DNA of 64,000 nucleotides from NCBI GenBank assembly GCA_900537185.1, contig LS999826.1, forward strand, positions 919,521 to 983,520, read 5' to 3'. The notes beneath the pieces were generated by a model. It was not told where the DNA came from and did no database searches. It was given only the letters and a program-made list of their open reading frames with translations. A program made the translations under genes and the position numbers. This DNA is from Cytophagales bacterium Alg240-R148. GTDB taxonomy: Bacteria; Bacteroidota; Bacteroidia; Cytophagales; Cyclobacteriaceae. Of this stretch, positions 1 through 64,000 are shown piece after piece (the stretch's first letter is position 1; each line of letters starts with the position of its first letter).

Positions 1-2339
1 TCTTTCTTTAGCACATCGGTTGGGTTAATGGTAGTAGCATTATATACTTTTTTGAACACCAATACTGTAATTACCAATACAAGCCCCATGGTTGCCACCA
101 ACAAATCAAATGTGCTCGGGGCTCTATAAAAAGTGTACATTATTTCCATCATAATTTTGCTGCCGTAAAATCCATTGACAAGCCCAAGTACCAGCATACA
201 ACCAAACACCCAATACAGATCTTTAAGAATTGTCCAAAGTAAGGAAAGGGTTGGAGCGCCCAATGCCTTGCGCACACCGATTTCCTTCATTTTTCGCTTT
301 GTATTTAGGGCTACCATGTTGTAAATGCCCAGTCCGGATAATAAAAGTGCGACTCCAGCTAATATGAAGTTGATCCAGGTCATGCTCTTGTTAAGTGTAG
401 CGGCCAGCACCAAGCTTTCTTGTTCTACAGAAACTTCAGGGACTCCTTCTTGAAACTGTTGCAATTCGTTAATAACTTCTTTTTTTATTAATTGAAGGTC
501 CCCTGATTTTATTCTACCCACAGCATACCTGCACTGTGCTTCTTTTATTTTTATAAATGCGGCAGGTGCTTTTTTTGTGCCAATCCAATATCCAGAAGGG
601 TAGAAGTCATCCACAATCCCAATGATCATGGCCTTTTGGTCTCCAAAATGAAGGAAACTGCCTATTTTTTGATCTTGAGGAATTTGTTGGGCTAAGGCTT
701 TAGAAATAACTATCGTTTGGGAGGAATCTTGTTCGGAATTTTTAAAAGTAGTTCCTTCAATAAAATGCAAACCCATCAACTCTACATAGTTGGAGGTTCC
801 CGCATATACATTTGTTTCTATTGCAACTGTATCCCAACGAAAGGTTATTTTGTCATACCCATGGCCTATGTGGTAATGGGCGCCTGCAACTTCTTCAATT
901 CTAGGGTGAGAGAGCATTTCATTTTTTATTGGAGCAAAGGCGCCATCTATTTGGACACTGATTCTGTTTTCTTTGGCAAAACCGAGGTCCAAAGCTTGTT
1001 GGTATGCTGCATTTTTATAATAAGTCAGGCCTTGGACAATCGCTCCCAGCGAGATAGTTAATTGTATGACCATGAATATTTTGGAAAGTAAGCCAATCGA
1101 TTTAATATTAGCATTGCCACTTAGTATGTTGGTAATTGAAAATTGAGCTATGTAATAAGCTGGGTACAAGGAAGCTAGGAAAGCCAAAACCAGTGGAAAC
1201 AATAATAAAATGTTCAATAATTCGGGATTGTTGAAGTAGTCCAATTCCAATTCAATCCAAGGGCCCATTTGGTTGTAAGCAGGCACTAAAAATTGACCCA
1301 GTAACATGCCAATAAAAGTAGAAAGTCCGGCAATGAATATGTTTTCAACGATCATGGAAAGAATAAAATGCCTGTTGTTACCTCCCAAAGTTTTTTGTAT
1401 GCCCAACGATTTAAGCCTGGCCAAATGAATGTTGAGTGCTGTATTGGTGAAGTTGAAAAGAGCAATAAGAACAATAAACAGGGCCATGGTAAAAGGGAGG
1501 AGCACGGAACCTGTAGGGTTGGCTGTCTTTAGAACATTCCCAAAAGTGTCTCGGTCTGTTTGGCCAATGGAATAAAAATGTACCAGAGAAAAATTGGTAG
1601 CATTCCAATCTGGGTCTGCCTTTTGTTTCGACTCTATTCCATGTGTTAGGAATCTAGTAACAAGGGTTTTATGTTGCGGCTTAACCTCTATAAAACTGGC
1701 GTGTGTCCATTCGCTCCAATCGGTTTGTTTTGAGTTTCGCAGTATGGTATTGTTATGAAATGGAAGTGCAATGTCAAACTGAAAACTATTGTTGATCGGA
1801 TGGTCCTGTATTACTGCTATGATGGTTTTTGCTACGTAACCATTGGAAGTTTTGATCTCCAAAACTTCACCAATAACCTCTGTATTTCCAAAAGTATTAA
1901 TTGCAAATCTTTCTGTTATAATTGCCCCATTGATGCCTCCTAAATCCGGTATTTGACCTTTTAATGTAATGAAATTGAACATTTTTGTAAAGTCTCGGTC
2001 TACCAATCCAATGGAACCACTGAAATAATTATTGGTGATTTTAATAGTTTTATTAGTTTGGAAATACCGACTGCCAAGAACCTCTAAATTGGATTGTAAA
2101 AATGGAAGCAGGGGTACAGGAGAAATGCCATAGGTTTTGTTGCTGTTTTGTACTGTATTAATTTTGTATATATGGCTGGCTTTTTTGTGTTGCCGATTGA
2201 ACCCTTTGTCGTATTGCCAATTAACAATAGAAACAATGCAAACCCCGATGGCGATAGAGAGGCCTATTACATTGCTGAAAACATATTTTTTGTTATTCTG
2301 AATATTTCGAAAACCGGATGTGATAAAATACTTGAGCAT
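1..2339 (-). CDS. FtsX/MacB-like ABC transporter permease, 3' end cut by window edge
   Basis: The minus frame is open from an ATG at 2339 to the window edge, about 779 codons. The last visible residues, NPTDVLKK, match the usual extreme C-terminus of this family, so only a few codons and the stop are missing. The layout is the MacB/FtsX one: an N-terminal membrane segment (NVIGLSIAIGVCIVSIVNW, about residues 23-41), a large extracytoplasmic domain, a three-helix block containing LGIQKTLGGNNRHF, a second periplasmic domain, and a final membrane block containing EIGVRKALGAP. Permeases of this kind couple to a separate ATPase, and none is encoded in the window. An AraC regulator lies just upstream on the same strand. 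Unlike the two permeases at 4.5-9.9 kb it has no cytoplasmic prefix. The substrate is unknown. Confidence 0.9.
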   Translation of the reverse strand, partial: MLKYFITSGFRNIQNNKKYVFSNVIGLSIAIGVCIVSIVNWQYDKGFNRQHKKASHIYKINTVQNSNKTYGISPVPLLPFLQSNLEVLGSRYFQTNKTIKITNNYFSGSIGLVDRDFTKMFNFITLKGQIPDLGGINGAIITERFAINTFGNTEVIGEVLEIKTSNGYVAKTIIAVIQDHPINNSFQFDIALPFHNNTILRNSKQTDWSEWTHASFIEVKPQHKTLVTRFLTHGIESKQKADPDWNATNFSLVHFYSIGQTDRDTFGNVLKTANPTGSVLLPFTMALFIVLIALFNFTNTALNIHLARLKSLGIQKTLGGNNRHFILSMIVENIFIAGLSTFIGMLLGQFLVPAYNQMGPWIELELDYFNNPELLNILLLFPLVLAFLASLYPAYYIAQFSITNILSGNANIKSIGLLSKIFMVIQLTISLGAIVQGLTYYKNAAYQQALDLGFAKENRISVQIDGAFAPIKNEMLSHPRIEEVAGAHYHIGHGYDKITFRWDTVAIETNVYAGTSNYVELMGLHFIEGTTFKNSEQDSSQTIVISKALAQQIPQDQKIGSFLHFGDQKAMIIGIVDDFYPSGYWIGTKKAPAAFIKIKEAQCRYAVGRIKSGDLQLIKKEVINELQQFQEGVPEVSVEQESLVLAATLNKSMTWINFILAGVALLLSGLGIYNMVALNTKRKMKEIGVRKALGAPTLSLLWTILKDLYWVFGCMLVLGLVNGFYGSKIMMEIMYTFYRAPSTFDLLVATMGLVLVITVLVFKKVYNATTINPTDVLKK

Positions 2340-2410
2340 ACTTCAATTGATTTTTTTCTTCAATTAAAGGGTTTGAAAGTGTCCAATCGTCCAAAAGTGT
2401 AGTTTAGGAC

Positions 2411-3553
2411 TTATTTAGTTTGGTTGTTTTGTTGAATGGACTTCTTGTATTGCGAAGGCGTCATGCCCGTGTTGTTTTTAAATACCAAGTTGAAAGATGA
2501 TTTGCTGGAAAAGCCACTCTCCAAAGCAAGTCCCAATAAAGTATAATGTGATTGTGAAGGGTCGTTTACTTTTTCTTTAAAAGCATGCACCCTATAATCG
2601 TTGATGTAATCAAAAAAATTAGCTCCAAACTTTTCATTGATAACTCTGGAGAGAGCGTTAGGGGTTATGTCCATGTGTTTTGACAATTTGGATAAGGTGA
2701 GTTTGGAGTCCAGGTAGTATTGATTCGAAACCATGGCAGCTTGAAGCAAACTGTAAGTTTTGTCAATTTCATCTGCAGTAAGTACCGAACTAGCATACCG
2801 TTTTTTACTGGGATGGGCTTGGATCGGAAATTGGATGCTTGAGAAAATGAGCGTTTGTTTAAGCCCGAAAAACCCAATATATAAAACATGGATGGTAAGG
2901 GTTAAGGAAATTACAATAACAATGAGCTCTATGTTGGTGTGGATACTTGAAAAAATAACAGTGGTAGTAAAAAAGATAATTAAAAACCCCAAAAGCGTAC
3001 CAATTAACAATTCTCTTAACCATTTGAGACCTACTTCTTCTTCATACGAAAAGCTCTCTCGAATTTTGTTTTTATGTTTGTGCAACATCCAAAGGTTTAT
3101 AAGTGGGTAGGCTCCTCCTTGTACCCCTTTAAAATAAGATAGGTAATCCACGAAATCAGGAAGCTTCGCTTTTGTCATATAAAATCCATTGGTAAAAATT
3201 ACCATATCAGGAAAAGATAGATAGTGCCAATAACCTATACAAACATCTAAAAAGTAGGGCAGCAGATGAAGTAAGTTCCAATAGGATATTTTTTCATCGA
3301 TACTAATCAAAGACTTGATGTACCAGTAAATGAAGGGGCCATGAACAAACGGTAGACTGTTGCCTAGAATGTATACAATCGGATATTGGTCCAATGCTTT
3401 TGTGGAAGCAAAGAAGTAATACAGTTGGTGGAAACCAATCAATAGAAACCAACCAAATAAGATGCTATCAGCAGGTTTCCTATTCTTTTTATTGAATAAC
3501 AAGAAAGAAAAGAAAAATGCTTGAATGGCGCCAACTATTAATATGGTTTGCAT
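2411..3553 (-). CDS. Membrane-anchored AraC-family transcriptional regulator
   Basis: A 380-residue protein. The N-terminal half has several strongly hydrophobic segments (about seven between residues 1 and 225), and the C-terminal 110 residues form an AraC/XylS double helix-turn-helix: LTLSKLSKHMDITPNALSRV for the first HTH and LALESGFSSKSSFNLVFK for the second, closing with GMTPSQYKKS. Membrane-bound AraC proteins of this shape are common in Bacteroidota, where the membrane part is thought to sense an envelope or extracellular signal. It lies 71 bases upstream of the permease ending at the left edge, on the same strand, so control of that permease is plausible but inferred. Confidence 0.9.
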   Translation of the reverse strand: MQTILIVGAIQAFFFSFLLFNKKNRKPADSILFGWFLLIGFHQLYYFFASTKALDQYPIVYILGNSLPFVHGPFIYWYIKSLISIDEKISYWNLLHLLPYFLDVCIGYWHYLSFPDMVIFTNGFYMTKAKLPDFVDYLSYFKGVQGGAYPLINLWMLHKHKNKIRESFSYEEEVGLKWLRELLIGTLLGFLIIFFTTTVIFSSIHTNIELIVIVISLTLTIHVLYIGFFGLKQTLIFSSIQFPIQAHPSKKRYASSVLTADEIDKTYSLLQAAMVSNQYYLDSKLTLSKLSKHMDITPNALSRVINEKFGANFFDYINDYRVHAFKEKVNDPSQSHYTLLGLALESGFSSKSSFNLVFKNNTGMTPSQYKKSIQQNNQTK

Positions 3554-3618
3554 GGAGTTGGTTTGGTTGGTACTGGATGGTAGTATAAAATAAATGGCAT
3601 ATTAGTGTAGCAAAAGAT

Positions 3619-4047
3619 TCAAGAAGGGTCCTGTCCATGGTTTTCGGCCATTTCTATTCCGATTTTTAAAAAACCAATCATGCCAATCCCAAATATCAAA
3701 GTGCCAATGGACATGTTTTTAAAGGGGCCTTGATGTGCCGATAACATACCGTAAAGCCCAAGACCGATAATTGTAAATGTAAAAAAGGTCAAAAAGATGA
3801 GGAAGAACTTGGAAAGCTTTTTGTTGGCCCAAACCTTTTTGGACAAAGTGTTTTGAACTTTACTAGTATCTTGTAAAGTGGACAAAGTGATGCCCAGCCC
3901 GGCGTAAATTAGAACCAAATTAAAATCGGTCCAAATACTACTAAAACCATTCGTATAGGGTCTAAAGGCATAAAAAATAGCCACCAGCATCAATGGGTAT
4001 TGCAAGTAACTTATGGTATGGAAAATTTTTCTAAAAGAATGATTCAT
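3619..4047 (-). CDS. Small four-helix membrane protein of unknown function
   Basis: A 142-residue protein with about four predicted membrane segments (around residues 15-30, 42-60, 80-100 and 115-130). A charged loop containing SKVQNTLSKKVWANKKLSK separates the second and third, and the tail is hydrophilic. I recognise no family and no catalytic motif. It is 65 bases upstream of the AraC regulator on the same strand and is divergent from the first PadR gene, with which it shares a 166-base intergenic region. Coding status is supported by the hydrophobic pattern and the good fit between its neighbours. Confidence 0.75.
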   Translation of the reverse strand: MNHSFRKIFHTISYLQYPLMLVAIFYAFRPYTNGFSSIWTDFNLVLIYAGLGITLSTLQDTSKVQNTLSKKVWANKKLSKFFLIFLTFFTFTIIGLGLYGMLSAHQGPFKNMSIGTLIFGIGMIGFLKIGIEMAENHGQDPS

Positions 4048-4168
4048 AGTGGTGTATAATTTACTGTTCCGACACCTTTTTTAAAAGAAAAACAAAGTTT
4101 TATTAAAAAAAAATAGCGCTTAACCCAACCATTTTTTATGTATTTCCGTTAGTTCTACAAATATGAAT

Positions 4169-4199
4169 CAAATATTTCTTTTATATTTGTGTAACAAAT
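4169..4199 (+). promoter_or_regulatory. PadR promoter with overlapping inverted repeats (candidate operator)
   Basis: TATATTTG at 4182-4189 matches the Bacteroidota -7 element TAnnTTTG. It is embedded in two perfect inverted repeats: CAAATAT/ATATTTG (4169-4175 and 4183-4189) and ATTTGT-gta-ACAAAT (4185-4199). It ends 14 bases before the PadR ATG. The promoter of the second PadR gene (10265-10284) has the same arrangement and shares the string TTTGTnTAACA. Autorepression by PadR is the usual mode in the family; its use of this site is inferred. Confidence 0.6.
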
Positions 4200-4213
4200 G
4201 TATGGAATGAATT

Positions 4214-4543
4214 ATGAAAGGAATCAACTTAGGTGAATTTGAAGAACTTGTATTGCTAACAGTTGGGGCATTGTACGAGCAGGCTTATGGCGTTTCGGTA
4301 ATGGAAGAGATAAAAGACAAGACCAACAGAAATGTCAATATCAGTGCTGTACACACCGCTTTGAAACGGTTGGAAGAAAAAGGTTTTGTGGAGTCGAGAA
4401 TGGGAGGAGCTACCAACGAAAGAGGAGGGAGAAGGAAGCGTTATTTTTTACTTACCTCTGAAGGCAAAAAAGCCTTGGATCAGGCGCAAGAAGTTCGGAT
4501 GCAATTTTACAATAGGATTCCAAACATGTCATTTGGGAATTAA
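4214..4543 (+). CDS. PadR-family transcriptional regulator
   Basis: A 109-residue winged-helix protein. It opens with the PadR signature GEFEELVLLTVGALYEQAYG, has the recognition helix around NISAVHTALKRLEEKGFV and a basic wing (GRRKRYFLLTSEGKKAL). PadR proteins are ligand-responsive repressors, typically autoregulated and controlling an adjacent transporter. Its TAA overlaps the ATG of the following permease (TAATG), which indicates translational coupling. It is paralogous to the PadR protein at 9931-10251. Confidence 0.93.
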   Translation: MKGINLGEFEELVLLTVGALYEQAYGVSVMEEIKDKTNRNVNISAVHTALKRLEEKGFVESRMGGATNERGGRRKRYFLLTSEGKKALDQAQEVRMQFYNRIPNMSFGN

Positions 4544-7149
4544 TGGGACAAGGCAAAGACATAATGCACCCACCCAAATGGGCCAATCGTTTTTTGGAGT
4601 TCTACTGTAAAACCTCATTGATTGAAGAAATACAAGGAGATTTATACGAATTGTTTGATATACGTGTAGAAGCCGTGGGCCTCCGACGGGCTCGATTGCT
4701 TTTCATTTGGGAAGTTTTTCGATTTTTCAAATGGTCGAATATAAAAAGGTCAAAAAAAGTAGAATTTAACAACACAGCCATGCTCAAAAATTATTTTAAA
4801 GTAGGATTTAGAAGTTTACTTAAAAACAAAGTACCCTCTTTTATCAATATTTTCGGATTGTCACTGGCCATTGGAATGGCCATTGTTGTCTTTTTGTTTT
4901 TGGATTACCAATACAATATGGACGCTTACCATCAAAATGCCAATAGAATCTACAACCTCACCAACTACGTTCAAAAAGATGACGGACTGAAAGAATGGGG
5001 CCGCAACCCAATACCTCTAAAGACCTCCATAGACAACGAATTGGACCAGGTAGAAAAGTCCGCTCGAATAGAAGCTAAAAGAGCAATTATTAAGTTTGAC
5101 GGGCAAGTGTTTAGCGAACGGGTAAGTTTTGTAGACCCTGCGTATTTGGAAATATTCAGTTTTCCTATGATCAGCGGAAATAGCCGGGCGCTTTACAAAG
5201 ACCGCAATGTTGTCATTTCTAAGCGGATTGCAGAAAAGTTTTTTGGTACCCGTGACCCCATGGGTGAAGAAATTGAAATTATTTTTAGAAACACACAAAA
5301 AGAATTGTTTACGGTAGCAGGAGTGGCCGATAAAGCACCGGCCAATTCTAGTATGACCATAGACGTATTTCTTCCTTTCCACCATCTAAAAAATATATAC
5401 GATATTGATCCCAACGATTGGTCACAATTTGTAGATGCTACATTTGTATTGCTAAAAGAAGGGGCAAGTTTTGAGAATACCAGAGTGTTACTCAATGAAA
5501 AGTACGTTGCAATTCAAAATGAAGCCCAAAAAGATTGGAAAATCTCCTCTTTTTCCGGTTATGTCTTAACCGAATTATCCATCAATAATTACAATATTGA
5601 TTATTCCATATCCACGGGAGGACATCCGGGTGGAAGAATTGGTTTGGCAGTTATCGCAGGGCTTTTGTTGCTCCTTTCTTGTTTTAATTATATGAACATA
5701 GCGGTAGTATCTGCTACCAATAGATTAAAGGAAATTGGATTGAGGAAGGCAATTGGAGGTAATAGAGGGCAAATCATCCGGCAATTTTTAACTGAAAACA
5801 TTCTAGTTTGTAGTATTTCTTCTGTTCTTGGGTTCGTTTTGGCTTATTATTTATTGCTACCTGGATTCAATTCGGCACTTCCAATAGACGTTCCTTTTGA
5901 GTTTTCTTCCAATGGACTTATGGCCAGTTTTTTTATAGGGCAGTTGTTGCTGGTAGGATTGATTTCAGGCGCTTATCCTGCTTTTTATATCAGTTCGTTT
6001 GATGCAGCTAGTATTTTCAGAGGCAACCAAAAGTTTGGGAAAAAGAACTTTTTTAGTAAGATGTTTTTAGTATTTCAGTTTGCCTTAGCTTTTATAACCA
6101 TTTTAGGAGGGGTGCTTTTTACACGGAATTCTGATTTTCAAAAAAACTTGGATTGGGGGTATGCGGAAGAACAAGTTGTGGCAGTCCCAATCGAGGGAGA
6201 TAAGCATTATACCGCGCTGCACAATGCATTCATCGAAAACAGCGACATTGAGATGGTAAGTGGTGCCGTGCAACACATCGGGGAGTCTTTCGAGAGAAAA
6301 CACCTGGAAAATGATTTTAATAAGCTGGAGGTGGCCAGTTTCAAAGTTGGTTTTGGATACTTAGAAACCATGGGCGTGGAAGTTGTAGAAGGCCGCTCTT
6401 TTGACAAAGACATTGCATCGGATAAACTCGAATCCATAATAATTAGCGCACAATTGGCCAAAGATATGGAATGGGACAACCCTGTTAACAAAGAAGTAAG
6501 GCTCGATAGTGGTAAATACTATGTGGTTGGCGTAGTGCCCGATGTTCGATTCGTGTCCTTTTATGACAAAATGATTCCGATGGTGTTTAGAATTGCCCAT
6601 GATAGCACTTTCAATTACATTGCTGTAAATACACCTGCTCAAAAAACAGCTAAAACGGCAGAATTTGTTGCTGCAACTTGGAAAACCGTAGAGCCGGATC
6701 TCCCATACAATGGTTTTTTGCAAAATGAAGTGTTTGATTATTTTTTCATTGAAATGGAAGCCAACAACAAGTTGATGCATTTTATTTCGGCCATGGCTTT
6801 AATCTTGGCCTGTATGGGGTTATTTGGACTTGTCTCTTTTAATATATCTAGAAAGATGAAAGAATACAGCATCAGAAGAGTGCTTGGGGCAGACTTAACC
6901 TCTATTACAAAGTCAGTTAACAATGATTTTATGTGGTATTTGATCATTGCAGGTGTCATAGGTGCACCGGTAGCCTATTTCTTGATGCACATGTTGTTGA
7001 CCAATATTTTTGATGTTGTTATGCCGATGACCATCTGGCCATTTGTTATTTCCTTGTCCGCTGTTGTTGGGACAGCCTATTTGACAATATCTTCACAAAT
7101 AGTAAAAGTTTCTAAAAACAATCCGGCAGATACGCTAAGGAGTGAGTAG
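4543..7149 (+). CDS. FtsX-like ABC permease with N-terminal permease prefix domain
   Basis: An 868-residue membrane protein. Residues 1 to about 75 form a cytoplasmic prefix (HPPKWANRFLEFYC, then EIQGDLYELFDIR) found in Bacteroidota permeases linked to PadR genes. The MacB/FtsX core follows: a first membrane helix (INIFGLSLAIGMAIVVFLFL), a periplasmic domain, a membrane block with RLKEIGLRKAIGGNRG, a second periplasmic domain, and a last block with YSIRRVLGADLTS and the end motif NNPADTLRSE. The start chosen overlaps the PadR stop; a later ATG (MHPPKWAN, 4564) is also possible. No ATPase is adjacent. Export of an amphipathic or toxic compound is an inference from the family. Confidence 0.92.
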   Translation: MGQGKDIMHPPKWANRFLEFYCKTSLIEEIQGDLYELFDIRVEAVGLRRARLLFIWEVFRFFKWSNIKRSKKVEFNNTAMLKNYFKVGFRSLLKNKVPSFINIFGLSLAIGMAIVVFLFLDYQYNMDAYHQNANRIYNLTNYVQKDDGLKEWGRNPIPLKTSIDNELDQVEKSARIEAKRAIIKFDGQVFSERVSFVDPAYLEIFSFPMISGNSRALYKDRNVVISKRIAEKFFGTRDPMGEEIEIIFRNTQKELFTVAGVADKAPANSSMTIDVFLPFHHLKNIYDIDPNDWSQFVDATFVLLKEGASFENTRVLLNEKYVAIQNEAQKDWKISSFSGYVLTELSINNYNIDYSISTGGHPGGRIGLAVIAGLLLLLSCFNYMNIAVVSATNRLKEIGLRKAIGGNRGQIIRQFLTENILVCSISSVLGFVLAYYLLLPGFNSALPIDVPFEFSSNGLMASFFIGQLLLVGLISGAYPAFYISSFDAASIFRGNQKFGKKNFFSKMFLVFQFALAFITILGGVLFTRNSDFQKNLDWGYAEEQVVAVPIEGDKHYTALHNAFIENSDIEMVSGAVQHIGESFERKHLENDFNKLEVASFKVGFGYLETMGVEVVEGRSFDKDIASDKLESIIISAQLAKDMEWDNPVNKEVRLDSGKYYVVGVVPDVRFVSFYDKMIPMVFRIAHDSTFNYIAVNTPAQKTAKTAEFVAATWKTVEPDLPYNGFLQNEVFDYFFIEMEANNKLMHFISAMALILACMGLFGLVSFNISRKMKEYSIRRVLGADLTSITKSVNNDFMWYLIIAGVIGAPVAYFLMHMLLTNIFDVVMPMTIWPFVISLSAVVGTAYLTISSQIVKVSKNNPADTLRSE

Positions 7150-7150
7150 A

Positions 7151-7188
7151 AAAAAAGGCGTAGTGGACCATTCCACTACGCCTTTTTT
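7151..7188. terminator. Bidirectional intrinsic terminator between converging permease genes
   Basis: A perfect 17-bp stem (7151-7167 with 7172-7188) closes on a four-base CCAT loop, with an A-run on one side and a T-run on the other, so it works in both directions. It fills the whole 40-base gap between the stops of the two convergent permease genes. Confidence 0.95.
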
Positions 7189-7189
7189 A

Positions 7190-9928
7190 TTATTCGTCTT
7201 TAAGTGATTGAACTGGATTATTTCTAGCGGTTTTTATTGCTTGTACGGCAATAGTGACCATTGCAATACCCAGCGCTGCAACACCGGCAATCACAAAGGT
7301 GCCAGCACCAAGGGGAGTCTTGTAGGCAAAATCGCTAAGCCAATATACGGCACCAAAATAGGCGAGAGGTGCTGCTAGCACTATCGCTGCACCTACTAAT
7401 TTGGCAAACTCAGCTCCGAATAAATAGGTCAATTGAGAAATTTTAGCACCGAGCACTTTGCGGATGGACATTTCCTTTAGGCGTTGTTCGGCTGTAAACG
7501 TAGACAACCCATAAAGCCCTAAACATGCAATCATTATAGCTATTATTGTGAAAATACGCAGCAACTTGCCGGTTCTTTGTTCCTCTTGAAAGGCAGCGTC
7601 AAAAGCCTCATCCATGAAACTATATTCAAAGGGAATGGCAGGGTCTATGGATTTTAGATCCGCTTTAATATTGTCCAATAAGGTTGCTAAATCCCCTTTG
7701 TTTTGAATAACTTTTGGGTCCAGCCGCATAGAATAAAAGGAGAGCCCTCCGCCGTAATCCCATACTTTATCGTTGTTTTGATGTAAAATAATTAAAGGAT
7801 CAATGGCCTGTTTGAGGTTGTTCAAATTAAAATCTTTGACCACTCCAATTACCTCAAAAAGATCTTCAGTTCCGGATGCTATTTGGATTCTTTTTCCAAT
7901 AGGAGAGTCTTTGTTAAAAGATTTACTGTTTCCAAAGCCTAAAATTTTACTTGCCGATTCATTGATGATTACTTTGTAATGGTCTGCTTTATTGTCTGGG
8001 TTAAAATTGTTGCCTACAATAAACTCCAGACCAAGTAAGTCCAAGTAATCTGGTTCAGTTCTTACGTTTTTTAATTGGACTACCGTTTGTTCTGGGCCTT
8101 CCGATTTGTATCGATCTCCAGACCAAATATTGGGTGGCAGGCCAAAAGACTTACCAATATGGGTAAAAGAGATGTTTTCGGATAATTTAGTTTTTACCTG
8201 TTCTGTGTCAAACCCAAATTGTTCTATGTTGTGTATTTGGAGGATGTTGTCTTTAGCAAAACCAACATCCAACTGGGCAGTATATTTCAATTGTTGGTCT
8301 ACTACCATCGAGCAAACGATAAGGGCAATCGAGATAGTAAACTGGAAAATAACAAGTGTGTTTCTAATAACTTTCCCTCTGAACTGGCTTGCAATTTTTC
8401 CTTTGATTATTTTAATTGGTTGAAAAGAAGAAAGGTAAAGCGCCGGATAACTTCCTCCAACAACACCTAAAACTATAACAAAGCCGATAAGAGCAAGTAC
8501 AATTAAAGGGTTGGATAAGAAACTGAACAATACCAGTTGTTTTTCAGTAAGGACATTGAAGGGTGCAATCAATACTTGCACCAATACAAGCGACAACAAC
8601 GTACTGCAAAATGTATATAAGATAGATTCGAATATGAATTGGTAAATAATTGTGCTGCGTTTGGATCCCAAAACCTTTCTTACCCCAACCTCTTTGGCTC
8701 TTTTAGATGATTTTGCCGTCGTCAAATTCATGAAATTAATAGAAGAGAGCAATAAAATTAAAGTGGCTATCAACCCTAAAATATTTACGAATACGGGGTT
8801 GGCGGTTGGTCCAAAATTGTGACCTGAAGGGGCTTCGGATAAATAAATGTCTTTAAGTGGCTGTAAGTACAAGGTCCAATTGTGCCCTTTGGTAAACTCT
8901 TCAAAACTTTGGTTGAATATTTTCTCTGTTGTGGGTGGTGCCCATTTGGGCGGTAATTTTTGAAGTTTTTCTTCCAAATCGGCAATATTGGTCCCTTCTT
9001 TAACCAACCCATAGGTTGAGAAGGCAGTCCATATCCATTTCCATCCATGCATGTCCATGCTTTCTTGGTAACTGCTCAAAGGGGTGAGCAAACTAATGTT
9101 AAAATGTGTTTGCGATGGAAGATCTGCCAAAATCCCAGTAACCGTGAAGGTCCTGAAACTGCCATCGTAGTATTTTACATCCAATGTTTGTCCGATGGCA
9201 TCGTTGTATCCAAAATACTTTTTAGCTGCAGTTGCTGTCAGAACTAAAGAAAGAGGCTTTTGGAACATGGTAGCTGGGTCACCTTGCAACAGGTCGAAAT
9301 TAAATACTTCTAAGAAGTTTTCTTCAACTGCATAAAACTCATTTTCTTTAAAAGCATCAAAATTTTGTTCACTTCCTGTTGTTTTTATAATTCTTGAGCC
9401 CATGGTGAGTATTCTGGTCACCTCTTCAAAGTCTGGAATGTCTTCTTTAATTGCCGTGGCAACGTTGGGTCCGGTAGTAGAGGAAATAGCATCCCAATCA
9501 CCCCAAATGTCCGGTTGGTTGATTCTAAATATGCGCTCTTTGTTCGCATAATGAACATCGTAATTGGATTCGTGGTGGATGTAAACGGCAATTAAAATAA
9601 AGGAGGTAATCCCCAATGTTAAGCCTGCTATGTTTAAAAAAGTAAATTGTTTTTGCCGGAGCGCATGGCGCCAAGCAATTTTTAGCATATTAGAAAATAC
9701 CATAGTGTTGTTGTTGTTTGTTTTAAAATTGAAAGATGTAAACCCAATTATGAGGTGGATGGAGTCCAATAAATACATCATGTTGGCATGCAAGATCCCT
9801 TTTTCTACTGCTCTGACTTGGTGTATTTCTTCCAAGTCTCCAAGGAATTCTTCGAAGAATTGTTCTCCAAGCCACTTTTTTATCCAAAAGTTGCTCCAAC
9901 GAATGGTTTTGTTACTAGCACTTGACAT
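7190..9928 (-). CDS. FtsX-like ABC permease with N-terminal permease prefix domain
   Basis: From the ATG at 9928 this is a 912-residue protein. The prefix (TIRWSNFWIKKWLGEQFFEE, FLGDLEEIHQVR) is homologous to that of the permease at 4543. The FtsX core follows: first helix LNIAGLTLGITSFILIAVYI, middle membrane block with RAKEVGVRKVLGSKRSTII, last block with RLKEMSIRKVLGAKIS and the end NNPVQSLKDE. The frame extends to a GTG at 9958, which would overlap the PadR gene by 28 bases. I prefer the ATG two bases after the PadR stop, mirroring the sister module. It is convergent with the other permease and probably a diverged copy of it. Confidence 0.92.
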   Translation of the reverse strand: MSSASNKTIRWSNFWIKKWLGEQFFEEFLGDLEEIHQVRAVEKGILHANMMYLLDSIHLIIGFTSFNFKTNNNNTMVFSNMLKIAWRHALRQKQFTFLNIAGLTLGITSFILIAVYIHHESNYDVHYANKERIFRINQPDIWGDWDAISSTTGPNVATAIKEDIPDFEEVTRILTMGSRIIKTTGSEQNFDAFKENEFYAVEENFLEVFNFDLLQGDPATMFQKPLSLVLTATAAKKYFGYNDAIGQTLDVKYYDGSFRTFTVTGILADLPSQTHFNISLLTPLSSYQESMDMHGWKWIWTAFSTYGLVKEGTNIADLEEKLQKLPPKWAPPTTEKIFNQSFEEFTKGHNWTLYLQPLKDIYLSEAPSGHNFGPTANPVFVNILGLIATLILLLSSINFMNLTTAKSSKRAKEVGVRKVLGSKRSTIIYQFIFESILYTFCSTLLSLVLVQVLIAPFNVLTEKQLVLFSFLSNPLIVLALIGFVIVLGVVGGSYPALYLSSFQPIKIIKGKIASQFRGKVIRNTLVIFQFTISIALIVCSMVVDQQLKYTAQLDVGFAKDNILQIHNIEQFGFDTEQVKTKLSENISFTHIGKSFGLPPNIWSGDRYKSEGPEQTVVQLKNVRTEPDYLDLLGLEFIVGNNFNPDNKADHYKVIINESASKILGFGNSKSFNKDSPIGKRIQIASGTEDLFEVIGVVKDFNLNNLKQAIDPLIILHQNNDKVWDYGGGLSFYSMRLDPKVIQNKGDLATLLDNIKADLKSIDPAIPFEYSFMDEAFDAAFQEEQRTGKLLRIFTIIAIMIACLGLYGLSTFTAEQRLKEMSIRKVLGAKISQLTYLFGAEFAKLVGAAIVLAAPLAYFGAVYWLSDFAYKTPLGAGTFVIAGVAALGIAMVTIAVQAIKTARNNPVQSLKDE

Positions 9929-9930
9929 GT

Positions 9931-10251
9931 TTATTGGAACTGGGGTAGTTGACTCCACATTTTTTGACGAACTTCTTGCGAGGCTTTTAATTGTGCCATG
10001 CCTGCCGCAGTAATTTTGAATAACCTTTTGCGCCTGTCTCCTCTTTTGCTTGAGCTGCCTCCAAGTTCTGAAGACAAATAACCTTTGTCTTGCAGCCTGT
10101 ATAAGGTGATGTGGACCGCGCCCAACATTACGGACCTACCAGAATGTTTCTCTACTTCATTCTTAACAGATACACCATAAGCAGTATCCTTTAAAATACA
10201 AACGGCTAGCAATATCAATTCCTCGAATTCTCCAAGACCTTTATTTTTCAT
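9931..10251 (-). CDS. PadR-family transcriptional regulator
   Basis: A 106-residue winged-helix protein: GEFEELILLAVCILKDTAYG at the start, recognition region around LGAVHITLYRLQDKGYL, basic wing (KRGDRRKRLFKITAAGMAQL). It is a clear paralogue of the PadR protein at 4214-4543. It is followed directly by its permease on the same strand, so the two form an operon. Repression of that operon through the inverted repeat at 10265-10279 is inferred from position and family. Confidence 0.93.
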   Translation of the reverse strand: MKNKGLGEFEELILLAVCILKDTAYGVSVKNEVEKHSGRSVMLGAVHITLYRLQDKGYLSSELGGSSSKRGDRRKRLFKITAAGMAQLKASQEVRQKMWSQLPQFQ

Positions 10252-10264
10252 ATTAGTTACAACA

Positions 10265-10284
10265 TTGTATGTTATACAAAATTA
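10265..10284 (-). promoter_or_regulatory. PadR promoter with overlapping inverted repeat (candidate operator)
   Basis: On the minus strand TAATTTTG (10284-10277) is a perfect TAnnTTTG element, and the 15-base inverted repeat TTGTAT-aac-ATACAA (10279-10265) begins inside it. The start codon is at 10251. The same nesting of -7 element and repeat is seen at 4182-4199 in the sister module. Confidence 0.6.
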
Positions 10285-10616
10285 TAACTAATAACGGGTA
10301 TTTCAAAATTTAGGTTGCATAGAAATGTTTATAAAAATGGAAATGACATACTTAAAGACAAAGAATATCGATGATTTGCCTCCTTTATTTAGGCCTAACT
10401 ACTGGGTTTATATCATGTTAGAGACAAATGCATGCCTTTATATAAAAAAAATAATATTTTTTTTATTGGGGGTGTAATGATTTTAAATTTCTACCACTAA
10501 CTGCGTAACATCAGTATTAATTTTTACTATTATTAATGATGCAATTAAAACAGTTTGGCTAAACCGCTTCCCTTGAACTGTGGATAAGAAGCTTTGGAAG
10601 GGCATAAAAACAATAA
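10285..10616. other. Intergenic region upstream of the ECF sigma gene
   Basis: An AT-rich divergent spacer between a PadR gene and the sigma-factor gene. I see no convincing ORF or RNA gene. It holds one isolated perfect DnaA-box match (TGTGGATAA, 10579-10587) and no clear housekeeping promoter for the sigma gene. Confidence 0.6.
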
Positions 10617-11099
10617 ATGAGCAGCGACTTTTATACATCAAAAATTTTGCCTTATGCAGGGATTATTATAAAAATATGCAGGGCCTATACAGATTCTGAA
10701 GAAGATTTCGAGGATAATTACCAAGAAGTTTGTTTGCAAATTTGGAGATCAAAAGAAAGTTTCAAAGGCAATTCGGATTGGTCGACTTGGGTTTATCGAT
10801 TGTCACTGAATGTTTGTCTTACCATATTAAGGAAACAAAAAAAACTACCTCCAACAGAGGTGTTGTCTACAGATGCAACTACCACTAATAATGCCTTCGA
10901 AAATGAGACACTGAGTATGTTGTACGCAGCGATAAAGAAGCTTTCTGAAGTAGATAGGGCAGTTGTATTATTGCATCTGGAAGAGCAATCTTATAGTGAA
11001 ATTGCGGAGATTATAGGAACCAATGCCAACAATATAGGAGTGCGAATAAAAAGAATTAAAGAACGCTTAAAAAAAATATTAGATGGAAAACTCAATTGA
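10617..11099 (+). CDS. ECF-type RNA polymerase sigma factor (sigma-70 family)
   Basis: A 160-residue protein. Sigma region 2 covers about residues 20-65 (DFEDNYQEVCLQIWRS, then STWVYRLSLNVCLTILRK). Region 4 lies at about residues 105-155, with the helix-turn-helix LEEQSYSEIAEIIGTNANNI followed by a basic tail. There is no extra domain, which is the normal ECF size. Its last 17 bases overlap the next gene, a membrane protein, so the two are translationally coupled. In Bacteroidota such a partner often acts as the membrane-bound anti-sigma or sensing factor; that role is inferred here. Confidence 0.9.
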   Translation: MSSDFYTSKILPYAGIIIKICRAYTDSEEDFEDNYQEVCLQIWRSKESFKGNSDWSTWVYRLSLNVCLTILRKQKKLPPTEVLSTDATTTNNAFENETLSMLYAAIKKLSEVDRAVVLLHLEEQSYSEIAEIIGTNANNIGVRIKRIKERLKKILDGKLN

Positions 11100-11748
11100 A
11101 AACATGTGGAAAGAAGGGTTCTTGAAAAGTGAATCGATTAAGGCGCCTGTCATAAATAACTTATACAATAAGAAGTCCAAACATGTCATAGATAAAATGA
11201 TGGTTATGTTCAAGTGGAATCTGTTGTTGATTACTGGATTTGCCGCTGGTCTGCTAATCGTTTCTATTGTAGAAGGCTTTTTTGTTTTTGGACTTTGGTT
11301 AAGCACGCTTTTTCTCGGTATTGCCTATTTAGGGAAAATTCATTACCACAAAATGGAAAAAATAGATAAAACCCTTAATATTTTTGCTTATTTGCAAGCT
11401 TTTGATGCTGCCTTGCAACGGGTTTTGATTGTCTTTACTCGGGTTTACCGGTACTTTTACCCCCTTGTGTTTGTGTCCATAATGATCAAAATTAGATATT
11501 CGGAAATTGGACTGAAAGTAATGGAAAAGTGGGCTTTAGAATTCCCAGATGGGCGGATGGTACTTGATTTTCCCCTTTGGTATTTTATAGGCAATTTAGT
11601 GGTTGTTGTGCTTGCGTTCGTATTTGCTCCTTTGATATATAAATGGGATATACAATTGGTTTATGGGCCAATAATGAAAAAGCTAAAGGAGTTAATTGCA
11701 GATATGGAGGAGCTTAATAATCAAAAGGAGGACGAGTCCTCCTTTTGA
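11083..11748 (+). CDS. Membrane protein coupled to the ECF sigma factor, putative anti-sigma or sensor
   Basis: A 221-residue protein starting inside the sigma gene (ATG at 11083). A hydrophilic N-terminus of about 40 residues is followed by two adjacent membrane segments (about 43-62 and 65-82), a central region, two more hydrophobic segments (about 120-135 and 165-190) and a charged C-terminus (MKKLKELIADMEELNNQKED). There is no recognisable zinc-binding anti-sigma motif. The cytoplasmic N-terminus plus membrane block and the overlap with the sigma gene suggest an anti-sigma or signal-input role, but no family is recognised. The last codons lie in a perfect terminator stem. Confidence 0.75.
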   Translation: MENSIENMWKEGFLKSESIKAPVINNLYNKKSKHVIDKMMVMFKWNLLLITGFAAGLLIVSIVEGFFVFGLWLSTLFLGIAYLGKIHYHKMEKIDKTLNIFAYLQAFDAALQRVLIVFTRVYRYFYPLVFVSIMIKIRYSEIGLKVMEKWALEFPDGRMVLDFPLWYFIGNLVVVVLAFVFAPLIYKWDIQLVYGPIMKKLKELIADMEELNNQKEDESSF

Positions 11749-11751
11749 TTA
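11718..11751. terminator. Bidirectional terminator hairpin overlapping the 3' end of the coding sequence
   Basis: A perfect 15-bp stem (11718-11732 with 11737-11751) with a CGAG tetraloop. It encodes the last residues and stop codon (TGA, 11746-11748) of the 221-residue protein and sits 7 bases before the stop of the convergent lipoprotein gene. The T-run in the plus direction follows directly at 11755-11759. Confidence 0.85.
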
Positions 11752-11757
11752 ATGTTT

Positions 11758-12534
11758 TTATTTGTAGTATTCAATCAATAACCTTGGTTTCATGTTGTCT
11801 ACCTCTACAACCCCTTCGTTGCTGATGTAACGCTGCATTTCACCACCAGTTTCTTGAATTTCAGCTTCATCAATTTTAAGCATCCAACCGTGGTTTTCAA
11901 TGCTTCCGTCCAACCATCCTACTACATCGGCAATTAACTTTTCAGACGTAAACAATGATTTTGAAGCATTTTTTCCATGAGAAGTACCGCTTTGTGCAGG
12001 GTCAAAATCACCACCGGCCGCAGTCCATGCTGTAGTACCACTTGTTGCTTCTTTCCAAGTAACATCTGTCTCTCCAACAGTTATGTCCGTCACAAAATCA
12101 TTGCACCAATCGTCTAGCTGGCAACCAGCGTCAGAAGTACCTTGCGTCCAATCAGAAGCAATCTTGTGCACAAATATTTTAGGAATTCTATTGCTTGTTC
12201 TTTGCTCAGTGAAAATCAATTGAACATTCTTTATTTCTTTGTCTTCAGGGAAACTACTTAAATCAAATTTGATCAATGCTCTAGCAAAAAGTCCAGGAGA
12301 ACCCGCATAACCTACAGAAATAATTTGGGATCCACCAGCACCTTGGTCGGCTTGCACACTGGTAGCTGTTAGGTTTTTATCATCCACTATGGTCGCGTCT
12401 TTTAATACTGGAGCAGAAAATATCTCAGTCTCAGCATTGACAGGGACTTCAACTTCTTTTTCAACAATTTTTTCTTTTTCGCACCCAAATGCTATTAAAG
12501 CAATAAGTGTAAGGGTAGTTACTGTTTTGTTCAT
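11758..12534 (-). CDS. DNRLRE-domain (CBM96-like) lipoprotein
   Basis: A 258-residue protein with a lipoprotein signal (MNKTVTTLTLIALIAFGC, lipidation Cys at residue 18) and a charged linker (EKEKIVEKEVEVPVN). A beta-rich domain at about residues 40-258 resembles the DNRLRE family: a strand rich in DATIVDDKN, then SVGYAGSPGLFARALIKFDL, then SEKLIADVVGWLDGSIENHG, ending KPRLLIEY. Such domains are found on surface or secreted proteins and are thought to bind polysaccharide or act as structural modules. No catalytic domain is attached. It converges on the sigma-factor operon. Confidence 0.8.
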   Translation of the reverse strand: MNKTVTTLTLIALIAFGCEKEKIVEKEVEVPVNAETEIFSAPVLKDATIVDDKNLTATSVQADQGAGGSQIISVGYAGSPGLFARALIKFDLSSFPEDKEIKNVQLIFTEQRTSNRIPKIFVHKIASDWTQGTSDAGCQLDDWCNDFVTDITVGETDVTWKEATSGTTAWTAAGGDFDPAQSGTSHGKNASKSLFTSEKLIADVVGWLDGSIENHGWMLKIDEAEIQETGGEMQRYISNEGVVEVDNMKPRLLIEYYK

Positions 12535-12802
12535 AAAATTCTTTATTAGATTAAGCTACAAATATAGGATTATTTTTATTATTAGTGGAAGTGTAATGGG
12601 TGAATTTAACAGCACTTTTAATGGTAATAGTAGGCATGTACTTTTGGTGCATAAAAACTAATAGTTGCCCCTTTCTTTTTTTTTGGTAATGAGAAACAGT
12701 GCAAGGCGGAAAGGCGAAACATAACAACTGCTTAAACATGTTTTATTTTACAGAATTAAATACTGGTAATTTACAGCATTAGAGCCCATTGCTTGTAAGG
12801 CA

Positions 12803-12898
12803 ATGGAAAAAAATGTTGTTTTAATTAATTTTTGGCTAGGTGGTACAGTATTAGTGGCGTATTTTATTGAAATTTTGGAAGAGAACTTTAAAAAATAA
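12803..12898 (+). CDS. Possible 31-residue single-span membrane peptide
   Basis: ATG at 12803, TAA at 12896-12898. The peptide starts MEKNVVLINFW, continues through a hydrophobic stretch of about 20 residues (LGGTVLVAYFIEIL) and ends EENFKK, a layout typical of small membrane peptides. The start codon is inside a 7-bp hairpin (CCATTGC at 12786-12792 with GCAATGG at 12800-12806). There is no obvious ribosome binding site and I recognise no family, so this is a candidate only. Confidence 0.25.
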   Translation: MEKNVVLINFWLGGTVLVAYFIEILEENFKK

Positions 12899-12920
12899 TT
12901 AAGTATATTAAAAGACAAAT

Positions 12921-12959
12921 AGGGGCTGTTCAGGTCTAAAGTAGAACTGAATTACCCCT
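12921..12959 (+). promoter_or_regulatory. Stem-loop in the leader of the TMEM175-like gene
   Basis: AGGGG (12921-12925) pairs with CCCCT (12955-12959), and TTCAG (12929-12933) pairs with CTGAA (12947-12951), giving a two-part stem ending 23 bases before the ATG. No T-run follows, so it is not a terminator. A role in translation or mRNA stability is only a suggestion. Confidence 0.35.
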
Positions 12960-12982
12960 GTTTATAGAAATAACTTATTAAT

Positions 12983-13636
12983 ATGGATAAAAAAGAACTG
13001 TCTCAAGATGAGCTTCAAGAGTGGCGCACCAGGTTAAGGTTCTTGTCGGATATCATATTTGCATCTGCCATGACCATCATGATATTAAATATTGAAATTC
13101 CAGCGTTTGGACACATTACAGACACCAAAGCACTGGCTGTATTCTTAGGCAAACAATTGTCTAGCATGGGTGCTTTTTTTATCGCATTTGTAGTAGTTGC
13201 TGTCTATTGGATGAAACATTTGGAACACTTTTCGGCGATTAAAGTGGTGAACCAAAATTTTATTTGGTTCCAACTTCTTTTTTTAGGTAGTATTATGTTG
13301 ATCCCTTTTTGGAATACCTATATTTCTCATTTCCCTGAAAACGAAGCCATCAAAGTTTTTATGAGTGCCAATATGGTGTTGGTAGGTTTGTTTTCATACT
13401 TAAGCTTAAATTATGCTGGTAACCCGGCCCACCGATTGCTGAAAGAGGCTGTAGAAGCGGAGGAATTAAAAGTGGCCAAAAGACAGATATTAACGGAGCC
13501 TGCAATTGCCATTTTAGCTGCTGGTTTGGTATTCTTGAATCCGATCTTATGGGATGTTGCATTTATCATGGTCCCTTTGGTATTTATGGCTAAGAAAAAG
13601 TTAGTCCATATTAAGTACTTTAAAAAGAACCCGTAA
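12983..13636 (+). CDS. TMEM175-family (DUF1211) potassium channel-like membrane protein
   Basis: A 217-residue protein. The first helix carries the family pattern: an Arg about six residues before the FSD motif, here RLRFLSDIIFASAMTIMIL, with Leu in place of Phe. About six membrane segments follow (roughly residues 22-40, 58-80, 90-110, 118-140, 168-185 and 188-203), the size of the bacterial six-helix subunits. Bacterial TMEM175 proteins form potassium-permeable channels as tetramers. The usual length and topology support the call; the F-to-L change in the signature is a mild deviation. It converges with the GH113-like gene. Confidence 0.75.
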   Translation: MDKKELSQDELQEWRTRLRFLSDIIFASAMTIMILNIEIPAFGHITDTKALAVFLGKQLSSMGAFFIAFVVVAVYWMKHLEHFSAIKVVNQNFIWFQLLFLGSIMLIPFWNTYISHFPENEAIKVFMSANMVLVGLFSYLSLNYAGNPAHRLLKEAVEAEELKVAKRQILTEPAIAILAAGLVFLNPILWDVAFIMVPLVFMAKKKLVHIKYFKKNP

Positions 13637-13651
13637 ATCAAGTGGAGCTAC

Positions 13652-14659
13652 TTATTGGTAGTGTTTTGAAATAGTTAGTTGCGCAGGTTTGTTTTGTGGT
13701 GTAAACCGTTTACAAGACTTTCCTCCAACACGGCTGTTAAAATGCCATTTCCAGATGAATCCACCGGCAAACCAAGGTTCATTCCAGACATTGTCGAATA
13801 CCATCTTAAAAGCTTGATCTTGAAAATTACGATTAACATTTACAGTGTCTTTGTTAAACTTCCAATTGCCTTTTGCTGCATAATCAATGCTTTCAAAACC
13901 AAATTCAGTGAATAATATGGGTTTGTCGTACCGGTTAGAAAAGCCTTTTAGTATGTGGTTGATAGAGTCTTGGGATACCTTTAAATCTTTTATATCAGGG
14001 AATTTTTTCTCCGAAAGTGGAAAATAACTATCCACTCCAATATAGTCCATTTCTGACCAAAATGAAACATGCTGGTAATTGTCCCAATTTGCTGCATAGG
14101 TAAGTGGGCCATGGTATATTTTCTTAACATCTTGAATCAGCTGGTTCCAGAAACTCTTCCTCTTTTTAATGCTGTTTCTAATTTCAGTTCCAATACAAAA
14201 AAGGGCCACTTTTTCAGATTCTGCTATTTGTGCATAGTGCAATATATAGGCCCTATACTCCGATTCCCATTTTAGCCATTCTTTGTTGGTTTTAAAATTT
14301 AAATCACCTGCCCATCCTTGCGAACGAACCCATAAATGAGGTTTGAGCATAACCTTTTGCTGGTTGAATTTAGCCATTTGAATGAGGGTTTTGATGCCTT
14401 CTGTTTTTTCGCCCCACCATTGTCGTTCATGATCGTGGGTAACAGAAGGTTCAGGAAAAGGACAGAAAGCATATGGAATGATGGACACCCAGTTGGCATT
14501 GATTTCGTTCACTGTATTGTATTGGGCGCTATCTATTGGGCGCGGTGGGCTCACCAGACTAATACCATTCATTTTATGCATGTTAGGATTCGATTTTGGC
14601 CTAAAAAACCAAAATAACACAACCAAGGGCAATAAACTAAGTAGGTACTTTCTATTCAT
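13652..14659 (-). CDS. GH113-like glycoside hydrolase, membrane-anchored or secreted
   Basis: A 335-residue protein from the ATG at 14659 (the frame opens slightly earlier at a TTG). The N-terminus is a signal or anchor helix (YLLSLLPLVVLFWFF). The rest is a TIM-barrel hydrolase of the GH113 type: a conserved WVSIIPYAFCPFPEP stretch, KVMLKPHLWVRSQGWAGD, the acid/base Glu at about residue 159 in CIGTEIRN, a strand YIGVDSYFPL, the nucleophile Glu at about residue 252 in LFTEFGFES, and WKWHF near the end. Known GH113 enzymes are beta-mannanases; the substrate here is not certain. Confidence 0.85.
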   Translation of the reverse strand: MNRKYLLSLLPLVVLFWFFRPKSNPNMHKMNGISLVSPPRPIDSAQYNTVNEINANWVSIIPYAFCPFPEPSVTHDHERQWWGEKTEGIKTLIQMAKFNQQKVMLKPHLWVRSQGWAGDLNFKTNKEWLKWESEYRAYILHYAQIAESEKVALFCIGTEIRNSIKKRKSFWNQLIQDVKKIYHGPLTYAANWDNYQHVSFWSEMDYIGVDSYFPLSEKKFPDIKDLKVSQDSINHILKGFSNRYDKPILFTEFGFESIDYAAKGNWKFNKDTVNVNRNFQDQAFKMVFDNVWNEPWFAGGFIWKWHFNSRVGGKSCKRFTPQNKPAQLTISKHYQ

Positions 14660-14800
14660 TACTTCCAAAATATGCTACAACCTTATACTTCAATTTATTT
14701 TAAATATACATAAATACTATTTCTTTTTATACGCAAAACGTAGTCAAAAGATTGTAAAAAAATATTTTACTAAATTTCTTAAAACTAATATAATTAGTAA

Positions 14801-14831
14801 TTGCTAAAATAATTATCTTTTCCTATCTTTG
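14801..14831 (+). promoter_or_regulatory. Bacteroidota-type promoter of the 15-kb hypothetical gene
   Basis: TTG at 14801-14803, a 20-base spacer and TATCTTTG at 14824-14831 fit the TTG/TAnnTTTG consensus. The downstream ATG at 14847 leaves a very short leader. Confidence 0.6.
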
Positions 14832-14846
14832 AAAAAAGAAAGGCCA

Positions 14847-15338
14847 ATGGAAGTAATGCAAAATGTATGGAAAGATGAATTGTTCCTTGTAAGTCTTAAA
14901 AATGGGGTGGTCATACGCTGCGATCTGGAAGTAAGGCAAATAGACCTATTAAACCTCCATGTATACCGGCATGCTAAGGCCCTTTCAATTGAAGAGTATA
15001 AAAAAGTGGAGGACCATTCTGTGAAAAAGTACCAGGCGGCGCTGCATGGTTTGCTGGATTTTTTGACTGTTGGCGTGTCAAAAATAAAACATACTTATTT
15101 AAACACCCAAAATGAGCGCTACAGTTTAATAGAAACGGATGGTAAGAGAATACAGCTAGATCTCGAGCACAAGGGGATAAAAGACGCCACCTCAGATCTC
15201 TTTTGGCAAGTCTATAAAAAAGATAAAAAAATAAATGACCATTTTCGGCAGGTTATTATAAAAAACTATTTAAGAATTTTAGAAGAAATTAAAGCTCAGA
15301 CGCCTCAAACATTGAAATTATCAGAATCAGGCTTCTAA
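14847..15338 (+). CDS. Hypothetical cytoplasmic protein
   Basis: A 163-residue protein from the ATG at 14847. The frame opens at a TTG at 14829, but that TTG lies inside the promoter -7 element, which argues against it. No signal peptide or membrane segment. The N-terminal part is beta-rich (ELFLVSLKNGVVIRCDLEV) and may be a small wing-like or PilZ-like fold; the C-terminal part is helical and charged. I do not recognise the family. It is monocistronic, with its own promoter, and precedes the protease gene by 83 bases. Confidence 0.7.
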   Translation: MEVMQNVWKDELFLVSLKNGVVIRCDLEVRQIDLLNLHVYRHAKALSIEEYKKVEDHSVKKYQAALHGLLDFLTVGVSKIKHTYLNTQNERYSLIETDGKRIQLDLEHKGIKDATSDLFWQVYKKDKKINDHFRQVIIKNYLRILEEIKAQTPQTLKLSESGF

Positions 15339-15421
15339 ACTAAGTGTTGTTGTGTCGCTCATTGATAACACTTTAATTCGACCTATGTGTATACTTGATA
15401 TGCCAAATGGAAGAATGATCT

Positions 15422-17053
15422 ATGAATGAATCAAAGTTTTTAGCAGTCTGGGTTTTAATCTTATTGTCTACCAACCAATTGCTGGCACAAGTAAAAATTT
15501 GTGGTACCGACGCTCCTTCTGAGGCAATGGTAGACGGGCTCCAAGAGAGGGAGGAATTCGAAAAACTATATTTACAACATGGTTTGGCTCCTTTAAAAAC
15601 CGAGTTGTTTGAGGTGCCCATTTTCCACCATGTTGTGCGGTCTTCAGATGGCGTCCAGGTGGCGGTCACCGACCAAGAAATTGAACAAATGATGGCATAC
15701 CTTAACGGAATTTACGCACCTGCGAATATTTCGTTTTATACTTGCGGCATTGATTACATTAACAATACTGCTTGGTTCAACCAATTTACCAAAGAACAAG
15801 ACGAGCAATTGAATGGCCTAGACAAGCCTTATGTTATCAACTTCTATTATTTTCCAGATTTAGTAGGTTTGCATGGGTATGCAAAATTTCCAGAAACCCA
15901 AATAGACCGAATCGTTATGGATGCTGATGCTGTGAACACTTCTACCACAGCGCACGAATTGGGGCATTATTTTTCCCTTTTGCATACGTTTAGCACTTCT
16001 AGAGGAGAGGAGTTGGTGCGCCAAACCAACTGTTCTATTGCTGGAGACTTACTATGCGATACAAAACCCGACCCGGGTAGCAGGAGTTTTTTTTCTGATT
16101 GCAGGTATATTGGTTCTGAAAGGGACGGCAATGGAGACGCTTACGATCCTGACGGATTTAATATTATGGGGAAGGGACAAAACTATTGTAGAAATTTTTT
16201 CAGCCCTGGTCAGTTGAGTAGGATTCAAGTTTCTATGATGATTGACCGGTACTATTTAGTAGGGTGCGATGGTACTATTAACAACGATTGTCAATCAGAA
16301 GTGACTGAATTGCCTTATTATGAAAGTTTTGAAAGAGGCCTAGGTCCAAAGTTCTGGCAGCAAGATTTAGTAGCCGACGATAAAAGCTGGAGTTGGGGCC
16401 CGATCACGCCCACAGAAGATACTGGTCCATTTAAAGCATCGGCTGGTAATTATTTTGCCTATGTTGAGGCCAGCAACAACTATAATAAAACATTCAACCT
16501 TTTAAGTCCTTGTATTAATTTACAGGATCCAGGTCCATTGTTTATGTCGTTTGATTATCAAATGTATGGCAGCGCTGTAGGAACATTGGAATTGGAAGTA
16601 GAAAAAAATGGAAATGGTATATGGGAGTCCATTTGGTCAAAAAATGGAAGTCAATCTACCAATTGGAAGTCTTCGGTATTGGATTTATCAGCCTTGACAG
16701 ACAACCAATTGCGGTTTCGGTTTTCGGCCAATACCAAGGAGGGGAGTGCAGGGGATATGGCCATAGACAACATTCTTTTGACCAACGCTGCTATTACTTC
16801 CTTACGCAATAAGAAACAGGCAACACCCGTACTATATCCGAATCCTATTGCATACGGAAATCCTATTTTCGTCAGTTTAGAAGGTGATTTCAACTATACA
16901 ATCTACAGTATTAACGGGCAATTGGTAGCGGAAGGCTGTATCGAAAAGCAGGAAGGGGATCAGAAGTTGGAGTTGGTGCTTCGGCCAGGTTGGTATGCCA
17001 TTGGGTTGGAACAAAATGGAAGGTATTGGAGAGAAAAACTGCTGGTTAAATAA
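15422..17053 (+). CDS. Secreted M43-family metalloprotease with type IX secretion C-terminal signal
   Basis: A 543-residue protein with a signal peptide (about residues 1-22, ending LLAQ). The zinc site HELGHYFSLLH gives His178, Glu179, His182 and His188, the extended HEXXHxxGxxH-type motif of pappalysin/cytophagalysin enzymes. The Met-turn is FNIMGKG at about residue 244. A MAM/jelly-roll-like domain follows (about 295-450, LPYYESFERGLGPKFWQQD). The last 75 residues are a type IX secretion sorting domain (VLYPNPIAYGNPIFVSL ... REKLLVK). It is therefore probably exported through the outer membrane and attached to the surface or released. A terminator follows. Confidence 0.92.
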   Translation: MNESKFLAVWVLILLSTNQLLAQVKICGTDAPSEAMVDGLQEREEFEKLYLQHGLAPLKTELFEVPIFHHVVRSSDGVQVAVTDQEIEQMMAYLNGIYAPANISFYTCGIDYINNTAWFNQFTKEQDEQLNGLDKPYVINFYYFPDLVGLHGYAKFPETQIDRIVMDADAVNTSTTAHELGHYFSLLHTFSTSRGEELVRQTNCSIAGDLLCDTKPDPGSRSFFSDCRYIGSERDGNGDAYDPDGFNIMGKGQNYCRNFFSPGQLSRIQVSMMIDRYYLVGCDGTINNDCQSEVTELPYYESFERGLGPKFWQQDLVADDKSWSWGPITPTEDTGPFKASAGNYFAYVEASNNYNKTFNLLSPCINLQDPGPLFMSFDYQMYGSAVGTLELEVEKNGNGIWESIWSKNGSQSTNWKSSVLDLSALTDNQLRFRFSANTKEGSAGDMAIDNILLTNAAITSLRNKKQATPVLYPNPIAYGNPIFVSLEGDFNYTIYSINGQLVAEGCIEKQEGDQKLELVLRPGWYAIGLEQNGRYWREKLLVK

Positions 17054-17090
17054 AACCCGAATGCTGTTAACCTAAAAAATTGTTGTAAAA

Positions 17091-17123
17091 AAAAGCCTCT
17101 AACACTTAGTGCAAGAGGCTTTT
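17091..17123. terminator. Bidirectional terminator between the protease and acsA
   Basis: AAAAGCCTCT (17091-17100) pairs with AGAGGCTTTT (17114-17123), with an inner CAC/GTG stem and a small loop. A-run and T-run flank it on both strands. It sits between the protease stop and the stop of the convergent acetyl-CoA synthetase gene. Confidence 0.9.
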
Positions 17124-17142
17124 AATAAAAAGTAGTAGTTGC

Positions 17143-19038
17143 TTATAAACCTGCTCCTTTTATTATTTCATCTACAACATCTGGGTTGAGCAATGTTGAG
17201 GTATCTCCTAAGTTGGATATGTCTTTTTCAGCTACTTTTCGCAAGATTCTTCTCATGATTTTACCGGACCTAGTTTTTGGAAGTCCGCTAACAATCTGAA
17301 TGGCATCTGGCTTCGCAATTGGCCCTATTATTTGGGTCACTGTTTGTCTAATTTCGTTAACCAAACTGGCCTCCGATCTGTTTTCCATATCACAGATAAC
17401 ATAGGCATAAATGCCTTGTCCTTTTATATCATGAGGATACCCGACCACTGCTGATTCGACTACCAGCGGGTGTTCGTTTATCGCATTTTCTACTTCTGCC
17501 GTACCCATTCGGTGCCCAGATACATTGATCACATCGTCCACTCTACCCAATATTCTAATGTAACCGTCGTGGTCTCTTTTGGCACCATCTCCAGTGAAAT
17601 ACAGGCCTTCATAAGTAGAGAAGTATTCCTGTTTGCATCGGTCGTGGTCGCCATAAGTGGTTCTAATCATCGATGGCCAAGGATATTTGATGCACAAATT
17701 CCCTTGCACGTTGTTTCCTGTTATTTCATTGCCATCTGGGTCTACAATAATCGGCTGTATGCCAGGAAGCGGAAGAGAAGCATGGGCAGGTTTATTAGGG
17801 GTAATGCCAGCCAAAGCGGAAACCATAATACCTCCTGTTTCTGTTTGCCACCAGGTATCTACTAAAGGACAATTGCCTTTGCCTATATGGGTGTGGTACC
17901 AGTGCCAAGCTTCTTCATTGATAGGTTCTCCAACAGACCCAATCACTTTAAGAGAATCCAATTTATAAGGTTCTAATGGTTCCAAGCCAAAAGCTTGTAG
18001 TGCCCTAATGGCAGTTGGTGCGGTATAAAACTGATTTACTTTGTGTTTGTCTATTACTTCCCAAAACCTTCCTGCATTTGGATAGGTAGGTACCCCTTCA
18101 AACATCAAAGTTGTTGCGCCTGACAACAAAGGGCCATATACTATATAAGAATGGCCCGTGATCCAACCTACATCCGCCGTACACCAGTAGACATCTCCTG
18201 GAGCATATTGAAAGACGTTCAGAAATGAATATTGTGTATAGACCATGTATCCCCCACAAGTGTGTACCACACCCTTTGGTTTGCCGGTAGATCCTGAAGT
18301 ATATAAAATAAACAAGGGATCTTCGCTGTCCATGATCTCTGCAGGACATTCAGATGATGCATTGGCAACAACATCGTGCCACCAAAAATCTCGTCCCTCC
18401 TTAAGGGATACGTCTATTTTAGTTCTTTCCAGAACAATAACACTTTCTATGGAAGTAGTAGTTTCCAGTGCTTCATCTACTACGGCTTTGACAGGTATGG
18501 ACTTAGTTCCTCTGAAATTGCCATCGGAAGTAATTACCATTTTGGCCTGACAGTCGTTGCAACGGTCTGCTAAGGCACTGGATGAAAACCCAGCAAATAC
18601 AACGGAGTGAATCGCTCCAATTCTAGCACAAGCCAACATGGCAACTGCTGCTTCAGGAACCATTGGCATGTATATTATTACCCTATCTCCTTTTTTTATG
18701 CCTTTCGCTTTTAGTGCATTGGCAAAAGTACAAACCTTTTCAAATAGAGCATTGTAGGTTAAAGTAACACTTGCTTCCCCTGGTTCATTGGCTTCCCATA
18801 TAATGGCAGGAGCGTCTCCCAAAGTGAAAAGATTGCGTTCGAATATGTTTTCGGTGATATTTAATTTGCCGTTAACAAACCATTTAACATCTGGTGTTTT
18901 AAATTCCCATTCTACAGTTTTGTCCCACTTTTTTTTCCAGTGAAAAGACTCTGCAATTCGGTCCCAAAAAATTTCAGGTTGCGTTACACTTTTTTGATAT
19001 TCATGTATATAACCCCCTAATGATTGTACTTTTAACAT
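17143..19038 (-). CDS. acsA: Acetyl-CoA synthetase
   Basis: A 631-residue AMP-forming ligase, full length for the family. It converts acetate, ATP and CoA to acetyl-CoA in the cytoplasm. The adenylate-forming signature is YTSGSTGKPKG at about residues 246-256; WWQTETGG and YFTGDGAKRDHDGY mark the core, and SGKIMRR carries the conserved C-terminal catalytic Lys at about residue 593, the usual target of regulatory acetylation. The N-terminal half has the acs-typical WFVNGKLNITENIFERNL. It is monocistronic and ends at the shared terminator. Confidence 0.97.
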   Translation of the reverse strand: MLKVQSLGGYIHEYQKSVTQPEIFWDRIAESFHWKKKWDKTVEWEFKTPDVKWFVNGKLNITENIFERNLFTLGDAPAIIWEANEPGEASVTLTYNALFEKVCTFANALKAKGIKKGDRVIIYMPMVPEAAVAMLACARIGAIHSVVFAGFSSSALADRCNDCQAKMVITSDGNFRGTKSIPVKAVVDEALETTTSIESVIVLERTKIDVSLKEGRDFWWHDVVANASSECPAEIMDSEDPLFILYTSGSTGKPKGVVHTCGGYMVYTQYSFLNVFQYAPGDVYWCTADVGWITGHSYIVYGPLLSGATTLMFEGVPTYPNAGRFWEVIDKHKVNQFYTAPTAIRALQAFGLEPLEPYKLDSLKVIGSVGEPINEEAWHWYHTHIGKGNCPLVDTWWQTETGGIMVSALAGITPNKPAHASLPLPGIQPIIVDPDGNEITGNNVQGNLCIKYPWPSMIRTTYGDHDRCKQEYFSTYEGLYFTGDGAKRDHDGYIRILGRVDDVINVSGHRMGTAEVENAINEHPLVVESAVVGYPHDIKGQGIYAYVICDMENRSEASLVNEIRQTVTQIIGPIAKPDAIQIVSGLPKTRSGKIMRRILRKVAEKDISNLGDTSTLLNPDVVDEIIKGAGL

Positions 19039-19531
19039 AGTTTTTGCAATTTATTCTCTTGTCAATCTTTAAATCTAACTTAAACAATTTAAAATCAGAA
19101 CGGTACATTCTTTTAAAAAAATACTTTCTGGTTTCAATTCATTAAAGTATCTGGACGTTTTAGAACTTCGATGGTTGTCGAAGCATTAGTAAACTATGGT
19201 TGGTGTCCTTAAATGGAGTGTCTTGCAGAGGAGTTCTGGTCAATTTTACAAGTGGAATTAACCCAACCCAAATTTTGCTGAAGCAAGATAAAATAAAAAA
19301 ACTGGATAGACAAACTTGTTTTAGGAGCAAGGTTTTAGCAAACATTTGGATATCTGGTGGTGCATGGATTGTGCAGAACCCTTTTGTTTCCTATAAAAAA
19401 TAAAATTTTTGTTCCTTAATTTTTATAGAACTATGTATTTTTGAGTTTTAAAAACAAGCCGTCTAAAGAAGTAAAGTGGCACAGCCATAGCTTTTTACGG
19501 AGGGCCAATAATAAATTAAATTGAACAAACA
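19039..19531. other. Intergenic region between acsA and the GNAT gene
   Basis: A 493-base AT-rich divergent spacer. I find no convincing gene in either strand. It has a small 6-bp hairpin (19166-19183) and, for the plus strand, a TATTTTTG element at 19436-19443 that may be the promoter of the acetyltransferase gene. Confidence 0.5.
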
Positions 19532-19990
19532 ATGGAGTGTATGATCCGAAAGTTTACACATGCTGATACCAAGGCAGTAGTGGCCTTGCTGGAGATGAAT
19601 GTACCCTTGTATTTTGCGCATTCCGAAGTAGCTGATTTTAAGGAGTACCTCCAGAACCATTTAGAAGACTACTTTTTGGTAGAAAAATATGGTTTATTGG
19701 TGGGGGCAGGAGGTACCAATTACGACATAACTCCTTCTGGTTTGGCCCGAGTGTCTTGGGATTTTATTCACCCCGATTACCAAGGAAAAGGAATTGGTTC
19801 TATACTATTGCAGCATCGTTTGTCTCAAATAAAAGAAAAGTGCGTACCAAAAGTGGAGGTAAGAACTTCTCAATTGGCTTATAAGTTTTATCAAAAGAAT
19901 GGGTTTGAAATGATACGCGTAGAAAAAGATTTCTGGTCCAAAGGGTATGACCTTTATTTAATGCACTTAAATTTTGATGGCAAACAATAG
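19532..19990 (+). CDS. GNAT-family N-acetyltransferase
   Basis: A 152-residue protein. The acetyl-CoA binding motif A is clear: VSWDFIHPDYQGKGIGSILL around residues 74-93, with the Q-x-x-G-x-G pyrophosphate loop (QGKGIG). Motif B contains AYKFYQKNGFEMI, the usual end of GNAT domains. The acceptor substrate cannot be read from the sequence. It is followed after 106 bases by the antiporter gene on the same strand. Confidence 0.88.
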   Translation: MECMIRKFTHADTKAVVALLEMNVPLYFAHSEVADFKEYLQNHLEDYFLVEKYGLLVGAGGTNYDITPSGLARVSWDFIHPDYQGKGIGSILLQHRLSQIKEKCVPKVEVRTSQLAYKFYQKNGFEMIRVEKDFWSKGYDLYLMHLNFDGKQ

Positions 19991-20096
19991 CCAATAGAGT
20001 AGTCCATTTTTACACTAGAGGAGATTCTGTGCTGCTATGCGAGCATGTTATTAGGTTATGGTTATATTCGCATGTAGTTAAATAAAAAAAATATTC

Positions 20097-21314
20097 GTGG
20101 TTGATGTAGCATTGATTATACTTTGTGCCTTGTTGGGCAACTATCTATTCAATAAAATAGGCTTGCCCGGCATTTTAGGAATGATATTTACCGGGCTTTT
20201 TCTTGGACCCAGTGGACTCAATGTTATCAACCCGGAAATAACTGTGGTATTAAAAGAGTTCAAAACAGTTGCCCTTATTGTTATTTTAATACGGGCAGGA
20301 TTGGGCATCAGCAAGACTACACTAAAAAGAATAGGTGGTCCGGCTTTAAGGATGGGGTTTGTTCCCTGTTTGATAGAAGGAGCAGTAATCACCATTTTTG
20401 CTTGGCAGTATTTTGATTTTCAACTGTATGAGGCAGGTATGTTGGGGTTCATAGTTGCAGCAGTTTCTCCTGCTGTTGTGGTGCCATCCATGCTTTTATT
20501 GAAGGAAAGCGGCTTGGGCAAAAAGAAGGAAGTACCTACCTTGATTTTGGCTGGTGCCTCACTAGATGATGTAATAGCCATTACACTTTTTGGTGTGTTT
20601 GCAGGAATTGGTGCAGGTTTGGGCACAAACTGGACCTATGTTGTGGTGGGAGTTCCAGCAGGAATTCTTTTAGGAAGCCTCGGTGGAGCGCTTATCGGCT
20701 ACGCATTTGTTTGGTTTTTTAAGCGTTTTCATCTCCGAGATACTTTGAAGGTGATTGTGTTTTTAACCATAGCCATTGTGTTTTACGATTTATCAGAATT
20801 GCCTGTAGTAAAAAAAACAATACCAATAGCTGCCTTGCTTGGTATTATGGCCATTGGGTACATCATATTAGATAAATACGAAGTGTTGGCCACCAGAATG
20901 GCGGCAAAATTTGGCAAGATCTGGGTCTTTGCCGAAATATTGTTGTTTGTATACATAGGTACAGAAGTTCATCTAGATGTTATTGACCCAAGTTCGTTGG
21001 GAATGGCAGTTGGCCTTTTGTTTTTAGGACTATCTGCGCGGAGCGCAGGTGTTTGGCTGTCTTTAATAGGATCGGATTTAAATGCCAAAGAAAAGGTGTT
21101 TTGTATGGTTGCCTATTTACCTAAGGCTACTGTACAAGCCGCTATGGGTGCTGTTCCTCTTGCCATGGTTGTTGCTGGTAAGTTAACCCAAACGTCGGAA
21201 GCAACTGCCCAAAAAATTCTGACAGTTGCTGTGTTGAGCATAATCCTTACCGCCCCCTTAGGGGCCATAGGTATTAAATTATTAGGTCCAAAGTTGTTGA
21301 AAGAAAACCGTTAA
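20097..21314 (+). CDS. Cation:proton antiporter (Na+/H+ exchanger family, NhaP-like)
   Basis: A 405-residue integral membrane protein with about 12-13 hydrophobic segments. The N-terminus LGNYLFNKIGLPGILGMIFTG is the classic antiporter opening. The core has AAVSPAVVVPSMLLLKE and ASLDDVIAITLFGV, where the Asp pair is the usual ion-binding position of monovalent cation/proton antiporters, and a late helix has AYLPKATVQAAMGAVPL, the conserved Lys-containing helix. The start is a GTG at 20097; an in-frame stop lies 18 bases upstream and no upstream ATG exists. No regulatory RCK/TrkA domain follows. It probably serves pH and sodium homeostasis. Confidence 0.88.
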   Translation: MVDVALIILCALLGNYLFNKIGLPGILGMIFTGLFLGPSGLNVINPEITVVLKEFKTVALIVILIRAGLGISKTTLKRIGGPALRMGFVPCLIEGAVITIFAWQYFDFQLYEAGMLGFIVAAVSPAVVVPSMLLLKESGLGKKKEVPTLILAGASLDDVIAITLFGVFAGIGAGLGTNWTYVVVGVPAGILLGSLGGALIGYAFVWFFKRFHLRDTLKVIVFLTIAIVFYDLSELPVVKKTIPIAALLGIMAIGYIILDKYEVLATRMAAKFGKIWVFAEILLFVYIGTEVHLDVIDPSSLGMAVGLLFLGLSARSAGVWLSLIGSDLNAKEKVFCMVAYLPKATVQAAMGAVPLAMVVAGKLTQTSEATAQKILTVAVLSIILTAPLGAIGIKLLGPKLLKENR

Positions 21315-21321
21315 AACCAGC

Positions 21322-22116
21322 TTAATTGTTGCTGTAAATTTTATCACTTCCTTCTAATAAAAGTCCTTCTCCTGGCTGCCATTTGTCATATTCCATATAG
21401 AAAACCACTTCTTTGGCTTTTGGCAACCCTCTAAGTTTTGCAATTAGATGCAGTGCACCATCTATCCCTGCGGAGATTCCAGCTGTGGTTACAATTTTTC
21501 CATTGTCGACAAATCGCACATTGGATAGTACTTCTGTTTCCGGAAAGTCCGATTGTAATAAATCAATAGAACTATGAAAAGTAGTAGCTTTTTTACCTTT
21601 TAGCAATCCGGCTTCTGCCAAAATAAAGGCCCCAGTACAAACCGAAAAATAATACTGAACATGGCTTTGTTTTTTGACCCAAGCAATTACCGCATCGTCT
21701 TGCCTTGCAACTTGTGAGTTACCACCAAAAAACGCTACAATATCCGCTTCTGGCGCGTTGTCAATACTATAGTCGGGTATTATGGATAATACTCCTTGGC
21801 TTTTTATAGGATCCGTGGTTTTAGAAACTGTAAAAATTTCAAACCCTGCATAAGAGAAAGCCTCCATTGGACCAGCAAAGTCCAAAACTTCTACTCCATC
21901 TTGTAAATAGAATGCTATTGTGTTGGTTTTAGACATTTTGTTTTTTGCTACTTGGGTGATTAAATTCATTTTGCAATGGGTGCATTTCCCTTTTTCACGG
22001 TATTCCATCTTATCGCATGCGGATTGGCATGGAGGACACACATAAACCTGATTTTGAGCGAGTGCAAAAGACGATTGGAACAAAAGAAATACAAAAATAA
22101 CTTGAAAATTATACAT
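21322..22116 (-). CDS. Exported DJ-1/PfpI-family protein with N-terminal Cys-rich metal-binding segment
   Basis: A 264-residue protein with a signal peptide (FQVIFVFLLFQSSFALA). Next comes a short Cys-rich module: CPPCQSAC, then GKCTHCKMNL, resembling the heavy-metal-binding domains found on copper-handling proteins. Residues about 65-250 are a DJ-1/PfpI fold, with the nucleophile-elbow Cys in FSVCTGAFILAEAGLL. DJ-1 domains of this type include hydrolases and isonitrile-hydratase-like enzymes; the reaction is unknown. It is 85 bases downstream of the GlxA-type regulator on the same strand, so the pair is probably one unit. Export of a DJ-1 domain is unusual. Confidence 0.85.
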   Translation of the reverse strand: MYNFQVIFVFLLFQSSFALAQNQVYVCPPCQSACDKMEYREKGKCTHCKMNLITQVAKNKMSKTNTIAFYLQDGVEVLDFAGPMEAFSYAGFEIFTVSKTTDPIKSQGVLSIIPDYSIDNAPEADIVAFFGGNSQVARQDDAVIAWVKKQSHVQYYFSVCTGAFILAEAGLLKGKKATTFHSSIDLLQSDFPETEVLSNVRFVDNGKIVTTAGISAGIDGALHLIAKLRGLPKAKEVVFYMEYDKWQPGEGLLLEGSDKIYSNN

Positions 22117-22201
22117 GGTTTTAGATGCTTGGTTGGTGTAAAATTAAACCATGTAATTGGCACATACTAGGACAACCCAACGCAGTATTAGGACAACTCC
22201 C

Positions 22202-23158
22202 TTATTGCAGTTCAGAGGGCAATAGTCCGGTGTGTTTTTTGATTAAACTCCTGAGTTGGTTCTCACTTTTTAACCCACATTGTTGGGCAACATAACGCAT
22301 TTTGTTTTTCTCTTTAATGAGTTGGGTGGCTTTTTCAACTCTTAATAAATCAGCATAAGCCCCAATGGTTAACTGGGTAGTTTTTTTAAACAATCGGGTC
22401 AGGTTGCGTGGACTCATGCCTACAAATTCCGCCAATTTTTCAATGCTGATTTTTGAATTCAAATGTTCCATTATATAATCTTGAGCCTTATGGATTCTAT
22501 CTTCTAAATGGTTTCGGTTTTGTAGGAATACACTAAGTTGTGGGTCTGCTTCGCCCCGTCTGAAATAGAGTACCACCTCTCTGGCGATATCTACTGACAT
22601 CTGAGGGCCATATAAAATTTCAATTATATGCAAAGCCATGTCTATGCCTGCAGTAACACCGGCACTGGTGAAAATATTTTGTGCACGCACAAAAAGCGTA
22701 TTGGGTACCAACTGGGCGTTTGGGAATTTTTCAGAAAATAAGGCGGCCTTTTTCCAATGGGTAGTGCATTTTAAACCATCCAATAAACCAGCTTCTCCTA
22801 AAATAAAGGCACCTGTACAAATGGAACAAACCCAGGCACCTTTGGCATAACAATCGCGCAGCCAATCGTAAAACTCCGGATTGCTTTCAATGGATGTATT
22901 ATTGTCAATTAAACTGGCTTCCATTCCGGGTATGAAAATCAAATCTGCCAAACCAACTTTTACAGACTGGAATGCCTTTAGCTCACCTAAATACAGACCA
23001 GCACTGCTTTGGGCTTTTTTAGAAGTTTCAGTAGATACAAACACCAATTCAAGTGGTGCTCCCATGGCCTGGGCTTCATAAAAAATATGGGCCGGTCCGT
23101 TCAAATCTAACAAATGAACTTTTGGTGGTACAGCGAAAATTATCTTTTGAGCACTCAA
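22202..23158 (-). CDS. GlxA-family AraC-type regulator (DJ-1/PfpI domain plus HTH)
   Basis: A 318-residue protein. Residues 1 to about 190 are a DJ-1/PfpI domain (FAVPPKVHLLDLNGPAHIF; Cys-containing elbow SICTGAFILGEAGLL), and residues about 210-318 are an AraC double HTH (ISIEKLAEFVGMSPRNLTRL; YVAQQCGLKSENQLRSLIKK). The start is a TTG at 23158: an in-frame stop lies 18 bases upstream and there is no ATG before the domain begins. The DJ-1 domain is of the same kind as in the exported protein downstream, suggesting both respond to related ligands. That link is inferred. Confidence 0.9.
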   Translation of the reverse strand: MSAQKIIFAVPPKVHLLDLNGPAHIFYEAQAMGAPLELVFVSTETSKKAQSSAGLYLGELKAFQSVKVGLADLIFIPGMEASLIDNNTSIESNPEFYDWLRDCYAKGAWVCSICTGAFILGEAGLLDGLKCTTHWKKAALFSEKFPNAQLVPNTLFVRAQNIFTSAGVTAGIDMALHIIEILYGPQMSVDIAREVVLYFRRGEADPQLSVFLQNRNHLEDRIHKAQDYIMEHLNSKISIEKLAEFVGMSPRNLTRLFKKTTQLTIGAYADLLRVEKATQLIKEKNKMRYVAQQCGLKSENQLRSLIKKHTGLLPSELQ

Positions 23159-23302
23159 CGTTCTTCTTTTTGTTCAATATGAGTGGTTTTTCTTAAAAAG
23201 AGAAGGGCAGTTCTATTATTTTCAATTTATACAGAAACGGATAACCATGAAATAGACTTATATTGAGTCTTGTGGTACTAACCAAAACTTAAAATTAGAA
23301 AC

Positions 23303-24067
23303 ATGAAAATTTTTATAGGTAGTCTTATCGCTTGTTTGGCCCTTAATTTTGCTCAAGCAACAGAAACCAAATTGATGGTCAGGGCAAAAGCAAAGGATGC
23401 TAAATTTATTGGAACATCTATTGGTGGTGCGTATGTGGTGGTAAAAAATAAAGCCAATGGTTCGATTTTGGCTGAAGGAACTACAACTGGATCTACTGGC
23501 AATACCAATACAATAATGAAAGAGGCCCACCAGCGATTCAGACCCTTGGCAGACGACAAGACGGCTGGCTTTTTAGCTGTGTTGGATCTAGATGCCCCAC
23601 TTTTAATTGCGATTGAAGTTATTGCTCCATTCAATCAGAGGCAAGCCCAGGTTCAAGTTTCAACTGAGATTTGGGTGATTCCTGGGAAGCACATTATGGG
23701 AGATGGTATTGTTTTGGAAATTCCAGGAATGGTCATTGACATTCTTGCTCCGAGAACCCACCAATTTATTTCAAAGGAGCAACTGCAGCATTCAATTGTC
23801 GGGATAGAAGCTAATATTGTAATGATGTGTGGCTGTACCATTTCTAAGGGTGGCTTATGGAACTCAGAAGACATAGAAGTAAAGGTATTGGTATCGCAAA
23901 AAGGGCAAATTATAAAGGAGCAAGAATTGGAATGGGCAGAAAATAATTTGTTTCGTGGAGATTTAAGTCTGGAAGAAGTTGGTACCTATGAGTTGGTGGT
24001 GTACGCATACAATGAGAAAACCGGTAATACTGGAGTAGATAAAGTAAATTTTATACTAAATAAATAG
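23303..24067 (+). CDS. Exported protein of unknown function
   Basis: A 254-residue protein with a clear signal peptide (residues 1-19, ending NFAQA). The mature part looks all-beta and Ig-like in its last third (VKVLVSQKGQIIKEQELEW, YELVVYAYNEKTGNTGVDKV). A short motif MMCGCTISKGGLW at about residues 174-186 stands out, with the only Cys pair of the mature chain. The middle contains WVIPGKHIMGDGIVLEIPGM. I do not recognise the family. It is divergent from the GlxA regulator and ends at its own terminator, so it may belong to the same regulon. Confidence 0.8.
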   Translation: MKIFIGSLIACLALNFAQATETKLMVRAKAKDAKFIGTSIGGAYVVVKNKANGSILAEGTTTGSTGNTNTIMKEAHQRFRPLADDKTAGFLAVLDLDAPLLIAIEVIAPFNQRQAQVQVSTEIWVIPGKHIMGDGIVLEIPGMVIDILAPRTHQFISKEQLQHSIVGIEANIVMMCGCTISKGGLWNSEDIEVKVLVSQKGQIIKEQELEWAENNLFRGDLSLEEVGTYELVVYAYNEKTGNTGVDKVNFILNK

Positions 24068-24098
24068 AGTAGCGCAATTGGGGTAAAATAACCAATTT

Positions 24099-24120
24099 AA
24101 TGTTTTGTAACATTTTTTTT
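24099..24120 (+). terminator. Intrinsic terminator after the unknown exported protein
   Basis: AATGTT (24099-24104) pairs with AACATT (24109-24114) around a TTGT loop, followed by a T-run to 24120. It separates this gene from the flavoprotein operon. Confidence 0.65.
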
Positions 24121-24181
24121 AGTCGCACCTGCATCATTTTTGGATGTGCCCGTCTTTAAGGGTGAATCAAATACAAAAAGG

Positions 24182-25456
24182 ATGCAAAATAAGAATTTAC
24201 CTGTAGCCATTATAGGTGGCGGACCAATTGGGCTGGCAGCAGCAGCACATTTGGTAGAAAATGATATTCCATTTCAACTTTTTGAATCAGGGAACTCTGT
24301 TGGGCACAATATATTATCTTGGAAACATATTACGGTATTCTCACCATGGCAATATAATATGGATAAGGCAGCCATCCGGCTGCTATCAAGGGCTGGGTGG
24401 GACAAGCCTCAGGATGATCTTTTACCCACTGGAGAAGCAATTGTAGAAAAATATTTGCGTCCATTGGCCAACTTGCCTACCATCCAACCTTTTATCCATT
24501 ACGGCAGCAAAGTTTTGTCTGTAGGTAGAAAGGGTATGGATAAAATGAAAACAAAAGGCCGTGATTCGCTGCCATTTTTGTTGCACTTACAAAAAAACGG
24601 AAATACAACATACTTCGAGGCATCCGCAGTAATTGATGCCACTGGTACATGGAACCAGCCCAACCCCATTGGAGCTGGAGGTCGTTTCGCAGAAGGTGAG
24701 TTGGAATTGAATTCAAAAATATTTTATGGAATTCCCGATGTTAAAAACAAACATTTGGATCGGTATAAGAACAAAAATGTGCTGGTAGTAGGCAGTGGAC
24801 ATTCAGCGGTTAATACTTTGTTGGACTTGGCTGCTGTACAGTTGGAGTATCCCGACACCCAGTTGCAATGGGTTTTGAGAAAAAATGATTTGTCGGAAGT
24901 ATATGGAGGGCAAGAAAAAGACGCTTTGGCAGCAAGGGGGCTTTTAGGTTCTAAAATAGAATTATTGGTAAATAGTGGGAAGCTGGACGTTCACACTCCG
25001 TTTCAGGTAATGAAATTGACTGAGAGAGAAGAAGGAATTGAAATAGAAGGGCAAATCCATAACCAGCGCCATGTTATTTCAGGAGTAGATGCTATTGTGA
25101 GCAACACTGGCTCCAGACCCAACTTAGATATGATAAGAGAAGTACGCGTAGATTTAGATGCTAGCTTGGAGTCCGTTTTTGATTTGGCAGAGTTGATTGA
25201 TCCCAATTTACATAGTTGCGGAACAGTGCGGCCCCACGGTGAAAAAGAATTGAGGCACCCAGAATCTAATTTTTACATCGTTGGCTCTAAAAGTTATGGT
25301 CGTGCTCCCACTTTTTTAATGGCCACCGGCTACGAACAAGTTCGGTCTGTGGTAGCACATTTAGCGGGAGACCATGAAGCTGCTGGTAGGGTAGAACTAG
25401 ATCTGCCTGAAACAGGCGTTTGTACTGCACCTAAGTTAGAGACAGCATGCTGTTAA
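24182..25456 (+). CDS. FAD/NAD(P)-dependent oxidoreductase resembling ArsO-type flavoproteins, with CC tail
   Basis: From the ATG at 24182 this is a 424-residue flavoprotein; the frame opens at a TTG at 24140, less likely. It has an FAD-binding Rossmann motif at the start (VAIIGGGPIGLAAAAHL), an ATGTW-type segment (VIDATGTWNQPNP), a second dinucleotide motif (VLVVGSGHSAVNTLLDL) and a late SNTGSRPNL. This is the architecture of flavin-binding monooxygenases and of the ArsO-like proteins reported in arsenic gene clusters. The chain ends in ETACC, a vicinal Cys pair like those of the small protein encoded next. No ArsR or ArsC is adjacent, so an arsenic role is inference. Confidence 0.82.
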   Translation: MQNKNLPVAIIGGGPIGLAAAAHLVENDIPFQLFESGNSVGHNILSWKHITVFSPWQYNMDKAAIRLLSRAGWDKPQDDLLPTGEAIVEKYLRPLANLPTIQPFIHYGSKVLSVGRKGMDKMKTKGRDSLPFLLHLQKNGNTTYFEASAVIDATGTWNQPNPIGAGGRFAEGELELNSKIFYGIPDVKNKHLDRYKNKNVLVVGSGHSAVNTLLDLAAVQLEYPDTQLQWVLRKNDLSEVYGGQEKDALAARGLLGSKIELLVNSGKLDVHTPFQVMKLTEREEGIEIEGQIHNQRHVISGVDAIVSNTGSRPNLDMIREVRVDLDASLESVFDLAELIDPNLHSCGTVRPHGEKELRHPESNFYIVGSKSYGRAPTFLMATGYEQVRSVVAHLAGDHEAAGRVELDLPETGVCTAPKLETACC

Positions 25457-25495
25457 GCGATAATAGAGAAATTTTATTCATTTAAACCAATATTT

Positions 25496-25666
25496 ATGAA
25501 ACAAAGAAAAACAAGTACAACAGCCAGCCAAGGGTCGGTTTGTTGTGGTCCTGAAGTTCAAAAAAGTGCTCCATCAGACTGTTGCGATCAACCAAATGAT
25601 GGTACTTTGTGCTGCGATCCTTCGGCCAGTCAGGAAGAAAATTCAGCCAATACTGGATGCTGCTAG
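25496..25666 (+). CDS. 56-residue protein with four Cys-Cys pairs
   Basis: ATG at 25496, TAG at 25664-25666. The protein has eight cysteines, all in adjacent pairs at residues 16-17, 29-30, 39-40 and 55-56 (contexts VCCGP, DCCDQ, LCCDP and a C-terminal GCC). The N-terminus is basic, the rest acidic and rich in Ser, Asp and Gln, with no signal peptide or membrane segment, so a cytoplasmic thiol-rich metal or metalloid-binding peptide is the natural reading. It lies 39 bases after the flavoprotein, which ends with the same CC tail. Its stop overlaps the ATG of the MFS gene (ATGCTGCTAG), indicating translational coupling. I do not recognise a named family. Confidence 0.8.
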   Translation: MKQRKTSTTASQGSVCCGPEVQKSAPSDCCDQPNDGTLCCDPSASQEENSANTGCC

Positions 25667-26832
25667 AATATGCAAAAAGTACGGCAAAGATCCATGAAAG
25701 GGGCTCTCTAAAGGAGCCTCTTTTTGCTGCTGCGGCTACCTCTATTGTAGGGCTCGGGGATGCTTTTTTGTACCCAATATTGCCAGTTTACTCTGAACAA
25801 TTGGGGTACAGTGCGTTGTGGGTTGGAGTATTGTTGTCTGTAAATAGATTGGTCAGGGTGGTAGGCAACACTTTTGTTGCCCGTTTAATTTCTAGCTATG
25901 GCTCAAAAAAAATACTATTGTTTTGTTCTGTTTTAGCCGTTATAACCACTGCTTTGTACGGGGTTGGTTTAGGGGTATGGCTATTTTTATTTTGTCGAAT
26001 ACTTTGGGGTTTGTCCTATTCCGGGTTTCAATTAGGGACTTTAAATTTTGCAGCTGCAATTAAAACAAAAAAAGGGTTGGCTTTTGGTCTAGTAAAAAGC
26101 ATCAAGAGTTTAGGGCAGCTGGTTGTTTTGTTTTTGGGTCCAGTGTTGCTAGAACGCGTTGGTCTAACCAACAGTTTTTTTATTATAGCCACAGGTGGCG
26201 GGATGGGTGTCTTACTCCTGTGTTTTTTGCCTAATAAAACAATTCAGTACAGCAAGGAGCCTATTACTTTTAAAAGAACCTTTTCGGTAACCCCAATTAA
26301 TTGGATGGTTTTTGTTTTTGCTCTGGTAGTGGATGGCGTTATGGTGGTAGGGTTGGCTGAATTTTTAAAACCAGATTATGCAACAACCTACCACTTAGTA
26401 GCAGCGGTAGCAGCCTATTTGCTTGTGAAAAGGTTGGCATTGGTAGTGCTTTCTTTATTTGTTGGGTACTTTTCTTTATTTTTTAACCCCTCAAGAATGT
26501 TCCTAGCAGCTGCATGTTTGGTTGTTGGCGGCGTGTTAATGGTGTTGTTCGGATGGACCAGCCTGGGGTTGGTAGTCGTTTTCATTTGCAATAGTGTAGT
26601 CGTTTGTTTTGCACCTTATATAGCGGTTCAGAACAACCCAGTCCATCCTCTTCAACCACTTTCAGCCGTTAGTACCTGGTGGGATATTGGTGCTGCCTTA
26701 GGGGCATTGGTTGGTGTGTATTTATTGCAGAATCTAGCGCATTTCTGGGTGCTGTTGGCGTTGTTTATTCTGTGTTTTATGTCTCTTTTATACTATTTTT
26801 TGGAGACAAGAAATAAAGAGGTGGTGCATTAA
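25657..26832 (+). CDS. MFS transporter, probable efflux pump of the flavoprotein/CC-peptide operon
   Basis: From the ATG at 25657 this is a 391-residue protein with about 12 hydrophobic segments. It has the typical first repeat (AAATSIVGLGDAFLYPILPVY; LLSVNRLVRVVGNTFVARLI with the loop 2-3 basic residues) and AFGLVKSIKSLGQLVV between helices 4 and 5. The open frame reaches back to a GTG at 25609, but that would bury it in the peptide gene; the ATG overlapping the peptide stop is preferred. MFS proteins next to ArsO-like flavoproteins have been proposed as exporters of arsenic species. The real substrate here is unknown. Confidence 0.88.
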   Translation: MLLEYAKSTAKIHERGSLKEPLFAAAATSIVGLGDAFLYPILPVYSEQLGYSALWVGVLLSVNRLVRVVGNTFVARLISSYGSKKILLFCSVLAVITTALYGVGLGVWLFLFCRILWGLSYSGFQLGTLNFAAAIKTKKGLAFGLVKSIKSLGQLVVLFLGPVLLERVGLTNSFFIIATGGGMGVLLLCFLPNKTIQYSKEPITFKRTFSVTPINWMVFVFALVVDGVMVVGLAEFLKPDYATTYHLVAAVAAYLLVKRLALVVLSLFVGYFSLFFNPSRMFLAAACLVVGGVLMVLFGWTSLGLVVVFICNSVVVCFAPYIAVQNNPVHPLQPLSAVSTWWDIGAALGALVGVYLLQNLAHFWVLLALFILCFMSLLYYFLETRNKEVVH

Positions 26833-27092
26833 AACGAAATAAGACTGTGCTTGGCGCCTTAATTAAGTACTTAAGAGGTTTTGGTGAAGCTGGAAATAAG
26901 TAGTACTTTTCAAACCATTTTACAGGATGGGAGGTGTTTGTTGTCGTGCCTATTGTTGTAATGAAATACTCCATTTTATACTGTGGTATGTACGGTTATG
27001 CATAGGTGTTTTTAAAGGTTGGTATTCATTTGCTTGGCTATAAACCCTTTCATCGTTATATACAAAAAAACATTTAAAACATTTGGAATTAT
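26833..27092. other. Intergenic spacer, no gene seen
   Basis: A 260-base AT-rich region. It contains a 12-base perfect palindrome TTAAGTACTTAA just after the MFS gene and no convincing terminator or ORF. Confidence 0.4.
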
Positions 27093-27650
27093 ATGGCTTC
27101 AATATTTGGACATGCATTGGCCGCCACCACAATAGGTAAAGTATACCAAAGCAAAACAGAAGGATGGAAGTTTTATTTATTGGGTATTGTTTGCGCAATT
27201 TTACCAGATGCGGATGTAGTTGGATTCAAATTTGGCATTGCATACGAAAGTTTTTGGGGGCACCGAGGTTTTTCACATTCCTTATTGTTTGCTTTGTTAC
27301 TAGCAGTTTTTGTGGTGTTGGTGTTTTTTAAAAAATCAGGAGGCCAACAAAAGCTTTTACTCGTTTCTTATTACTTTTTATGCACCGCTTCTCATGCTGT
27401 TTTGGATGCCATGACCAGTGGAGGTCTAGGGGTTGCTTTTTTTTCTCCTTGGGAGGACTCCCGTTACTTCTTTCCATTTCGACCTATAAAAGTATCTCCA
27501 ATTGGGATAAAACAGTTTTTTAGTACTTGGGGGATAAAAGTATTGGTAAGCGAATTGGTATGGATTGGAATTCCAACGCTGACCTTTTTAACCTGTAAAG
27601 TATTAATGCAAAAGTTAGTCTTATATTTCATTGAAAAAAAAGAAGGGTAA
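27093..27650 (+). CDS. YdjM-like (DUF457) membrane-bound metal-dependent hydrolase family protein
   Basis: A 185-residue membrane protein. The metal-ligand pattern of the family is visible: an early His (GHALAATTIGKV), ILPDADVVGF, the tandem-His motif WGHRGFSHSLLFALLL, and a later ASHAVLDAMTSGG. About four membrane segments surround these. The family is annotated as metal-dependent hydrolases but with little direct biochemistry. It is followed by a palindrome and the TPR gene on the same strand. Confidence 0.85.
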   Translation: MASIFGHALAATTIGKVYQSKTEGWKFYLLGIVCAILPDADVVGFKFGIAYESFWGHRGFSHSLLFALLLAVFVVLVFFKKSGGQQKLLLVSYYFLCTASHAVLDAMTSGGLGVAFFSPWEDSRYFFPFRPIKVSPIGIKQFFSTWGIKVLVSELVWIGIPTLTFLTCKVLMQKLVLYFIEKKEG

Positions 27651-27653
27651 TAC

Positions 27654-27668
27654 ATCCTTTTAAAGGAT
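27654..27668. promoter_or_regulatory. 15-base inverted repeat upstream of the TPR gene
   Basis: ATCCTTT-T-AAAGGAT is a perfect inverted repeat with a single central base, 46 bases before the TPR gene start. The one-base spacer prevents a normal RNA hairpin, so a protein-binding operator is the more natural reading; no regulator is assigned. Confidence 0.3.
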
Positions 27669-27713
27669 ATTAGCGTTGTTTTTTGGTATGCGTTTTAATA
27701 ACTTATTGCTCCT

Positions 27714-29390
27714 ATGATAGTAAAACGGGTTCTTTTGCTCACCTTTTTGTTGATTAGCCAACATTGTTTTGGACAATTGGACAGTTTGATGTCTGTTTGG
27801 GGTGGCCAGGAATACCCAGATTCCATAAGAATAATGGCATTGCACCAAGCTATTGATGCCCATTTTGTTTATACCAATCCGGATTCAGCAATGGCCTGGA
27901 CCGAAGTAGCCCTGCTTCAAAGCAAATCAAAAGGGTTGGACAAATGCATAGCGGAAAGTTTAAGAATGAAGGGGAAGGTCAGTTTTATGACCGGCAATTT
28001 TGACGACGCATTACAATGGCTCCAACAAAGCTTAGAGAAATCTCAGGCCATTCAGTTTGACGTTGGAATAGCCAGAAACTACAACAATATTGCACGAGTC
28101 AATGCCGAAATTGGCAACTACACTGGCGCCATCGATTATTACGAAAAAAGTTTGGCCATTAGTGCATCCATAAAGGATAAATTTTTGGAAGCTGAATTGT
28201 TGAATAGCATAGGGTATATCAACTTACTACAAGGCAATAACGACTTGTCGATTCAGTACTTTGATCGAAGCAAATTGATATCGAAGCAAGAGCAATACCA
28301 TTTGCTACATTCTTATACGTTGAACAATACCGGAACGGCTCTCGAAGGAAAAATGTTAATTGACTCGGCCATAAGCTATTATCGGCAAAGTTTGGAAATA
28401 AAAAAACGTATAAATAACACCAGGGGTATTGCATATTCGCAGGCAGCTTTGGCCAAGGCGTTGAACAAAAGAGGGGCCTATGACGCCGCTTTGGAGTATA
28501 TCGAATTAAGTTTGAAATTGCGAACAAGTATTGATGATAAAAGTGGTGTAGCCGATGCCATGGTTATAAAAGCCTCTGTTTTATTGGTCCAAGGAAAAAT
28601 TGGCTCATGCATTCAGTGGGCAGAAAAGGGCCTTGCAATTGCAAAGCATATTGGGGTGTCCAGTGTCGTGAAAGACGCCTCCGAAATTCTCTATAAGGCC
28701 CACAAAAAAAACAACAACATCTCCGCATCTTTTAAATATTTGGAATCTTTTAAAGCGCTAGACGACAGCCTTAAAAATATAAGCATTCAGGAGGAATTGC
28801 TCAAACACAAATACCAGAATGAATATGAAAAAAAGGTAATAGGAGACAGCATCAATTTTTCGAACCATTTGAAGATGGATGCCTTGGCAATACAAGAGCA
28901 GAATGCCTTAATAGAGCGCAATAGATACGAGAATATATTGTTGTATGGAGGGCTTTTTACTTTTGTAATTTTGGTGTTGGTGCTGGTACGATACTTAAAA
29001 CTTGAAAAAACTGCCAAGTTAGAAGTTACCAAACAGAAAAATGCTGTTGAGTTGCACCGAGATGAAATGAAAGAGGCCAAGTTTTTATTGGAAGAGCGAA
29101 ATGAAGAAATTAAAGTGCTCAATTCTAATTTGGAAAGTACAGTAACCAAACGAACACAGGAATTGAAAAATTCTTTGGATAAGTTACAAGAGCACCAATG
29201 GGAGTTGTCCCACAAAATTAGAGGCCCCATAGCAACCATTAGAGGGTTGCTGTTGCTTATTGAAAACGACAAGATAAATAGCGAAGACAACGCGGTAATA
29301 CTTCAAAAACTAAAAGAGAGTACCAGTGCCTTGGATGTTGTAATTGCGGAGTTATCAGAGAAACTTGATGATGCTTCAGAAATACGCTAA
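27714..29390 (+). CDS. TPR sensor protein with membrane helix, coiled coil and kinase-less histidine-kinase DHp domain
   Basis: A 558-residue protein. A signal peptide (about residues 1-20) is followed by six or seven tetratricopeptide repeats (about 50-360; for example DDALQWLQQSLEKSQAI and GAIDYYEKSLAISASI), a membrane helix (about 405-427, ILLYGGLFTFVILVLVLVRY), a coiled coil with a T-K-R-T-x-E-L-K-like end, and then LSHKIRGPIATIRGLLLL, a clear histidine-kinase H-box with the phospho-acceptor His. The protein stops about 55 residues after the H-box, so the ATPase domain (N, G1 and G2 boxes) is absent. Similar truncated architectures occur in Bacteroidota; the output mechanism is unclear. 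Confidence 0.85.
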   Translation: MIVKRVLLLTFLLISQHCFGQLDSLMSVWGGQEYPDSIRIMALHQAIDAHFVYTNPDSAMAWTEVALLQSKSKGLDKCIAESLRMKGKVSFMTGNFDDALQWLQQSLEKSQAIQFDVGIARNYNNIARVNAEIGNYTGAIDYYEKSLAISASIKDKFLEAELLNSIGYINLLQGNNDLSIQYFDRSKLISKQEQYHLLHSYTLNNTGTALEGKMLIDSAISYYRQSLEIKKRINNTRGIAYSQAALAKALNKRGAYDAALEYIELSLKLRTSIDDKSGVADAMVIKASVLLVQGKIGSCIQWAEKGLAIAKHIGVSSVVKDASEILYKAHKKNNNISASFKYLESFKALDDSLKNISIQEELLKHKYQNEYEKKVIGDSINFSNHLKMDALAIQEQNALIERNRYENILLYGGLFTFVILVLVLVRYLKLEKTAKLEVTKQKNAVELHRDEMKEAKFLLEERNEEIKVLNSNLESTVTKRTQELKNSLDKLQEHQWELSHKIRGPIATIRGLLLLIENDKINSEDNAVILQKLKESTSALDVVIAELSEKLDDASEIR

Positions 29391-29506
29391 AACCGAATTG
29401 TCTACTTGAAAACAGAAAAGTTGAGTAGCCAAAATAGTTCTTTTGCCCACCATTTGTGTATCTATAGCATATACCTTATTTTTATCGGTACCTAAACACC
29501 GTTACT

Positions 29507-31714
29507 ATGAAACTAATGAAAAGACTTTGGCTTTTGTTTTTGCCTCTAATTCTAGCCTGTTCAGATAACAAAAAATCAGAAGTAAATGAAGAGGAGAAAC
29601 GTTGGGAAAACCACGCAAAACACGTTGAAATAATTCGGGATGATTTTGGCGTGCCGCATATTTACGGTAAAACGGATGCCAACGCAGTGTTTGGGTTGCT
29701 GTACGCACAATGCGAAGATGATTTCAACAGAGTAGAGCAGAATTACATTTGGGCAACCGGGAGGTTGGCAGAAGTGGAAGGAGAGAAAGCGCTTTACAGT
29801 GATTTAAGAGCCAATTTGTTCATGACCGAAATCGAGGCCATAGAACGGTACGAAAAGGCACCAGATTGGCTCAAAGATCTGTGTGTGGCTTTTGCTGATG
29901 GCATTAATTATTATTTGGAAACACATCCAGAAGTACAACCTAAACTGATAACGCACTTTGAACCTTGGATGCCTATGTATTTTAGTGAAGGTTCGATAGG
30001 CGGGGATATTGAGCGCATCTCGACTCAGAAAATAAAAGCGTTTTACGAAAGTGGTGCACCTGAAGTGGCCATGCAACCGGTGCACGACGGCTTACTTCGG
30101 CTATCAGATAATGAACCAAGGGGGTCCAACGGTTTTGCTCTTTCAGGGCAAAAAACGGCCTCTGGAAATGCCATGTTACTCATCAATCCGCATACTTCCT
30201 TTTTCTTTAGAGGGGAAGTGCATGTTGTGAGCGAAGAAGGTTTGAATGCTTATGGTGCCGTTACTTGGGGGCAGTTTTTTGTATACCAAGGTTTCAATGA
30301 AAAAACGGGGTGGATGCATACCTCGACTTATACCGATATCCTAGATGAATTTACGGAAACCGTTGAAACGGACAAAAATGGAAAGGTGTATGCATATGGA
30401 GAAGAAAGGAGGCCAGTAGATTCGGTGCAAATAGAGTTGAAATACAAAGAAGGGACAACAATAAAAACAAAACCATTTACAATGTACCGCACCCACCATG
30501 GTCCAGTAACCCATAGTCAAGCAGGGAAATGGGTGTCTACTGCCATGATGTGGGACCCAGTAAACGCGTTGGTCCAATCCTATACTAGAACGAAACTAGC
30601 CGACCACAAGGCGTTTAGAGACATGATGGACATTCGTACCAATTCATCCAATAACACAGTGTACGCAGATGCAGAAGGAAATATAGCGTATTACCATGGG
30701 AATTTTATTCCTAAAAGAGATACCACATTTGATTATACAAATCCTGTGGATGGAAGCAACCCTGCTACCGATTGGCAAGGGTTACACGATGTTGCTGATA
30801 ACATAACAGTGATTAATCCATCCAACGGCTGGATCCAAAATTGTAATTCTACCCCTTTTACCAGTGCAGGAGCCTCCAGTCCTAAAGCCAAAGACTATCC
30901 CAAATACATGTCGGAGAATATAGAAAATTTTAGAGGAGTTCATGCCATTCGGTTGTTAGAGAAAGCCAGTGATTTGACATTGGATGGGCTCATCAAACTA
31001 GCTTACGACCCCTACCTGCCAGCTTTCGAGACTTCCATTCCAGGATTGATTCACGCCTTTAACCAGCACACCGACAGCCATAAAACCCTTACCGAACCGA
31101 TGGAGATTTTAGAAGGTTGGGATTTTTCAGTTTCTAAAGAAAGCAAAGCCATGACACTTGCGCACTTTTATACCATACATTATTTACGGAATGGAGAGTT
31201 TCCAGAAGGGCTGAGCTTTATGGAACGAGTAGAGTATTTAGCACAGGTTTCCGATCCAATTGAAAGATTGGAAATGTTCCAGGCAACATTAAAAAGTTTG
31301 CAGGAAGATTATGGCAGTTGGAATTTGGCATGGGGCGAGGTGAATCGGTACCAACGCATTAATGGAGACATACGCCAACCATTTGATGATGCTGCAACAA
31401 GTTTACCCGTTGGCCTGGCCTCTGGAAGGTGGGGCGCTTTGGCTTCTTTTGGGGCTAGAAGGTATAATGGCACCAAAAAATTATACGGAACATCGGGCAA
31501 CAGCTTTGTAGCAGTAGTAGAATTTGGAGATAAAGTACACGCTAAGTCTATGTTGGCAGGAGGGCAAAGTGGTGACCCAACCTCCAAACATTTTTCTGAT
31601 CAAGCCCAACGTTATGTAGACGTACAATTTAAGGAGGTGGCCTACTACAAAGAAGACGTGGAGAAAAGGGCTCAAAAAAGGTACCATCCTGGGGCACAAA
31701 TTGAAAAAAAATAA
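29507..31714 (+). CDS. Penicillin-acylase-family (Ntn hydrolase) lipoprotein
   Basis: A 735-residue protein with a lipoprotein signal (LLFLPLILAC, Cys at 18). The alpha-chain start VEIIRDDFGVPHIYGKTDAN is characteristic. The autocatalytic cleavage and nucleophile site is EPRGSNGFALSG, with the catalytic Ser at about residue 207, followed by INPHTSFFFRGEVHVV. The beta chain contains RTHHGPVTHSQAG and ends with the family's GGQSGDPTSKHFSDQ motif. Relatives deacylate beta-lactams, echinocandins or acyl-homoserine lactones; the substrate is not determinable here. It lies in the envelope and is followed after 26 bases by a Crp-type regulator. Confidence 0.93.
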   Translation: MKLMKRLWLLFLPLILACSDNKKSEVNEEEKRWENHAKHVEIIRDDFGVPHIYGKTDANAVFGLLYAQCEDDFNRVEQNYIWATGRLAEVEGEKALYSDLRANLFMTEIEAIERYEKAPDWLKDLCVAFADGINYYLETHPEVQPKLITHFEPWMPMYFSEGSIGGDIERISTQKIKAFYESGAPEVAMQPVHDGLLRLSDNEPRGSNGFALSGQKTASGNAMLLINPHTSFFFRGEVHVVSEEGLNAYGAVTWGQFFVYQGFNEKTGWMHTSTYTDILDEFTETVETDKNGKVYAYGEERRPVDSVQIELKYKEGTTIKTKPFTMYRTHHGPVTHSQAGKWVSTAMMWDPVNALVQSYTRTKLADHKAFRDMMDIRTNSSNNTVYADAEGNIAYYHGNFIPKRDTTFDYTNPVDGSNPATDWQGLHDVADNITVINPSNGWIQNCNSTPFTSAGASSPKAKDYPKYMSENIENFRGVHAIRLLEKASDLTLDGLIKLAYDPYLPAFETSIPGLIHAFNQHTDSHKTLTEPMEILEGWDFSVSKESKAMTLAHFYTIHYLRNGEFPEGLSFMERVEYLAQVSDPIERLEMFQATLKSLQEDYGSWNLAWGEVNRYQRINGDIRQPFDDAATSLPVGLASGRWGALASFGARRYNGTKKLYGTSGNSFVAVVEFGDKVHAKSMLAGGQSGDPTSKHFSDQAQRYVDVQFKEVAYYKEDVEKRAQKRYHPGAQIEKK

Positions 31715-31740
31715 CCAAGGCTATTGTCCTCAGATATACC

Positions 31741-32325
31741 ATGCCAATAACCAATCTTATGGATCATTTAGATGCTTTTTTAACGTTAAGCCCCATAGAA
31801 AAGGAGGAATTAACCAAAAGAGCATCTTTGAAAAAATATAAAAGGCGCCAGTTTTTATTGTCGGAGGGAGAGGTCTGCCAAAATTATGCTTTTGTATCGA
31901 AAGGGTGTTTCAAAACTTATAAAGTGGATGAAGCTGGTAAAGAGCACAACATAATGTTTGCAGTTGAAAATCAATGGGCTGCTGATATTGGAAGTTTTCA
32001 TTCAGAAAAACCTTCAGCCTTGTACATCGAAGCGGTGGAACCATCCGAGGTACTCCTTTTACACAAAAAGGATATGATTTATTTCTATACCCACTTTTAT
32101 AGTTTCAATAGAACCTTTCGGGTAATGGTAGAGGACAATTTTGTCGATTTGCAGAACCGTTTGATTCAAATGATAAGTACAACTGCAGAAGAAAGGTATT
32201 TTGATTTTGTAAAGCGTTTCCCCGATTTGGACAACCGGCTATCCAACGCTCAAATCGCATCTTATATTGGTATTACGCCAGAATTTTTGAGCCGAATAAG
32301 AAATGGTCTTGCCAATAGACCTTGA
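31741..32325 (+). CDS. Crp/Fnr-family transcriptional regulator with FNR-type recognition helix
   Basis: A 194-residue protein: a cyclic-nucleotide-binding-like beta barrel (about 20-115; LLSEGEVCQNYAFVSKGCFK), a dimer helix, and a short winged HTH at the end (RLSNAQIASYIGITPEFLSR). The recognition helix carries E-x-x-S-R (EFLSR), as in FNR, where these residues read TTGAT. It lacks the N-terminal Cys cluster of oxygen-sensing FNR, and its two barrel cysteines are not in that pattern. An FNR-like sequence overlaps its own stop codon (32322-32335). Confidence 0.9.
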   Translation: MPITNLMDHLDAFLTLSPIEKEELTKRASLKKYKRRQFLLSEGEVCQNYAFVSKGCFKTYKVDEAGKEHNIMFAVENQWAADIGSFHSEKPSALYIEAVEPSEVLLLHKKDMIYFYTHFYSFNRTFRVMVEDNFVDLQNRLIQMISTTAEERYFDFVKRFPDLDNRLSNAQIASYIGITPEFLSRIRNGLANRP

Positions 32326-32342
32326 TCTAGGTCAAGGTTTTT
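32319..32342 (+). terminator. Possible terminator at the end of the Crp/Fnr-family gene
   Basis: ACCTTGA (32319-32325) pairs with TCAAGGT (32332-32338) and is followed by a short T-run. The same bases form the FNR-like site, so terminator and operator readings compete. The stem overlaps the stop codon. Confidence 0.45.
32322..32335. promoter_or_regulatory. FNR-like binding site
   Basis: TTGAT-CTAG-GTCAA differs from the FNR consensus TTGAT-N4-ATCAA at one base. The 9-base string CTAGGTCAA recurs at 32350-32358, 23 bases further on, about two helical turns. The site lies 77 bases before the next gene and beside a regulator whose recognition helix has the FNR-type E-x-x-S-R residues. Confidence 0.45.
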
Positions 32343-32411
32343 AAATGTACTAGGTCAACGGAAGTGGAGAGTTAATTTGCGCAATTTTGTTTTACAAAAA
32401 AACATAACAAA

Positions 32412-32873
32412 ATGAAGGCAATACAAATTATAGCAGTCATGCAAATATGGGTGCTAGTTTTTGCTACTGTTCAAGCGCAAAACAAATCGATTATGCAAGA
32501 AAAAGAAAGTATTAAAAAAACGCTCTTATTATACAGAGATGCACTCAATTCTTCCAACACCGAAGCCGTTTTACAATTGTATGCTGCGGATGGCGTTTTT
32601 ATGCCAGCTGCTGGCCCAACGGCGATTGGCTCCAAGCAATTAAAAGAGGCATATGATTTTGTGTTTTCCAATATCCAATTAAATATAGAATTTTATATAG
32701 AGGAAATCGAAGTCGTAGGTGCCCATGCCTTTGCCAGAACCAGCTCTAAAGGAACCACTTTGGTGCATGCTACCAATGCAAGCATGCCAGAAGAAAATAG
32801 AGAGCTGTTTGTTTTGAAAAAAAACCAAGGCAATTGGGAAATAGACCGGTACATGTTCAATAAGAAACAATAA
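32412..32873 (+). CDS. Exported SnoaL/NTF2-like (DUF4440-type) protein
   Basis: A 153-residue protein with a signal peptide (about residues 1-22, ending TVQAQ). The body is an NTF2-fold: a first helix KESIKKTLLLYRDALNSSNT, then VLQLYAADGVFMPAAGPTAIG, and a closing strand GNWEIDRYMFNK. Proteins of this type bind or act on small ligands, but no specific activity can be assigned. Its stop is one base before the ATG of the oxidoreductase (TAATATG), so they are co-transcribed. The FNR-like site upstream may control both. Confidence 0.8.
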   Translation: MKAIQIIAVMQIWVLVFATVQAQNKSIMQEKESIKKTLLLYRDALNSSNTEAVLQLYAADGVFMPAAGPTAIGSKQLKEAYDFVFSNIQLNIEFYIEEIEVVGAHAFARTSSKGTTLVHATNASMPEENRELFVLKKNQGNWEIDRYMFNKKQ

Positions 32874-32874
32874 T

Positions 32875-33843
32875 ATGAAGGCAGTAGTTACTACCAAGGC
32901 AGGGGATCCGTCCGTGTTAAAATTAAAAGAATTGGAAGTGCCAAAGGCAAAAAAAGGCTGGGTTCTTATAAAAGTAAGGACGTTCGGCCTGAATCGGTCC
33001 GAAATATTTACAAGACAGGGCCATTCTCCTAATGTGGTTTTTCCAAGAGTTCAAGGGATTGAATGTGTTGGAGAAGTAGAAGAAGATCCGTCTGGGGTAT
33101 TGGCCAAGGGGCAAAAGGTAGCCGCTATTATGGGGGGAATGGGCAGGGCGTTTGATGGAGGGTATGCTGCATATTGCCTAGTACCTCAGAAAATAATATT
33201 TCCATTTGAAAGCAGCTTACCTTGGGACGTTTTAGGGGCGATCCCGGAAATGTTTCAGACAGTGTCTGGTTCTTTAAATGAAGCCTTAGAGTTAAAAAAA
33301 GGAGAAAGTTTATTGATTAGAGGTGGAACATCTTCTATCGGAATGCTGGCTTGCCAATTGGCCAAAAGCATGGGGGTTGTGGTACTGTCAACAACCAGAA
33401 ACCCGAATAAAAAAGAGGCTCTCATACAAAATGGTGCAGATTATGTTGTGTTAGATGGAGGTCTGGTTGGTGATCAAGTCAGAAAAATATATCCCAATGG
33501 GGTCCATAAGGTGCTGGAATTAATCGGGACTGTTACTTTAAAAGATTCATTGCAATGCATAGGGAAAAAAGGAGTGGTTTGCATGACTGGAATTTTAGGA
33601 AACGAGTGGGATATGAAAAATTTTACTCCAATGGAAGATATTCCGTCTTTAGGCAGGCTTACGGTATATGGCGGGGATGCTGAAAACCTTACGAATGCTG
33701 ATCTTCAAAATTTCATTGATTTGGTAGAGTCTGGGTCTATTAAACTGAAAATTGATACTGTTTTTAAGTTAGACCAATTACCCGAAGCACATCGTTATAT
33801 GGAAAACAACAGGGCCAAAGGTAAATTAGTAGTAGCCATTTAA
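32875..33843 (+). CDS. Quinone oxidoreductase-like MDR-family NAD(P)H dehydrogenase (zinc-independent)
   Basis: A 322-residue protein of the medium-chain dehydrogenase/reductase superfamily: N-terminal GroES-like domain (residues about 1-130; VRTFGLNRSEIFTRQG) and a Rossmann domain with GTSSIGMLACQLAKSMGV, the dinucleotide-binding turn. No structural zinc-site cysteines are seen, fitting the quinone-oxidoreductase branch. The usual end AHRYMENNRAKGKLVVAI is present. It is cotranscribed with the SnoaL-like gene. It may reduce quinones or enones; the substrate is not known. Confidence 0.9.
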   Translation: MKAVVTTKAGDPSVLKLKELEVPKAKKGWVLIKVRTFGLNRSEIFTRQGHSPNVVFPRVQGIECVGEVEEDPSGVLAKGQKVAAIMGGMGRAFDGGYAAYCLVPQKIIFPFESSLPWDVLGAIPEMFQTVSGSLNEALELKKGESLLIRGGTSSIGMLACQLAKSMGVVVLSTTRNPNKKEALIQNGADYVVLDGGLVGDQVRKIYPNGVHKVLELIGTVTLKDSLQCIGKKGVVCMTGILGNEWDMKNFTPMEDIPSLGRLTVYGGDAENLTNADLQNFIDLVESGSIKLKIDTVFKLDQLPEAHRYMENNRAKGKLVVAI

Positions 33844-33934
33844 TGAAAAAAATATGGTTTAAGTCTGTGCATATGCTTCTTGTTTTAAACCTTATTTTAG
33901 TATATTGAAGGTTGAATAATAAGCATTTACAAAA

Positions 33935-35290
33935 ATGAAATTCCCAAGTCTAGTCCTTTTACTTTTTGTATTTTTAACGTGCCAAAAAAGAGAAACCCAG
34001 TCGTTTGACCTTGTTATTCTTAATGCCAGCCTAGTGGAGGTAGAAGAAGGGCTAATTATAGAAGGCCAATTTGTTGGAATCAACCAAGATACCATTGCCC
34101 AAATTGGAGATATGGCAGAGTTGAAGCAAATTTCCGATGGAACCAAAACCCTAGATGCAAAAGGCAATTTTGTTATGCCCGGGCTTTGGGATATGCATGT
34201 TCATTTTAGAGGAGGGGAGCAATTGGCGCAAGAAAATAAAGACCTGTTGCAGATGTTTTTGCAGTTTGGTGTTACTACGGTTAGAGATGCTGGAGGAGAT
34301 TTAAATACCCAAGTTCTAGATTGGAAAAATAAAATAATTGAAGGCAAGATGCAGGGGCCTCAAATTTTCACATCAGGACCAAAACTAGATGGGCAAGGGC
34401 CTGCATGGCCAGGGTCATTAAATGTTATGGACAGCATCAGTGCGGTAAAAGCCTTGGATTCATTAGAAATATTAGGAGTGGATTATGTAAAAACCTACGA
34501 TGGAGACTTGAGCAGTTCGGCATTTTATTCCATAATTTCAGAGGCGCAAACAAGAGGGTTAAAAGTTACAGGCCACATGCCACTTTCGGCCGACTTTGAA
34601 AAGGCGATTGCGCTCGGGTTGGATGGCACGGAACACCTGTATTACGTTTTGAAATCGTGTGCCCCAATAGCGGATAGTTTGTCAGAACTTGGAATGGGAT
34701 ACAATGTGTTTGGTCCTTTGTTAGATGCTTATGACCCAGCCATGGCACAAAAGGTATTTGAAAAAATGGCAAGCAATAATGTGACCGTGACGCCTACCTT
34801 TTATATCTCCAAAACGCTTTCTGAATTGTTGTCCACAGACCATTCTCAGGATTCATTGTTGGAAAACATAGGGCCAGGGATAATTGCTACCTACCAAGGC
34901 CGTATCGAACGGGCTAAAAAATCACAGTCTCAAGGCAATAATAGGTATACAAAAATGAATGCAGTAAGCAAACAAATGTTGAAGCCGATGTACGAAGCAG
35001 GGGTACCAATATTAGCGGGTTCAGATGCTGGTCCATTCAATTCTTATGTATACCCTGGCGCTTCTCTGCATGGTGAGTTGGCTCTAATGGTCCAAAAAGG
35101 ACTGTCTCCACAACAAGCATTAAGTACTTCAATTATCAATGGGCCAACATTTTTTGGATTAGAAGATATATATTGTTCTATAAAACAAGGACGTAAAGCA
35201 GATTTGATCGTTCTTCTTAAAAACCCATTGGAACAAATAGAAAATACCACCTCCATACAATGGGTTGTTAAAAATGGTGTGGTAAATTAG
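33935..35290 (+). CDS. Amidohydrolase-family lipoprotein
   Basis: A 451-residue protein with a lipoprotein signal (LVLLLFVFLTC, Cys at 16). The catalytic domain shows the amidohydrolase pattern: GLWDMHVHF (His88 and His90), VDYVKTYDG with the likely bridging Lys, VTGHMPL, LDGTEHLYYV, and LAGSDAGPF with the catalytic Asp, ending ADLIVLLKNPLEQI. This is the imidazolonepropionase/prolidase-like class common in Bacteroidota envelopes, often acting on dipeptides or cyclic amides. The substrate is not determined. It is separated by 91 bases from the oxidoreductase. Confidence 0.9.
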   Translation: MKFPSLVLLLFVFLTCQKRETQSFDLVILNASLVEVEEGLIIEGQFVGINQDTIAQIGDMAELKQISDGTKTLDAKGNFVMPGLWDMHVHFRGGEQLAQENKDLLQMFLQFGVTTVRDAGGDLNTQVLDWKNKIIEGKMQGPQIFTSGPKLDGQGPAWPGSLNVMDSISAVKALDSLEILGVDYVKTYDGDLSSSAFYSIISEAQTRGLKVTGHMPLSADFEKAIALGLDGTEHLYYVLKSCAPIADSLSELGMGYNVFGPLLDAYDPAMAQKVFEKMASNNVTVTPTFYISKTLSELLSTDHSQDSLLENIGPGIIATYQGRIERAKKSQSQGNNRYTKMNAVSKQMLKPMYEAGVPILAGSDAGPFNSYVYPGASLHGELALMVQKGLSPQQALSTSIINGPTFFGLEDIYCSIKQGRKADLIVLLKNPLEQIENTTSIQWVVKNGVVN

Positions 35291-35344
35291 TAATTATTTA
35301 TTTTTCAAAAGTTTGGCGCTTTTATAAACCGAATAACAACGGCA

Positions 35345-36289
35345 ATGAGATGGACCTTTTTTTTATGGATTATTGTAACATCTTCCTCCTTGAAGGGACA
35401 AATAAAATTTGATAAAGTTCCTTCTGTTGCTCAAGAACATTTCCACGATGTTGCACCGTTGTCGGATGAAGTAGCAGTAGCTTATGGGTATGGGACAGGC
35501 AATATATTTAAAACCAACAACCATGGTAAATCTTGGTCTTTGATTTATGAATTTGATTCTATCTACTTTGAACAAATACAATTTCTAGATGAAAAAAACG
35601 GATTTATTGCGGGTTCACCGAATAAAATTTTTAGGACGTTTAATGGAGGGAATAGTTGGTTGAATGTTCAAATTGAGTCAGAAGGAACAGAAGGGTATGT
35701 TTATGGTATGTATTTCGAATCAATTCATAAAGGGTATGTGAGTACTATAATTATGAATGAAAATGGAACAAGAACCAAATTGTATAAAACGCTGGATGGC
35801 GGTAAGAACTGGAACTTATTAAATGAAATTGAAGCCATAGTGCTGAACTTAGAAATGGTAAATGGAGTACTTTACGGCAGTGGCAACAACGTAATTATAA
35901 AAAACATAAATTTAGAAGGGAAATCCGAATTTTTATTAAAAGATAGAACCGGATTGACTGGGCAGATCAGAGACATTGATGTTTTATCGGATGGCAGGCT
36001 TATTGGAGTTAGTTTTAATGGCAAAGTAATCCGGCAAAAGGAAGATTCTTGGGAGACAATTGTGGTTACAGATAATATTTTGAGATCCATAACGAAGATT
36101 AAGGACAACGGCTTGGTTGTTTCTGGAGATAATAACAAATCTGACAATAACTTTTTTTATAGCAAAGACGATGGAACCACGTGGGAAGCGATCGGCGCCT
36201 ATCCCAACTTGCATCGCATCAAACAATCGGCTCATTTTATTTGGGTAGTTGGTAAGGAAGGTACCGTTTTGCGATACAAAGTAGATTGA
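35345..36289 (+). CDS. Exported BNR/YCF48-type beta-propeller protein
   Basis: A 314-residue protein with a signal peptide (about residues 1-18). It contains repeated Asp-box/BNR motifs, S/T-x-D-x-G-x-x-W-like: TNNHGKSW, TFNGGNSW, TLDGGKNW and SKDDGTTW, spaced through the chain, which indicates a beta-propeller of the sialidase/YCF48 kind. No catalytic sialidase residues are evident. It is 54 bases after the amidohydrolase gene. Binding or assembly functions are typical of the family; the partner is unknown. Confidence 0.85.
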   Translation: MRWTFFLWIIVTSSSLKGQIKFDKVPSVAQEHFHDVAPLSDEVAVAYGYGTGNIFKTNNHGKSWSLIYEFDSIYFEQIQFLDEKNGFIAGSPNKIFRTFNGGNSWLNVQIESEGTEGYVYGMYFESIHKGYVSTIIMNENGTRTKLYKTLDGGKNWNLLNEIEAIVLNLEMVNGVLYGSGNNVIIKNINLEGKSEFLLKDRTGLTGQIRDIDVLSDGRLIGVSFNGKVIRQKEDSWETIVVTDNILRSITKIKDNGLVVSGDNNKSDNNFFYSKDDGTTWEAIGAYPNLHRIKQSAHFIWVVGKEGTVLRYKVD

Positions 36290-36430
36290 GGCCCAATAGT
36301 TTACTAGTTTTTTTTCCACCTCAATACCCATTGTAGGAAGTGTTTGGTTCCATTTCTGCCAGTTGTAATTGCAATGGCTTTAGGCTCCCCGAAATAATTG
36401 TTATAAGCATATGTTAGAAGCAAAGTAATA

Positions 36431-36456
36431 GGGGTATTGGTGTTTGGCAATACCCC
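36431..36456 (-). terminator. Stem-loop downstream of rsgA
   Basis: GGGGTATTG (36431-36439) pairs with CAATACCCC (36448-36456) around an 8-base loop, between the BNR gene and rsgA stops. The tail is not strongly T-rich on either strand, so termination strength is uncertain. Confidence 0.5.
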
Positions 36457-36470
36457 CTTTAATTACTCGA

Positions 36471-37547
36471 TTATTTTCTGTTTTTCTTAATCCTTTTTGC
36501 TTCTTTGATGCGTTTGGCAAGCCCCTTGTCTTTTTGTTTTAATTCGGCTACAGACGACTGAAAATAAGCTTGCTCTTTTTGCAGTTTTATAAAGTGCTCA
36601 TAACTTTCGCTATTCAATTCGCCATTTTCAAGTGCAGCAATTACAGCACATCCATTTTCGTGTACATGTTTACAATCGTTGAATTTGCAACGATCGGAAA
36701 GCATAAGAATGGAGTCAAAAGTGGCCTGAAGTCCATTGTTTGTGTCGGTAAGTCCTACCTCTCTTATACCAGGTGTGTCTATGAAAATACTGCCATTGGC
36801 ACATAAAAATAAGGAACGACTGGTAGTGGTGTGTTTCCCTCTTTCTGCTGTACCTATGGAGGCTATACTTGCCCTAGCATCGGTATGAATGCTATTGAGC
36901 AGAGAAGACTTGCCTACACCAGATGAACCAAGCAAACAATAAGATTTTTCTTTTAACAAGGCATTTTTAAAACCTTCCATACCTTCTCCTGTTTGAACGC
37001 TTAGTGCAAAAGTTGGAACCTGATGGATTCTTTTTCTTAGAGCCGCCAATTTATTTTCCAATTCAGTACTTGGTATTAAATCTATTTTATTAAGAACGAT
37101 CCAAGGTACGACATCCGATTCCAAGCATATGCTTAAATAACGTTCTATTCGGTTGGTGTTAAAATCCCTGTTGACCGATTGTACGATTAAAGCAAAATCA
37201 ATGTTAGAGGCCAAGGCTTGGCTTTCAGAAACACGACCAGACTTCTTTCTCTTAATAAGCGAATTTCTAGTTACGATTCCATGAATCAATGCCAGGTCTT
37301 CATCGGTAGGTAGGAGCACAACCCAGTCTCCGACCACCGGAAAGTCCAATGCACTAGTAGCAGTGTATCGGAGCCGTCCAGTGATCTCTGCTTTTTGTTT
37401 TCCTTTATTGCTAAAAACCTCATAAAGATCTTTGTGTTGCGCTGTTACTTTTGCTAGTTCAAAATTGTCCCAGCCTAAATCATTTTGTTTGTTTATTACA
37501 GTTGAATTGAGCCCATAAAGTTCTAAGGGCAATGGTATATTTGTCAT
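36471..37547 (-). CDS. rsgA: Ribosome small-subunit-dependent GTPase A
   Basis: A 358-residue circularly permuted GTPase that assists 30S maturation. The G-motif order is permuted as expected: G4 NKID (153-156), then G1 GSSGVGKSS (207-215), then G3 DTPG (257-260). An N-terminal OB-fold contains VVGDWVVLL, and a C-terminal zinc knuckle has Cys287, Cys292, His294 and Cys300 (CKFNDCKHVHENGC). Full length for the family. It is monocistronic, with a hairpin-rich region upstream. Confidence 0.96.
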   Translation of the reverse strand: MTNIPLPLELYGLNSTVINKQNDLGWDNFELAKVTAQHKDLYEVFSNKGKQKAEITGRLRYTATSALDFPVVGDWVVLLPTDEDLALIHGIVTRNSLIKRKKSGRVSESQALASNIDFALIVQSVNRDFNTNRIERYLSICLESDVVPWIVLNKIDLIPSTELENKLAALRKRIHQVPTFALSVQTGEGMEGFKNALLKEKSYCLLGSSGVGKSSLLNSIHTDARASIASIGTAERGKHTTTSRSLFLCANGSIFIDTPGIREVGLTDTNNGLQATFDSILMLSDRCKFNDCKHVHENGCAVIAALENGELNSESYEHFIKLQKEQAYFQSSVAELKQKDKGLAKRIKEAKRIKKNRK

Positions 37548-37872
37548 AGTCTTGGTGTCTATTTGAAATTTTCTCTAGCGTTTGCTAGAAGATTTTTAAG
37601 AAAATAAGAATAGGACAGGTACCAGAAAGTACCTTAGCGAACTGCTAAATAAATAAAAGCACCTGTCGCTTATACCGACGCTAATTGTGCTTTTGAAGGA
37701 AGGTGAGATTGTTGTTTACTCATAAACATCAAAAGTAATATAAAAAAATGGAAATACACAAATATCTGCTTCAAATCCAATATGCATTCACATTTGGGTC
37801 GGTCTCTATTTGCGTCAGCGTGTAAAACATTGTAGATTGGTTTAATTTTATTTGTATTCAAAACACCACATT
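37548..37872. other. Divergent intergenic region with a cluster of hairpins
   Basis: Between rsgA and the CocE-type gene. Hairpins are at 37574-37589 (TCTAGC-gttt-GCTAGA), 37617-37634 (AGGTAC/GTACCT), 37634-37648 (TTAGC/GCTAA) and 37655-37694 (AAAAGCAC/GTGCTTTT with an inner GTCG/CGAC). A competing 7-bp pairing joins GACAGGT (37614-37620) and ACCTGTC (37661-37667). No coding gene is apparent. It could be a structured leader of rsgA or a small RNA. Confidence 0.4.
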
Positions 37873-39723
37873 ATGACTTTTTCCAAGATTGGATTTTTAA
37901 GACAAGCGGGTATTGTTTGTTGTATGGTTGTCTGTTTGCATTTTGCATCCTGGGGACAAAACAATTCTAGTGTTCCCGTATTTAAAGATGGAGAAGCTCA
38001 AATTGTAGAAGCATTTAGTGAACCTAGCAATTGGATTCGACATGACTTATGGGTAGAAACAACCTTCGACACAGATGGAGATGGTCTGTTGGATAGGATG
38101 CATGTGGCGGTAACTAGACCCAAACAAACCGAAACAGAAGGGTTGAAGTTGCCAATTATCTACTGCACCAGCCCTTATTACGCTGGTACCGCAGAATTTT
38201 CTCAGGGGCTTTTTTGGAATGTTAACCATGAGTTAGGTGAAACACCGCCGCCCAGAACCCATGTAGAAGTTAAGAGAAGGGGCAAGCGTCCTATTATTTC
38301 CAATTCACACATCAATACATGGGTACCGCGCGGTTACATTGTGGTACATTCTTCTTCACCAGGAACTGGGTTGTCTCAAGGTGCTCCAACTGTGGGTGGA
38401 AAAAATGAATCGTTGGCCCCAAAAGCTGTAATTGATTGGCTTTGTGGTAGAGCAAAAGGGTATACTGAAGTGGATGGCAGTGTTGAAGTTAAGGCGAGCT
38501 GGTCAACTGGTAAAGTGGGCATGACTGGTACTTCATACAATGGCACTCTGCCATTAGCAGCAGCAACAACAGGAGTGGAAGGGCTGGAAGCAATTATTCC
38601 AATTGCTCCGAACACTTCCTATTATCATTATTATAGGTCGAACGGATTGGTTAGGAGTCCGGGAGGATATCTTGGAGAAGATATAGATGTGTTGTACGAT
38701 TTCATACACAGTGGAGAAGAAAGCAAACGCGCTTATAACAATGCACAGATAAGGGACAAAGAAATGGCCAATAACATGGATCGTGAAACAGGTGATTACA
38801 ACGATTTTTGGGCCGGTAGGGATTATTTAAATCAAATGGATGGCATGAAAGCGGCTCTGTTGATGTCCCATGGTTTTAACGATTGGAATGTGATGCCAGA
38901 GCACAGTTATAGAATATATAAAGCGGCTAAAGAACGCGGGATACCCGCTCAAATTTTTTACCATCAAAAGGGACATGGAGGCCCGCCACCTATGAAAATG
39001 ATGAACAGGTGGTTTACAAGGTATTTGCACGGAATAGAAAATGGTGTAGAAAAAGATCCAAAATCTTGGATTGTCCGAGAACAGGATAAAAGAACGGAAC
39101 CAACTGCATATGCGGATTATCCAAACCCGAAGGCCGAACCAGTTGTTTTGTACCTGTCAAAAGGGGGCAATACTATTGCGGAGTTGCATACCATTAAAAA
39201 ACAAGAACAGGGCGTAGAAACCATTATCGATGATGTGGCTTTTGCCGGAAAACAACTGGCTTCGGTACCCACCTCTAAAAATAGGTTGTTGTATGTCAGC
39301 CCAGTATTGCAAACAGACTTGCATATTTCTGGAATAAGCAACCTAACTATAAAAGTGGGCAGTGATAAAAAAGCAGCCAATTTATCCGTTTGGTTGGTTT
39401 CCTTGCCTTGGAACCCAGAAAAAAATGCGAAAATAACGGACAACGTTATAACAAGAGGTTGGGCAGACCCGCAGAACCATACTTCCTTGACCGAAAGTGA
39501 AGACATGGAAGCAGGTGTTTTTTATACGTTGCGTTTTAACCTCCAGCCAGATGACCAAGTAATTAAAAAAGGGCAACAAATAGGGTTAATGGTGTTTTCA
39601 AGTGACCAAGAATTTACATTGCACCCAAAAGCAGGTACAAAACTATTTATAGACCTAGATGGAACCAAACTGGAGTTGCCCGTTGTGGGAGGAAACAAGG
39701 CTTTTAAAAAGGCAATTAAGTAA
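37873..39723 (+). CDS. CocE/NonD-type X-Pro dipeptidyl-peptidase-family hydrolase, exported
   Basis: From the ATG at 37873 this is a 616-residue protein (the frame opens at a TTG at 37852). A signal peptide ends around HFASWGQ. The alpha/beta-hydrolase core has WVPRGYIVVHSSSPGTGLSQG, nucleophile Ser at about residue 221 in GMTGTSYNG, and a charge relay in HGFNDWNVMP (Asp) and HQKGHGG (His). The C-terminal X-Pro dipeptidase beta domain follows from about residue 400. Family members are peptidases or esterases; substrate not known. The GTSYNG elbow is typical of S15 X-Pro dipeptidyl peptidases. Confidence 0.9.
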   Translation: MTFSKIGFLRQAGIVCCMVVCLHFASWGQNNSSVPVFKDGEAQIVEAFSEPSNWIRHDLWVETTFDTDGDGLLDRMHVAVTRPKQTETEGLKLPIIYCTSPYYAGTAEFSQGLFWNVNHELGETPPPRTHVEVKRRGKRPIISNSHINTWVPRGYIVVHSSSPGTGLSQGAPTVGGKNESLAPKAVIDWLCGRAKGYTEVDGSVEVKASWSTGKVGMTGTSYNGTLPLAAATTGVEGLEAIIPIAPNTSYYHYYRSNGLVRSPGGYLGEDIDVLYDFIHSGEESKRAYNNAQIRDKEMANNMDRETGDYNDFWAGRDYLNQMDGMKAALLMSHGFNDWNVMPEHSYRIYKAAKERGIPAQIFYHQKGHGGPPPMKMMNRWFTRYLHGIENGVEKDPKSWIVREQDKRTEPTAYADYPNPKAEPVVLYLSKGGNTIAELHTIKKQEQGVETIIDDVAFAGKQLASVPTSKNRLLYVSPVLQTDLHISGISNLTIKVGSDKKAANLSVWLVSLPWNPEKNAKITDNVITRGWADPQNHTSLTESEDMEAGVFYTLRFNLQPDDQVIKKGQQIGLMVFSSDQEFTLHPKAGTKLFIDLDGTKLELPVVGGNKAFKKAIK

Positions 39724-39728
39724 GCGGT

Positions 39729-40178
39729 CTAGTAGGCCAAGGGAGCTGGTGTGTTGAGCTCGATAAGACCTAACTTGATGATGGATTTTTGATGGTGCGA
39801 ATGGTCCAGGCAATGGGCCAACTCTCGAAACAAAGAAGAGGCAATGGATGCTTCTTCTGTTTCTGTATTGGAGTAGCTACCAATTAATGTGAGCATATAA
39901 TTGTTTTCTATAGACTCCAGCCATTTTTCAAGTTTTTTTGTTTTTTTAATCGCATACTTTAGATCGTTTTCCAATTGCTGGTCTTTTGGTTGGCTATACT
40001 TTACTTGAAACCGATCGGCACCATCTTTAATTGCCTGATAATTTTGAATAATAATTCTGATATTGTGCCCGATAGAAGTGCCATTGATGATTGGAATTGG
40101 TTTGGAGTAGTATTTTGAATCCACCGATTTTAAAATTGTTTTAATTTCCTGTAAATCTGATAAACAAATGGTCAACAT
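39729..40178 (-). CDS. DinB-like four-helix protein
   Basis: A 149-residue protein. The sequence has the DinB-type helical bundle signs: GTSIGHNIRIIIQNYQAI (an early His) and SLFRELAHCLDHSHHQKSII, with His residues that form the usual three-histidine metal site. In this family the bundle is often a thiol-dependent transferase, but the activity here is unknown. It converges with the CocE-type gene, with only 5 bases between the stops. Confidence 0.7.
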   Translation of the reverse strand: MLTICLSDLQEIKTILKSVDSKYYSKPIPIINGTSIGHNIRIIIQNYQAIKDGADRFQVKYSQPKDQQLENDLKYAIKKTKKLEKWLESIENNYMLTLIGSYSNTETEEASIASSLFRELAHCLDHSHHQKSIIKLGLIELNTPAPLAY

Positions 40179-40368
40179 GGTGCATCAATTCGATATACAA
40201 AATTATTTATTTAGTTCGCAATACTTCCGCTTTTAAAGAGGTCCTTACAAATAATATAATTAAATGCCACAATCTTTCGGTTTATAAATTATCGTTGTGT
40301 TAAATAATAAATTGAAAAATTCCTACCTTCGCATTGTTAAAATAATATGCAACCAACCGCCTTTTTAA

Positions 40369-40617
40369 ATGCTTACGAACAACGATATTCTGAAAAAACT
40401 TAGGGTCGCCCACAAACTTAGAGATGAAGACATAATTAAAATTCTGGAGTTGGTAAATTTTAAAATTTCTAAAGGCTCGTTGGGGGATATGTTCAGAAAA
40501 GAAGACCATCCGGATTTTATGGAAGCTGGAGACCAAATACTGCGCAACTTTCTGGATGGGCTAATAATAAAACTTAGAGGGCCTCGCCCCAAAAAAAAAC
40601 CTGATTCCAATCCTTGA
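40369..40617 (+). CDS. DUF1456-family (YehS-like) protein, single-repeat form
   Basis: An 82-residue protein: NNDILKKLRVAHKLRDEDII followed by ELVNFKISKGSLGDMFRKED, the conserved start of YehS/DUF1456 proteins, with a second helix LRNFLDGLIIKLRGPRP and a basic tail. Enterobacterial YehS is about 150 residues with two copies of the motif; here there is one. Function of the family is unknown. A hairpin with T-run follows. Confidence 0.82.
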   Translation: MLTNNDILKKLRVAHKLRDEDIIKILELVNFKISKGSLGDMFRKEDHPDFMEAGDQILRNFLDGLIIKLRGPRPKKKPDSNP

Positions 40618-40645
40618 ATTGCTATTGTGAAATTTTAAATTAAAT

Positions 40646-40688
40646 GAAGTGTAAGGGTGTTTTTTTTGGTGAAACACACTTCTTTTTT
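40646..40688 (+). terminator. Terminator after the DUF1456 gene
   Basis: GAAGTGT (40646-40652) pairs with ACACTTC (40676-40682), and an alternative inner GTGTTT/AAACAC pair is possible. Six T follow at 40683-40688. Confidence 0.6.
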
Positions 40689-40810
40689 GTGAATAATGGA
40701 AAAAATGGGTTTAATATTAAATTTCGTTGCAGTTTAAACGGGTTTTTTTGTGAGGAGTGGTATATTTACAGCCCAACTAACAATAAAGATTAAAATAACC
40801 TCTTAAAATT

Positions 40811-41884
40811 ATGAGCGCTACAAAAAAGTTTGCCCCAGGTGTTGTGCATGGAGAAGCATGTAAAGATTTGTTACAATATGCATTGGAAAATGAATTTGCC
40901 CTGCCGGCGGTAAACGTTATTGGAACCAATTCGGTTAATGCAGTATTAGAAACGGCTAGAGAAGTGAATTCTCCTGTCATTATTCAGTTTTCTAATGGAG
41001 GTGCTAGTTTCTTTGCTGGAAAAGGCCTGAGCAATGAAAACCAACAATCGGCGATCACAGGAGCGATTTCAGGTGCCTTGCATGTGCACAATGTTGCCAA
41101 ACATTATGGTGTTCCAGTGATTCTTCACACCGATCATGCTGCAAAAAAATTATTGCCTTGGATCAGTGGGTTGTTGGATGCAAGCGAAGCGCATTTTAAG
41201 GCGACAGGTGCTCCTTTATACAGTTCTCATATGTTGGATCTTTCGGAAGAGCCAATTGAAGAAAATATTGAAATTAGCAGGCAATACCTCGAACGCCTAG
41301 ATAAGCTGGGAATGGGATTGGAAATTGAATTGGGTATTACAGGAGGTGAAGAAGATGGTGTGGATAATTCAGATATTGATGTTTCGAGGTTGTACACACA
41401 GCCAGAAGAGGTTAATTATGCATACGAGCAATTGAAACAAGTTTCGGACAATTTTACGGTAGCCGCTGCATTTGGTAATGTGCATGGCGTATACAAGCCA
41501 GGTAATGTTGTGCTAAAACCTTCCATCCTAAACGATTCTCAAGCTTTTATTAAAGAAAAACATAGTACAGGTGATAAACCAGTGAAATTTGTTTTTCACG
41601 GCGGTTCAGGATCCAGTACAGAAGAAATTAGAGAAGCCATTGGGTATGGAGTTATAAAAATGAACATTGATACCGATATGCAATGGGCATTTTGGGATGG
41701 TGTTAAAAATAACTACCAATCAAAAGAAGGGTACCTTCAAACGCAAATTGGTAATCCTGATGGTGCAGATGCTCCTAATAAGAAACACTACGACCCAAGA
41801 TCTTGGTTAAGAAAAGGAGAGGAGTCTTTCATAACTAGGTTGAAATCTTCATTTGAAGATCTTAACTGTATTGATAGACTATAA
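40811..41884 (+). CDS. fbaA: Class II fructose-bisphosphate aldolase
   Basis: A 357-residue zinc-dependent aldolase for glycolysis and gluconeogenesis. It has the zinc and substrate motifs: VPVILHTDHAAKK (His and Asp), SSHMLDLSEEP, LEIELGITGGEEDGVDN, FGNVHGVYKPGNV (zinc His), VFHGGSGSS (zinc His) and IKMNIDTDMQWAF. Length and motifs match the class IIA enzymes. Start at 40811. It is followed by a terminator, then the convergent PSD-like gene. Confidence 0.97.
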   Translation: MSATKKFAPGVVHGEACKDLLQYALENEFALPAVNVIGTNSVNAVLETAREVNSPVIIQFSNGGASFFAGKGLSNENQQSAITGAISGALHVHNVAKHYGVPVILHTDHAAKKLLPWISGLLDASEAHFKATGAPLYSSHMLDLSEEPIEENIEISRQYLERLDKLGMGLEIELGITGGEEDGVDNSDIDVSRLYTQPEEVNYAYEQLKQVSDNFTVAAAFGNVHGVYKPGNVVLKPSILNDSQAFIKEKHSTGDKPVKFVFHGGSGSSTEEIREAIGYGVIKMNIDTDMQWAFWDGVKNNYQSKEGYLQTQIGNPDGADAPNKKHYDPRSWLRKGEESFITRLKSSFEDLNCIDRL

Positions 41885-41908
41885 TTGCTTTACTTTTTGA
41901 AGATATTG

Positions 41909-41939
41909 AAAGGCTGAGTCGAAAGATTCGGCCTTTTTT
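41909..41939 (+). terminator. Terminator of the aldolase gene
   Basis: A 12-bp stem (41909-41920 with 41925-41936) with a GAAA loop and a T-run. Two G-U pairs exist only in the plus-strand RNA, so it is oriented for the aldolase gene. Confidence 0.85.
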
Positions 41940-41940
41940 G

Positions 41941-42732
41941 TTACCAGGCATGTCCCATTTGAACGCAATCTCCAGTGGAATTGCAAGACAACGCCACGGG
42001 TGCTGCAATGCAACAGGTAGAGCCCAGCAAGAAGGTAGCTATTTCCGTTCCTTTAGCTACGTGGGTGCCCACTTCTATTGCAGGATGCATTTTTATGGAG
42101 CCTACTGCAGGGCCACCAACAATGGATAAATACCATGTTGCGCCATGCATGTCCTGTATGTCCACCACTACTCTTTCGTTTTTGATTGCCGGAAAAGAAG
42201 GGTTGTTTTTATAAAACCATGGTCTCAATAAATACAGGTTGCCTGGGATCCTTTTTATTCTCGTTATTTTTCCCAACAAAGGGCTGTGGATTCTATGGTA
42301 ATTTTTGTTGTGCAGAAAAACATTGGAGTAAAAGTAATCGGTAGGTATATGGGGGGAGTTGAAAATAGTATCAATAGCTCTTTTGTCTCCTTTTACGTTG
42401 GACAACGGTAAGTTACTGACTTGTCCGTATTCGCATAGAAATCCTTCGCATGGCCAAACATATGGAGTGTGATGGAGTTGAATTTTTTTAAACTTTCTTG
42501 TAAAAAAATCTTGGAAATTTCTGAATTCTTGGGCCTTACCACCAGGAGCAAATTGCTGCAAATACTTGGGGTCTTTGTAGTGTACCTTACAGTACAATGG
42601 AATTAAATGTTTGGATATAGAGAGGTTGTAAAATTGGGTGTGTAGTTGGGAAATAAACTTCTGAACCAAGGCAGGTAAATTGCCCCAAAAATGGATCAAA
42701 AATAAGCGCATGAATTGTTTTTGAAGCATCAT
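41941..42732 (-). CDS. Phosphatidylserine decarboxylase-like enzyme
   Basis: A 263-residue protein. The pyruvoyl motif is LLGST (Gly237-Ser238-Thr239), where cleavage before the Ser generates the pyruvoyl group. Other motifs include FQDFFTRKFK, FSNVFLHNKNYHRIHSPL (catalytic His), GNLYLLRPW and VVVDI with a middle GGPAVGSI. The order and length fit the PSD family, the last step of phosphatidylethanolamine synthesis. Cysteines after GST (GSTCC) differ from the usual branched residues. The substrate is inferred from family. Confidence 0.9.
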   Translation of the reverse strand: MMLQKQFMRLFLIHFWGNLPALVQKFISQLHTQFYNLSISKHLIPLYCKVHYKDPKYLQQFAPGGKAQEFRNFQDFFTRKFKKIQLHHTPYVWPCEGFLCEYGQVSNLPLSNVKGDKRAIDTIFNSPHIPTDYFYSNVFLHNKNYHRIHSPLLGKITRIKRIPGNLYLLRPWFYKNNPSFPAIKNERVVVDIQDMHGATWYLSIVGGPAVGSIKMHPAIEVGTHVAKGTEIATFLLGSTCCIAAPVALSCNSTGDCVQMGHAW

Positions 42733-42978
42733 AGTTTGGATTTATTGGCTGCTTATTAAAAAGTATACGCATCCAATAAAAAGTGATGGGTAACTTTAGC
42801 CCAATAACAAATATTAACAAACGAAAAACCTTTAGGAGCCAATTAAAAACATTTGAATCTATTTTATGGGTTTAACCAACCTGTTGGTTTGTACGTATAA
42901 AACAATAGGGCCTGTCGGGTTGTTGGAGTATTAGTGGTATTATTATTGTACATATGGGAATAAATTGAAGGAGGGAAA

Positions 42979-43260
42979 ATGAGTTTTAAAGAAAGATACA
43001 GCTACATTCTAGGTATTGTTTTTATGTTCTTATTTATTGTAGGGATATATGGAAGTCAGAAGGCTACTGAAAAGAGAATTGAAGACAGGGTAATTGCCTA
43101 CCAAAGAGAGGTTCAAGCTTTAAAAAGTAACTATACAAGTTTGGAGAAAAAATACGATTCTCTATTAATAGAGATGCAAGAAGAACGTCCAGTTTTGCTT
43201 GCCAAAGTATATGAAAACAAAGAAAATAAGGTTGTTTTAGATCAAACCTCTATGCCATAA
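42979..43260 (+). CDS. Small single-span membrane protein with coiled coil
   Basis: A 93-residue protein with one membrane helix (about residues 10-27, ILGIVFMFLFIVGIYG) and a coiled-coil tail (RVIAYQREVQALKSNYTSLE). A strong Shine-Dalgarno AAGGAGG (42968-42974) precedes the ATG, which is rare here. The last 19 bases overlap the end of the hotdog gene on the other strand. No family recognised. Confidence 0.75.
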   Translation: MSFKERYSYILGIVFMFLFIVGIYGSQKATEKRIEDRVIAYQREVQALKSNYTSLEKKYDSLLIEMQEERPVLLAKVYENKENKVVLDQTSMP

Positions 43261-43682
43261 CCTTTGGCTTGGTCCAATGCCTTTTTGCTAAGGCTGAATT
43301 GGCCATTTCCGAATGCCACCAATTTCCCTTGTTCGTTATGTAGTTTGCTTTCGGCCATCAAAATTTGACCACTTTTAAAAATTAACTCTCCAGTTGCTAC
43401 CAACCTACCTTTGCTGACGGGTCGGACAAGGTTGATGTTGAAGGTAGTGGTAACGATGAAGTAATTCTGTTCTACAGAAGCCGCCGCAAAATAGGCAGCA
43501 TCATCCAATAATTTAAAATAAACAGCGCCGTGAATGGCTCCAAGTGCATGGAAATAGGCAGGCTTTATAGGGAGCTCAATAGAACAGCGATGGGCTTCAA
43601 TGTCAATTGTGGAATTGGTAAAGACTTCGTTGTTGACTTGTGCTGCGTGGTACATTTTTTTTAGCAAATCGTAATGGCCCAT
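43242..43682 (-). CDS. Hotdog-fold thioesterase (PaaI-like)
   Basis: A 146-residue single-domain hotdog protein. The family pattern A-I-H-G-A-V is seen in ALGAIHGAVYFKLLDDAAYF, with an active-site Asp, followed by a beta strand TTFNINLVRPVSKGRLVATG and LIFKSGQILMAESKLHNEQG. PaaI-type enzymes hydrolyse aryl- or acyl-CoA. The substrate is unknown. It lies downstream of the DnaQ-like exonuclease, separated by a terminator. Confidence 0.9.
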   Translation of the reverse strand: MGHYDLLKKMYHAAQVNNEVFTNSTIDIEAHRCSIELPIKPAYFHALGAIHGAVYFKLLDDAAYFAAASVEQNYFIVTTTFNINLVRPVSKGRLVATGELIFKSGQILMAESKLHNEQGKLVAFGNGQFSLSKKALDQAKGYGIEV

Positions 43683-43703
43683 TTTGGATATAGTGTTTGA
43701 AAT

Positions 43704-43735
43704 AAAAAAGGGATGCTGTTGAGCACCCCTTTTTT
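43704..43735 (-). terminator. Terminator of the mpl/exonuclease operon
   Basis: A 14-bp stem (43704-43717 with 43722-43735) with a GTTG loop (minus-strand CAAC). The only imperfect position is A-C in plus-strand RNA but a U-G wobble in minus-strand RNA, so the hairpin is best formed by transcripts of the minus-strand operon. Confidence 0.85.
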
Positions 43736-43737
43736 AT

Positions 43738-44538
43738 TTATTTATTGAATTGTTTTAATTTTAATTGGGTTAGCTTTCTTTTGGTGTCCAAAGGGAAGTC
43801 CCCCTTCATCATCCAATCGTAATACCCATGGTCTTCTTTAAAAACTTGCTCAACAGGTTTCCATCTATGTTTTCCGAAATTAAAAACTTCGACACCGTTT
43901 TTAATCACCATTCTACCGGCTAAATCGACCATGTTAGAATAGGTAAGGTCATGTAAAACTTGCATGTCGTTTTCAATTTTACCAACTTTTTTACCCAAGT
44001 TGTCTACTACCTCCATCCCTTGGTATTTGTCAACTTGTGCTTTTAATACCTCTAGGGTAGCCAAAGTGTCTGCTTCAGCACTGTGGGCGTTGTCCAAATT
44101 CTTATCGCAGTAAAATTTATACGCAGCTCCTAAAGTTCTTTTTTCCATCATGTGGAATATTTTTTGAGCATCTACCAATTTTCTGTTCGATATATCAAAT
44201 TCTACATCTGCTCTTAAAAATTCTTCTACTAAAACCGGAACGTCAAATTTCAGAATATTGAACCCACAAAGGTCACAACCTTCTAAAAATTTTGCGAGCG
44301 ATTTGGCAATAGTTTTAAACGTAGGAGCATCTTTTATGTCTTCGTCGTAAATGCCATGAATCAAACTTGTTTCTGTAGGTATGGGAACAGTTGGGTTGAT
44401 TTTCTTTGTTTTTATTTCTTTTTCGTTGTTGGGAAGGAGTTTGACAAATGACAATTCTACAATTCTGTCTTTTGCAATGTTGGTCCCTGTAGTTTCCAAG
44501 TCAAAAAATACCAGCGGGGTTTTTAATTTTAATTCCAT
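43738..44538 (-). CDS. DnaQ-like 3'-5' exonuclease (DEDDh)
   Basis: A 266-residue protein. Exo I: FFDLETTGTN (Asp and Glu). Exo II: NILKFDVPVLVEEF. Exo III: AHSAEADTLATLEVL (His and Asp). These are the DEDDh catalytic residues of the proofreading-type exonuclease domain. About 90 residues after the domain (FGKHRWKPVEQVFKEDHGYY, MMKGDFPLDTKRKLTQ) form a C-terminal extension common in Bacteroidota homologues. It overlaps the Mpl gene by its start (TAATG) and is thus translationally coupled. It is likely a repair or RNA/DNA-trimming exonuclease rather than the polymerase III epsilon subunit. Confidence 0.92.
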   Translation of the reverse strand: MELKLKTPLVFFDLETTGTNIAKDRIVELSFVKLLPNNEKEIKTKKINPTVPIPTETSLIHGIYDEDIKDAPTFKTIAKSLAKFLEGCDLCGFNILKFDVPVLVEEFLRADVEFDISNRKLVDAQKIFHMMEKRTLGAAYKFYCDKNLDNAHSAEADTLATLEVLKAQVDKYQGMEVVDNLGKKVGKIENDMQVLHDLTYSNMVDLAGRMVIKNGVEVFNFGKHRWKPVEQVFKEDHGYYDWMMKGDFPLDTKRKLTQLKLKQFNK

Positions 44539-45911
44539 TACTTAACTATTATATCACTAATTTCTCTTAAATCCAGTCCTCCAAAGTTGCCAGAGCTCAT
44601 CATTACTAAGTTAGTTCTTTGCCATTCTCTGCCGCATAAGTATTCTTTTAATTCATTAGAGTTGAAAAACACTTTTAAATCTCTTCGGTTAAAGGCTTTT
44701 TTAATGTCCTCTGCCGCTAATTCAGGTAGCCCTTTTTTCTCTAGATTTTTTGGGTTGACATAAACAATGGCTTCGTTCGGGTAGCTCAAAGAATCTTTGT
44801 ATTGATGGATGAATTTGTCATTCAAACTACTAAAGGTATGAAGTTCTATACAAGCAACTAAATCTCTATCTGGATATTGTTGTTTAATAGCCAAAGAGGA
44901 CGCTTTCACTTTGGAAGGGGCGTGGGCAAAATCTTTGTATACACTAGCAAAAGATCCTTTGTTTAGTAGTGTTAATCTTAAATCGGCGCCTTCAAAACTC
45001 TGAATGGCCTTAAAAAATTTCTCTTTAGTAACACCAATTCGCATCAAAACTTCTTTTGCTGCACTGATGTTTTGCATGTTGTGCTGTCCAAATATTTTAA
45101 GCGCATAACTTTCTTCCCCATCGGTTAAATAAGAGATGCCATTCTCAATGATGTGGGGATGTGTTTTATAAGGTAGAGCAGTAACCGCTTCTCTTTCTTT
45201 AGCGCCAATCAACGAAGCCATACTGTCTTCTTCACAATAAATCAAGGTGCCACATTTAGGTGAGGCGTCGGCAAAAATATCGAATTGTTTGACGTACTCG
45301 TCTTCAGTATTGTAGATGTTGTAGTGGTCCCAGGCTATTCCGGAAATTACCCCTATGTGGTGTTGGTATTTTAAAAATTTAGGAGTAGGATCGTTGGGTG
45401 CACTAGAATATTCATCGCCTTCAATAATTATGATAGGTGCATCCGATAGTGCAACCATTTGGTCAAAGCCCTTTAAACCTGCTCCAACAACAAAGTCAAA
45501 TGGTTTTTTACAATAGTGAAGCACGTGCATAATCATTGCTGTTATGCTCGATTTTCCATGGCTTCCACCAATCACAATTCTTTCTTTATTTTTTGAGTGC
45601 TCGTATATATATTCAGGAAAAGAATAAACCGTAAGACCGAGTTCTTTTGCTTTAAGGAGCTCTGGGTTGTCCGCTTTGGCATGCATACCAACAATAACAA
45701 AGTCCAAGTTGTTATTGATTTTTTGCGCTTCCCATCCCAAGTTTTCAGGCAACAAACCATGTTTTGCGAGGTTGCTTTTGGAGGGGTCGTTGATGCCGTC
45801 ATCAGAACCGGATACTTCAAACCCCGTTTTGTGTAGTGCAATAGCCAATTGGTGCATAACGCTTCCTCCAATGGCAATAAAATGAACTTTTTTTGACGTA
45901 TTATTTGACAT
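44538..45911 (-). CDS. mpl: UDP-N-acetylmuramate:L-alanyl-gamma-D-glutamyl-meso-diaminopimelate ligase (Mpl)
   Basis: A 457-residue Mur-ligase-family protein for peptidoglycan recycling. The N-terminal Rossmann-like region is VHFIAIGGSVMHQLAIALH; the ATP loop GGSHGKSSITAMI is a variant of the family G-T-H-G-K-T. IIEGDEYSSAPND and FEGADLRLTLL are typical of Mpl, and the chain ends in the third Mur domain (VMMSSGNFGGLDL). Length fits Mpl rather than MurC. It starts close to the dnaB intergenic region and is followed by the coupled exonuclease gene. Confidence 0.93.
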   Translation of the reverse strand: MSNNTSKKVHFIAIGGSVMHQLAIALHKTGFEVSGSDDGINDPSKSNLAKHGLLPENLGWEAQKINNNLDFVIVGMHAKADNPELLKAKELGLTVYSFPEYIYEHSKNKERIVIGGSHGKSSITAMIMHVLHYCKKPFDFVVGAGLKGFDQMVALSDAPIIIIEGDEYSSAPNDPTPKFLKYQHHIGVISGIAWDHYNIYNTEDEYVKQFDIFADASPKCGTLIYCEEDSMASLIGAKEREAVTALPYKTHPHIIENGISYLTDGEESYALKIFGQHNMQNISAAKEVLMRIGVTKEKFFKAIQSFEGADLRLTLLNKGSFASVYKDFAHAPSKVKASSLAIKQQYPDRDLVACIELHTFSSLNDKFIHQYKDSLSYPNEAIVYVNPKNLEKKGLPELAAEDIKKAFNRRDLKVFFNSNELKEYLCGREWQRTNLVMMSSGNFGGLDLREISDIIVK

Positions 45912-45931
45912 GTTTCTTTTGTTAAGAACTC

Positions 45932-45939
45932 AAAAATAA
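45932..45939 (-). promoter_or_regulatory. Promoter -7 element of the mpl operon
   Basis: On the minus strand this reads TATTTTTG, a perfect TAnnTTTG, 21 bases before the mpl start. No strong -33 element is visible. Confidence 0.55.
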
Positions 45940-45995
45940 AAGAATTTGTAACACTTTACCCGAATTAATTTAAGAATGTTGAAAACTAATTTAAG

Positions 45996-46045
45996 TGTGG
46001 ATAAGCAATGAATTTATCCACAATATAAATTTTTCTTGTGGATAA
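45996..46045. other. Cluster of three perfect DnaA boxes, candidate origin or DnaA-regulated region
   Basis: Three exact copies of TTATCCACA or its complement: 45996-46004 (minus), 46014-46022 (plus) and 46037-46045 (minus). A near match TTATTCACC is at 46148-46156. They lie in the AT-rich 309-base intergenic region between divergent mpl and dnaB, with runs of A/T on the dnaB side. Random expectation for even one exact box in such a short stretch is low. Confidence 0.7.
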
Positions 46046-46220
46046 CTTTATTGATTATGGTTGATAAAGCAAATTATTTTTTGTGGAATACCGTTGTTAC
46101 AATAAATGGAATAGTTTTTTTAATAACATGGTTGAAAAACACTGAATTTATTCACCCATTGATTGGTGTACAATTTATTGTTAGGTTTACATGTTTTTTT
46201 ATTAGAAGGTCTTAAAATAT

Positions 46221-47810
46221 ATGAGCAAAACTGAATCATCAGCTGTAAAGGTAGGGTTTAAATCAAAAAGATTGCTTCCAGATGGAATAGGGGATAAGTT
46301 GGGTAAGTTGCCACCGCAGGCACTGGATTTGGAAAAGGCAATTTTAGGGGCGCTGATGTTGGAAAAGGATGCTTTGACAACTGTAGTTGATATTCTTCGA
46401 CCGGAAAGTTTTTACAAAGAACAACACAAGGAAATCTATATGGCCATCCAGGACTTATTCAGAGAGTCCGAACCGATAGATATGCTAACCGTTGCCAACC
46501 AGCTCCGAAAAAATGGAAAACTAGAATTCGTTGGTGGGGTTTATTACATCACAGAACTAACCAGAAGTGTCAATTCTTCCGCACACATCGAAACCCACTC
46601 CAGGGTAGTTACGGAAATGGCCATTAAACGCGAGCTCATCCACATTGCAGGAGAGATTGAGAAAGATGCATTTGAGGATACAACCGATGTTTTTGAATTG
46701 CTGGATAATATGCAACAAGCTTTGTTTGATGTGTCTGAAGCCAATATTAAGAAAAACTTTGATAACATGAGGTCCATTATGGGCACGGCCTTAAGGGAGC
46801 TTGAGGAGCGTAAAAACCATAAAGACGGACTCACTGGAGTACCATCTGGTATGACTGCCTTGGACCGGGTTACTTCTGGATGGCAAAAATCGGATTTAAT
46901 AATTATAGCGGCCAGACCGGCCATGGGTAAAACGGCGTTTGTTCTGTCCACATTAAGAAATGCAGCGGTTGATTTTAACAAACCGGCCGCTATTTTCTCC
47001 CTAGAGATGTCCTCTGTTCAGTTGGTCAATCGTCTAATTTCTTCGGAAGCGGAGTTGGAAGGAGAGAAAATTAAAAAAGGCATGTTGGAAGATTACGAAT
47101 GGGAGCAATTGGTGCATAAAACCAACCGTTTGTCCAATGCACCTATCTTTATTGATGATACCCCGGGATTGACCATTCTTGAATTGAGAGCGAAGTGTAG
47201 GAGGTTAAAGGCCCAACACGACATACAGATAATAGTGATTGACTATTTGCAGTTGATGAGTGGCGACTCCAAAGGCAGCGGCAATAGAGAACAAGAAATT
47301 GCTGCAATCTCCCGAGCGCTTAAAATGATAGCAAAAGAGCTGGAAGTTCCGGTAATTGCTCTATCCCAGTTAAGTAGAGCAGTGGAAACCAGAGGTGGCG
47401 ATAAAAGACCAATGTTGTCGGATTTAAGGGAATCTGGTTCGATTGAGCAAGATGCAGATATGGTGATGTTCTTGTACCGTCCGGAGTATTATGGCATTAC
47501 AGAGGATGAGAATGGAATGCCAACCCAAGGGGTAGGAGAAGTGATCATAGCGAAACACAGGAATGGGTCTTTAGAGAATGTAGCGTTAAAGTTTATAGGG
47601 AAATACACCAAATTCTGTGATTTGGATGAAATGGGAGGAGCTGATTTTGGAAATTTCAAACCAGTTGATTCTGCGTTTGACAGTGCTGCAGATTCAGGTA
47701 CAATCAAGTTGGGTAGTAAAATGAATTCTAAAGAAGACGAAGGGTTTTCAGGAGATGCCGGTTTCGGGTATACAAGCCCTCCGGATACAGGTGGAGAAGC
47801 CCCTTTCTAA
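46221..47810 (+). CDS. dnaB: Replicative DNA helicase DnaB
   Basis: A 529-residue helicase, full length. The N-terminal primase-interaction domain (residues about 30-135; PPQALDLEKAILGALMLEKD) precedes a RecA-type core: Walker A AARPAMGKTAF (230-240), Walker B IIVIDYLQLMSG, and the H4 region LSQLSRAVETRGGDKRPML; SGSIEQDADMVMFLYRPEYY follows. A Gly/Asp-rich tail of about 60 residues (GFGYTSPPDTGG) follows the core. It is transcribed divergently from mpl, with DnaA boxes between. Confidence 0.97.
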   Translation: MSKTESSAVKVGFKSKRLLPDGIGDKLGKLPPQALDLEKAILGALMLEKDALTTVVDILRPESFYKEQHKEIYMAIQDLFRESEPIDMLTVANQLRKNGKLEFVGGVYYITELTRSVNSSAHIETHSRVVTEMAIKRELIHIAGEIEKDAFEDTTDVFELLDNMQQALFDVSEANIKKNFDNMRSIMGTALRELEERKNHKDGLTGVPSGMTALDRVTSGWQKSDLIIIAARPAMGKTAFVLSTLRNAAVDFNKPAAIFSLEMSSVQLVNRLISSEAELEGEKIKKGMLEDYEWEQLVHKTNRLSNAPIFIDDTPGLTILELRAKCRRLKAQHDIQIIVIDYLQLMSGDSKGSGNREQEIAAISRALKMIAKELEVPVIALSQLSRAVETRGGDKRPMLSDLRESGSIEQDADMVMFLYRPEYYGITEDENGMPTQGVGEVIIAKHRNGSLENVALKFIGKYTKFCDLDEMGGADFGNFKPVDSAFDSAADSGTIKLGSKMNSKEDEGFSGDAGFGYTSPPDTGGEAPF

Positions 47811-47824
47811 TGGTGGGCTTTTTG
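47797..47824 (+). terminator. Weak terminator between dnaB and the META-domain gene
   Basis: AAGCCC (47797-47802) pairs with GGGCTT (47815-47820) across a 12-base loop, followed by a short T-run. It overlaps the end of dnaB. Confidence 0.45.
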
Positions 47825-47853
47825 TTAGGGATAGATTGCTTGAAATCCTGCAA

Positions 47854-48507
47854 TTAAAGCTTAAAAACCATAAATTTGACTTCCTCGCTCCAAATGACTA
47901 GTTGGTTTTCTGTTATGTAATAGCGGCAACTTTGCTGCAGGGCTTTGAGTAGTTTTTGCTCCATCAAAGAACCTTCGTTACAAAACATTTGGGTGGAACC
48001 AAAAGTACTGCCTTTAAGCGTGTTTTTGGCTACTTCCACGGTGCCGAAAAAGTTGTTGCAGCCTCCAAATCCATTGATTTTACTTCCATTGTCTCTCAAT
48101 TGAAACCAAGGTTTTTCTTCTAAAATTACAGCAGAGCTTTCCATATAATCTAAATGCCATTTGTTCGACGACAATTGACTGGACTGGTCCGTAACAGCTG
48201 TTTTAGATAAAGTGTTTTTGTACTTGTATGATTTGCGTTCTTTTTGAGTTGTTGGGTCTACAGAAGTGGTTTCTTGTACCCGAATGATATAAAAATTTCC
48301 TTCTTCAAATTTGAAGCCATCTAGGTTAAAGTCCAGCACATGGTAACTGCTATCGTGCGAGAATTTTCCAATCCAACAGGGCGTACCACAAGCACCCTGG
48401 TAGGGCAATACCTTCAATGCTTTTATCGACTTTTGAGCAGTTGATTTGGTGCTTTGTGTAGCACAAGCCACAAGGGCAAACAAAAAAAATATAGCATAGA
48501 GTTTCAT
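47854..48507 (-). CDS. Lipoprotein with DUF4377 and META domains
   Basis: A 217-residue protein with a lipoprotein signal (FLFALVAC, Cys at 15). The N-terminal half has a conserved Cys motif (QGACGTPCWIGKF) and a beta-rich DUF4377-like stretch (FKFEEGNFYIIRV). The C-terminal half is a META domain: a Trp-containing strand (NKWHLDYMESS), the motif NGFGGCNNFFG, then FGSTQMFCNEGSLMEQKLL, as in HslJ-type proteins. Such proteins are linked to envelope stress or motility in other bacteria; the function is not known here. It is divergent from the C1 peptidase gene. Confidence 0.85.
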   Translation of the reverse strand: MKLYAIFFLFALVACATQSTKSTAQKSIKALKVLPYQGACGTPCWIGKFSHDSSYHVLDFNLDGFKFEEGNFYIIRVQETTSVDPTTQKERKSYKYKNTLSKTAVTDQSSQLSSNKWHLDYMESSAVILEEKPWFQLRDNGSKINGFGGCNNFFGTVEVAKNTLKGSTFGSTQMFCNEGSLMEQKLLKALQQSCRYYITENQLVIWSEEVKFMVFKL

Positions 48508-48559
48508 AGAGATTCTGTTAGTATGGAATTGCTAATTGAATATACATATTATTGAAATC

Positions 48560-48599
48560 AATTGGTTTATTTTTTTTAATTTAACGCACCAAACCAATT
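48560..48599. promoter_or_regulatory. 9-bp inverted repeat before the C1 peptidase gene
   Basis: AATTGGTTT (48560-48568) and AAACCAATT (48591-48599) form a perfect inverted repeat with a 22-base AT-rich spacer, ending 11 bases before the ATG. Either a leader hairpin or a dimeric operator is possible. Confidence 0.35.
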
Positions 48600-48610
48600 A
48601 ATATTTTTAT

Positions 48611-49756
48611 ATGAAAAAACTAATCTTAGCTGTTCTTTTAATTCAAGGGGTTGGATTAAAAGCCCAGGAAATTAAATTTCAAAACGAGGGCTATGAGATA
48701 GCCACAAAGTCAACCGTAGAAGCAACACCAGTGAAAAGCCAAGGTCAGACAGGGACTTGTTGGAGTTTTTCTACCACCTCATTTATTGAGTCCGAAGCAT
48801 TGCGCCAAGGCAAAGGAACTTTTGATTTGTCCGAAATGTACTTTGTACGATTGACCTACCCTAAAAAGGCAGACAACTATGTTCGAAGACAGGGCAATGC
48901 CACGTTTGGGGCAGGAAGTTTGAGCCATGATGTTCTAATAGCCTCTAAAATGGGTGGGATGATGCCCAACGATTCTTATTCTGGGTTTACCTATGGACAA
49001 AGCAAACACAACCATGCTGAAATGCACCGGGTATTGAAGGGGATTTCTGATGCAGTTGTCAATTCTAAAGGACCAAAATCACCAGTGTGGAAAACGGCCT
49101 ATGAAAAAGTTTTGGATGTATACCTTGGCTCAGTTCCTGCTCAAATTGAGCACAACAATAAAGAGTATACACCAGAAGCATTTGGAAAAGAAGTAGTTGG
49201 TTTCGATCCGGACAACTACGTAGAAATTACTTCTTTTACGCATTTACCTTATTACAAGCCATCGATCTTAAACATTCCAGATAACTGGGCCAATGGAGCG
49301 TATTATAACGTGCCTCTCGATGAATTAATTGAAACCATGAACCATGCACTGAACCAAGGGTATTCTATTGCCTGGGACGGAGATGTAAGTGAAAAAACTT
49401 TTTCTCATAAAAATGGGATTGCGATAATTCCTGAAAAGGATTGGGAGGATATGACCTCAGAAGAAAGAAAACTGAGTACTACCGTTTGGGAAAAAGAAAA
49501 AGAGATTACGCCCGAATTTAGACAAGCGGAATACGACAATCAAAATACAACGGACGACCATTTGATGCATATTATTGGAGTAGTTAAAGACAAACAGGGT
49601 ACTGTTTTTTACCTGACCAAAAACTCTTGGGGCAATTCCAATGATTTAGGAGGTTATTTGTTCCTGTCGGAATCTTATGTTCGTTTAAAATCAATAGCGA
49701 TTTTAGTGCATAAGGATTCTTTACCTTCAGATTTGAAAAAGAAACTCCAACTATAG
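48611..49756 (+). CDS. C1-family cysteine peptidase (bleomycin hydrolase/PepC-like), exported
   Basis: A 381-residue protein with a signal peptide (about residues 1-19). The active-site triad is present: Cys50 in GTCWSFS, His317 in DDHLMH and Asn338 in KNSWG. The oxyanion Gln lies in VKSQGQTGTCW. These match papain-family C1B peptidases (bleomycin hydrolase, aminopeptidase C), which are usually cytoplasmic; here a signal peptide indicates export, as in several Bacteroidota. Length is shorter than cytoplasmic PepC (about 440 residues). Confidence 0.92.
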   Translation: MKKLILAVLLIQGVGLKAQEIKFQNEGYEIATKSTVEATPVKSQGQTGTCWSFSTTSFIESEALRQGKGTFDLSEMYFVRLTYPKKADNYVRRQGNATFGAGSLSHDVLIASKMGGMMPNDSYSGFTYGQSKHNHAEMHRVLKGISDAVVNSKGPKSPVWKTAYEKVLDVYLGSVPAQIEHNNKEYTPEAFGKEVVGFDPDNYVEITSFTHLPYYKPSILNIPDNWANGAYYNVPLDELIETMNHALNQGYSIAWDGDVSEKTFSHKNGIAIIPEKDWEDMTSEERKLSTTVWEKEKEITPEFRQAEYDNQNTTDDHLMHIIGVVKDKQGTVFYLTKNSWGNSNDLGGYLFLSESYVRLKSIAILVHKDSLPSDLKKKLQL

Positions 49757-49840
49757 TTAATAGAGGTTTTTCCATCACAGAACCCTTCTGTTTTATTTTT
49801 AATGTGATTAAAATATTTTTTATTTGTATATTAATTGTCT

Positions 49841-51250
49841 ATGCGAAAAATTTGGAAAAAATTATCTGAAATAGGAGTAAAAGAAGAAATGGATTACCAG
49901 CTGCAAAGGCGGGTAATCCTTTCCAATGGTTTGGGTTTGTTAATAGGGTTTTTGTCGGTTGTCTTTTTTGTGATCAACATTTTTAATCCTAGCAACAGCT
50001 TAATAGCCTTGGCAATTACCATAGTGATTGCCATTTCTATTTTGGGTTTGAACGCATCTGGGTTTACTGGGTTTTCAAGGTTACTCGTTTCGGTGTTGCC
50101 GGCATTGAGTATTTTAATTGTTAATATTATTTTAAAACTAAACCACCCGGATGCCATCAATATTTTACATTATACCTCCCCGAGAATGGTTTCTGCATCG
50201 GCTATTGTGCTGCCATTTGCACTTTTTTCTGTAAAGGAGATGAAACTGCTGGTGTTAGGTTTGCTTTTGATGCTTGCTACCATAGTTTGTTATACTCCTT
50301 TGCATGAAATGATGGGGGTTTCTATTGAAGAGTTGGGTTTGAGTAGAGACCATTACGGTGTTGTGACAGAAGACATCATCATCATGATTGTGATCTTGGT
50401 GAGCTCTTCCTTTTTTCTTCTGCGATTGAACAAACAGTTCGCCCTGCGCAATCAAAAATTACTGGATGAGGCCAATAAGCAAAATGCCCAGATGAATGAA
50501 AACGAAAAGAAGTTGACGGTAATGCTGAAACAAGTAGAAGAATCCAGAAAAGAGGAAGAAATTCGAAACTGGGCTTCTGCGGGGCAAGCATCGGTGAGTA
50601 AAATTTTACAAACGAACCAAGAGATTCAAAGTACCTACGACCAGCTATTGTCTTATTTGGTGGACTATATGCAAGCCAACCAAGCAGGGTTGTATATAGT
50701 AGAAGAAGAAAATGATGAGACCTTCATCACACTTGGTGCATCGTATGCCTATAATAAGAAAAAATACAATGACAAAAGGATAGAAATAGGACAAGGCCTG
50801 GTTGGTCAGGCGTACCTCGAAAGAGAAACGGTACATTTAAAAGAGGTCCCCGATAATTATATTACCATAACCTCTGGTCTCGGAAAAGCCAACCCTAACC
50901 ACCTTCTTATTGTTCCGTTTCAAGTCAACGATGTGGTGGAAGCTTTGATTGAGATAGCTTTCTTTGATGCAATTGATGCCTATAAAATAGAATTTCTTGA
51001 ACGAATCGGGGAAGGGGTAGCCTCTACTATTTCGACTATTAAAATGGACGGAAATACCCGTCAGCTATTGGCCAAAACTCAAATTCAAACAGAAGAAATG
51101 AAGGCCCAGGAAGAAGAAATGAGGCAAAGTATGGAGGAGCTAACGGCTACCCACGAAGAAATGGAAAGGAAAGAAAAAGACTACGTACACATCATAGACA
51201 GCCTAAAAGAGCGGCTCGGGGCCTACGAAGAAGTGGAAGGCAGTTTATAA
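49841..51250 (+). CDS. Membrane GAF-domain sensor without an output domain
   Basis: From the ATG at 49841 this is a 469-residue protein (the frame opens at a TTG at 49835). About six membrane helices (residues about 28-200), a coiled coil (LLDEANKQNAQMNENEKKLT), a GAF domain at about residues 245-405 (AGLYIVEEENDETFITLGAS, GQGLVGQAYLERE, LLIVPFQVNDVVEALIEIAF) and a C-terminal coiled coil rich in Glu and Met (EEMKAQEEEMRQSMEELTA). There is no kinase, cyclase or receiver domain, so signalling must pass through a partner. The architecture is common in Cytophagales. Confidence 0.9.
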   Translation: MRKIWKKLSEIGVKEEMDYQLQRRVILSNGLGLLIGFLSVVFFVINIFNPSNSLIALAITIVIAISILGLNASGFTGFSRLLVSVLPALSILIVNIILKLNHPDAINILHYTSPRMVSASAIVLPFALFSVKEMKLLVLGLLLMLATIVCYTPLHEMMGVSIEELGLSRDHYGVVTEDIIIMIVILVSSSFFLLRLNKQFALRNQKLLDEANKQNAQMNENEKKLTVMLKQVEESRKEEEIRNWASAGQASVSKILQTNQEIQSTYDQLLSYLVDYMQANQAGLYIVEEENDETFITLGASYAYNKKKYNDKRIEIGQGLVGQAYLERETVHLKEVPDNYITITSGLGKANPNHLLIVPFQVNDVVEALIEIAFFDAIDAYKIEFLERIGEGVASTISTIKMDGNTRQLLAKTQIQTEEMKAQEEEMRQSMEELTATHEEMERKEKDYVHIIDSLKERLGAYEEVEGSL

Positions 51251-51571
51251 ATCATTTTCAATTAAGAAGTTTTGAAATGAGTTTTGAAGTTCGCTTAGTG
51301 CATGTTGGTCAGAATTCTTTTTGGCCAACAAAATGCCAGCTTCATATATTTCTTGTGCTTTTGTCAATTTTTCCATCTCGGCACAAAGTCCGGCAGCGTG
51401 AAAATAGGTTGGAAGATATTCTGGGAAATCGCTTAATAACCTTTCAAAATATTGGAATGCTTTCGGTTCGTCAAATTTTATGTGCTCTAATGCGAGGGCA
51501 TAAAGAATAAAAGGATCTTCAGGCGAAGATTCTAACATGGAATTAAGTTGTGATATTCGATTCGAATTCAT
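51245..51571 (-). CDS. Small TPR-repeat protein
   Basis: From the ATG at 51571 this is a 108-residue protein with about two to three tetratricopeptide units (FILYALALEHIKFDEPKAFQYF; YFHAAGLCAEMEKLTKAQEIYEAGILLAKK). No signal peptide from this start. The frame extends to 51640, almost to the divergent etfB start at 51647, making the longer form improbable. It overlaps the GAF gene end by 6 bases on the opposite strand. Role unknown. Confidence 0.75.
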   Translation of the reverse strand: MNSNRISQLNSMLESSPEDPFILYALALEHIKFDEPKAFQYFERLLSDFPEYLPTYFHAAGLCAEMEKLTKAQEIYEAGILLAKKNSDQHALSELQNSFQNFLIENDL

Positions 51572-51646
51572 GGGCTTAAGGTTTTTATTTGACCTAATAT
51601 TCGTTAAATTCACGACAAATTTACACAAATTATAATTCAATTAAGC

Positions 51647-52384
51647 ATGAAGATTTTAGTTTGTATTACTCATGTTCCGGATACAACATCCCGAATATCT
51701 TTTACAGATAATGATACGAAGTTTGACACAAACGGCGTACAGTTTATTATTGGACCATACGACGACTACGCACTTGCCAGGGCAGTAGAGTTGAAAGAAG
51801 CAAATGGAGCCACTCTTACCGTGTTAAATGTTGGGTTGGCAGATGCCGAACCTACCATAAGAAAAGCATTGGCCATTGGCGCCGATGATGCGATTAGGGT
51901 GAACGCCGAACCTTCTGATTCTTTATTTGTTGCCAATCAAATTGCGCATTACGCCAAAGAAGGAGGGTACGACCTCATTCTAATGGGTAGAGAATCTATC
52001 GATTTTAATGGAGGTGTTGTGCATGGAATGGTTGGTGAAATTCTAGGCCTGCCTTCTATTTCGCCAGTAATGACCCTTGAGCTAGATGGGAATACTGCCC
52101 AATTATCAAGAGAAATTGAGGGAGGAAAGGAGCAGATCGAGGTAGATCTTCCATTTGTAGCAGGCTGTCAAGAACCAATTGCAGAATGGAAAATCCCTAA
52201 TATGAGGGGCATTATGACCGCGAGAACGAAACCTTTGAACGTGGTAGAGCCTGTTGGTGATGAGACAGGTGCAACATTGGTCAACTTTGAAATGCCACCT
52301 GCTAAAGGTGCCGTAAAAATGATTGACGCGGACAATGTTGGTGAATTGGTTGATTTGTTGAAAAACGAAGCCAAGGTTTTATAA
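51647..52384 (+). CDS. etfB: Electron transfer flavoprotein beta subunit
   Basis: A 245-residue protein. It starts MKILVCITHVPDTTSRI, has FIIGPYDDYALARAVELKE, the conserved QIAHYAKEGGYDLILMGRES and the recognition-loop stretch GCQEPIAEWKIPNMRGIMTA. It pairs with the alpha subunit to carry electrons from acyl-CoA dehydrogenases to the quinone pool. It precedes etfA by 29 bases, so they form an operon. Confidence 0.96.
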   Translation: MKILVCITHVPDTTSRISFTDNDTKFDTNGVQFIIGPYDDYALARAVELKEANGATLTVLNVGLADAEPTIRKALAIGADDAIRVNAEPSDSLFVANQIAHYAKEGGYDLILMGRESIDFNGGVVHGMVGEILGLPSISPVMTLELDGNTAQLSREIEGGKEQIEVDLPFVAGCQEPIAEWKIPNMRGIMTARTKPLNVVEPVGDETGATLVNFEMPPAKGAVKMIDADNVGELVDLLKNEAKVL

Positions 52385-52413
52385 TCGTTGTTGAACTTTA
52401 AAAGACAAAAAAT

Positions 52414-53367
52414 ATGTCAGTTTTAGTATTTGTTGAAAGTGCGGAGGGCAAAATAAAAAAGACTTCATTGGAAGCGGTTGCCTATGGTGCGAAAATGTCA
52501 GATGAGGTAGTTGTTGTTGCCTTTGGAAATGTTGCCTCTGATGAATTGGAAAGCACTGGAAAATACGGCGCTAATAAAGTGTTGCACATCAGTGATGATT
52601 CCTACAACGATGGTGTAATACAAGCCTATGCTACTGCTATTGCGCAAGCAATGGACCAATCGGGAGCCGATGCTTTGGTAATGGCCAATTCTTCTTTAGG
52701 AACTCCTGTTGCAGCCCGTGTGGCCATTAAAAAAGGAGCTGGATTGGTAACCAATGTTTCTGATCTACCGGATACAAGCAACGGCTTTGAAGTTAAAAAA
52801 AGTATCTATACAGGTAAAGCATTTGCTACTGTTAAAGTAGACAAAGCAATAAAAGTATTGGCCATCAAGAAAAATGCAGTGGAGTTGGTAGAAGGTTCTG
52901 GAAGCGCAGCAGTGGAGGCGTTTAGCCCCAATGCACAAGATGGCGATTTTGCAACCAAAATAACTGCTACTAAAAAAGCAGAAGGTGATGTATTGTTGCC
53001 GGAAGCAGAAATTGTTGTGTCAGGAGGAAGAGGTCTTAAAGGGCCTGAAAATTGGGGCATGATTGAAGATTTAGCCAAAACTTTAGGTGCAGCTACCGGT
53101 TGTAGCAAACCAGTTTCAGATATGGACTGGAGACCACACCACGAACATGTTGGCCAAACAGGGGTGAAAGTTGCGCCTAATTTGTATATTGCAGTTGGTA
53201 TTTCTGGAGCCATTCAGCATTTGGCTGGAGTTAATTCTTCAAAAAATATTGTGGTTATTAACAAAGATCCTGAAGCACCATTTTTCAAAGCTGCCGATTA
53301 TGGAATTGTCGGAGATGCGTTTGAAGTATTACCTAAATTAACAGAAGCAATTAAAGCTTTAAAATAG
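52414..53367 (+). CDS. etfA: Electron transfer flavoprotein alpha subunit
   Basis: A 317-residue protein. The C-terminal FAD-binding domain is clear: VVSGGRGLKGPENWGM, GATGCSKPVSDMDWRPHHEH, VGQTGVKVAPNLYIAVGISG and NIVVINKDPEAPFFKAADYG. The N-terminal domain has VANSSLGTPVAARVAIKKGA. It forms the heterodimer with EtfB. The bifunctional nuclease gene begins 6 bases after its stop, so it is likely in the same transcript. Confidence 0.96.
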   Translation: MSVLVFVESAEGKIKKTSLEAVAYGAKMSDEVVVVAFGNVASDELESTGKYGANKVLHISDDSYNDGVIQAYATAIAQAMDQSGADALVMANSSLGTPVAARVAIKKGAGLVTNVSDLPDTSNGFEVKKSIYTGKAFATVKVDKAIKVLAIKKNAVELVEGSGSAAVEAFSPNAQDGDFATKITATKKAEGDVLLPEAEIVVSGGRGLKGPENWGMIEDLAKTLGAATGCSKPVSDMDWRPHHEHVGQTGVKVAPNLYIAVGISGAIQHLAGVNSSKNIVVINKDPEAPFFKAADYGIVGDAFEVLPKLTEAIKALK

Positions 53368-53373
53368 TATTTA

Positions 53374-53997
53374 GTGGATAAAATAAAGTTAGAGATCTTA
53401 GGACTGTCGTCAAGCCAGTCTCAATCTGGTTCTTTTGCCTTAGTGTTAGGAGAAATGAACGGCAATAGAAGGTTGCCCATCATCATTGGTATGTTTGAAG
53501 CACAGGCCATTGCAATTGAAATAGAAAAAATAACCCCGAACCGTCCAATGACACATGATTTGTTCAAATCATTTGCAAGTGGTTTCGGTTATGTTGTGAA
53601 TGAAATTGTGATTTCCGATTTAAAAGAAGGGGTGTTTTTTGCCAAAATTAATTGTACGGGTAACAATGGAGAAGAGGTGGTCGTAGATGCGAGACCTTCT
53701 GATGCAATAGCCATTGGTTTGCGGTTCAATGCACCAATCTATACCTATGAGAAGATAATGTCAGAAGCAGGCATCGTTTTAAACGATGAAGTGGAAGAAG
53801 ACGTCGAATCAAAAGAGGAAAAGGAAGAAGAATCTCTTATTTCGTCGGGTAGAAACCCAAAACCGGAGTCTAAGGGGAGTGATAAACTGAAATATTACTC
53901 AGTAGACAAACTCAACAATCTATTAGAAGAGGCTCTAGACAATGAAGACTACGAAACGGCGGCTAAAATTAGAGATGAATTGGGTAGGAGAAACTAA
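53374..53997 (+). CDS. Bifunctional nuclease-family protein (DUF151) with UVR motif
   Basis: A 207-residue protein with a GTG start; upstream in-frame stops exclude an earlier start. DUF151/BFN domain at about residues 1-125: SGSFALVLGEMNGNRRLPII, EAQAIAIEIEKI, VVVDARPSDAIAIGLRFNAP. After an acidic linker (KEEKEEES), the C-terminus has a UvrB/UvrC-type motif (LNNLLEEALDNEDYETAAKI). BFN proteins were reported to have DNase and RNase activity; in vivo role uncertain. It is on the etf transcript and followed by a strong terminator. Confidence 0.9.
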   Translation: MDKIKLEILGLSSSQSQSGSFALVLGEMNGNRRLPIIIGMFEAQAIAIEIEKITPNRPMTHDLFKSFASGFGYVVNEIVISDLKEGVFFAKINCTGNNGEEVVVDARPSDAIAIGLRFNAPIYTYEKIMSEAGIVLNDEVEEDVESKEEKEEESLISSGRNPKPESKGSDKLKYYSVDKLNNLLEEALDNEDYETAAKIRDELGRRN

Positions 53998-54015
53998 CTT
54001 GTAATTAAAATATAT

Positions 54016-54056
54016 AAAGAGTCTTTGTTAAGAGCATTAACAAAGACTCTTTTTTT
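54016..54056 (+). terminator. Strong intrinsic terminator after the etf/bifunctional nuclease operon
   Basis: A perfect 16-bp stem (54016-54031 with 54037-54052), five-base loop, T-run to 54056. It ends just before the nucleoside transporter gene. Confidence 0.95.
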
Positions 54057-54065
54057 GTGGAGCTT

Positions 54066-55361
54066 ATGGATTATTTAAGAGGAATTATTGGTTTAATTGT
54101 GTTGGTTGCCATTGGGGCCGCTTTTTCAAAAAACCGTTCTAAGATTGATTGGAGACTTGTAGGAGTAGGGATTTTTTTACAAATAATTTTTGGATACTTC
54201 ATTACTAATGTGCCAGCGGTAACGGTGGCCTTCAACCATGTCTCAGAAGTTTTTGTTAAATTTTTAAGTTTTTCTAACGACGGGGCAAAGTTTCTTTTTG
54301 GAGATCTGACCAATGTAGATTCTTACGGTTTTATTTTTGCCATTCAAGTGCTGCCTACGGTGATCTTTTTTTCAACCGTATCTGCGGGTCTTTATTACCT
54401 AGGGGTTTTGCAGAAGGTGGTATATGGTATAGCATGGGTAATGTCTAGAACCATGCGGTTGTCTGGAGCAGAATCACTGTCGGCAGCTGGGAACATTTTT
54501 CTCGGGCAAACAGAAGCTCCTTTGCTTATTAGGCCTTTTGTTAAAAACATGACCATGTCAGAAATGATGTGTTTGATGACAGGCGGCATGGCAACAATTG
54601 CTGGAGGTGTTTTGGCTGGATATGTTGCCTTTTTGGGTGGAAACGATCCCGTAGAAAGGGTCCAATATGCCTCTTACCTTTTGAGTGCCTCTATTATGAA
54701 TGCGCCAGCAGCCATTGTAATGGCCAAGTTGTTTTACCCAGAAATGCACCAAGAAAAAATTGACACTTCATTAACGGTTTCAAAAGACTCTTTGGGCGTG
54801 AATCTGATCGATGCTCTTTCGAATGGAGCGGCTGAAGGTTTAAAGTTGGCGCTTAATATTGGTGGAATGTTGCTTGCTTTCATCGCGGTGATTTATGCAG
54901 TTAATTGGGTTTTGGTGGATATGATTGGGAGTTGGACTGGGTTAAATTCTTGGGTTGTAACTTCTACCAATGGTACTTTTGATGGTTTTTCTCTTCAGTA
55001 TATTTTAGGTCAAGTATTCAGATTGTTTGCATTTGCTATAGGAGTTGAATGGAAAGATACCCTAGCGGTAGGGAGTCTGTTGGGACAAAAAATGGTGATC
55101 AATGAATTTGTAGCTTATCTCAATCTTGCGGAAATGAAACAAAGTGGGGCATTGAGCCCTAAGTCAATTTTAATTAGTACTTACGCACTGTGTGGGTTTG
55201 CCAACTTCTCCTCTATAGCCATACAAATTGGAGGAATAGGAGGGATGGCTCCTTCCCGACAGGGAGATCTATCAAAATTAGGCTTTAGGGCTTTATTTGC
55301 TGCCACCCTAGCGACTATGATGACCGCAACAATTGCCGGCGCAATGGTGCACCTGAATTAA
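54066..55361 (+). CDS. Concentrative nucleoside transporter (NupC/CNT-like)
   Basis: From the ATG at 54066 this is a 431-residue protein; a GTG at 54057 lies immediately after the terminator T-run. About ten hydrophobic segments. Family signs: LGQTEAPLLIRPFVKNMTMS, LMTGGMATIAGGVLAGYVAF, then SIMNAPAAIVMAKLFYPE, KMVINEFVAYLNL and ALCGFANFSSIAIQIGGIGG. It imports nucleosides with sodium or protons. Its stop overlaps the convergent TonB receptor gene by 4 bases. Confidence 0.95.
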   Translation: MDYLRGIIGLIVLVAIGAAFSKNRSKIDWRLVGVGIFLQIIFGYFITNVPAVTVAFNHVSEVFVKFLSFSNDGAKFLFGDLTNVDSYGFIFAIQVLPTVIFFSTVSAGLYYLGVLQKVVYGIAWVMSRTMRLSGAESLSAAGNIFLGQTEAPLLIRPFVKNMTMSEMMCLMTGGMATIAGGVLAGYVAFLGGNDPVERVQYASYLLSASIMNAPAAIVMAKLFYPEMHQEKIDTSLTVSKDSLGVNLIDALSNGAAEGLKLALNIGGMLLAFIAVIYAVNWVLVDMIGSWTGLNSWVVTSTNGTFDGFSLQYILGQVFRLFAFAIGVEWKDTLAVGSLLGQKMVINEFVAYLNLAEMKQSGALSPKSILISTYALCGFANFSSIAIQIGGIGGMAPSRQGDLSKLGFRALFAATLATMMTATIAGAMVHLN

Positions 55362-58006
55362 AAGTTAAATAAAAATTTTAGCTGAAAATTGATGCCTAAA
55401 TACCCAAACTGATTGACTTCCCAAGGGTATTTAAAACGGCCGCCTAAATTGGTGCTATTATCTCCTTTCGGATCAATTGCATCCGGATACACATTGAATA
55501 CATTGTTGACACTGAAAGACCCACTGAAGGTTTTGTTGAAGTCATACAACCAGTTCAAATCGGTTGTTGTTTTGCTTGAAAAAGTTTGGTCTCTGAAAAC
55601 ATCCACCGCATGCATCCAGGTAACTGGTCCAAAATAATTTAAATTGAGGTTGGTATGTAGTTTTTTGAATACATATTGAACACTTAAATTTCCTTTCTTG
55701 TTAGGGCGGGCGGTTAGTATTCTAGCCTGTTCTTTCCTGTCAAACATATCCACATTGGAAGCTGCAATGGGTGGGGGAGTGCTAATTTTCCCTTGGATGG
55801 TATGCTCATTAAAATTCATGGAAAGATTGAGCGATAAAAATCCTTTTCCAATACCGATGTTTCTGTAGTAGTATACCAAATCAACTCCCTTGGTCTCTGT
55901 GTTAACTGCATTGATGAAAAATTTTAGACTGGAAACATTAAAGTCTTGGAGAATGGCATAAATAGGCGAGTTAGGATCGTCGCTGCTGATTTCATTGGAC
56001 AACAAAATTCTGTCCTCAATATTCACTTGGTAAAAGTCCATTGCCAACCCGGAGTTTGAATTAAATTTGTAGGTCAGCCCAGCCGAAAAATTGAGAGATT
56101 CCTCTTGTTTTAAAGTTGGGACTTCCAAATCGCGCAGGGCAGGGTGGGCATTGTTGAAGGTGGCTTGATTGGAAATTACACCGCCAGTTAACAATGTTTG
56201 TATGTTGTTTACATGGGTTTGGTGTAGAGTAGGGGCTCTAAATCCTGTGTTTGCAGAGCTTCGAATAACCAGTTTATCCTGTAAGAGGAGTAACCGAGCA
56301 TTGACCTTCCAATTTATTGTGTTACCAAAATCACTGTAATTTTCTTGTCGAACAGCTGCACCAATTAAGAAGTTGTCTTTTTCGTACTCCAAATCCATAT
56401 ATACTCCAAAATTATGCCTACTTACATCCAGTGCATTTTCTGGGCGAATTCCTGGAAATGAAATGGCTCCTTCTAAATAATAGGAGGTACTATCGCCAGC
56501 TTCGGTTTTGAATTTTTCATTCCTGAACTCGGTTCCAAAGTCAAATTTGAGCCTACCAAAATTTTTGGAAACATCCATGTTTATCACATTGTTGGTAAAA
56601 CTATACCCACCAGCATAAAACGAAGTTGGGCTAAATTTTCCCAAGGCTTTATTGAAAGTGTCGTTGGTGTGTTGGTCTATTGAATTGGTACCGTGAATTA
56701 AGCTGATATCGTAATTCCAGTTATTGGTGTTGCCTTTAACCCCGAAAGCAATGTGGTTGTCTAAAATTTCAGATTCAAAAGTTGGTGTAAATCCTTCATA
56801 AGTGTCCCCAGGGTTGTGGAACAAGAAGTGCGGGTCCCCTTCCATGTACGGAGTTCTATGGACCGCGTAACTTTTGGTTTTCCTAAAAGAATACCCAGCA
56901 AAGGAGTACAAACTAGTTTTTACACTCAGAGGAAAGGATAAATTGTAACCGTAACTGTATTTATTGGATTCTGGGATGCCTATTTTCATACCCATATCGG
57001 GGTTTTGTTGAAGGTAGGGCAAAGAACCATCTCTCAATTGATTGGCAAGCCCTTCGAGTCCAGGTATGTCGGCAAATATGTCGGCAAAAAACAGATCCTT
57101 TCCGGGGTCATTGGCTCGGTTGGTTGCTTGTTGGTAGCTGTATTCTGCATAGAAGTTAACAACGCCGCCGCCAATAAAATCGAAACCAGTATTGAGATTA
57201 AACCCTGTGTTCAGACCATCGCCTTCCCCTGTAATACCAGAGTACAAACTTAGTTGATTGAACCGCTCTTGGTCGTTGAGTACAATGTTTATGACCCCTG
57301 CAATGGCATCTGATCCGTATTGAACCGAAGCACCATCTCTTAAAATTTCAACTCTTTTTATAGAATTTGGTGCGAAAGACTGCAAATCTACCCCAACTTC
57401 TCCCTTACCGGGTACATCGTTGGTATAAACCAATGCACTTTGATTTTTTCTTTTGCCATTGATCAATACAAGCGTTCTTCCAGGGCCTAAATTTCTCAAT
57501 TCTGCTGGGTTGAGATGGGCAGCTGCATCGGAAATAGGTTGTTGACTGGCATTGAAGGAAGGTAGCTTGAAACTCAGCATTTGGTCCAAAGAAGGCTGTG
57601 CTGTTGCATTTAATTCTTCAATTAAAATTTTATCAATGGGTACTGGCGAAGTCAGTTCTGACCTTGTATTGAATCGAGTACCTACTACAATGACATTTTT
57701 TAAACTGAACAAATTGTCTTCAAGCACCACTTCAATGGAATTGGTTTGTACATCAACAAGAACTTCTTTGGTTGTATACCCAAGAGAAGAAAATACAATG
57801 GTAACGGGGGTTGTTTTAAGTGTCAGAACAAAGGAGCCATCTGGCTGTGTTTCAACACTGTTTTTGCTGTTTTTTTCCCGAACACTTACACCATATAGAG
57901 GTTCTTGTGTGTCATCGAAAACGAAGCCAGAAACTTCGTATTCTTGACCACAAACAACAGCAAGAGAAAACAAAAGAATACACCCTGTGAGCAGGCATTT
58001 AGCCAT
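55358..58006 (-). CDS. TonB-dependent outer-membrane receptor (paralogue of the next gene upstream)
   Basis: An 882-residue receptor with a signal peptide (about residues 1-20), an N-terminal carboxypeptidase-regulatory-like domain (about 25-105; EYEVSGFVFDDTQEPLYGVS), a plug domain (VIVVGTRFNTRSELTSPVPI; LGPGRTLVLINGKRKNQSAL; EILRDGASVQYGSDAIAGVI) and a beta-barrel to the C-terminal Phe (LKFLFNF). It is not a SusC homologue. Close similarity to the receptor at 58141-60747 marks tandem duplication. Substrate unknown. Confidence 0.93.
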   Translation of the reverse strand: MAKCLLTGCILLFSLAVVCGQEYEVSGFVFDDTQEPLYGVSVREKNSKNSVETQPDGSFVLTLKTTPVTIVFSSLGYTTKEVLVDVQTNSIEVVLEDNLFSLKNVIVVGTRFNTRSELTSPVPIDKILIEELNATAQPSLDQMLSFKLPSFNASQQPISDAAAHLNPAELRNLGPGRTLVLINGKRKNQSALVYTNDVPGKGEVGVDLQSFAPNSIKRVEILRDGASVQYGSDAIAGVINIVLNDQERFNQLSLYSGITGEGDGLNTGFNLNTGFDFIGGGVVNFYAEYSYQQATNRANDPGKDLFFADIFADIPGLEGLANQLRDGSLPYLQQNPDMGMKIGIPESNKYSYGYNLSFPLSVKTSLYSFAGYSFRKTKSYAVHRTPYMEGDPHFLFHNPGDTYEGFTPTFESEILDNHIAFGVKGNTNNWNYDISLIHGTNSIDQHTNDTFNKALGKFSPTSFYAGGYSFTNNVINMDVSKNFGRLKFDFGTEFRNEKFKTEAGDSTSYYLEGAISFPGIRPENALDVSRHNFGVYMDLEYEKDNFLIGAAVRQENYSDFGNTINWKVNARLLLLQDKLVIRSSANTGFRAPTLHQTHVNNIQTLLTGGVISNQATFNNAHPALRDLEVPTLKQEESLNFSAGLTYKFNSNSGLAMDFYQVNIEDRILLSNEISSDDPNSPIYAILQDFNVSSLKFFINAVNTETKGVDLVYYYRNIGIGKGFLSLNLSMNFNEHTIQGKISTPPPIAASNVDMFDRKEQARILTARPNKKGNLSVQYVFKKLHTNLNLNYFGPVTWMHAVDVFRDQTFSSKTTTDLNWLYDFNKTFSGSFSVNNVFNVYPDAIDPKGDNSTNLGGRFKYPWEVNQFGYLGINFQLKFLFNF

Positions 58007-58140
58007 AAATAAATAAATATGTTGTCGGATTTAATATAACCAAAAAAAATGGTATTTATATTTCCGTTCATATAAAAGTTAAATGGAAACGCTTTTATTC
58101 CAAACTTGAATTTTCATAAAATCCCTTCTGTTTGTTATGC

Positions 58141-60747
58141 TTAAAAGCGTATGCCTAAGGTGCCTTGGATTGTGGTGCCCATAAATCCAAATTGATTGAC
58201 TTCCCAAGGGTATTGAAATCGGCCTCCAAGATCGGTGACAGGGTCGCCTTTGGTGTCAATTTTATCCGGATACACATTCAAAAGATTGTTGATGTTCAAA
58301 CTGAATCTAAATTGCTCCGTAAATTTATAAGATAAATATAGGTCTGTGACCAACTTAGCCGAAAAAGTTTGGTCTTTTGAGGCATCATCCGCATGTTTCC
58401 AAGAAACTTCTCCAAAGCGAGTGAAATTTGCCGTAGTTGAAAATTTTCCTGTAGTATAATTTACGCCCAGTAATATTTTATTATTGGGTCGAGCAGTTTC
58501 AATTCGGCTTTGTTCTTTTCTGTTGAATATTTCTGCTCCAGAATCCTCAATTGGTTTTGGCGTTTTAATTTTGCCCTCAATGGATGTTTTGTTCGCATTA
58601 AATGCTAAGTTGAAATTAAAAGCACCGCGCCCAGCGCTTAAATCCGAATAGGATACAACGGCATCAAAACCACTTGTGTTGGTATTCACTGCATTGATGA
58701 AGAATTTAATGCTGGTTACATCAAAAGCATCTAGAATGTCAGAAATAGGAGGGGTAGAACTGGCTATTTCATTGGTGAAGACCACTCTGTCGTCTACCGC
58801 GACATTGTAATAATCCAAGGTGATGTCTAGTTTTGGTGCTGGGTTTAGGGTGATGCCAAAGGAATAATTAAAAGCCTCTTCTTCTTTTAAGGTAGGCACC
58901 TCTAGGTCTCGAATTACAGGAGAGTTATTGTTGAAGGTCCCTTGGTTGGACACAGTTCCTGCTGATATTAATGTTTGGATGTTGCTCAAATAAATTTGAT
59001 GCAAAGAAGGCGCTCTAAAGCCTGTATTGGCAGAAGCCCGAACCACCATTTTGTCTTCTAGTAGCTTGAGTCTTGCATTTATTTTCCAATTTAATGTATT
59101 GCCAAAATCACTGTAATTTTCATAGCGCAATGCACCCCCTATAAGAAAAGAATTGATTTCATATTCTAAATCGGTATAAAAACCAATATTGAAACGCGTT
59201 TGATTTACTTCATTCAAGGGCTGTAAGCCCGGAAAGGATTGTGCACCACTTCCTACATAAGAAGCCTCTTCGCCTGCATTGGTAACAAAGTTTTCTGTTC
59301 TAAATTCAGAACCGAAACCAAGGGTGAAATTCCCGAATTTTCTGTGTAGGTCAATGTTTTGCACCATATTTCTAAACTCGTACCCGCCGGCATTGAAGGT
59401 TGTAGGGCTTAACCTGCCTAAATCGACATTCATTGTGTTCCCGATGGTGTAGTCCACGGTATTGCTGCCAGTGGTTACACTAACGTCAAAGTCCCATTCG
59501 TTAAGCTTTCCTTTGGCTCCAATAGCAAAGGTTCTATCGTGAATGTCGGTTCCAAAAGTAGGTTGGAAACCGTTGTATGTTTCTCCAGGTTTGTGAAAAA
59601 TATTGTCTGGATCATCTACCCAATAAGGTGTTCTGTACAAGGCATAACTTTCTCCATTTCGATAAGTAGCACCACCAAATGAATACAAGTGGGCTTGGTT
59701 TTTCAAGGGTATATCAAGGTTGTAGAAAACATCAAACGTTGTCATCTTTGGCATGCCCACTGTCATGCCCAAATCTGGGTTTTTTTGAATCCAAGGGTTG
59801 CTTCCATCCACACCAAATAAGTCATCTTTACCGGGAGAACCCGCTCGGTTGGTGTTGTCTTGAAATTTGTACCCCGCAGATACATTAAAGTATCCGTCAT
59901 TGGTTAAATTGAACCCTGCATTGGCATTAAAACCAGCATTAAAACCATCTCCCTCCGATGTTACCCCTGAAAAGATGTTGATGTCCGTATAATCAAAGTT
60001 GTCCTTTAAAACAATGTTAATTACCCCTGCAATGGCATCGGAACCATATTGAGCAGAGGCCCCGTCTCTTAAAATTTCTATTCTTTTGATCGCACTCACC
60101 GGAATGCTTTGCATGTCCACACCAACTTCCCCTTTACCGGGAGTGTCGTTGACATAAACCAAAGCGCTGGCATTTTTTCTTTTTCCATTGATTAGTACCA
60201 GTGTTCTGCTCGGTCCTAGGCCGCGTAAATCGGCAGGATTAAAATGAGCAGTGGCATCCGATATGGTTTGTTGGGAAGCGTTGTAGGATTGTATCTTATA
60301 GGTAATCATTTGGTCGATGGAAAGCTGACCGGATGATTCTAATTCTGAAGCGGTTATTTTATCAATAGGAACAGGCGAAGTTAGTTCGCTTCTAGCGTTG
60401 AACCTGGTACCCACAATAATCACATCCTGCAAGCTCTGAATGTTCTCTTCCAGTTCTACTTGCAAATTGGCGGCTTGGCTCGATACTGCAATTTCTTTGG
60501 TAGTATACCCTATGAATGAAAAGACCAAGGTGGCGGGTTCAGAATTTAATTCCAAAAAAAAGGAGCCATCAATGGAGGATATCGTCCCATTACTGGTGCC
60601 TTTTTCAACAATATTAACCCCAACAATGGGCTCTCCTGTTAATTCAGATATTGTTCCGGAGACGATGTATAAGGTCTGTGCTTGCCCTAGAAAAGGGAAT
60701 AGCATCAACATGGCCACCAATGCGGTTTTTATGTAAATATTCTTCAT
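58141..60747 (-). CDS. TonB-dependent outer-membrane receptor (paralogue)
   Basis: An 868-residue receptor with a signal peptide (residues 1-23), regulatory-like domain (YIVSGTISELTGEPIVGVNI), plug (VIIVGTRFNARSELTSPVPI; LGPSRTLVLINGKRKNASAL; EILRDGASAQYGSDAIAGVI) and a barrel ending GTLGIRF. It is 134 bases upstream of its paralogue on the same strand, and the two share long identical segments in the plug, around residue 600 (RASANTGFRAPSLHQ here, RSSANTGFRAPTLHQ in the other) and near the C-terminus (RFQYPWEVNQFGF here, RFKYPWEVNQFGY in the other). The gene is separated from susD by a strong terminator. Confidence 0.93.
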   Translation of the reverse strand: MKNIYIKTALVAMLMLFPFLGQAQTLYIVSGTISELTGEPIVGVNIVEKGTSNGTISSIDGSFFLELNSEPATLVFSFIGYTTKEIAVSSQAANLQVELEENIQSLQDVIIVGTRFNARSELTSPVPIDKITASELESSGQLSIDQMITYKIQSYNASQQTISDATAHFNPADLRGLGPSRTLVLINGKRKNASALVYVNDTPGKGEVGVDMQSIPVSAIKRIEILRDGASAQYGSDAIAGVINIVLKDNFDYTDINIFSGVTSEGDGFNAGFNANAGFNLTNDGYFNVSAGYKFQDNTNRAGSPGKDDLFGVDGSNPWIQKNPDLGMTVGMPKMTTFDVFYNLDIPLKNQAHLYSFGGATYRNGESYALYRTPYWVDDPDNIFHKPGETYNGFQPTFGTDIHDRTFAIGAKGKLNEWDFDVSVTTGSNTVDYTIGNTMNVDLGRLSPTTFNAGGYEFRNMVQNIDLHRKFGNFTLGFGSEFRTENFVTNAGEEASYVGSGAQSFPGLQPLNEVNQTRFNIGFYTDLEYEINSFLIGGALRYENYSDFGNTLNWKINARLKLLEDKMVVRASANTGFRAPSLHQIYLSNIQTLISAGTVSNQGTFNNNSPVIRDLEVPTLKEEEAFNYSFGITLNPAPKLDITLDYYNVAVDDRVVFTNEIASSTPPISDILDAFDVTSIKFFINAVNTNTSGFDAVVSYSDLSAGRGAFNFNLAFNANKTSIEGKIKTPKPIEDSGAEIFNRKEQSRIETARPNNKILLGVNYTTGKFSTTANFTRFGEVSWKHADDASKDQTFSAKLVTDLYLSYKFTEQFRFSLNINNLLNVYPDKIDTKGDPVTDLGGRFQYPWEVNQFGFMGTTIQGTLGIRF

Positions 60748-60812
60748 GGACTCTAGGTTTTAATAGAATATAAACAAAAGGGTCCAAAAAAGAAAGTTTA
60801 TCCATGTAGATA

Positions 60813-60845
60813 TAAAAAAAGGACATTGCAAAGCAATGTCCTTTT
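60813..60845 (-). terminator. Strong terminator after the susD gene
   Basis: A 13-bp perfect stem (60817-60829 with 60833-60845) with a three-base loop. In the minus direction it is followed by a T-run, as needed for the SusC/SusD operon. Confidence 0.9.
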
Positions 60846-60863
60846 AAATGAATTATGTTGTGT

Positions 60864-62192
60864 TTAATCCGGTTCAGATACGGGTCTTGGAAATTGTACG
60901 TGTACTTTGTCATCGGTTCTGTCGATAGGCAATTCATCTAACCTGTTTAATCTTCTCATATCTACCCAACGGTGTCCTTCGTTAAAAAGAGAATACCTCC
61001 TGTGGTACAATATTTCATTCATCACGTCAGCATCTGTGGTACCGCCTGAATAAACCGTTAACCCATAGGCAGATCTAATTAGGTTGATTGTGGTAATGGC
61101 CTCCGTATTATTAGTTCCAACATGTGCTTCAGCATAAATCAACATGAGCTCTTCATTTTTGATTATTGGAATGTTAGAAGCTAGAGAAGAATAGATAACT
61201 ACATCGTAATCACTTGACAGTCCATCTTTAATAGCCTCACTGTCTCTTAAAGCCACTTTATTTATTCTTGTATCACCAATTAATAAATCCGCAGTATAAT
61301 CAGGGTGTGCTACCAATGGATCGGCTGCATTTGGAACTCTGAAAACAGGATTTGTCAAATCACCACCAGCAGTTGAGAAATAATGTTCTGGGCCATCTAA
61401 CAACTCAGCAGGATCCGATGTTAAGTTGAAGTGTGAATCGTTTATTGTGCTTAACACACCTGTTTTATCCCCTTTATACAGCTTCACTCTTGCTGCAACA
61501 CCTCTGTTGAACTGAAGGAATGTAGTGGGGGTGTCAAATCCAGTAAAACCAGATGACAAAGCGAACATGAATTCTGTTCCTGCCTGTGCCAAATCATCCG
61601 CCCCATCTTGTAAAAGGCTTTCAATGTCGGTCAGTGCGTCAGTGTAGGCAACGAAATCTCCAAGATTATCTGGATCTATCACATCCGTTCTAATTCCATT
61701 TTCGTACTGAAGATTGGCTGCAAGCAATAAAGAATAGGCCTGTAGTGTTTTGGCATAACCAGTAATACCAAATTTTTCTTCATCAGTAAAGACATCATTG
61801 GATTTGTCTAAAGCTTGTAGCAACAAATTAGCGTTTTTAATTGTAGCGTACCTTCCTGCATATGGCCTGGTGCCATAAAACCCTGCTGGATCTAGGTCTG
61901 ATCCACCTTTACCAAGAATTTCTCCTGTATAACGAGGGTCGGAATTGGTGAAGAAATACACCTCTCTACCTATAATTCCAGTGGCGTCATAATAAAATCC
62001 CATTTCATTTCGCAGGTTGTGTTCTACTCCTACTGCAATTAAGGCTATGTCTGCCCGGCTGGCATTTTCAACTACCCCTTCCGTAGGTCCGTTCGGAAAT
62101 TCAAGCTCTTCTAATTCACAACTGCCCATGATTACAAGCAGCAATATGAATTGCAAAGCGATTAATTTATTTAATCTATATATGTTTTTCAT
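60864..62192 (-). CDS. SusD/RagB-family lipoprotein
   Basis: A 442-residue protein with a lipoprotein signal (FILLLVIMGSC, Cys at 25). The RagB/SusD fold is shown by the early helices (VGVEHNLRNEMGFYYDATGI), TIKNANLLLQALDKS, GYAKTLQAYSLLLAANLQYE, PIIKNEELMLIYAEAHVGTN, AITTINLIRSAYGL and NEILYHRRYSLFNEGHRWVD. SusD proteins sit on the cell surface and bind glycans or peptides for the partner SusC channel. The spacing from the SusC stop is 11 bases. Substrate unknown; no polysaccharide-degrading gene is adjacent within the window. Confidence 0.94.
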   Translation of the reverse strand: MKNIYRLNKLIALQFILLLVIMGSCELEELEFPNGPTEGVVENASRADIALIAVGVEHNLRNEMGFYYDATGIIGREVYFFTNSDPRYTGEILGKGGSDLDPAGFYGTRPYAGRYATIKNANLLLQALDKSNDVFTDEEKFGITGYAKTLQAYSLLLAANLQYENGIRTDVIDPDNLGDFVAYTDALTDIESLLQDGADDLAQAGTEFMFALSSGFTGFDTPTTFLQFNRGVAARVKLYKGDKTGVLSTINDSHFNLTSDPAELLDGPEHYFSTAGGDLTNPVFRVPNAADPLVAHPDYTADLLIGDTRINKVALRDSEAIKDGLSSDYDVVIYSSLASNIPIIKNEELMLIYAEAHVGTNNTEAITTINLIRSAYGLTVYSGGTTDADVMNEILYHRRYSLFNEGHRWVDMRRLNRLDELPIDRTDDKVHVQFPRPVSEPD

Positions 62193-62203
62193 TTCTATTC
62201 AAT

Positions 62204-64000
62204 TTAAAAGCTTACGTTAATATGGAAATTGTATCTTTTCGAAGAAGGGAATGGAGTAACTTCAACCCCACTTGACAACCCTTTACCACCAAAATTGGAA
62301 ACTTCAGGATCATAACTTCTATATTTGAAAGAATTGATCAAATTATTGCCAGTAAAACCAATTCTAATATCAGCCAAATCCTTTAAAGCCGTTCTTGGTA
62401 TGTTGTAAAACAATCCGATTTCTCTCATTCTAAAATACCCAGCATCTTCTACGAAAGGGGCTGTTGTATTTAAGAAACTTGCTTGTCTAAAGTCACCATT
62501 TCCTAGCTGACCTTCTGGATCCAAATCAATCTTATCATAGTCGTAACTTGTACCGCTAAAATCAGATAGTAATTGTGTTAGGTTGATATTGTCTCCACCT
62601 TTTTTCCAATGAAATAAGAAGGATAACTCGAAATTCTTATAAGTAAAACTATTCGTGAAGGACATATTGAAGTCCGCTTCAGAATCTCCATAAACTACCA
62701 ATCCATCTTCATCTTGTTGATCGGCAGGACCGATTCCTACAATTTCTGAAGGACTGCGACCTTCTTTGATTCTAAATTGACCTAAGAAATCAGCAAAACC
62801 GCCTGTTGTAAAAGAAGGTACGTTCAATTTGGTGATCTTACCCTGGTTTTTCCAAAAGTTAGTATTGAAATTCCAATTGAACTTACTAGTGTTGATGATA
62901 TTCCAATTCAAACCAATTTCAATTCCTTTATTCTGTAATTCAGCAGCATTGGTCACTTGGCGTGTAAAACCGGATGAATTAGGAACATCCGCTGTCAATA
63001 ATAAATCTGTTATGTTTTGAATGTAGTAGGTAACATCAAACTTTAACTTATTGCTCAAAAAACTCATATCGAAACCAAATTCTGTTTCAGATTGTCTTTC
63101 TGGTCCTACGTTGCCATTTCCTCTTTTGTTGTTAATAACCCAACCTGGTGTTCCGTCTATAATTGCGTTGTTAAAAAATGTGTATTTGTCACCGAATGTC
63201 GCAAAGTTTCCAGCCTCACCATAAGCCACTCTTAGCTTTAATTGGTTCATGAAGTCTACAGACCAAAAATTGAAATTGTGCAAGTTCAATGCCATGGAGC
63301 CTTTTGGGTAATAATACATTTTATTGGCATCTCCATTGTTCGAAGATTTATCTCCTCTAATACCCAAAGTACCTATGATTTTGTCCTCATAATTAACTTC
63401 TTCCTGTGCAAAAAAACCTCTGTCCTTCTGAATAATCCTGTTTTGATCAATTTGTTGGTTTCCTGCTTGGTCCAAATTAGTCTGAGATCCATTCAAGTTG
63501 GAAGCTGTTCCAAGTATGGTGTTTTGATCAAAATTTTCAGCGGTAATACCAAACTGAGTTCTGAAAGATAAAGATTGATTTGGAAAAAAATCATGTACTA
63601 AAAAAGCATTGAAATTGGTGTTTTTGTTAACAGTGTTTCCTTGGATTGACACACCGTTTAATCCGTTGCCATTTTTTTGGAATTGCAGCGTATTTGGGAA
63701 AATCGCAGTAGTAGCCAAATTGTAATTGTCCAGACCTGCACGAGCAATTAATCGCAAACTCATTTTATCTGTTTTGAACAATCGAGCACTAATTTTTGTA
63801 CCTACAATAATCCTGTTAACTGCTTCATTGTTGGTAACCAAGTCTCGTGTTTGAAGAAAGTTGGAAGCAGCATAGGGGTTGTCGGGATAATTACCTTCTG
63901 CATCTGCGAAAAGCTGTGCAAATACTGGAGTTCCAACGTAAGAGATACCCATGGTGGTACCAGAGTTGTCATTATTGAAAAAACCTCTGTCAGCAGAAGA
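62204..64000 (-). CDS. SusC/RagA-family TonB-linked outer membrane protein, 5' part beyond window
   Basis: The minus frame is open from the right edge to the stop at 62204, about 598 codons of the C-terminal barrel. SusC-type motifs: DRGFFNNDNSGTTMGI (edge), YEDKIIGTLGIRGDKSSNNG, GNVGPERQSETEFGFDMSFL, NAAELQNKGIEIGLNWNI, and the end KRYNFHINVSF. Signal peptide, CNA-like domain and plug are outside. It is directly followed by susD, the usual susC-susD order. Confidence 0.93.
   Translation of the reverse strand, partial: SSADRGFFNNDNSGTTMGISYVGTPVFAQLFADAEGNYPDNPYAASNFLQTRDLVTNNEAVNRIIVGTKISARLFKTDKMSLRLIARAGLDNYNLATTAIFPNTLQFQKNGNGLNGVSIQGNTVNKNTNFNAFLVHDFFPNQSLSFRTQFGITAENFDQNTILGTASNLNGSQTNLDQAGNQQIDQNRIIQKDRGFFAQEEVNYEDKIIGTLGIRGDKSSNNGDANKMYYYPKGSMALNLHNFNFWSVDFMNQLKLRVAYGEAGNFATFGDKYTFFNNAIIDGTPGWVINNKRGNGNVGPERQSETEFGFDMSFLSNKLKFDVTYYIQNITDLLLTADVPNSSGFTRQVTNAAELQNKGIEIGLNWNIINTSKFNWNFNTNFWKNQGKITKLNVPSFTTGGFADFLGQFRIKEGRSPSEIVGIGPADQQDEDGLVVYGDSEADFNMSFTNSFTYKNFELSFLFHWKKGGDNINLTQLLSDFSGTSYDYDKIDLDPEGQLGNGDFRQASFLNTTAPFVEDAGYFRMREIGLFYNIPRTALKDLADIRIGFTGNNLINSFKYRSYDPEVSNFGGKGLSSGVEVTPFPSSKRYNFHINVSF

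Follow-up and report, generated by a model that had tools for sequence, protein, structure and literature searches.

What does an open reading frame of 56 residues, with eight cysteines that all lie in vicinal (CC) pairs, do between the genes for a flavoprotein and an MFS transporter in Cytophagales bacterium Alg240-R148, and is it a gene at all? We addressed this question in a stretch of 64,000 nucleotides of contig LS999826.1 (hereafter, the window), in the rest of the same genome and in related loci and genomes, asking how well the small frame is conserved, in what gene context its neighbours occur, and from which promoter and by which sigma factor the operon is likely to be expressed.

A conserved gene for a small protein of paired cysteines

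Re-reading of the small frame (Table 1) confirmed what a preliminary description of this DNA had reported, namely a 56-residue ORF with eight cysteines in four pairs and a stop codon that lies over the start of the MFS gene. The frame runs from ATG to TAG and places its cysteines at residues 16-17, 29-30, 39-40 and 55-56; its ATG lies 39 nt downstream of the flavoprotein stop codon (25454-25456), and the ATG of the MFS gene falls within its last codons, giving a 10-nt overlap, with an alternative GTG at 25609, in the MFS frame, that is also open. The N-terminus has no hydrophobic stretch on inspection by eye, and the CxC motif is absent from all 56 residues. Exactly four pairs were formed by the eight cysteines in 28 of 200,000 shuffles of the peptide's residues, and among the 323 ATG-initiated ORFs of at least 30 aa in the window this is the one with at least three CC pairs. 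At an E-value of 0.01 the peptide matched no family in Pfam and none in NCBIfam, and so has no match to the ArsD model NF033727; a sequence search of solved structures returned two weak matches.

Table 1. Features of the operon in the window (positions are those of the window)
Feature	Position	Strand	Basis
Putative SigZ-type ECF promoter motif: -35-like TGCATC (24130-24135), -10-like CGTCTT (24151-24156)	24130..24156	+	Flavoprotein ATG at 24182
FAD/NAD(P) flavoprotein, 424 aa, Pyr_redox_3	24182..25456	+	Pfam
Flavoprotein tail, C414 to C-terminal vicinal pair C423-C424 (codons 25448-25453)	25421..25453	+	CC in relatives' tails
CC peptide, 56 aa, four vicinal Cys pairs	25496..25666	+	ORF, conservation, dN/dS, shuffles
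CC-peptide stop / MFS start overlap (ATGCTGCTAG)	25657..25666	+	-9 spacing in 11 relatives; junction sequences
MFS transporter, 391 aa, putative exporter	25657..26832	+	PF07690, E 5e-22; relatives

More than this composition, it is conservation that makes the stronger case for a real gene, as seen in the adjacency to the flavoprotein, the CC pairs, the way the frame overlaps the start of the MFS gene, and dN/dS values below 1. With the flavoprotein as query we obtained 91 loci holding a strong relative, picked by their likeness to the window (one set being the best 80 of at least 580), and after two duplicates were dropped there were 34 non-Bacillota loci, which are mostly from Bacteroidota with one Balneolaceae MAG and further genomes and MAGs, and 55 Bacillota loci. 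The idea that the peptide is kept beside the flavoprotein and transporter held in part: 24 of the 34 non-Bacillota loci have a separate CC peptide on the same strand beside the flavoprotein, and ten do not. In five of these ten (L116, L124, L030, L031 and L046), a CC...GCGC module is fused to the flavoprotein tail, and the other five (L119, L120, L122, L123 and L029) have neither the separate peptide nor the fused module, the flavoprotein tails of L119 and L122 holding four and three CC pairs, respectively. The fused module represents a sister type of the window peptide; in the sole fusion assignment tested by alignment, the L066 peptide and the L030 flavoprotein tail are 58% identical over 55 aa. 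Since the 34 loci were picked by likeness to the window, and since the four flavoprotein genomes L121-L124 of an even draw over the phylum (in which 5 of 296 genomes have the flavoprotein) are all without a separate CC peptide, these counts overstate its frequency. A profile built from 20 CC peptides, which, being short and rich in Cys, could overlook distant types, recovered the window copy only from 395 genomes of the phylum, our own included.

The alignment of 20 peptides keeps Cys 16, 17 and 29 in every sequence and Cys 30 in all but one. The proposed conservation of all four pairs therefore stood for these cysteines and not for the third pair, which is lost in seven peptides, or for the last, which is lost in the five of the ENIP type, where an additional pair occurs elsewhere. 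A CCxQPxDGxxCC stretch is common to the window type and the types of L032, L033, L038, L048 and L069. All ten pairwise comparisons among five close loci gave dN/dS values of 0.16-0.36, with the last three codons excluded. As the preliminary description had anticipated, the overlap with the MFS start is also conserved, the same -9 spacing being kept in 11 relatives and thus in 12 loci with the window; the MFS start at the overlap is GTG or TTG, not ATG, in L025, L027 and L028. Conservation and dN/dS together rule out a chance ORF, and the CC peptide frame is a real, conserved gene.

Partner genes and their arsenic context

The flavoprotein itself ends in a CC pair (423-424), a feature absent from the preliminary description, and its C414 lies within TGVC. 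Among 89 aligned flavoproteins, C346 and C414 are cysteine throughout, C423 in 80 and C424 in 84, and a CC pair occurs within the tail in 33 of the 34 non-Bacillota and 51 of the 54 Bacillota tails read; in 41 of the 55 Bacillota loci, the longest ORF carries an additional CC ahead of the FAD motif. The fold predicted for the window protein from 48 sequences (pLDDT 79.7, pTM 0.82) is nearest to the bacillithiol disulfide reductase YpdA/Bdr (Z 29.2, rmsd 2.6, 311 aligned), with flavin monooxygenases next (Z about 25). In this model the region around C346 (residues 326-351) and the tail score below pLDDT 50, too low to place C346 relative to the flavin. Despite the alike fold, the protein is not a YpdA/Bdr (44.6 bits against a cut-off of 339.9 for TIGR04018), and the suggestion that it is ArsO-like fell at 43.7 bits against the ArsO cut-off of 425 (NF040505). 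No MerA model is among the 19 NCBIfam families that it matched. In plasmid records, relatives of the flavoprotein were found in 124 of 72,556, and among the 15 of these listed, 14 carry the name of an NAD(P)-binding or FAD-dependent protein and the other is unnamed. Relatives of the MFS transporter at over 100 bits are present in 25 of the 34 non-Bacillota loci, the window included, and no cysteine column among them exceeds 11 of 25. The window transporter matched six NCBIfam families at an E-value of 0.01, none of which is ArsJ, in a library that may lack a model for it.

In Bacillota, the family is surrounded by arsenic genes. Within flanks of up to 6 kb, the 55 Bacillota loci contained genes of the ArsR cluster in 45 cases, of ArsB in 38, of ArsC in 37, of an ArsN-type acetyltransferase in 25 and of ArsD in 5, each cluster being named from one tested representative; the ArsC, ArsB, ArsN1a, ArsD and Acr3 representatives scored over their cut-offs and the ArsR one over the cut-off of the general ArsR/SmtB family. 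At least one ArsC-, ArsB- or ArsD-cluster gene was found at 40 of the 55 loci, and at least one when ArsR is counted as well at 48 of the 55, which bears out, for this flavoprotein family in Bacillota, the earlier expectation that such flavoproteins occur in arsenic gene clusters; the window itself is linked to ars genes only within its genome. MarR-type regulator genes also lie near the flavoprotein in 36 of the 55 Bacillota loci (L036-L096; the L043 copy was tested), and most copies have an internal and a C-terminal CC pair; this regulator is a possible metalloid sensor.

On the Bacteroidota side, arsB and arsC are seldom found inside the operons themselves. A second flavoprotein gene in the L019 operon, the one related operon tested, is a true ArsO (490.6 bits against 425), and a PatB-type C-S lyase is encoded in 5 of 25 loci (373 against 340 for the L024 copy tested); L035 has, beside the flavoprotein, an ArsR over its cut-off together with ArsC and ArsN below theirs. 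The genome of Alg240-R148, which is 99.92% complete, gave no match to Acr3 or ArsB, and control searches for these two pumps matched in 7 of 14 and 6 of 14 genomes, respectively. About 27 kb beyond the window it encodes an ArsR and an ArsI/CadI, both over cut-off, with a weak ArsC-like gene (L181:492-1974; G000:C1 near 1010770). Both this ArsR and this ArsI end in CC; the stretch read around the group contained no pump gene, and its first 900 nt contained no SigZ-type motif. From its gene context, the operon in the window is probably an arsenic-detoxification operon.

A shared promoter motif and a SigZ-like sigma factor

Upstream of the window flavoprotein lies the sequence TGCATCATTTTT-N9-CGTCTT, which resembles a SigZ-type ECF promoter. 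The preliminary description had mentioned neither this motif nor a SigZ-like sigma factor. The window contains one match to this motif, and an exact one, where chance would give a mean of 0.10 for up to 2 mismatches. The motif was found upstream of the flavoprotein in 27 of the 34 loci read, 24 of them with the strict TGCRTC form, and TGCRTC-N14-17-CGTC occurs within 160 nt before 24 of the 34 flavoprotein starts and in none of 100 shuffle rounds. Its T-rich version, YGCRTCWTTT, is present at 23 of the 34 non-Bacillota loci and at 0 of the 55 Bacillota loci, and the strict form without the T-run precedes six of the 55 Bacillota flavoproteins (L034, L037, L045, L051, L055 and L057). The window CC peptide has no motif of its own and is dependent on the flavoprotein promoter. 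An ordinary sigma-70 promoter was rejected, as a generic scan of 23900-27100 gave 5 sites against a shuffle mean of 7.2, with none at 24130, and an Rfam scan of 20000-30000 detected no RNA element at gathering scores. The sites before the six Bacillota flavoproteins, which lie in Paenibacillus upstream regions, read TGCGTC...CGTC, and no SigZ-like gene was found in these loci.

Throughout the 5.3-Mb genome, TGCRTC-N14-17-CGTCTT occurs at 8 sites (reversed control, 0), of which two are T-rich. One of these stands before the flavoprotein and the other before an orphan sigma gene (G000:C4:171412-172024; L106:9412-10024), ending 64 nt ahead of its ATG; thus, two unlinked genes share a promoter-like motif, and its placement suggests that the orphan SigZ-like sigma gene is probably autoregulated. 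Among 59 genomes, our own and 58 relatives, the T-rich pattern gave 10 hits in 7 genomes (reversed control, 4), three of the ten being in genomes without the flavoprotein. It is present in 5 of 7 genomes with a strong flavoprotein match versus 2 of 52 others (Fisher 8e-5; without our own genome, 4 of 6 versus 2 of 52, 5e-4) and in 4 of 9 genomes with a SigZ-like gene versus 3 of 50 others (Fisher 0.008; without our own, 0.03). The motif stands 125 nt before a CC-peptide gene in G015 and 30 nt before one in G025; G024 has it before a CxxCH-bearing protein that lacks a Pfam match, at about 2.6 kb from arsR-arsC-acr3, and G029 has two hits with nothing recognised downstream. G011 contains the flavoprotein and the motif with no SigZ-like gene at an E-value of 1e-20, and its motif lies ahead of a molybdoenzyme operon (L137:10287-13339), which encodes an FeS subunit and a PhsA/ArrA-like molybdoenzyme that falls below every specific NCBIfam cut-off.

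A second set, the 20 flavoprotein-bearing genomes behind 21 loci, gave 32 motif hits in 18 genomes, with one in the reversed control. These genomes were chosen for the flavoprotein, and the motif had been discovered before that gene, so the flavoprotein hits are expected and it is the other hits that are informative. The 30 hits with sequence comprise 15 before the flavoprotein, 8 before a cytosolic CC peptide (in 8 genomes), 2 before a SigZ-like gene, 2 before an exported protein that contains Cys (at a distance of 157 nt in one case), and 1 each before an exported CC peptide, a phosphatase-like gene beside sigma genes and an ArsR-like gene; of the two hits without sequence, one lies ahead of the L018 copy of the exported Cys-containing protein. 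Predicted exported proteins with a common SCRGAKTKFGEAK stretch are encoded in the same operons (L018:7210-7731, L019:10679-11215 and L023:12237-12722); the L019 protein has no Pfam or NCBIfam match, and proteins of this type are preceded by a SigZ-type motif in the L018, L023 and L028 genomes.

In many related operons, an ECF sigma gene follows the MFS gene. SigZ-like genes, taken as those with at least 45 bits to our own sigma, lie on the same strand in 25 of the 34 loci, on the opposite strand only in 4 and near none of the remaining 5, which include the window; our genome has one close copy, which is unlinked (C4:171503-172024) and 50% identical to the L019 sigma. For two sigma proteins tested, SigZ was the best family with the tail included, but both fell below the cut-offs of NF007215 and TIGR02959 (153 and 165 of 212, and 149 and 152 of 168.65, respectively), hence our use of the term SigZ-like. 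In 26 sigma sequences (25 loci over 90 bits and our own), C94 and C153 are conserved in 26 of 26 and C152 and C173 in 23 of 26 each, in the numbering of our own protein, in which C94, C153, C152 and C173 correspond to Cys 95, 154, 153 and 179 of L019. The region-4 match of L019 spans residues 95-146, so that Cys 95 is its first residue, at the sigma4 border and not inside the linker, and the CC pair lies behind it; the predicted sigma model (pTM 0.45) is too weak to place Cys94 against Cys152-153. A strong flavoprotein match and a SigZ-like sigma (E 1e-20) occur together in 5 of 7 versus 4 of 52 genomes (Fisher 5e-4; without our own, 2e-3), and 4 of the 9 SigZ-like genomes have no strong flavoprotein match. 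Among five other SigZ-like loci, the SigZ-like gene has an ArsP_1 permease next to it in L149 and an ArsI/CadI gene over cut-off in L147, and the 3.5 kb read in L144, L145 and L148 contained no arsenic gene. An unsystematic look at the surroundings of the sigma genes revealed no recognisable anti-sigma gene. The motif and these co-occurrences suggest that the SigZ-like sigma probably switches on the operon.

A proposed metalloid response and its alternatives

Small vicinal-thiol proteins, flavoproteins with paired cysteines and cysteine-bearing sigma factors all have known counterparts. The arsenite metallochaperone ArsD uses vicinal Cys pairs to bind As(III) and hand it over to ArsA, and the CC peptide resembles it as a small cytosolic vicinal-Cys protein of ars operons, with an ArsD-cluster gene itself present in 5 of the 55 Bacillota flavoprotein loci, but it has no sequence match to NF033727, is about half the length, is of low complexity and is paired with a flavoprotein and an MFS transporter. 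Bacterial metallothioneins of the SmtA type are likewise short and Cys-rich, whereas the cysteines of the CC peptide are all in CC pairs, with no CxC and no Pfam match. In MerA, a flavoprotein, a C-terminal vicinal Cys pair hands thiol-bound metal to the enzyme, and the window flavoprotein also ends in such a pair. The CorE-like ECF sigma factors (ECF44/ECF238) have metal-sensing cysteines in a C-terminal extension, and in CorE both this Cys-rich extension and a CXC within the linker are essential (PMC3107203, PMC8999054). The SigZ-like sigma is similar in having cysteines in a C-terminal extension (C152, C153 and C173, behind a region-4 match that ends at 146 in L019), a cysteine near the sigma domains and no recognised anti-sigma; it differs in that one invariant cysteine (95 in L019) at the border between linker and sigma4 takes the place of a CXC in the sigma2-sigma4 linker, in that a CC pair and a terminal cysteine stand where CorE has a six-Cys domain, and in an arsenic-type rather than a copper or cadmium/zinc gene context. 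An enzyme gene combined with an MFS exporter gene in an arsenic module is described for the GAPDH-ArsJ pair in a review (PMC6205960), from which pair the present module differs in its enzyme and in the addition of the CC peptide; that review and a second one (PMC12607644) both treat the function of ArsO as unsettled.

We propose, with a probability of roughly 0.6, that the operon belongs to a metalloid-responsive SigZ-like regulon in which the CC peptide acts as a buffer or carrier of As(III) that serves the CC-tailed flavoprotein and the MFS exporter. This reading draws on the conservation of and selection on the peptide gene, the order of SigZ-type promoter, flavoprotein, CC peptide and MFS gene, the motif with its second copy, the co-occurrence with the sigma, the arsenic context and the fusion of the CC module. 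Weighing against it are the five loci with neither form of the CC module, the rarity of the flavoprotein in the even draw, the lack of a well-conserved cysteine in the MFS transporter, the scarcity of arsB and arsC in Bacteroidota-side operons, the first 900 nt of the genome's own ars group, which are free of the motif, the motif hits in G011, G024 and G029 and before six Bacillota flavoproteins, and the SigZ-like genes found apart from a strong flavoprotein match or from arsenic genes. The metalloid would most likely be arsenite, and the response would begin with the entry of As(III) into the cell or its production by an ArsC. The unlinked SigZ-like ECF sigma, with its cysteine at the start of sigma4 and the CC pair behind, may then sense it and transcribe both the operon and its own gene. 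The cytosolic CC peptide would bind As(III) through its vicinal thiols and either buffer it or pass it on to the flavoprotein's CC tail, to the MFS pump, which would be translationally coupled to the peptide, or to both. Candidate reactions for the flavoprotein are the reduction of thiol adducts and the oxygenation of As(III). The fused CC modules favour an action of the peptide with the enzyme over one on the sigma, and the overlapping start of the MFS gene points to a role in export. More tentatively, and in a form that we regard as doubtful, the arsenic response of Bacteroidota would run through a sigma factor and not a repressor, with Cys94 and the CC pair forming a three-thiol As(III) site and with a relay from the peptide to the CC tail of the flavoenzyme and on to MFS export.

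The same observations admit other roles for the peptide. That the nearest solved fold is a bacillithiol disulfide reductase, and that the flavoprotein has invariant C346 and C414, a CC tail and, in some loci, the fused CC module, would fit a thiol redox partnership, in which a YpdA-like NADPH flavoprotein reduces the pairs of the peptide, or reduces disulfides or metalloid-thiol adducts with them, and metalloid binding is secondary; with a score so far below the YpdA cut-off, flavin monooxygenase folds also close and an arsenic context, we consider this unlikely. It is rather improbable that the peptide is instead a regulatory partner of the SigZ-like sigma, one that competes with the CC tail of the sigma or loads metalloid onto it and so tunes the response: the two proteins both have CC pairs, in many loci their genes are close together on a common strand, the peptide gene is preceded by a sigma-type promoter of its own in 8 of the 20 genomes and also in G015 and G025, and the unsystematic look at the sigma genes recognised no anti-sigma, but five loci carry a fusion of the CC module to the flavoprotein, the MFS-start overlap extends over 12 loci, and the sigma is unlinked in the window genome.

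The ligand could also be another soft metal, such as copper, mercury, gold, antimony or cadmium. Many soft metals are bound by CC thiols, and the names of two neighbours of SigZ-like genes, ArsI/CadI and ArsP_1, do not imply specificity for arsenic; the ArsB, ArsC, ArsD, ArsN and ArsO representatives that score over cut-off around the family point to arsenic, and we think it quite unlikely that another metal takes its place. Tandem Cys codons beside a stop/start overlap would suit a Cys-codon leader, in which translation of the CC codons controls translation of the MFS gene and the peptide itself has no role, yet dN/dS is well below 1, synonymous changes occur inside Cys codons, some peptide genes follow the sigma gene and have a promoter to themselves, and the CC module is found fused to the flavoprotein. 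Such a leader is highly improbable, and peptides apart from the MFS gene with a promoter of their own, together with the five fusions, led us to reject it for the family.

Analogues are known for each ingredient of the proposed response, from small CC proteins and enzyme-plus-MFS modules to Cys-sensing sigma factors. The CC peptide may represent a new type of small carrier for arsenic. In the open-licence literature, as far as titles and the openings of abstracts go, nothing describes the CC peptide or a link between SigZ and arsenic. If the relay holds, the CC peptide would be the founding member of a family of arsenic carriers with vicinal thiols, adding a class of arsenic-handling proteins so small that they can escape ORF cut-offs. 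It would also give a likely function to a flavoprotein family that the plasmid records listed name, at most, as NAD(P)-binding or FAD-dependent, a concrete candidate signal to SigZ-like sigma factors, and an arsenite export route to a genome that has no match to ArsB or Acr3, the two pump families searched. Should the SigZ-like sigma sense As(III), it would be, to our knowledge, the first metalloid-sensing sigma factor.

Other genes near the operon, and in related loci, can be noted here. Just upstream of the promoter, a gene at 23303-24067 (+) of the window encodes a 254-aa protein that begins like a signal peptide and matches nothing in Pfam or NCBIfam, and further upstream there are two adjacent DJ-1/PfpI genes (21322-23158, -), one joined to an AraC-type regulator and the other with a Cys-rich N-terminus. 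In two related loci, CC peptides with a signal-peptide-like start are encoded downstream of the cytosolic ones (L035:9623-9823 and L040:9558-9758) and are a possible periplasmic counterpart; the L040 copy has a SigZ-type motif of its own (L177).
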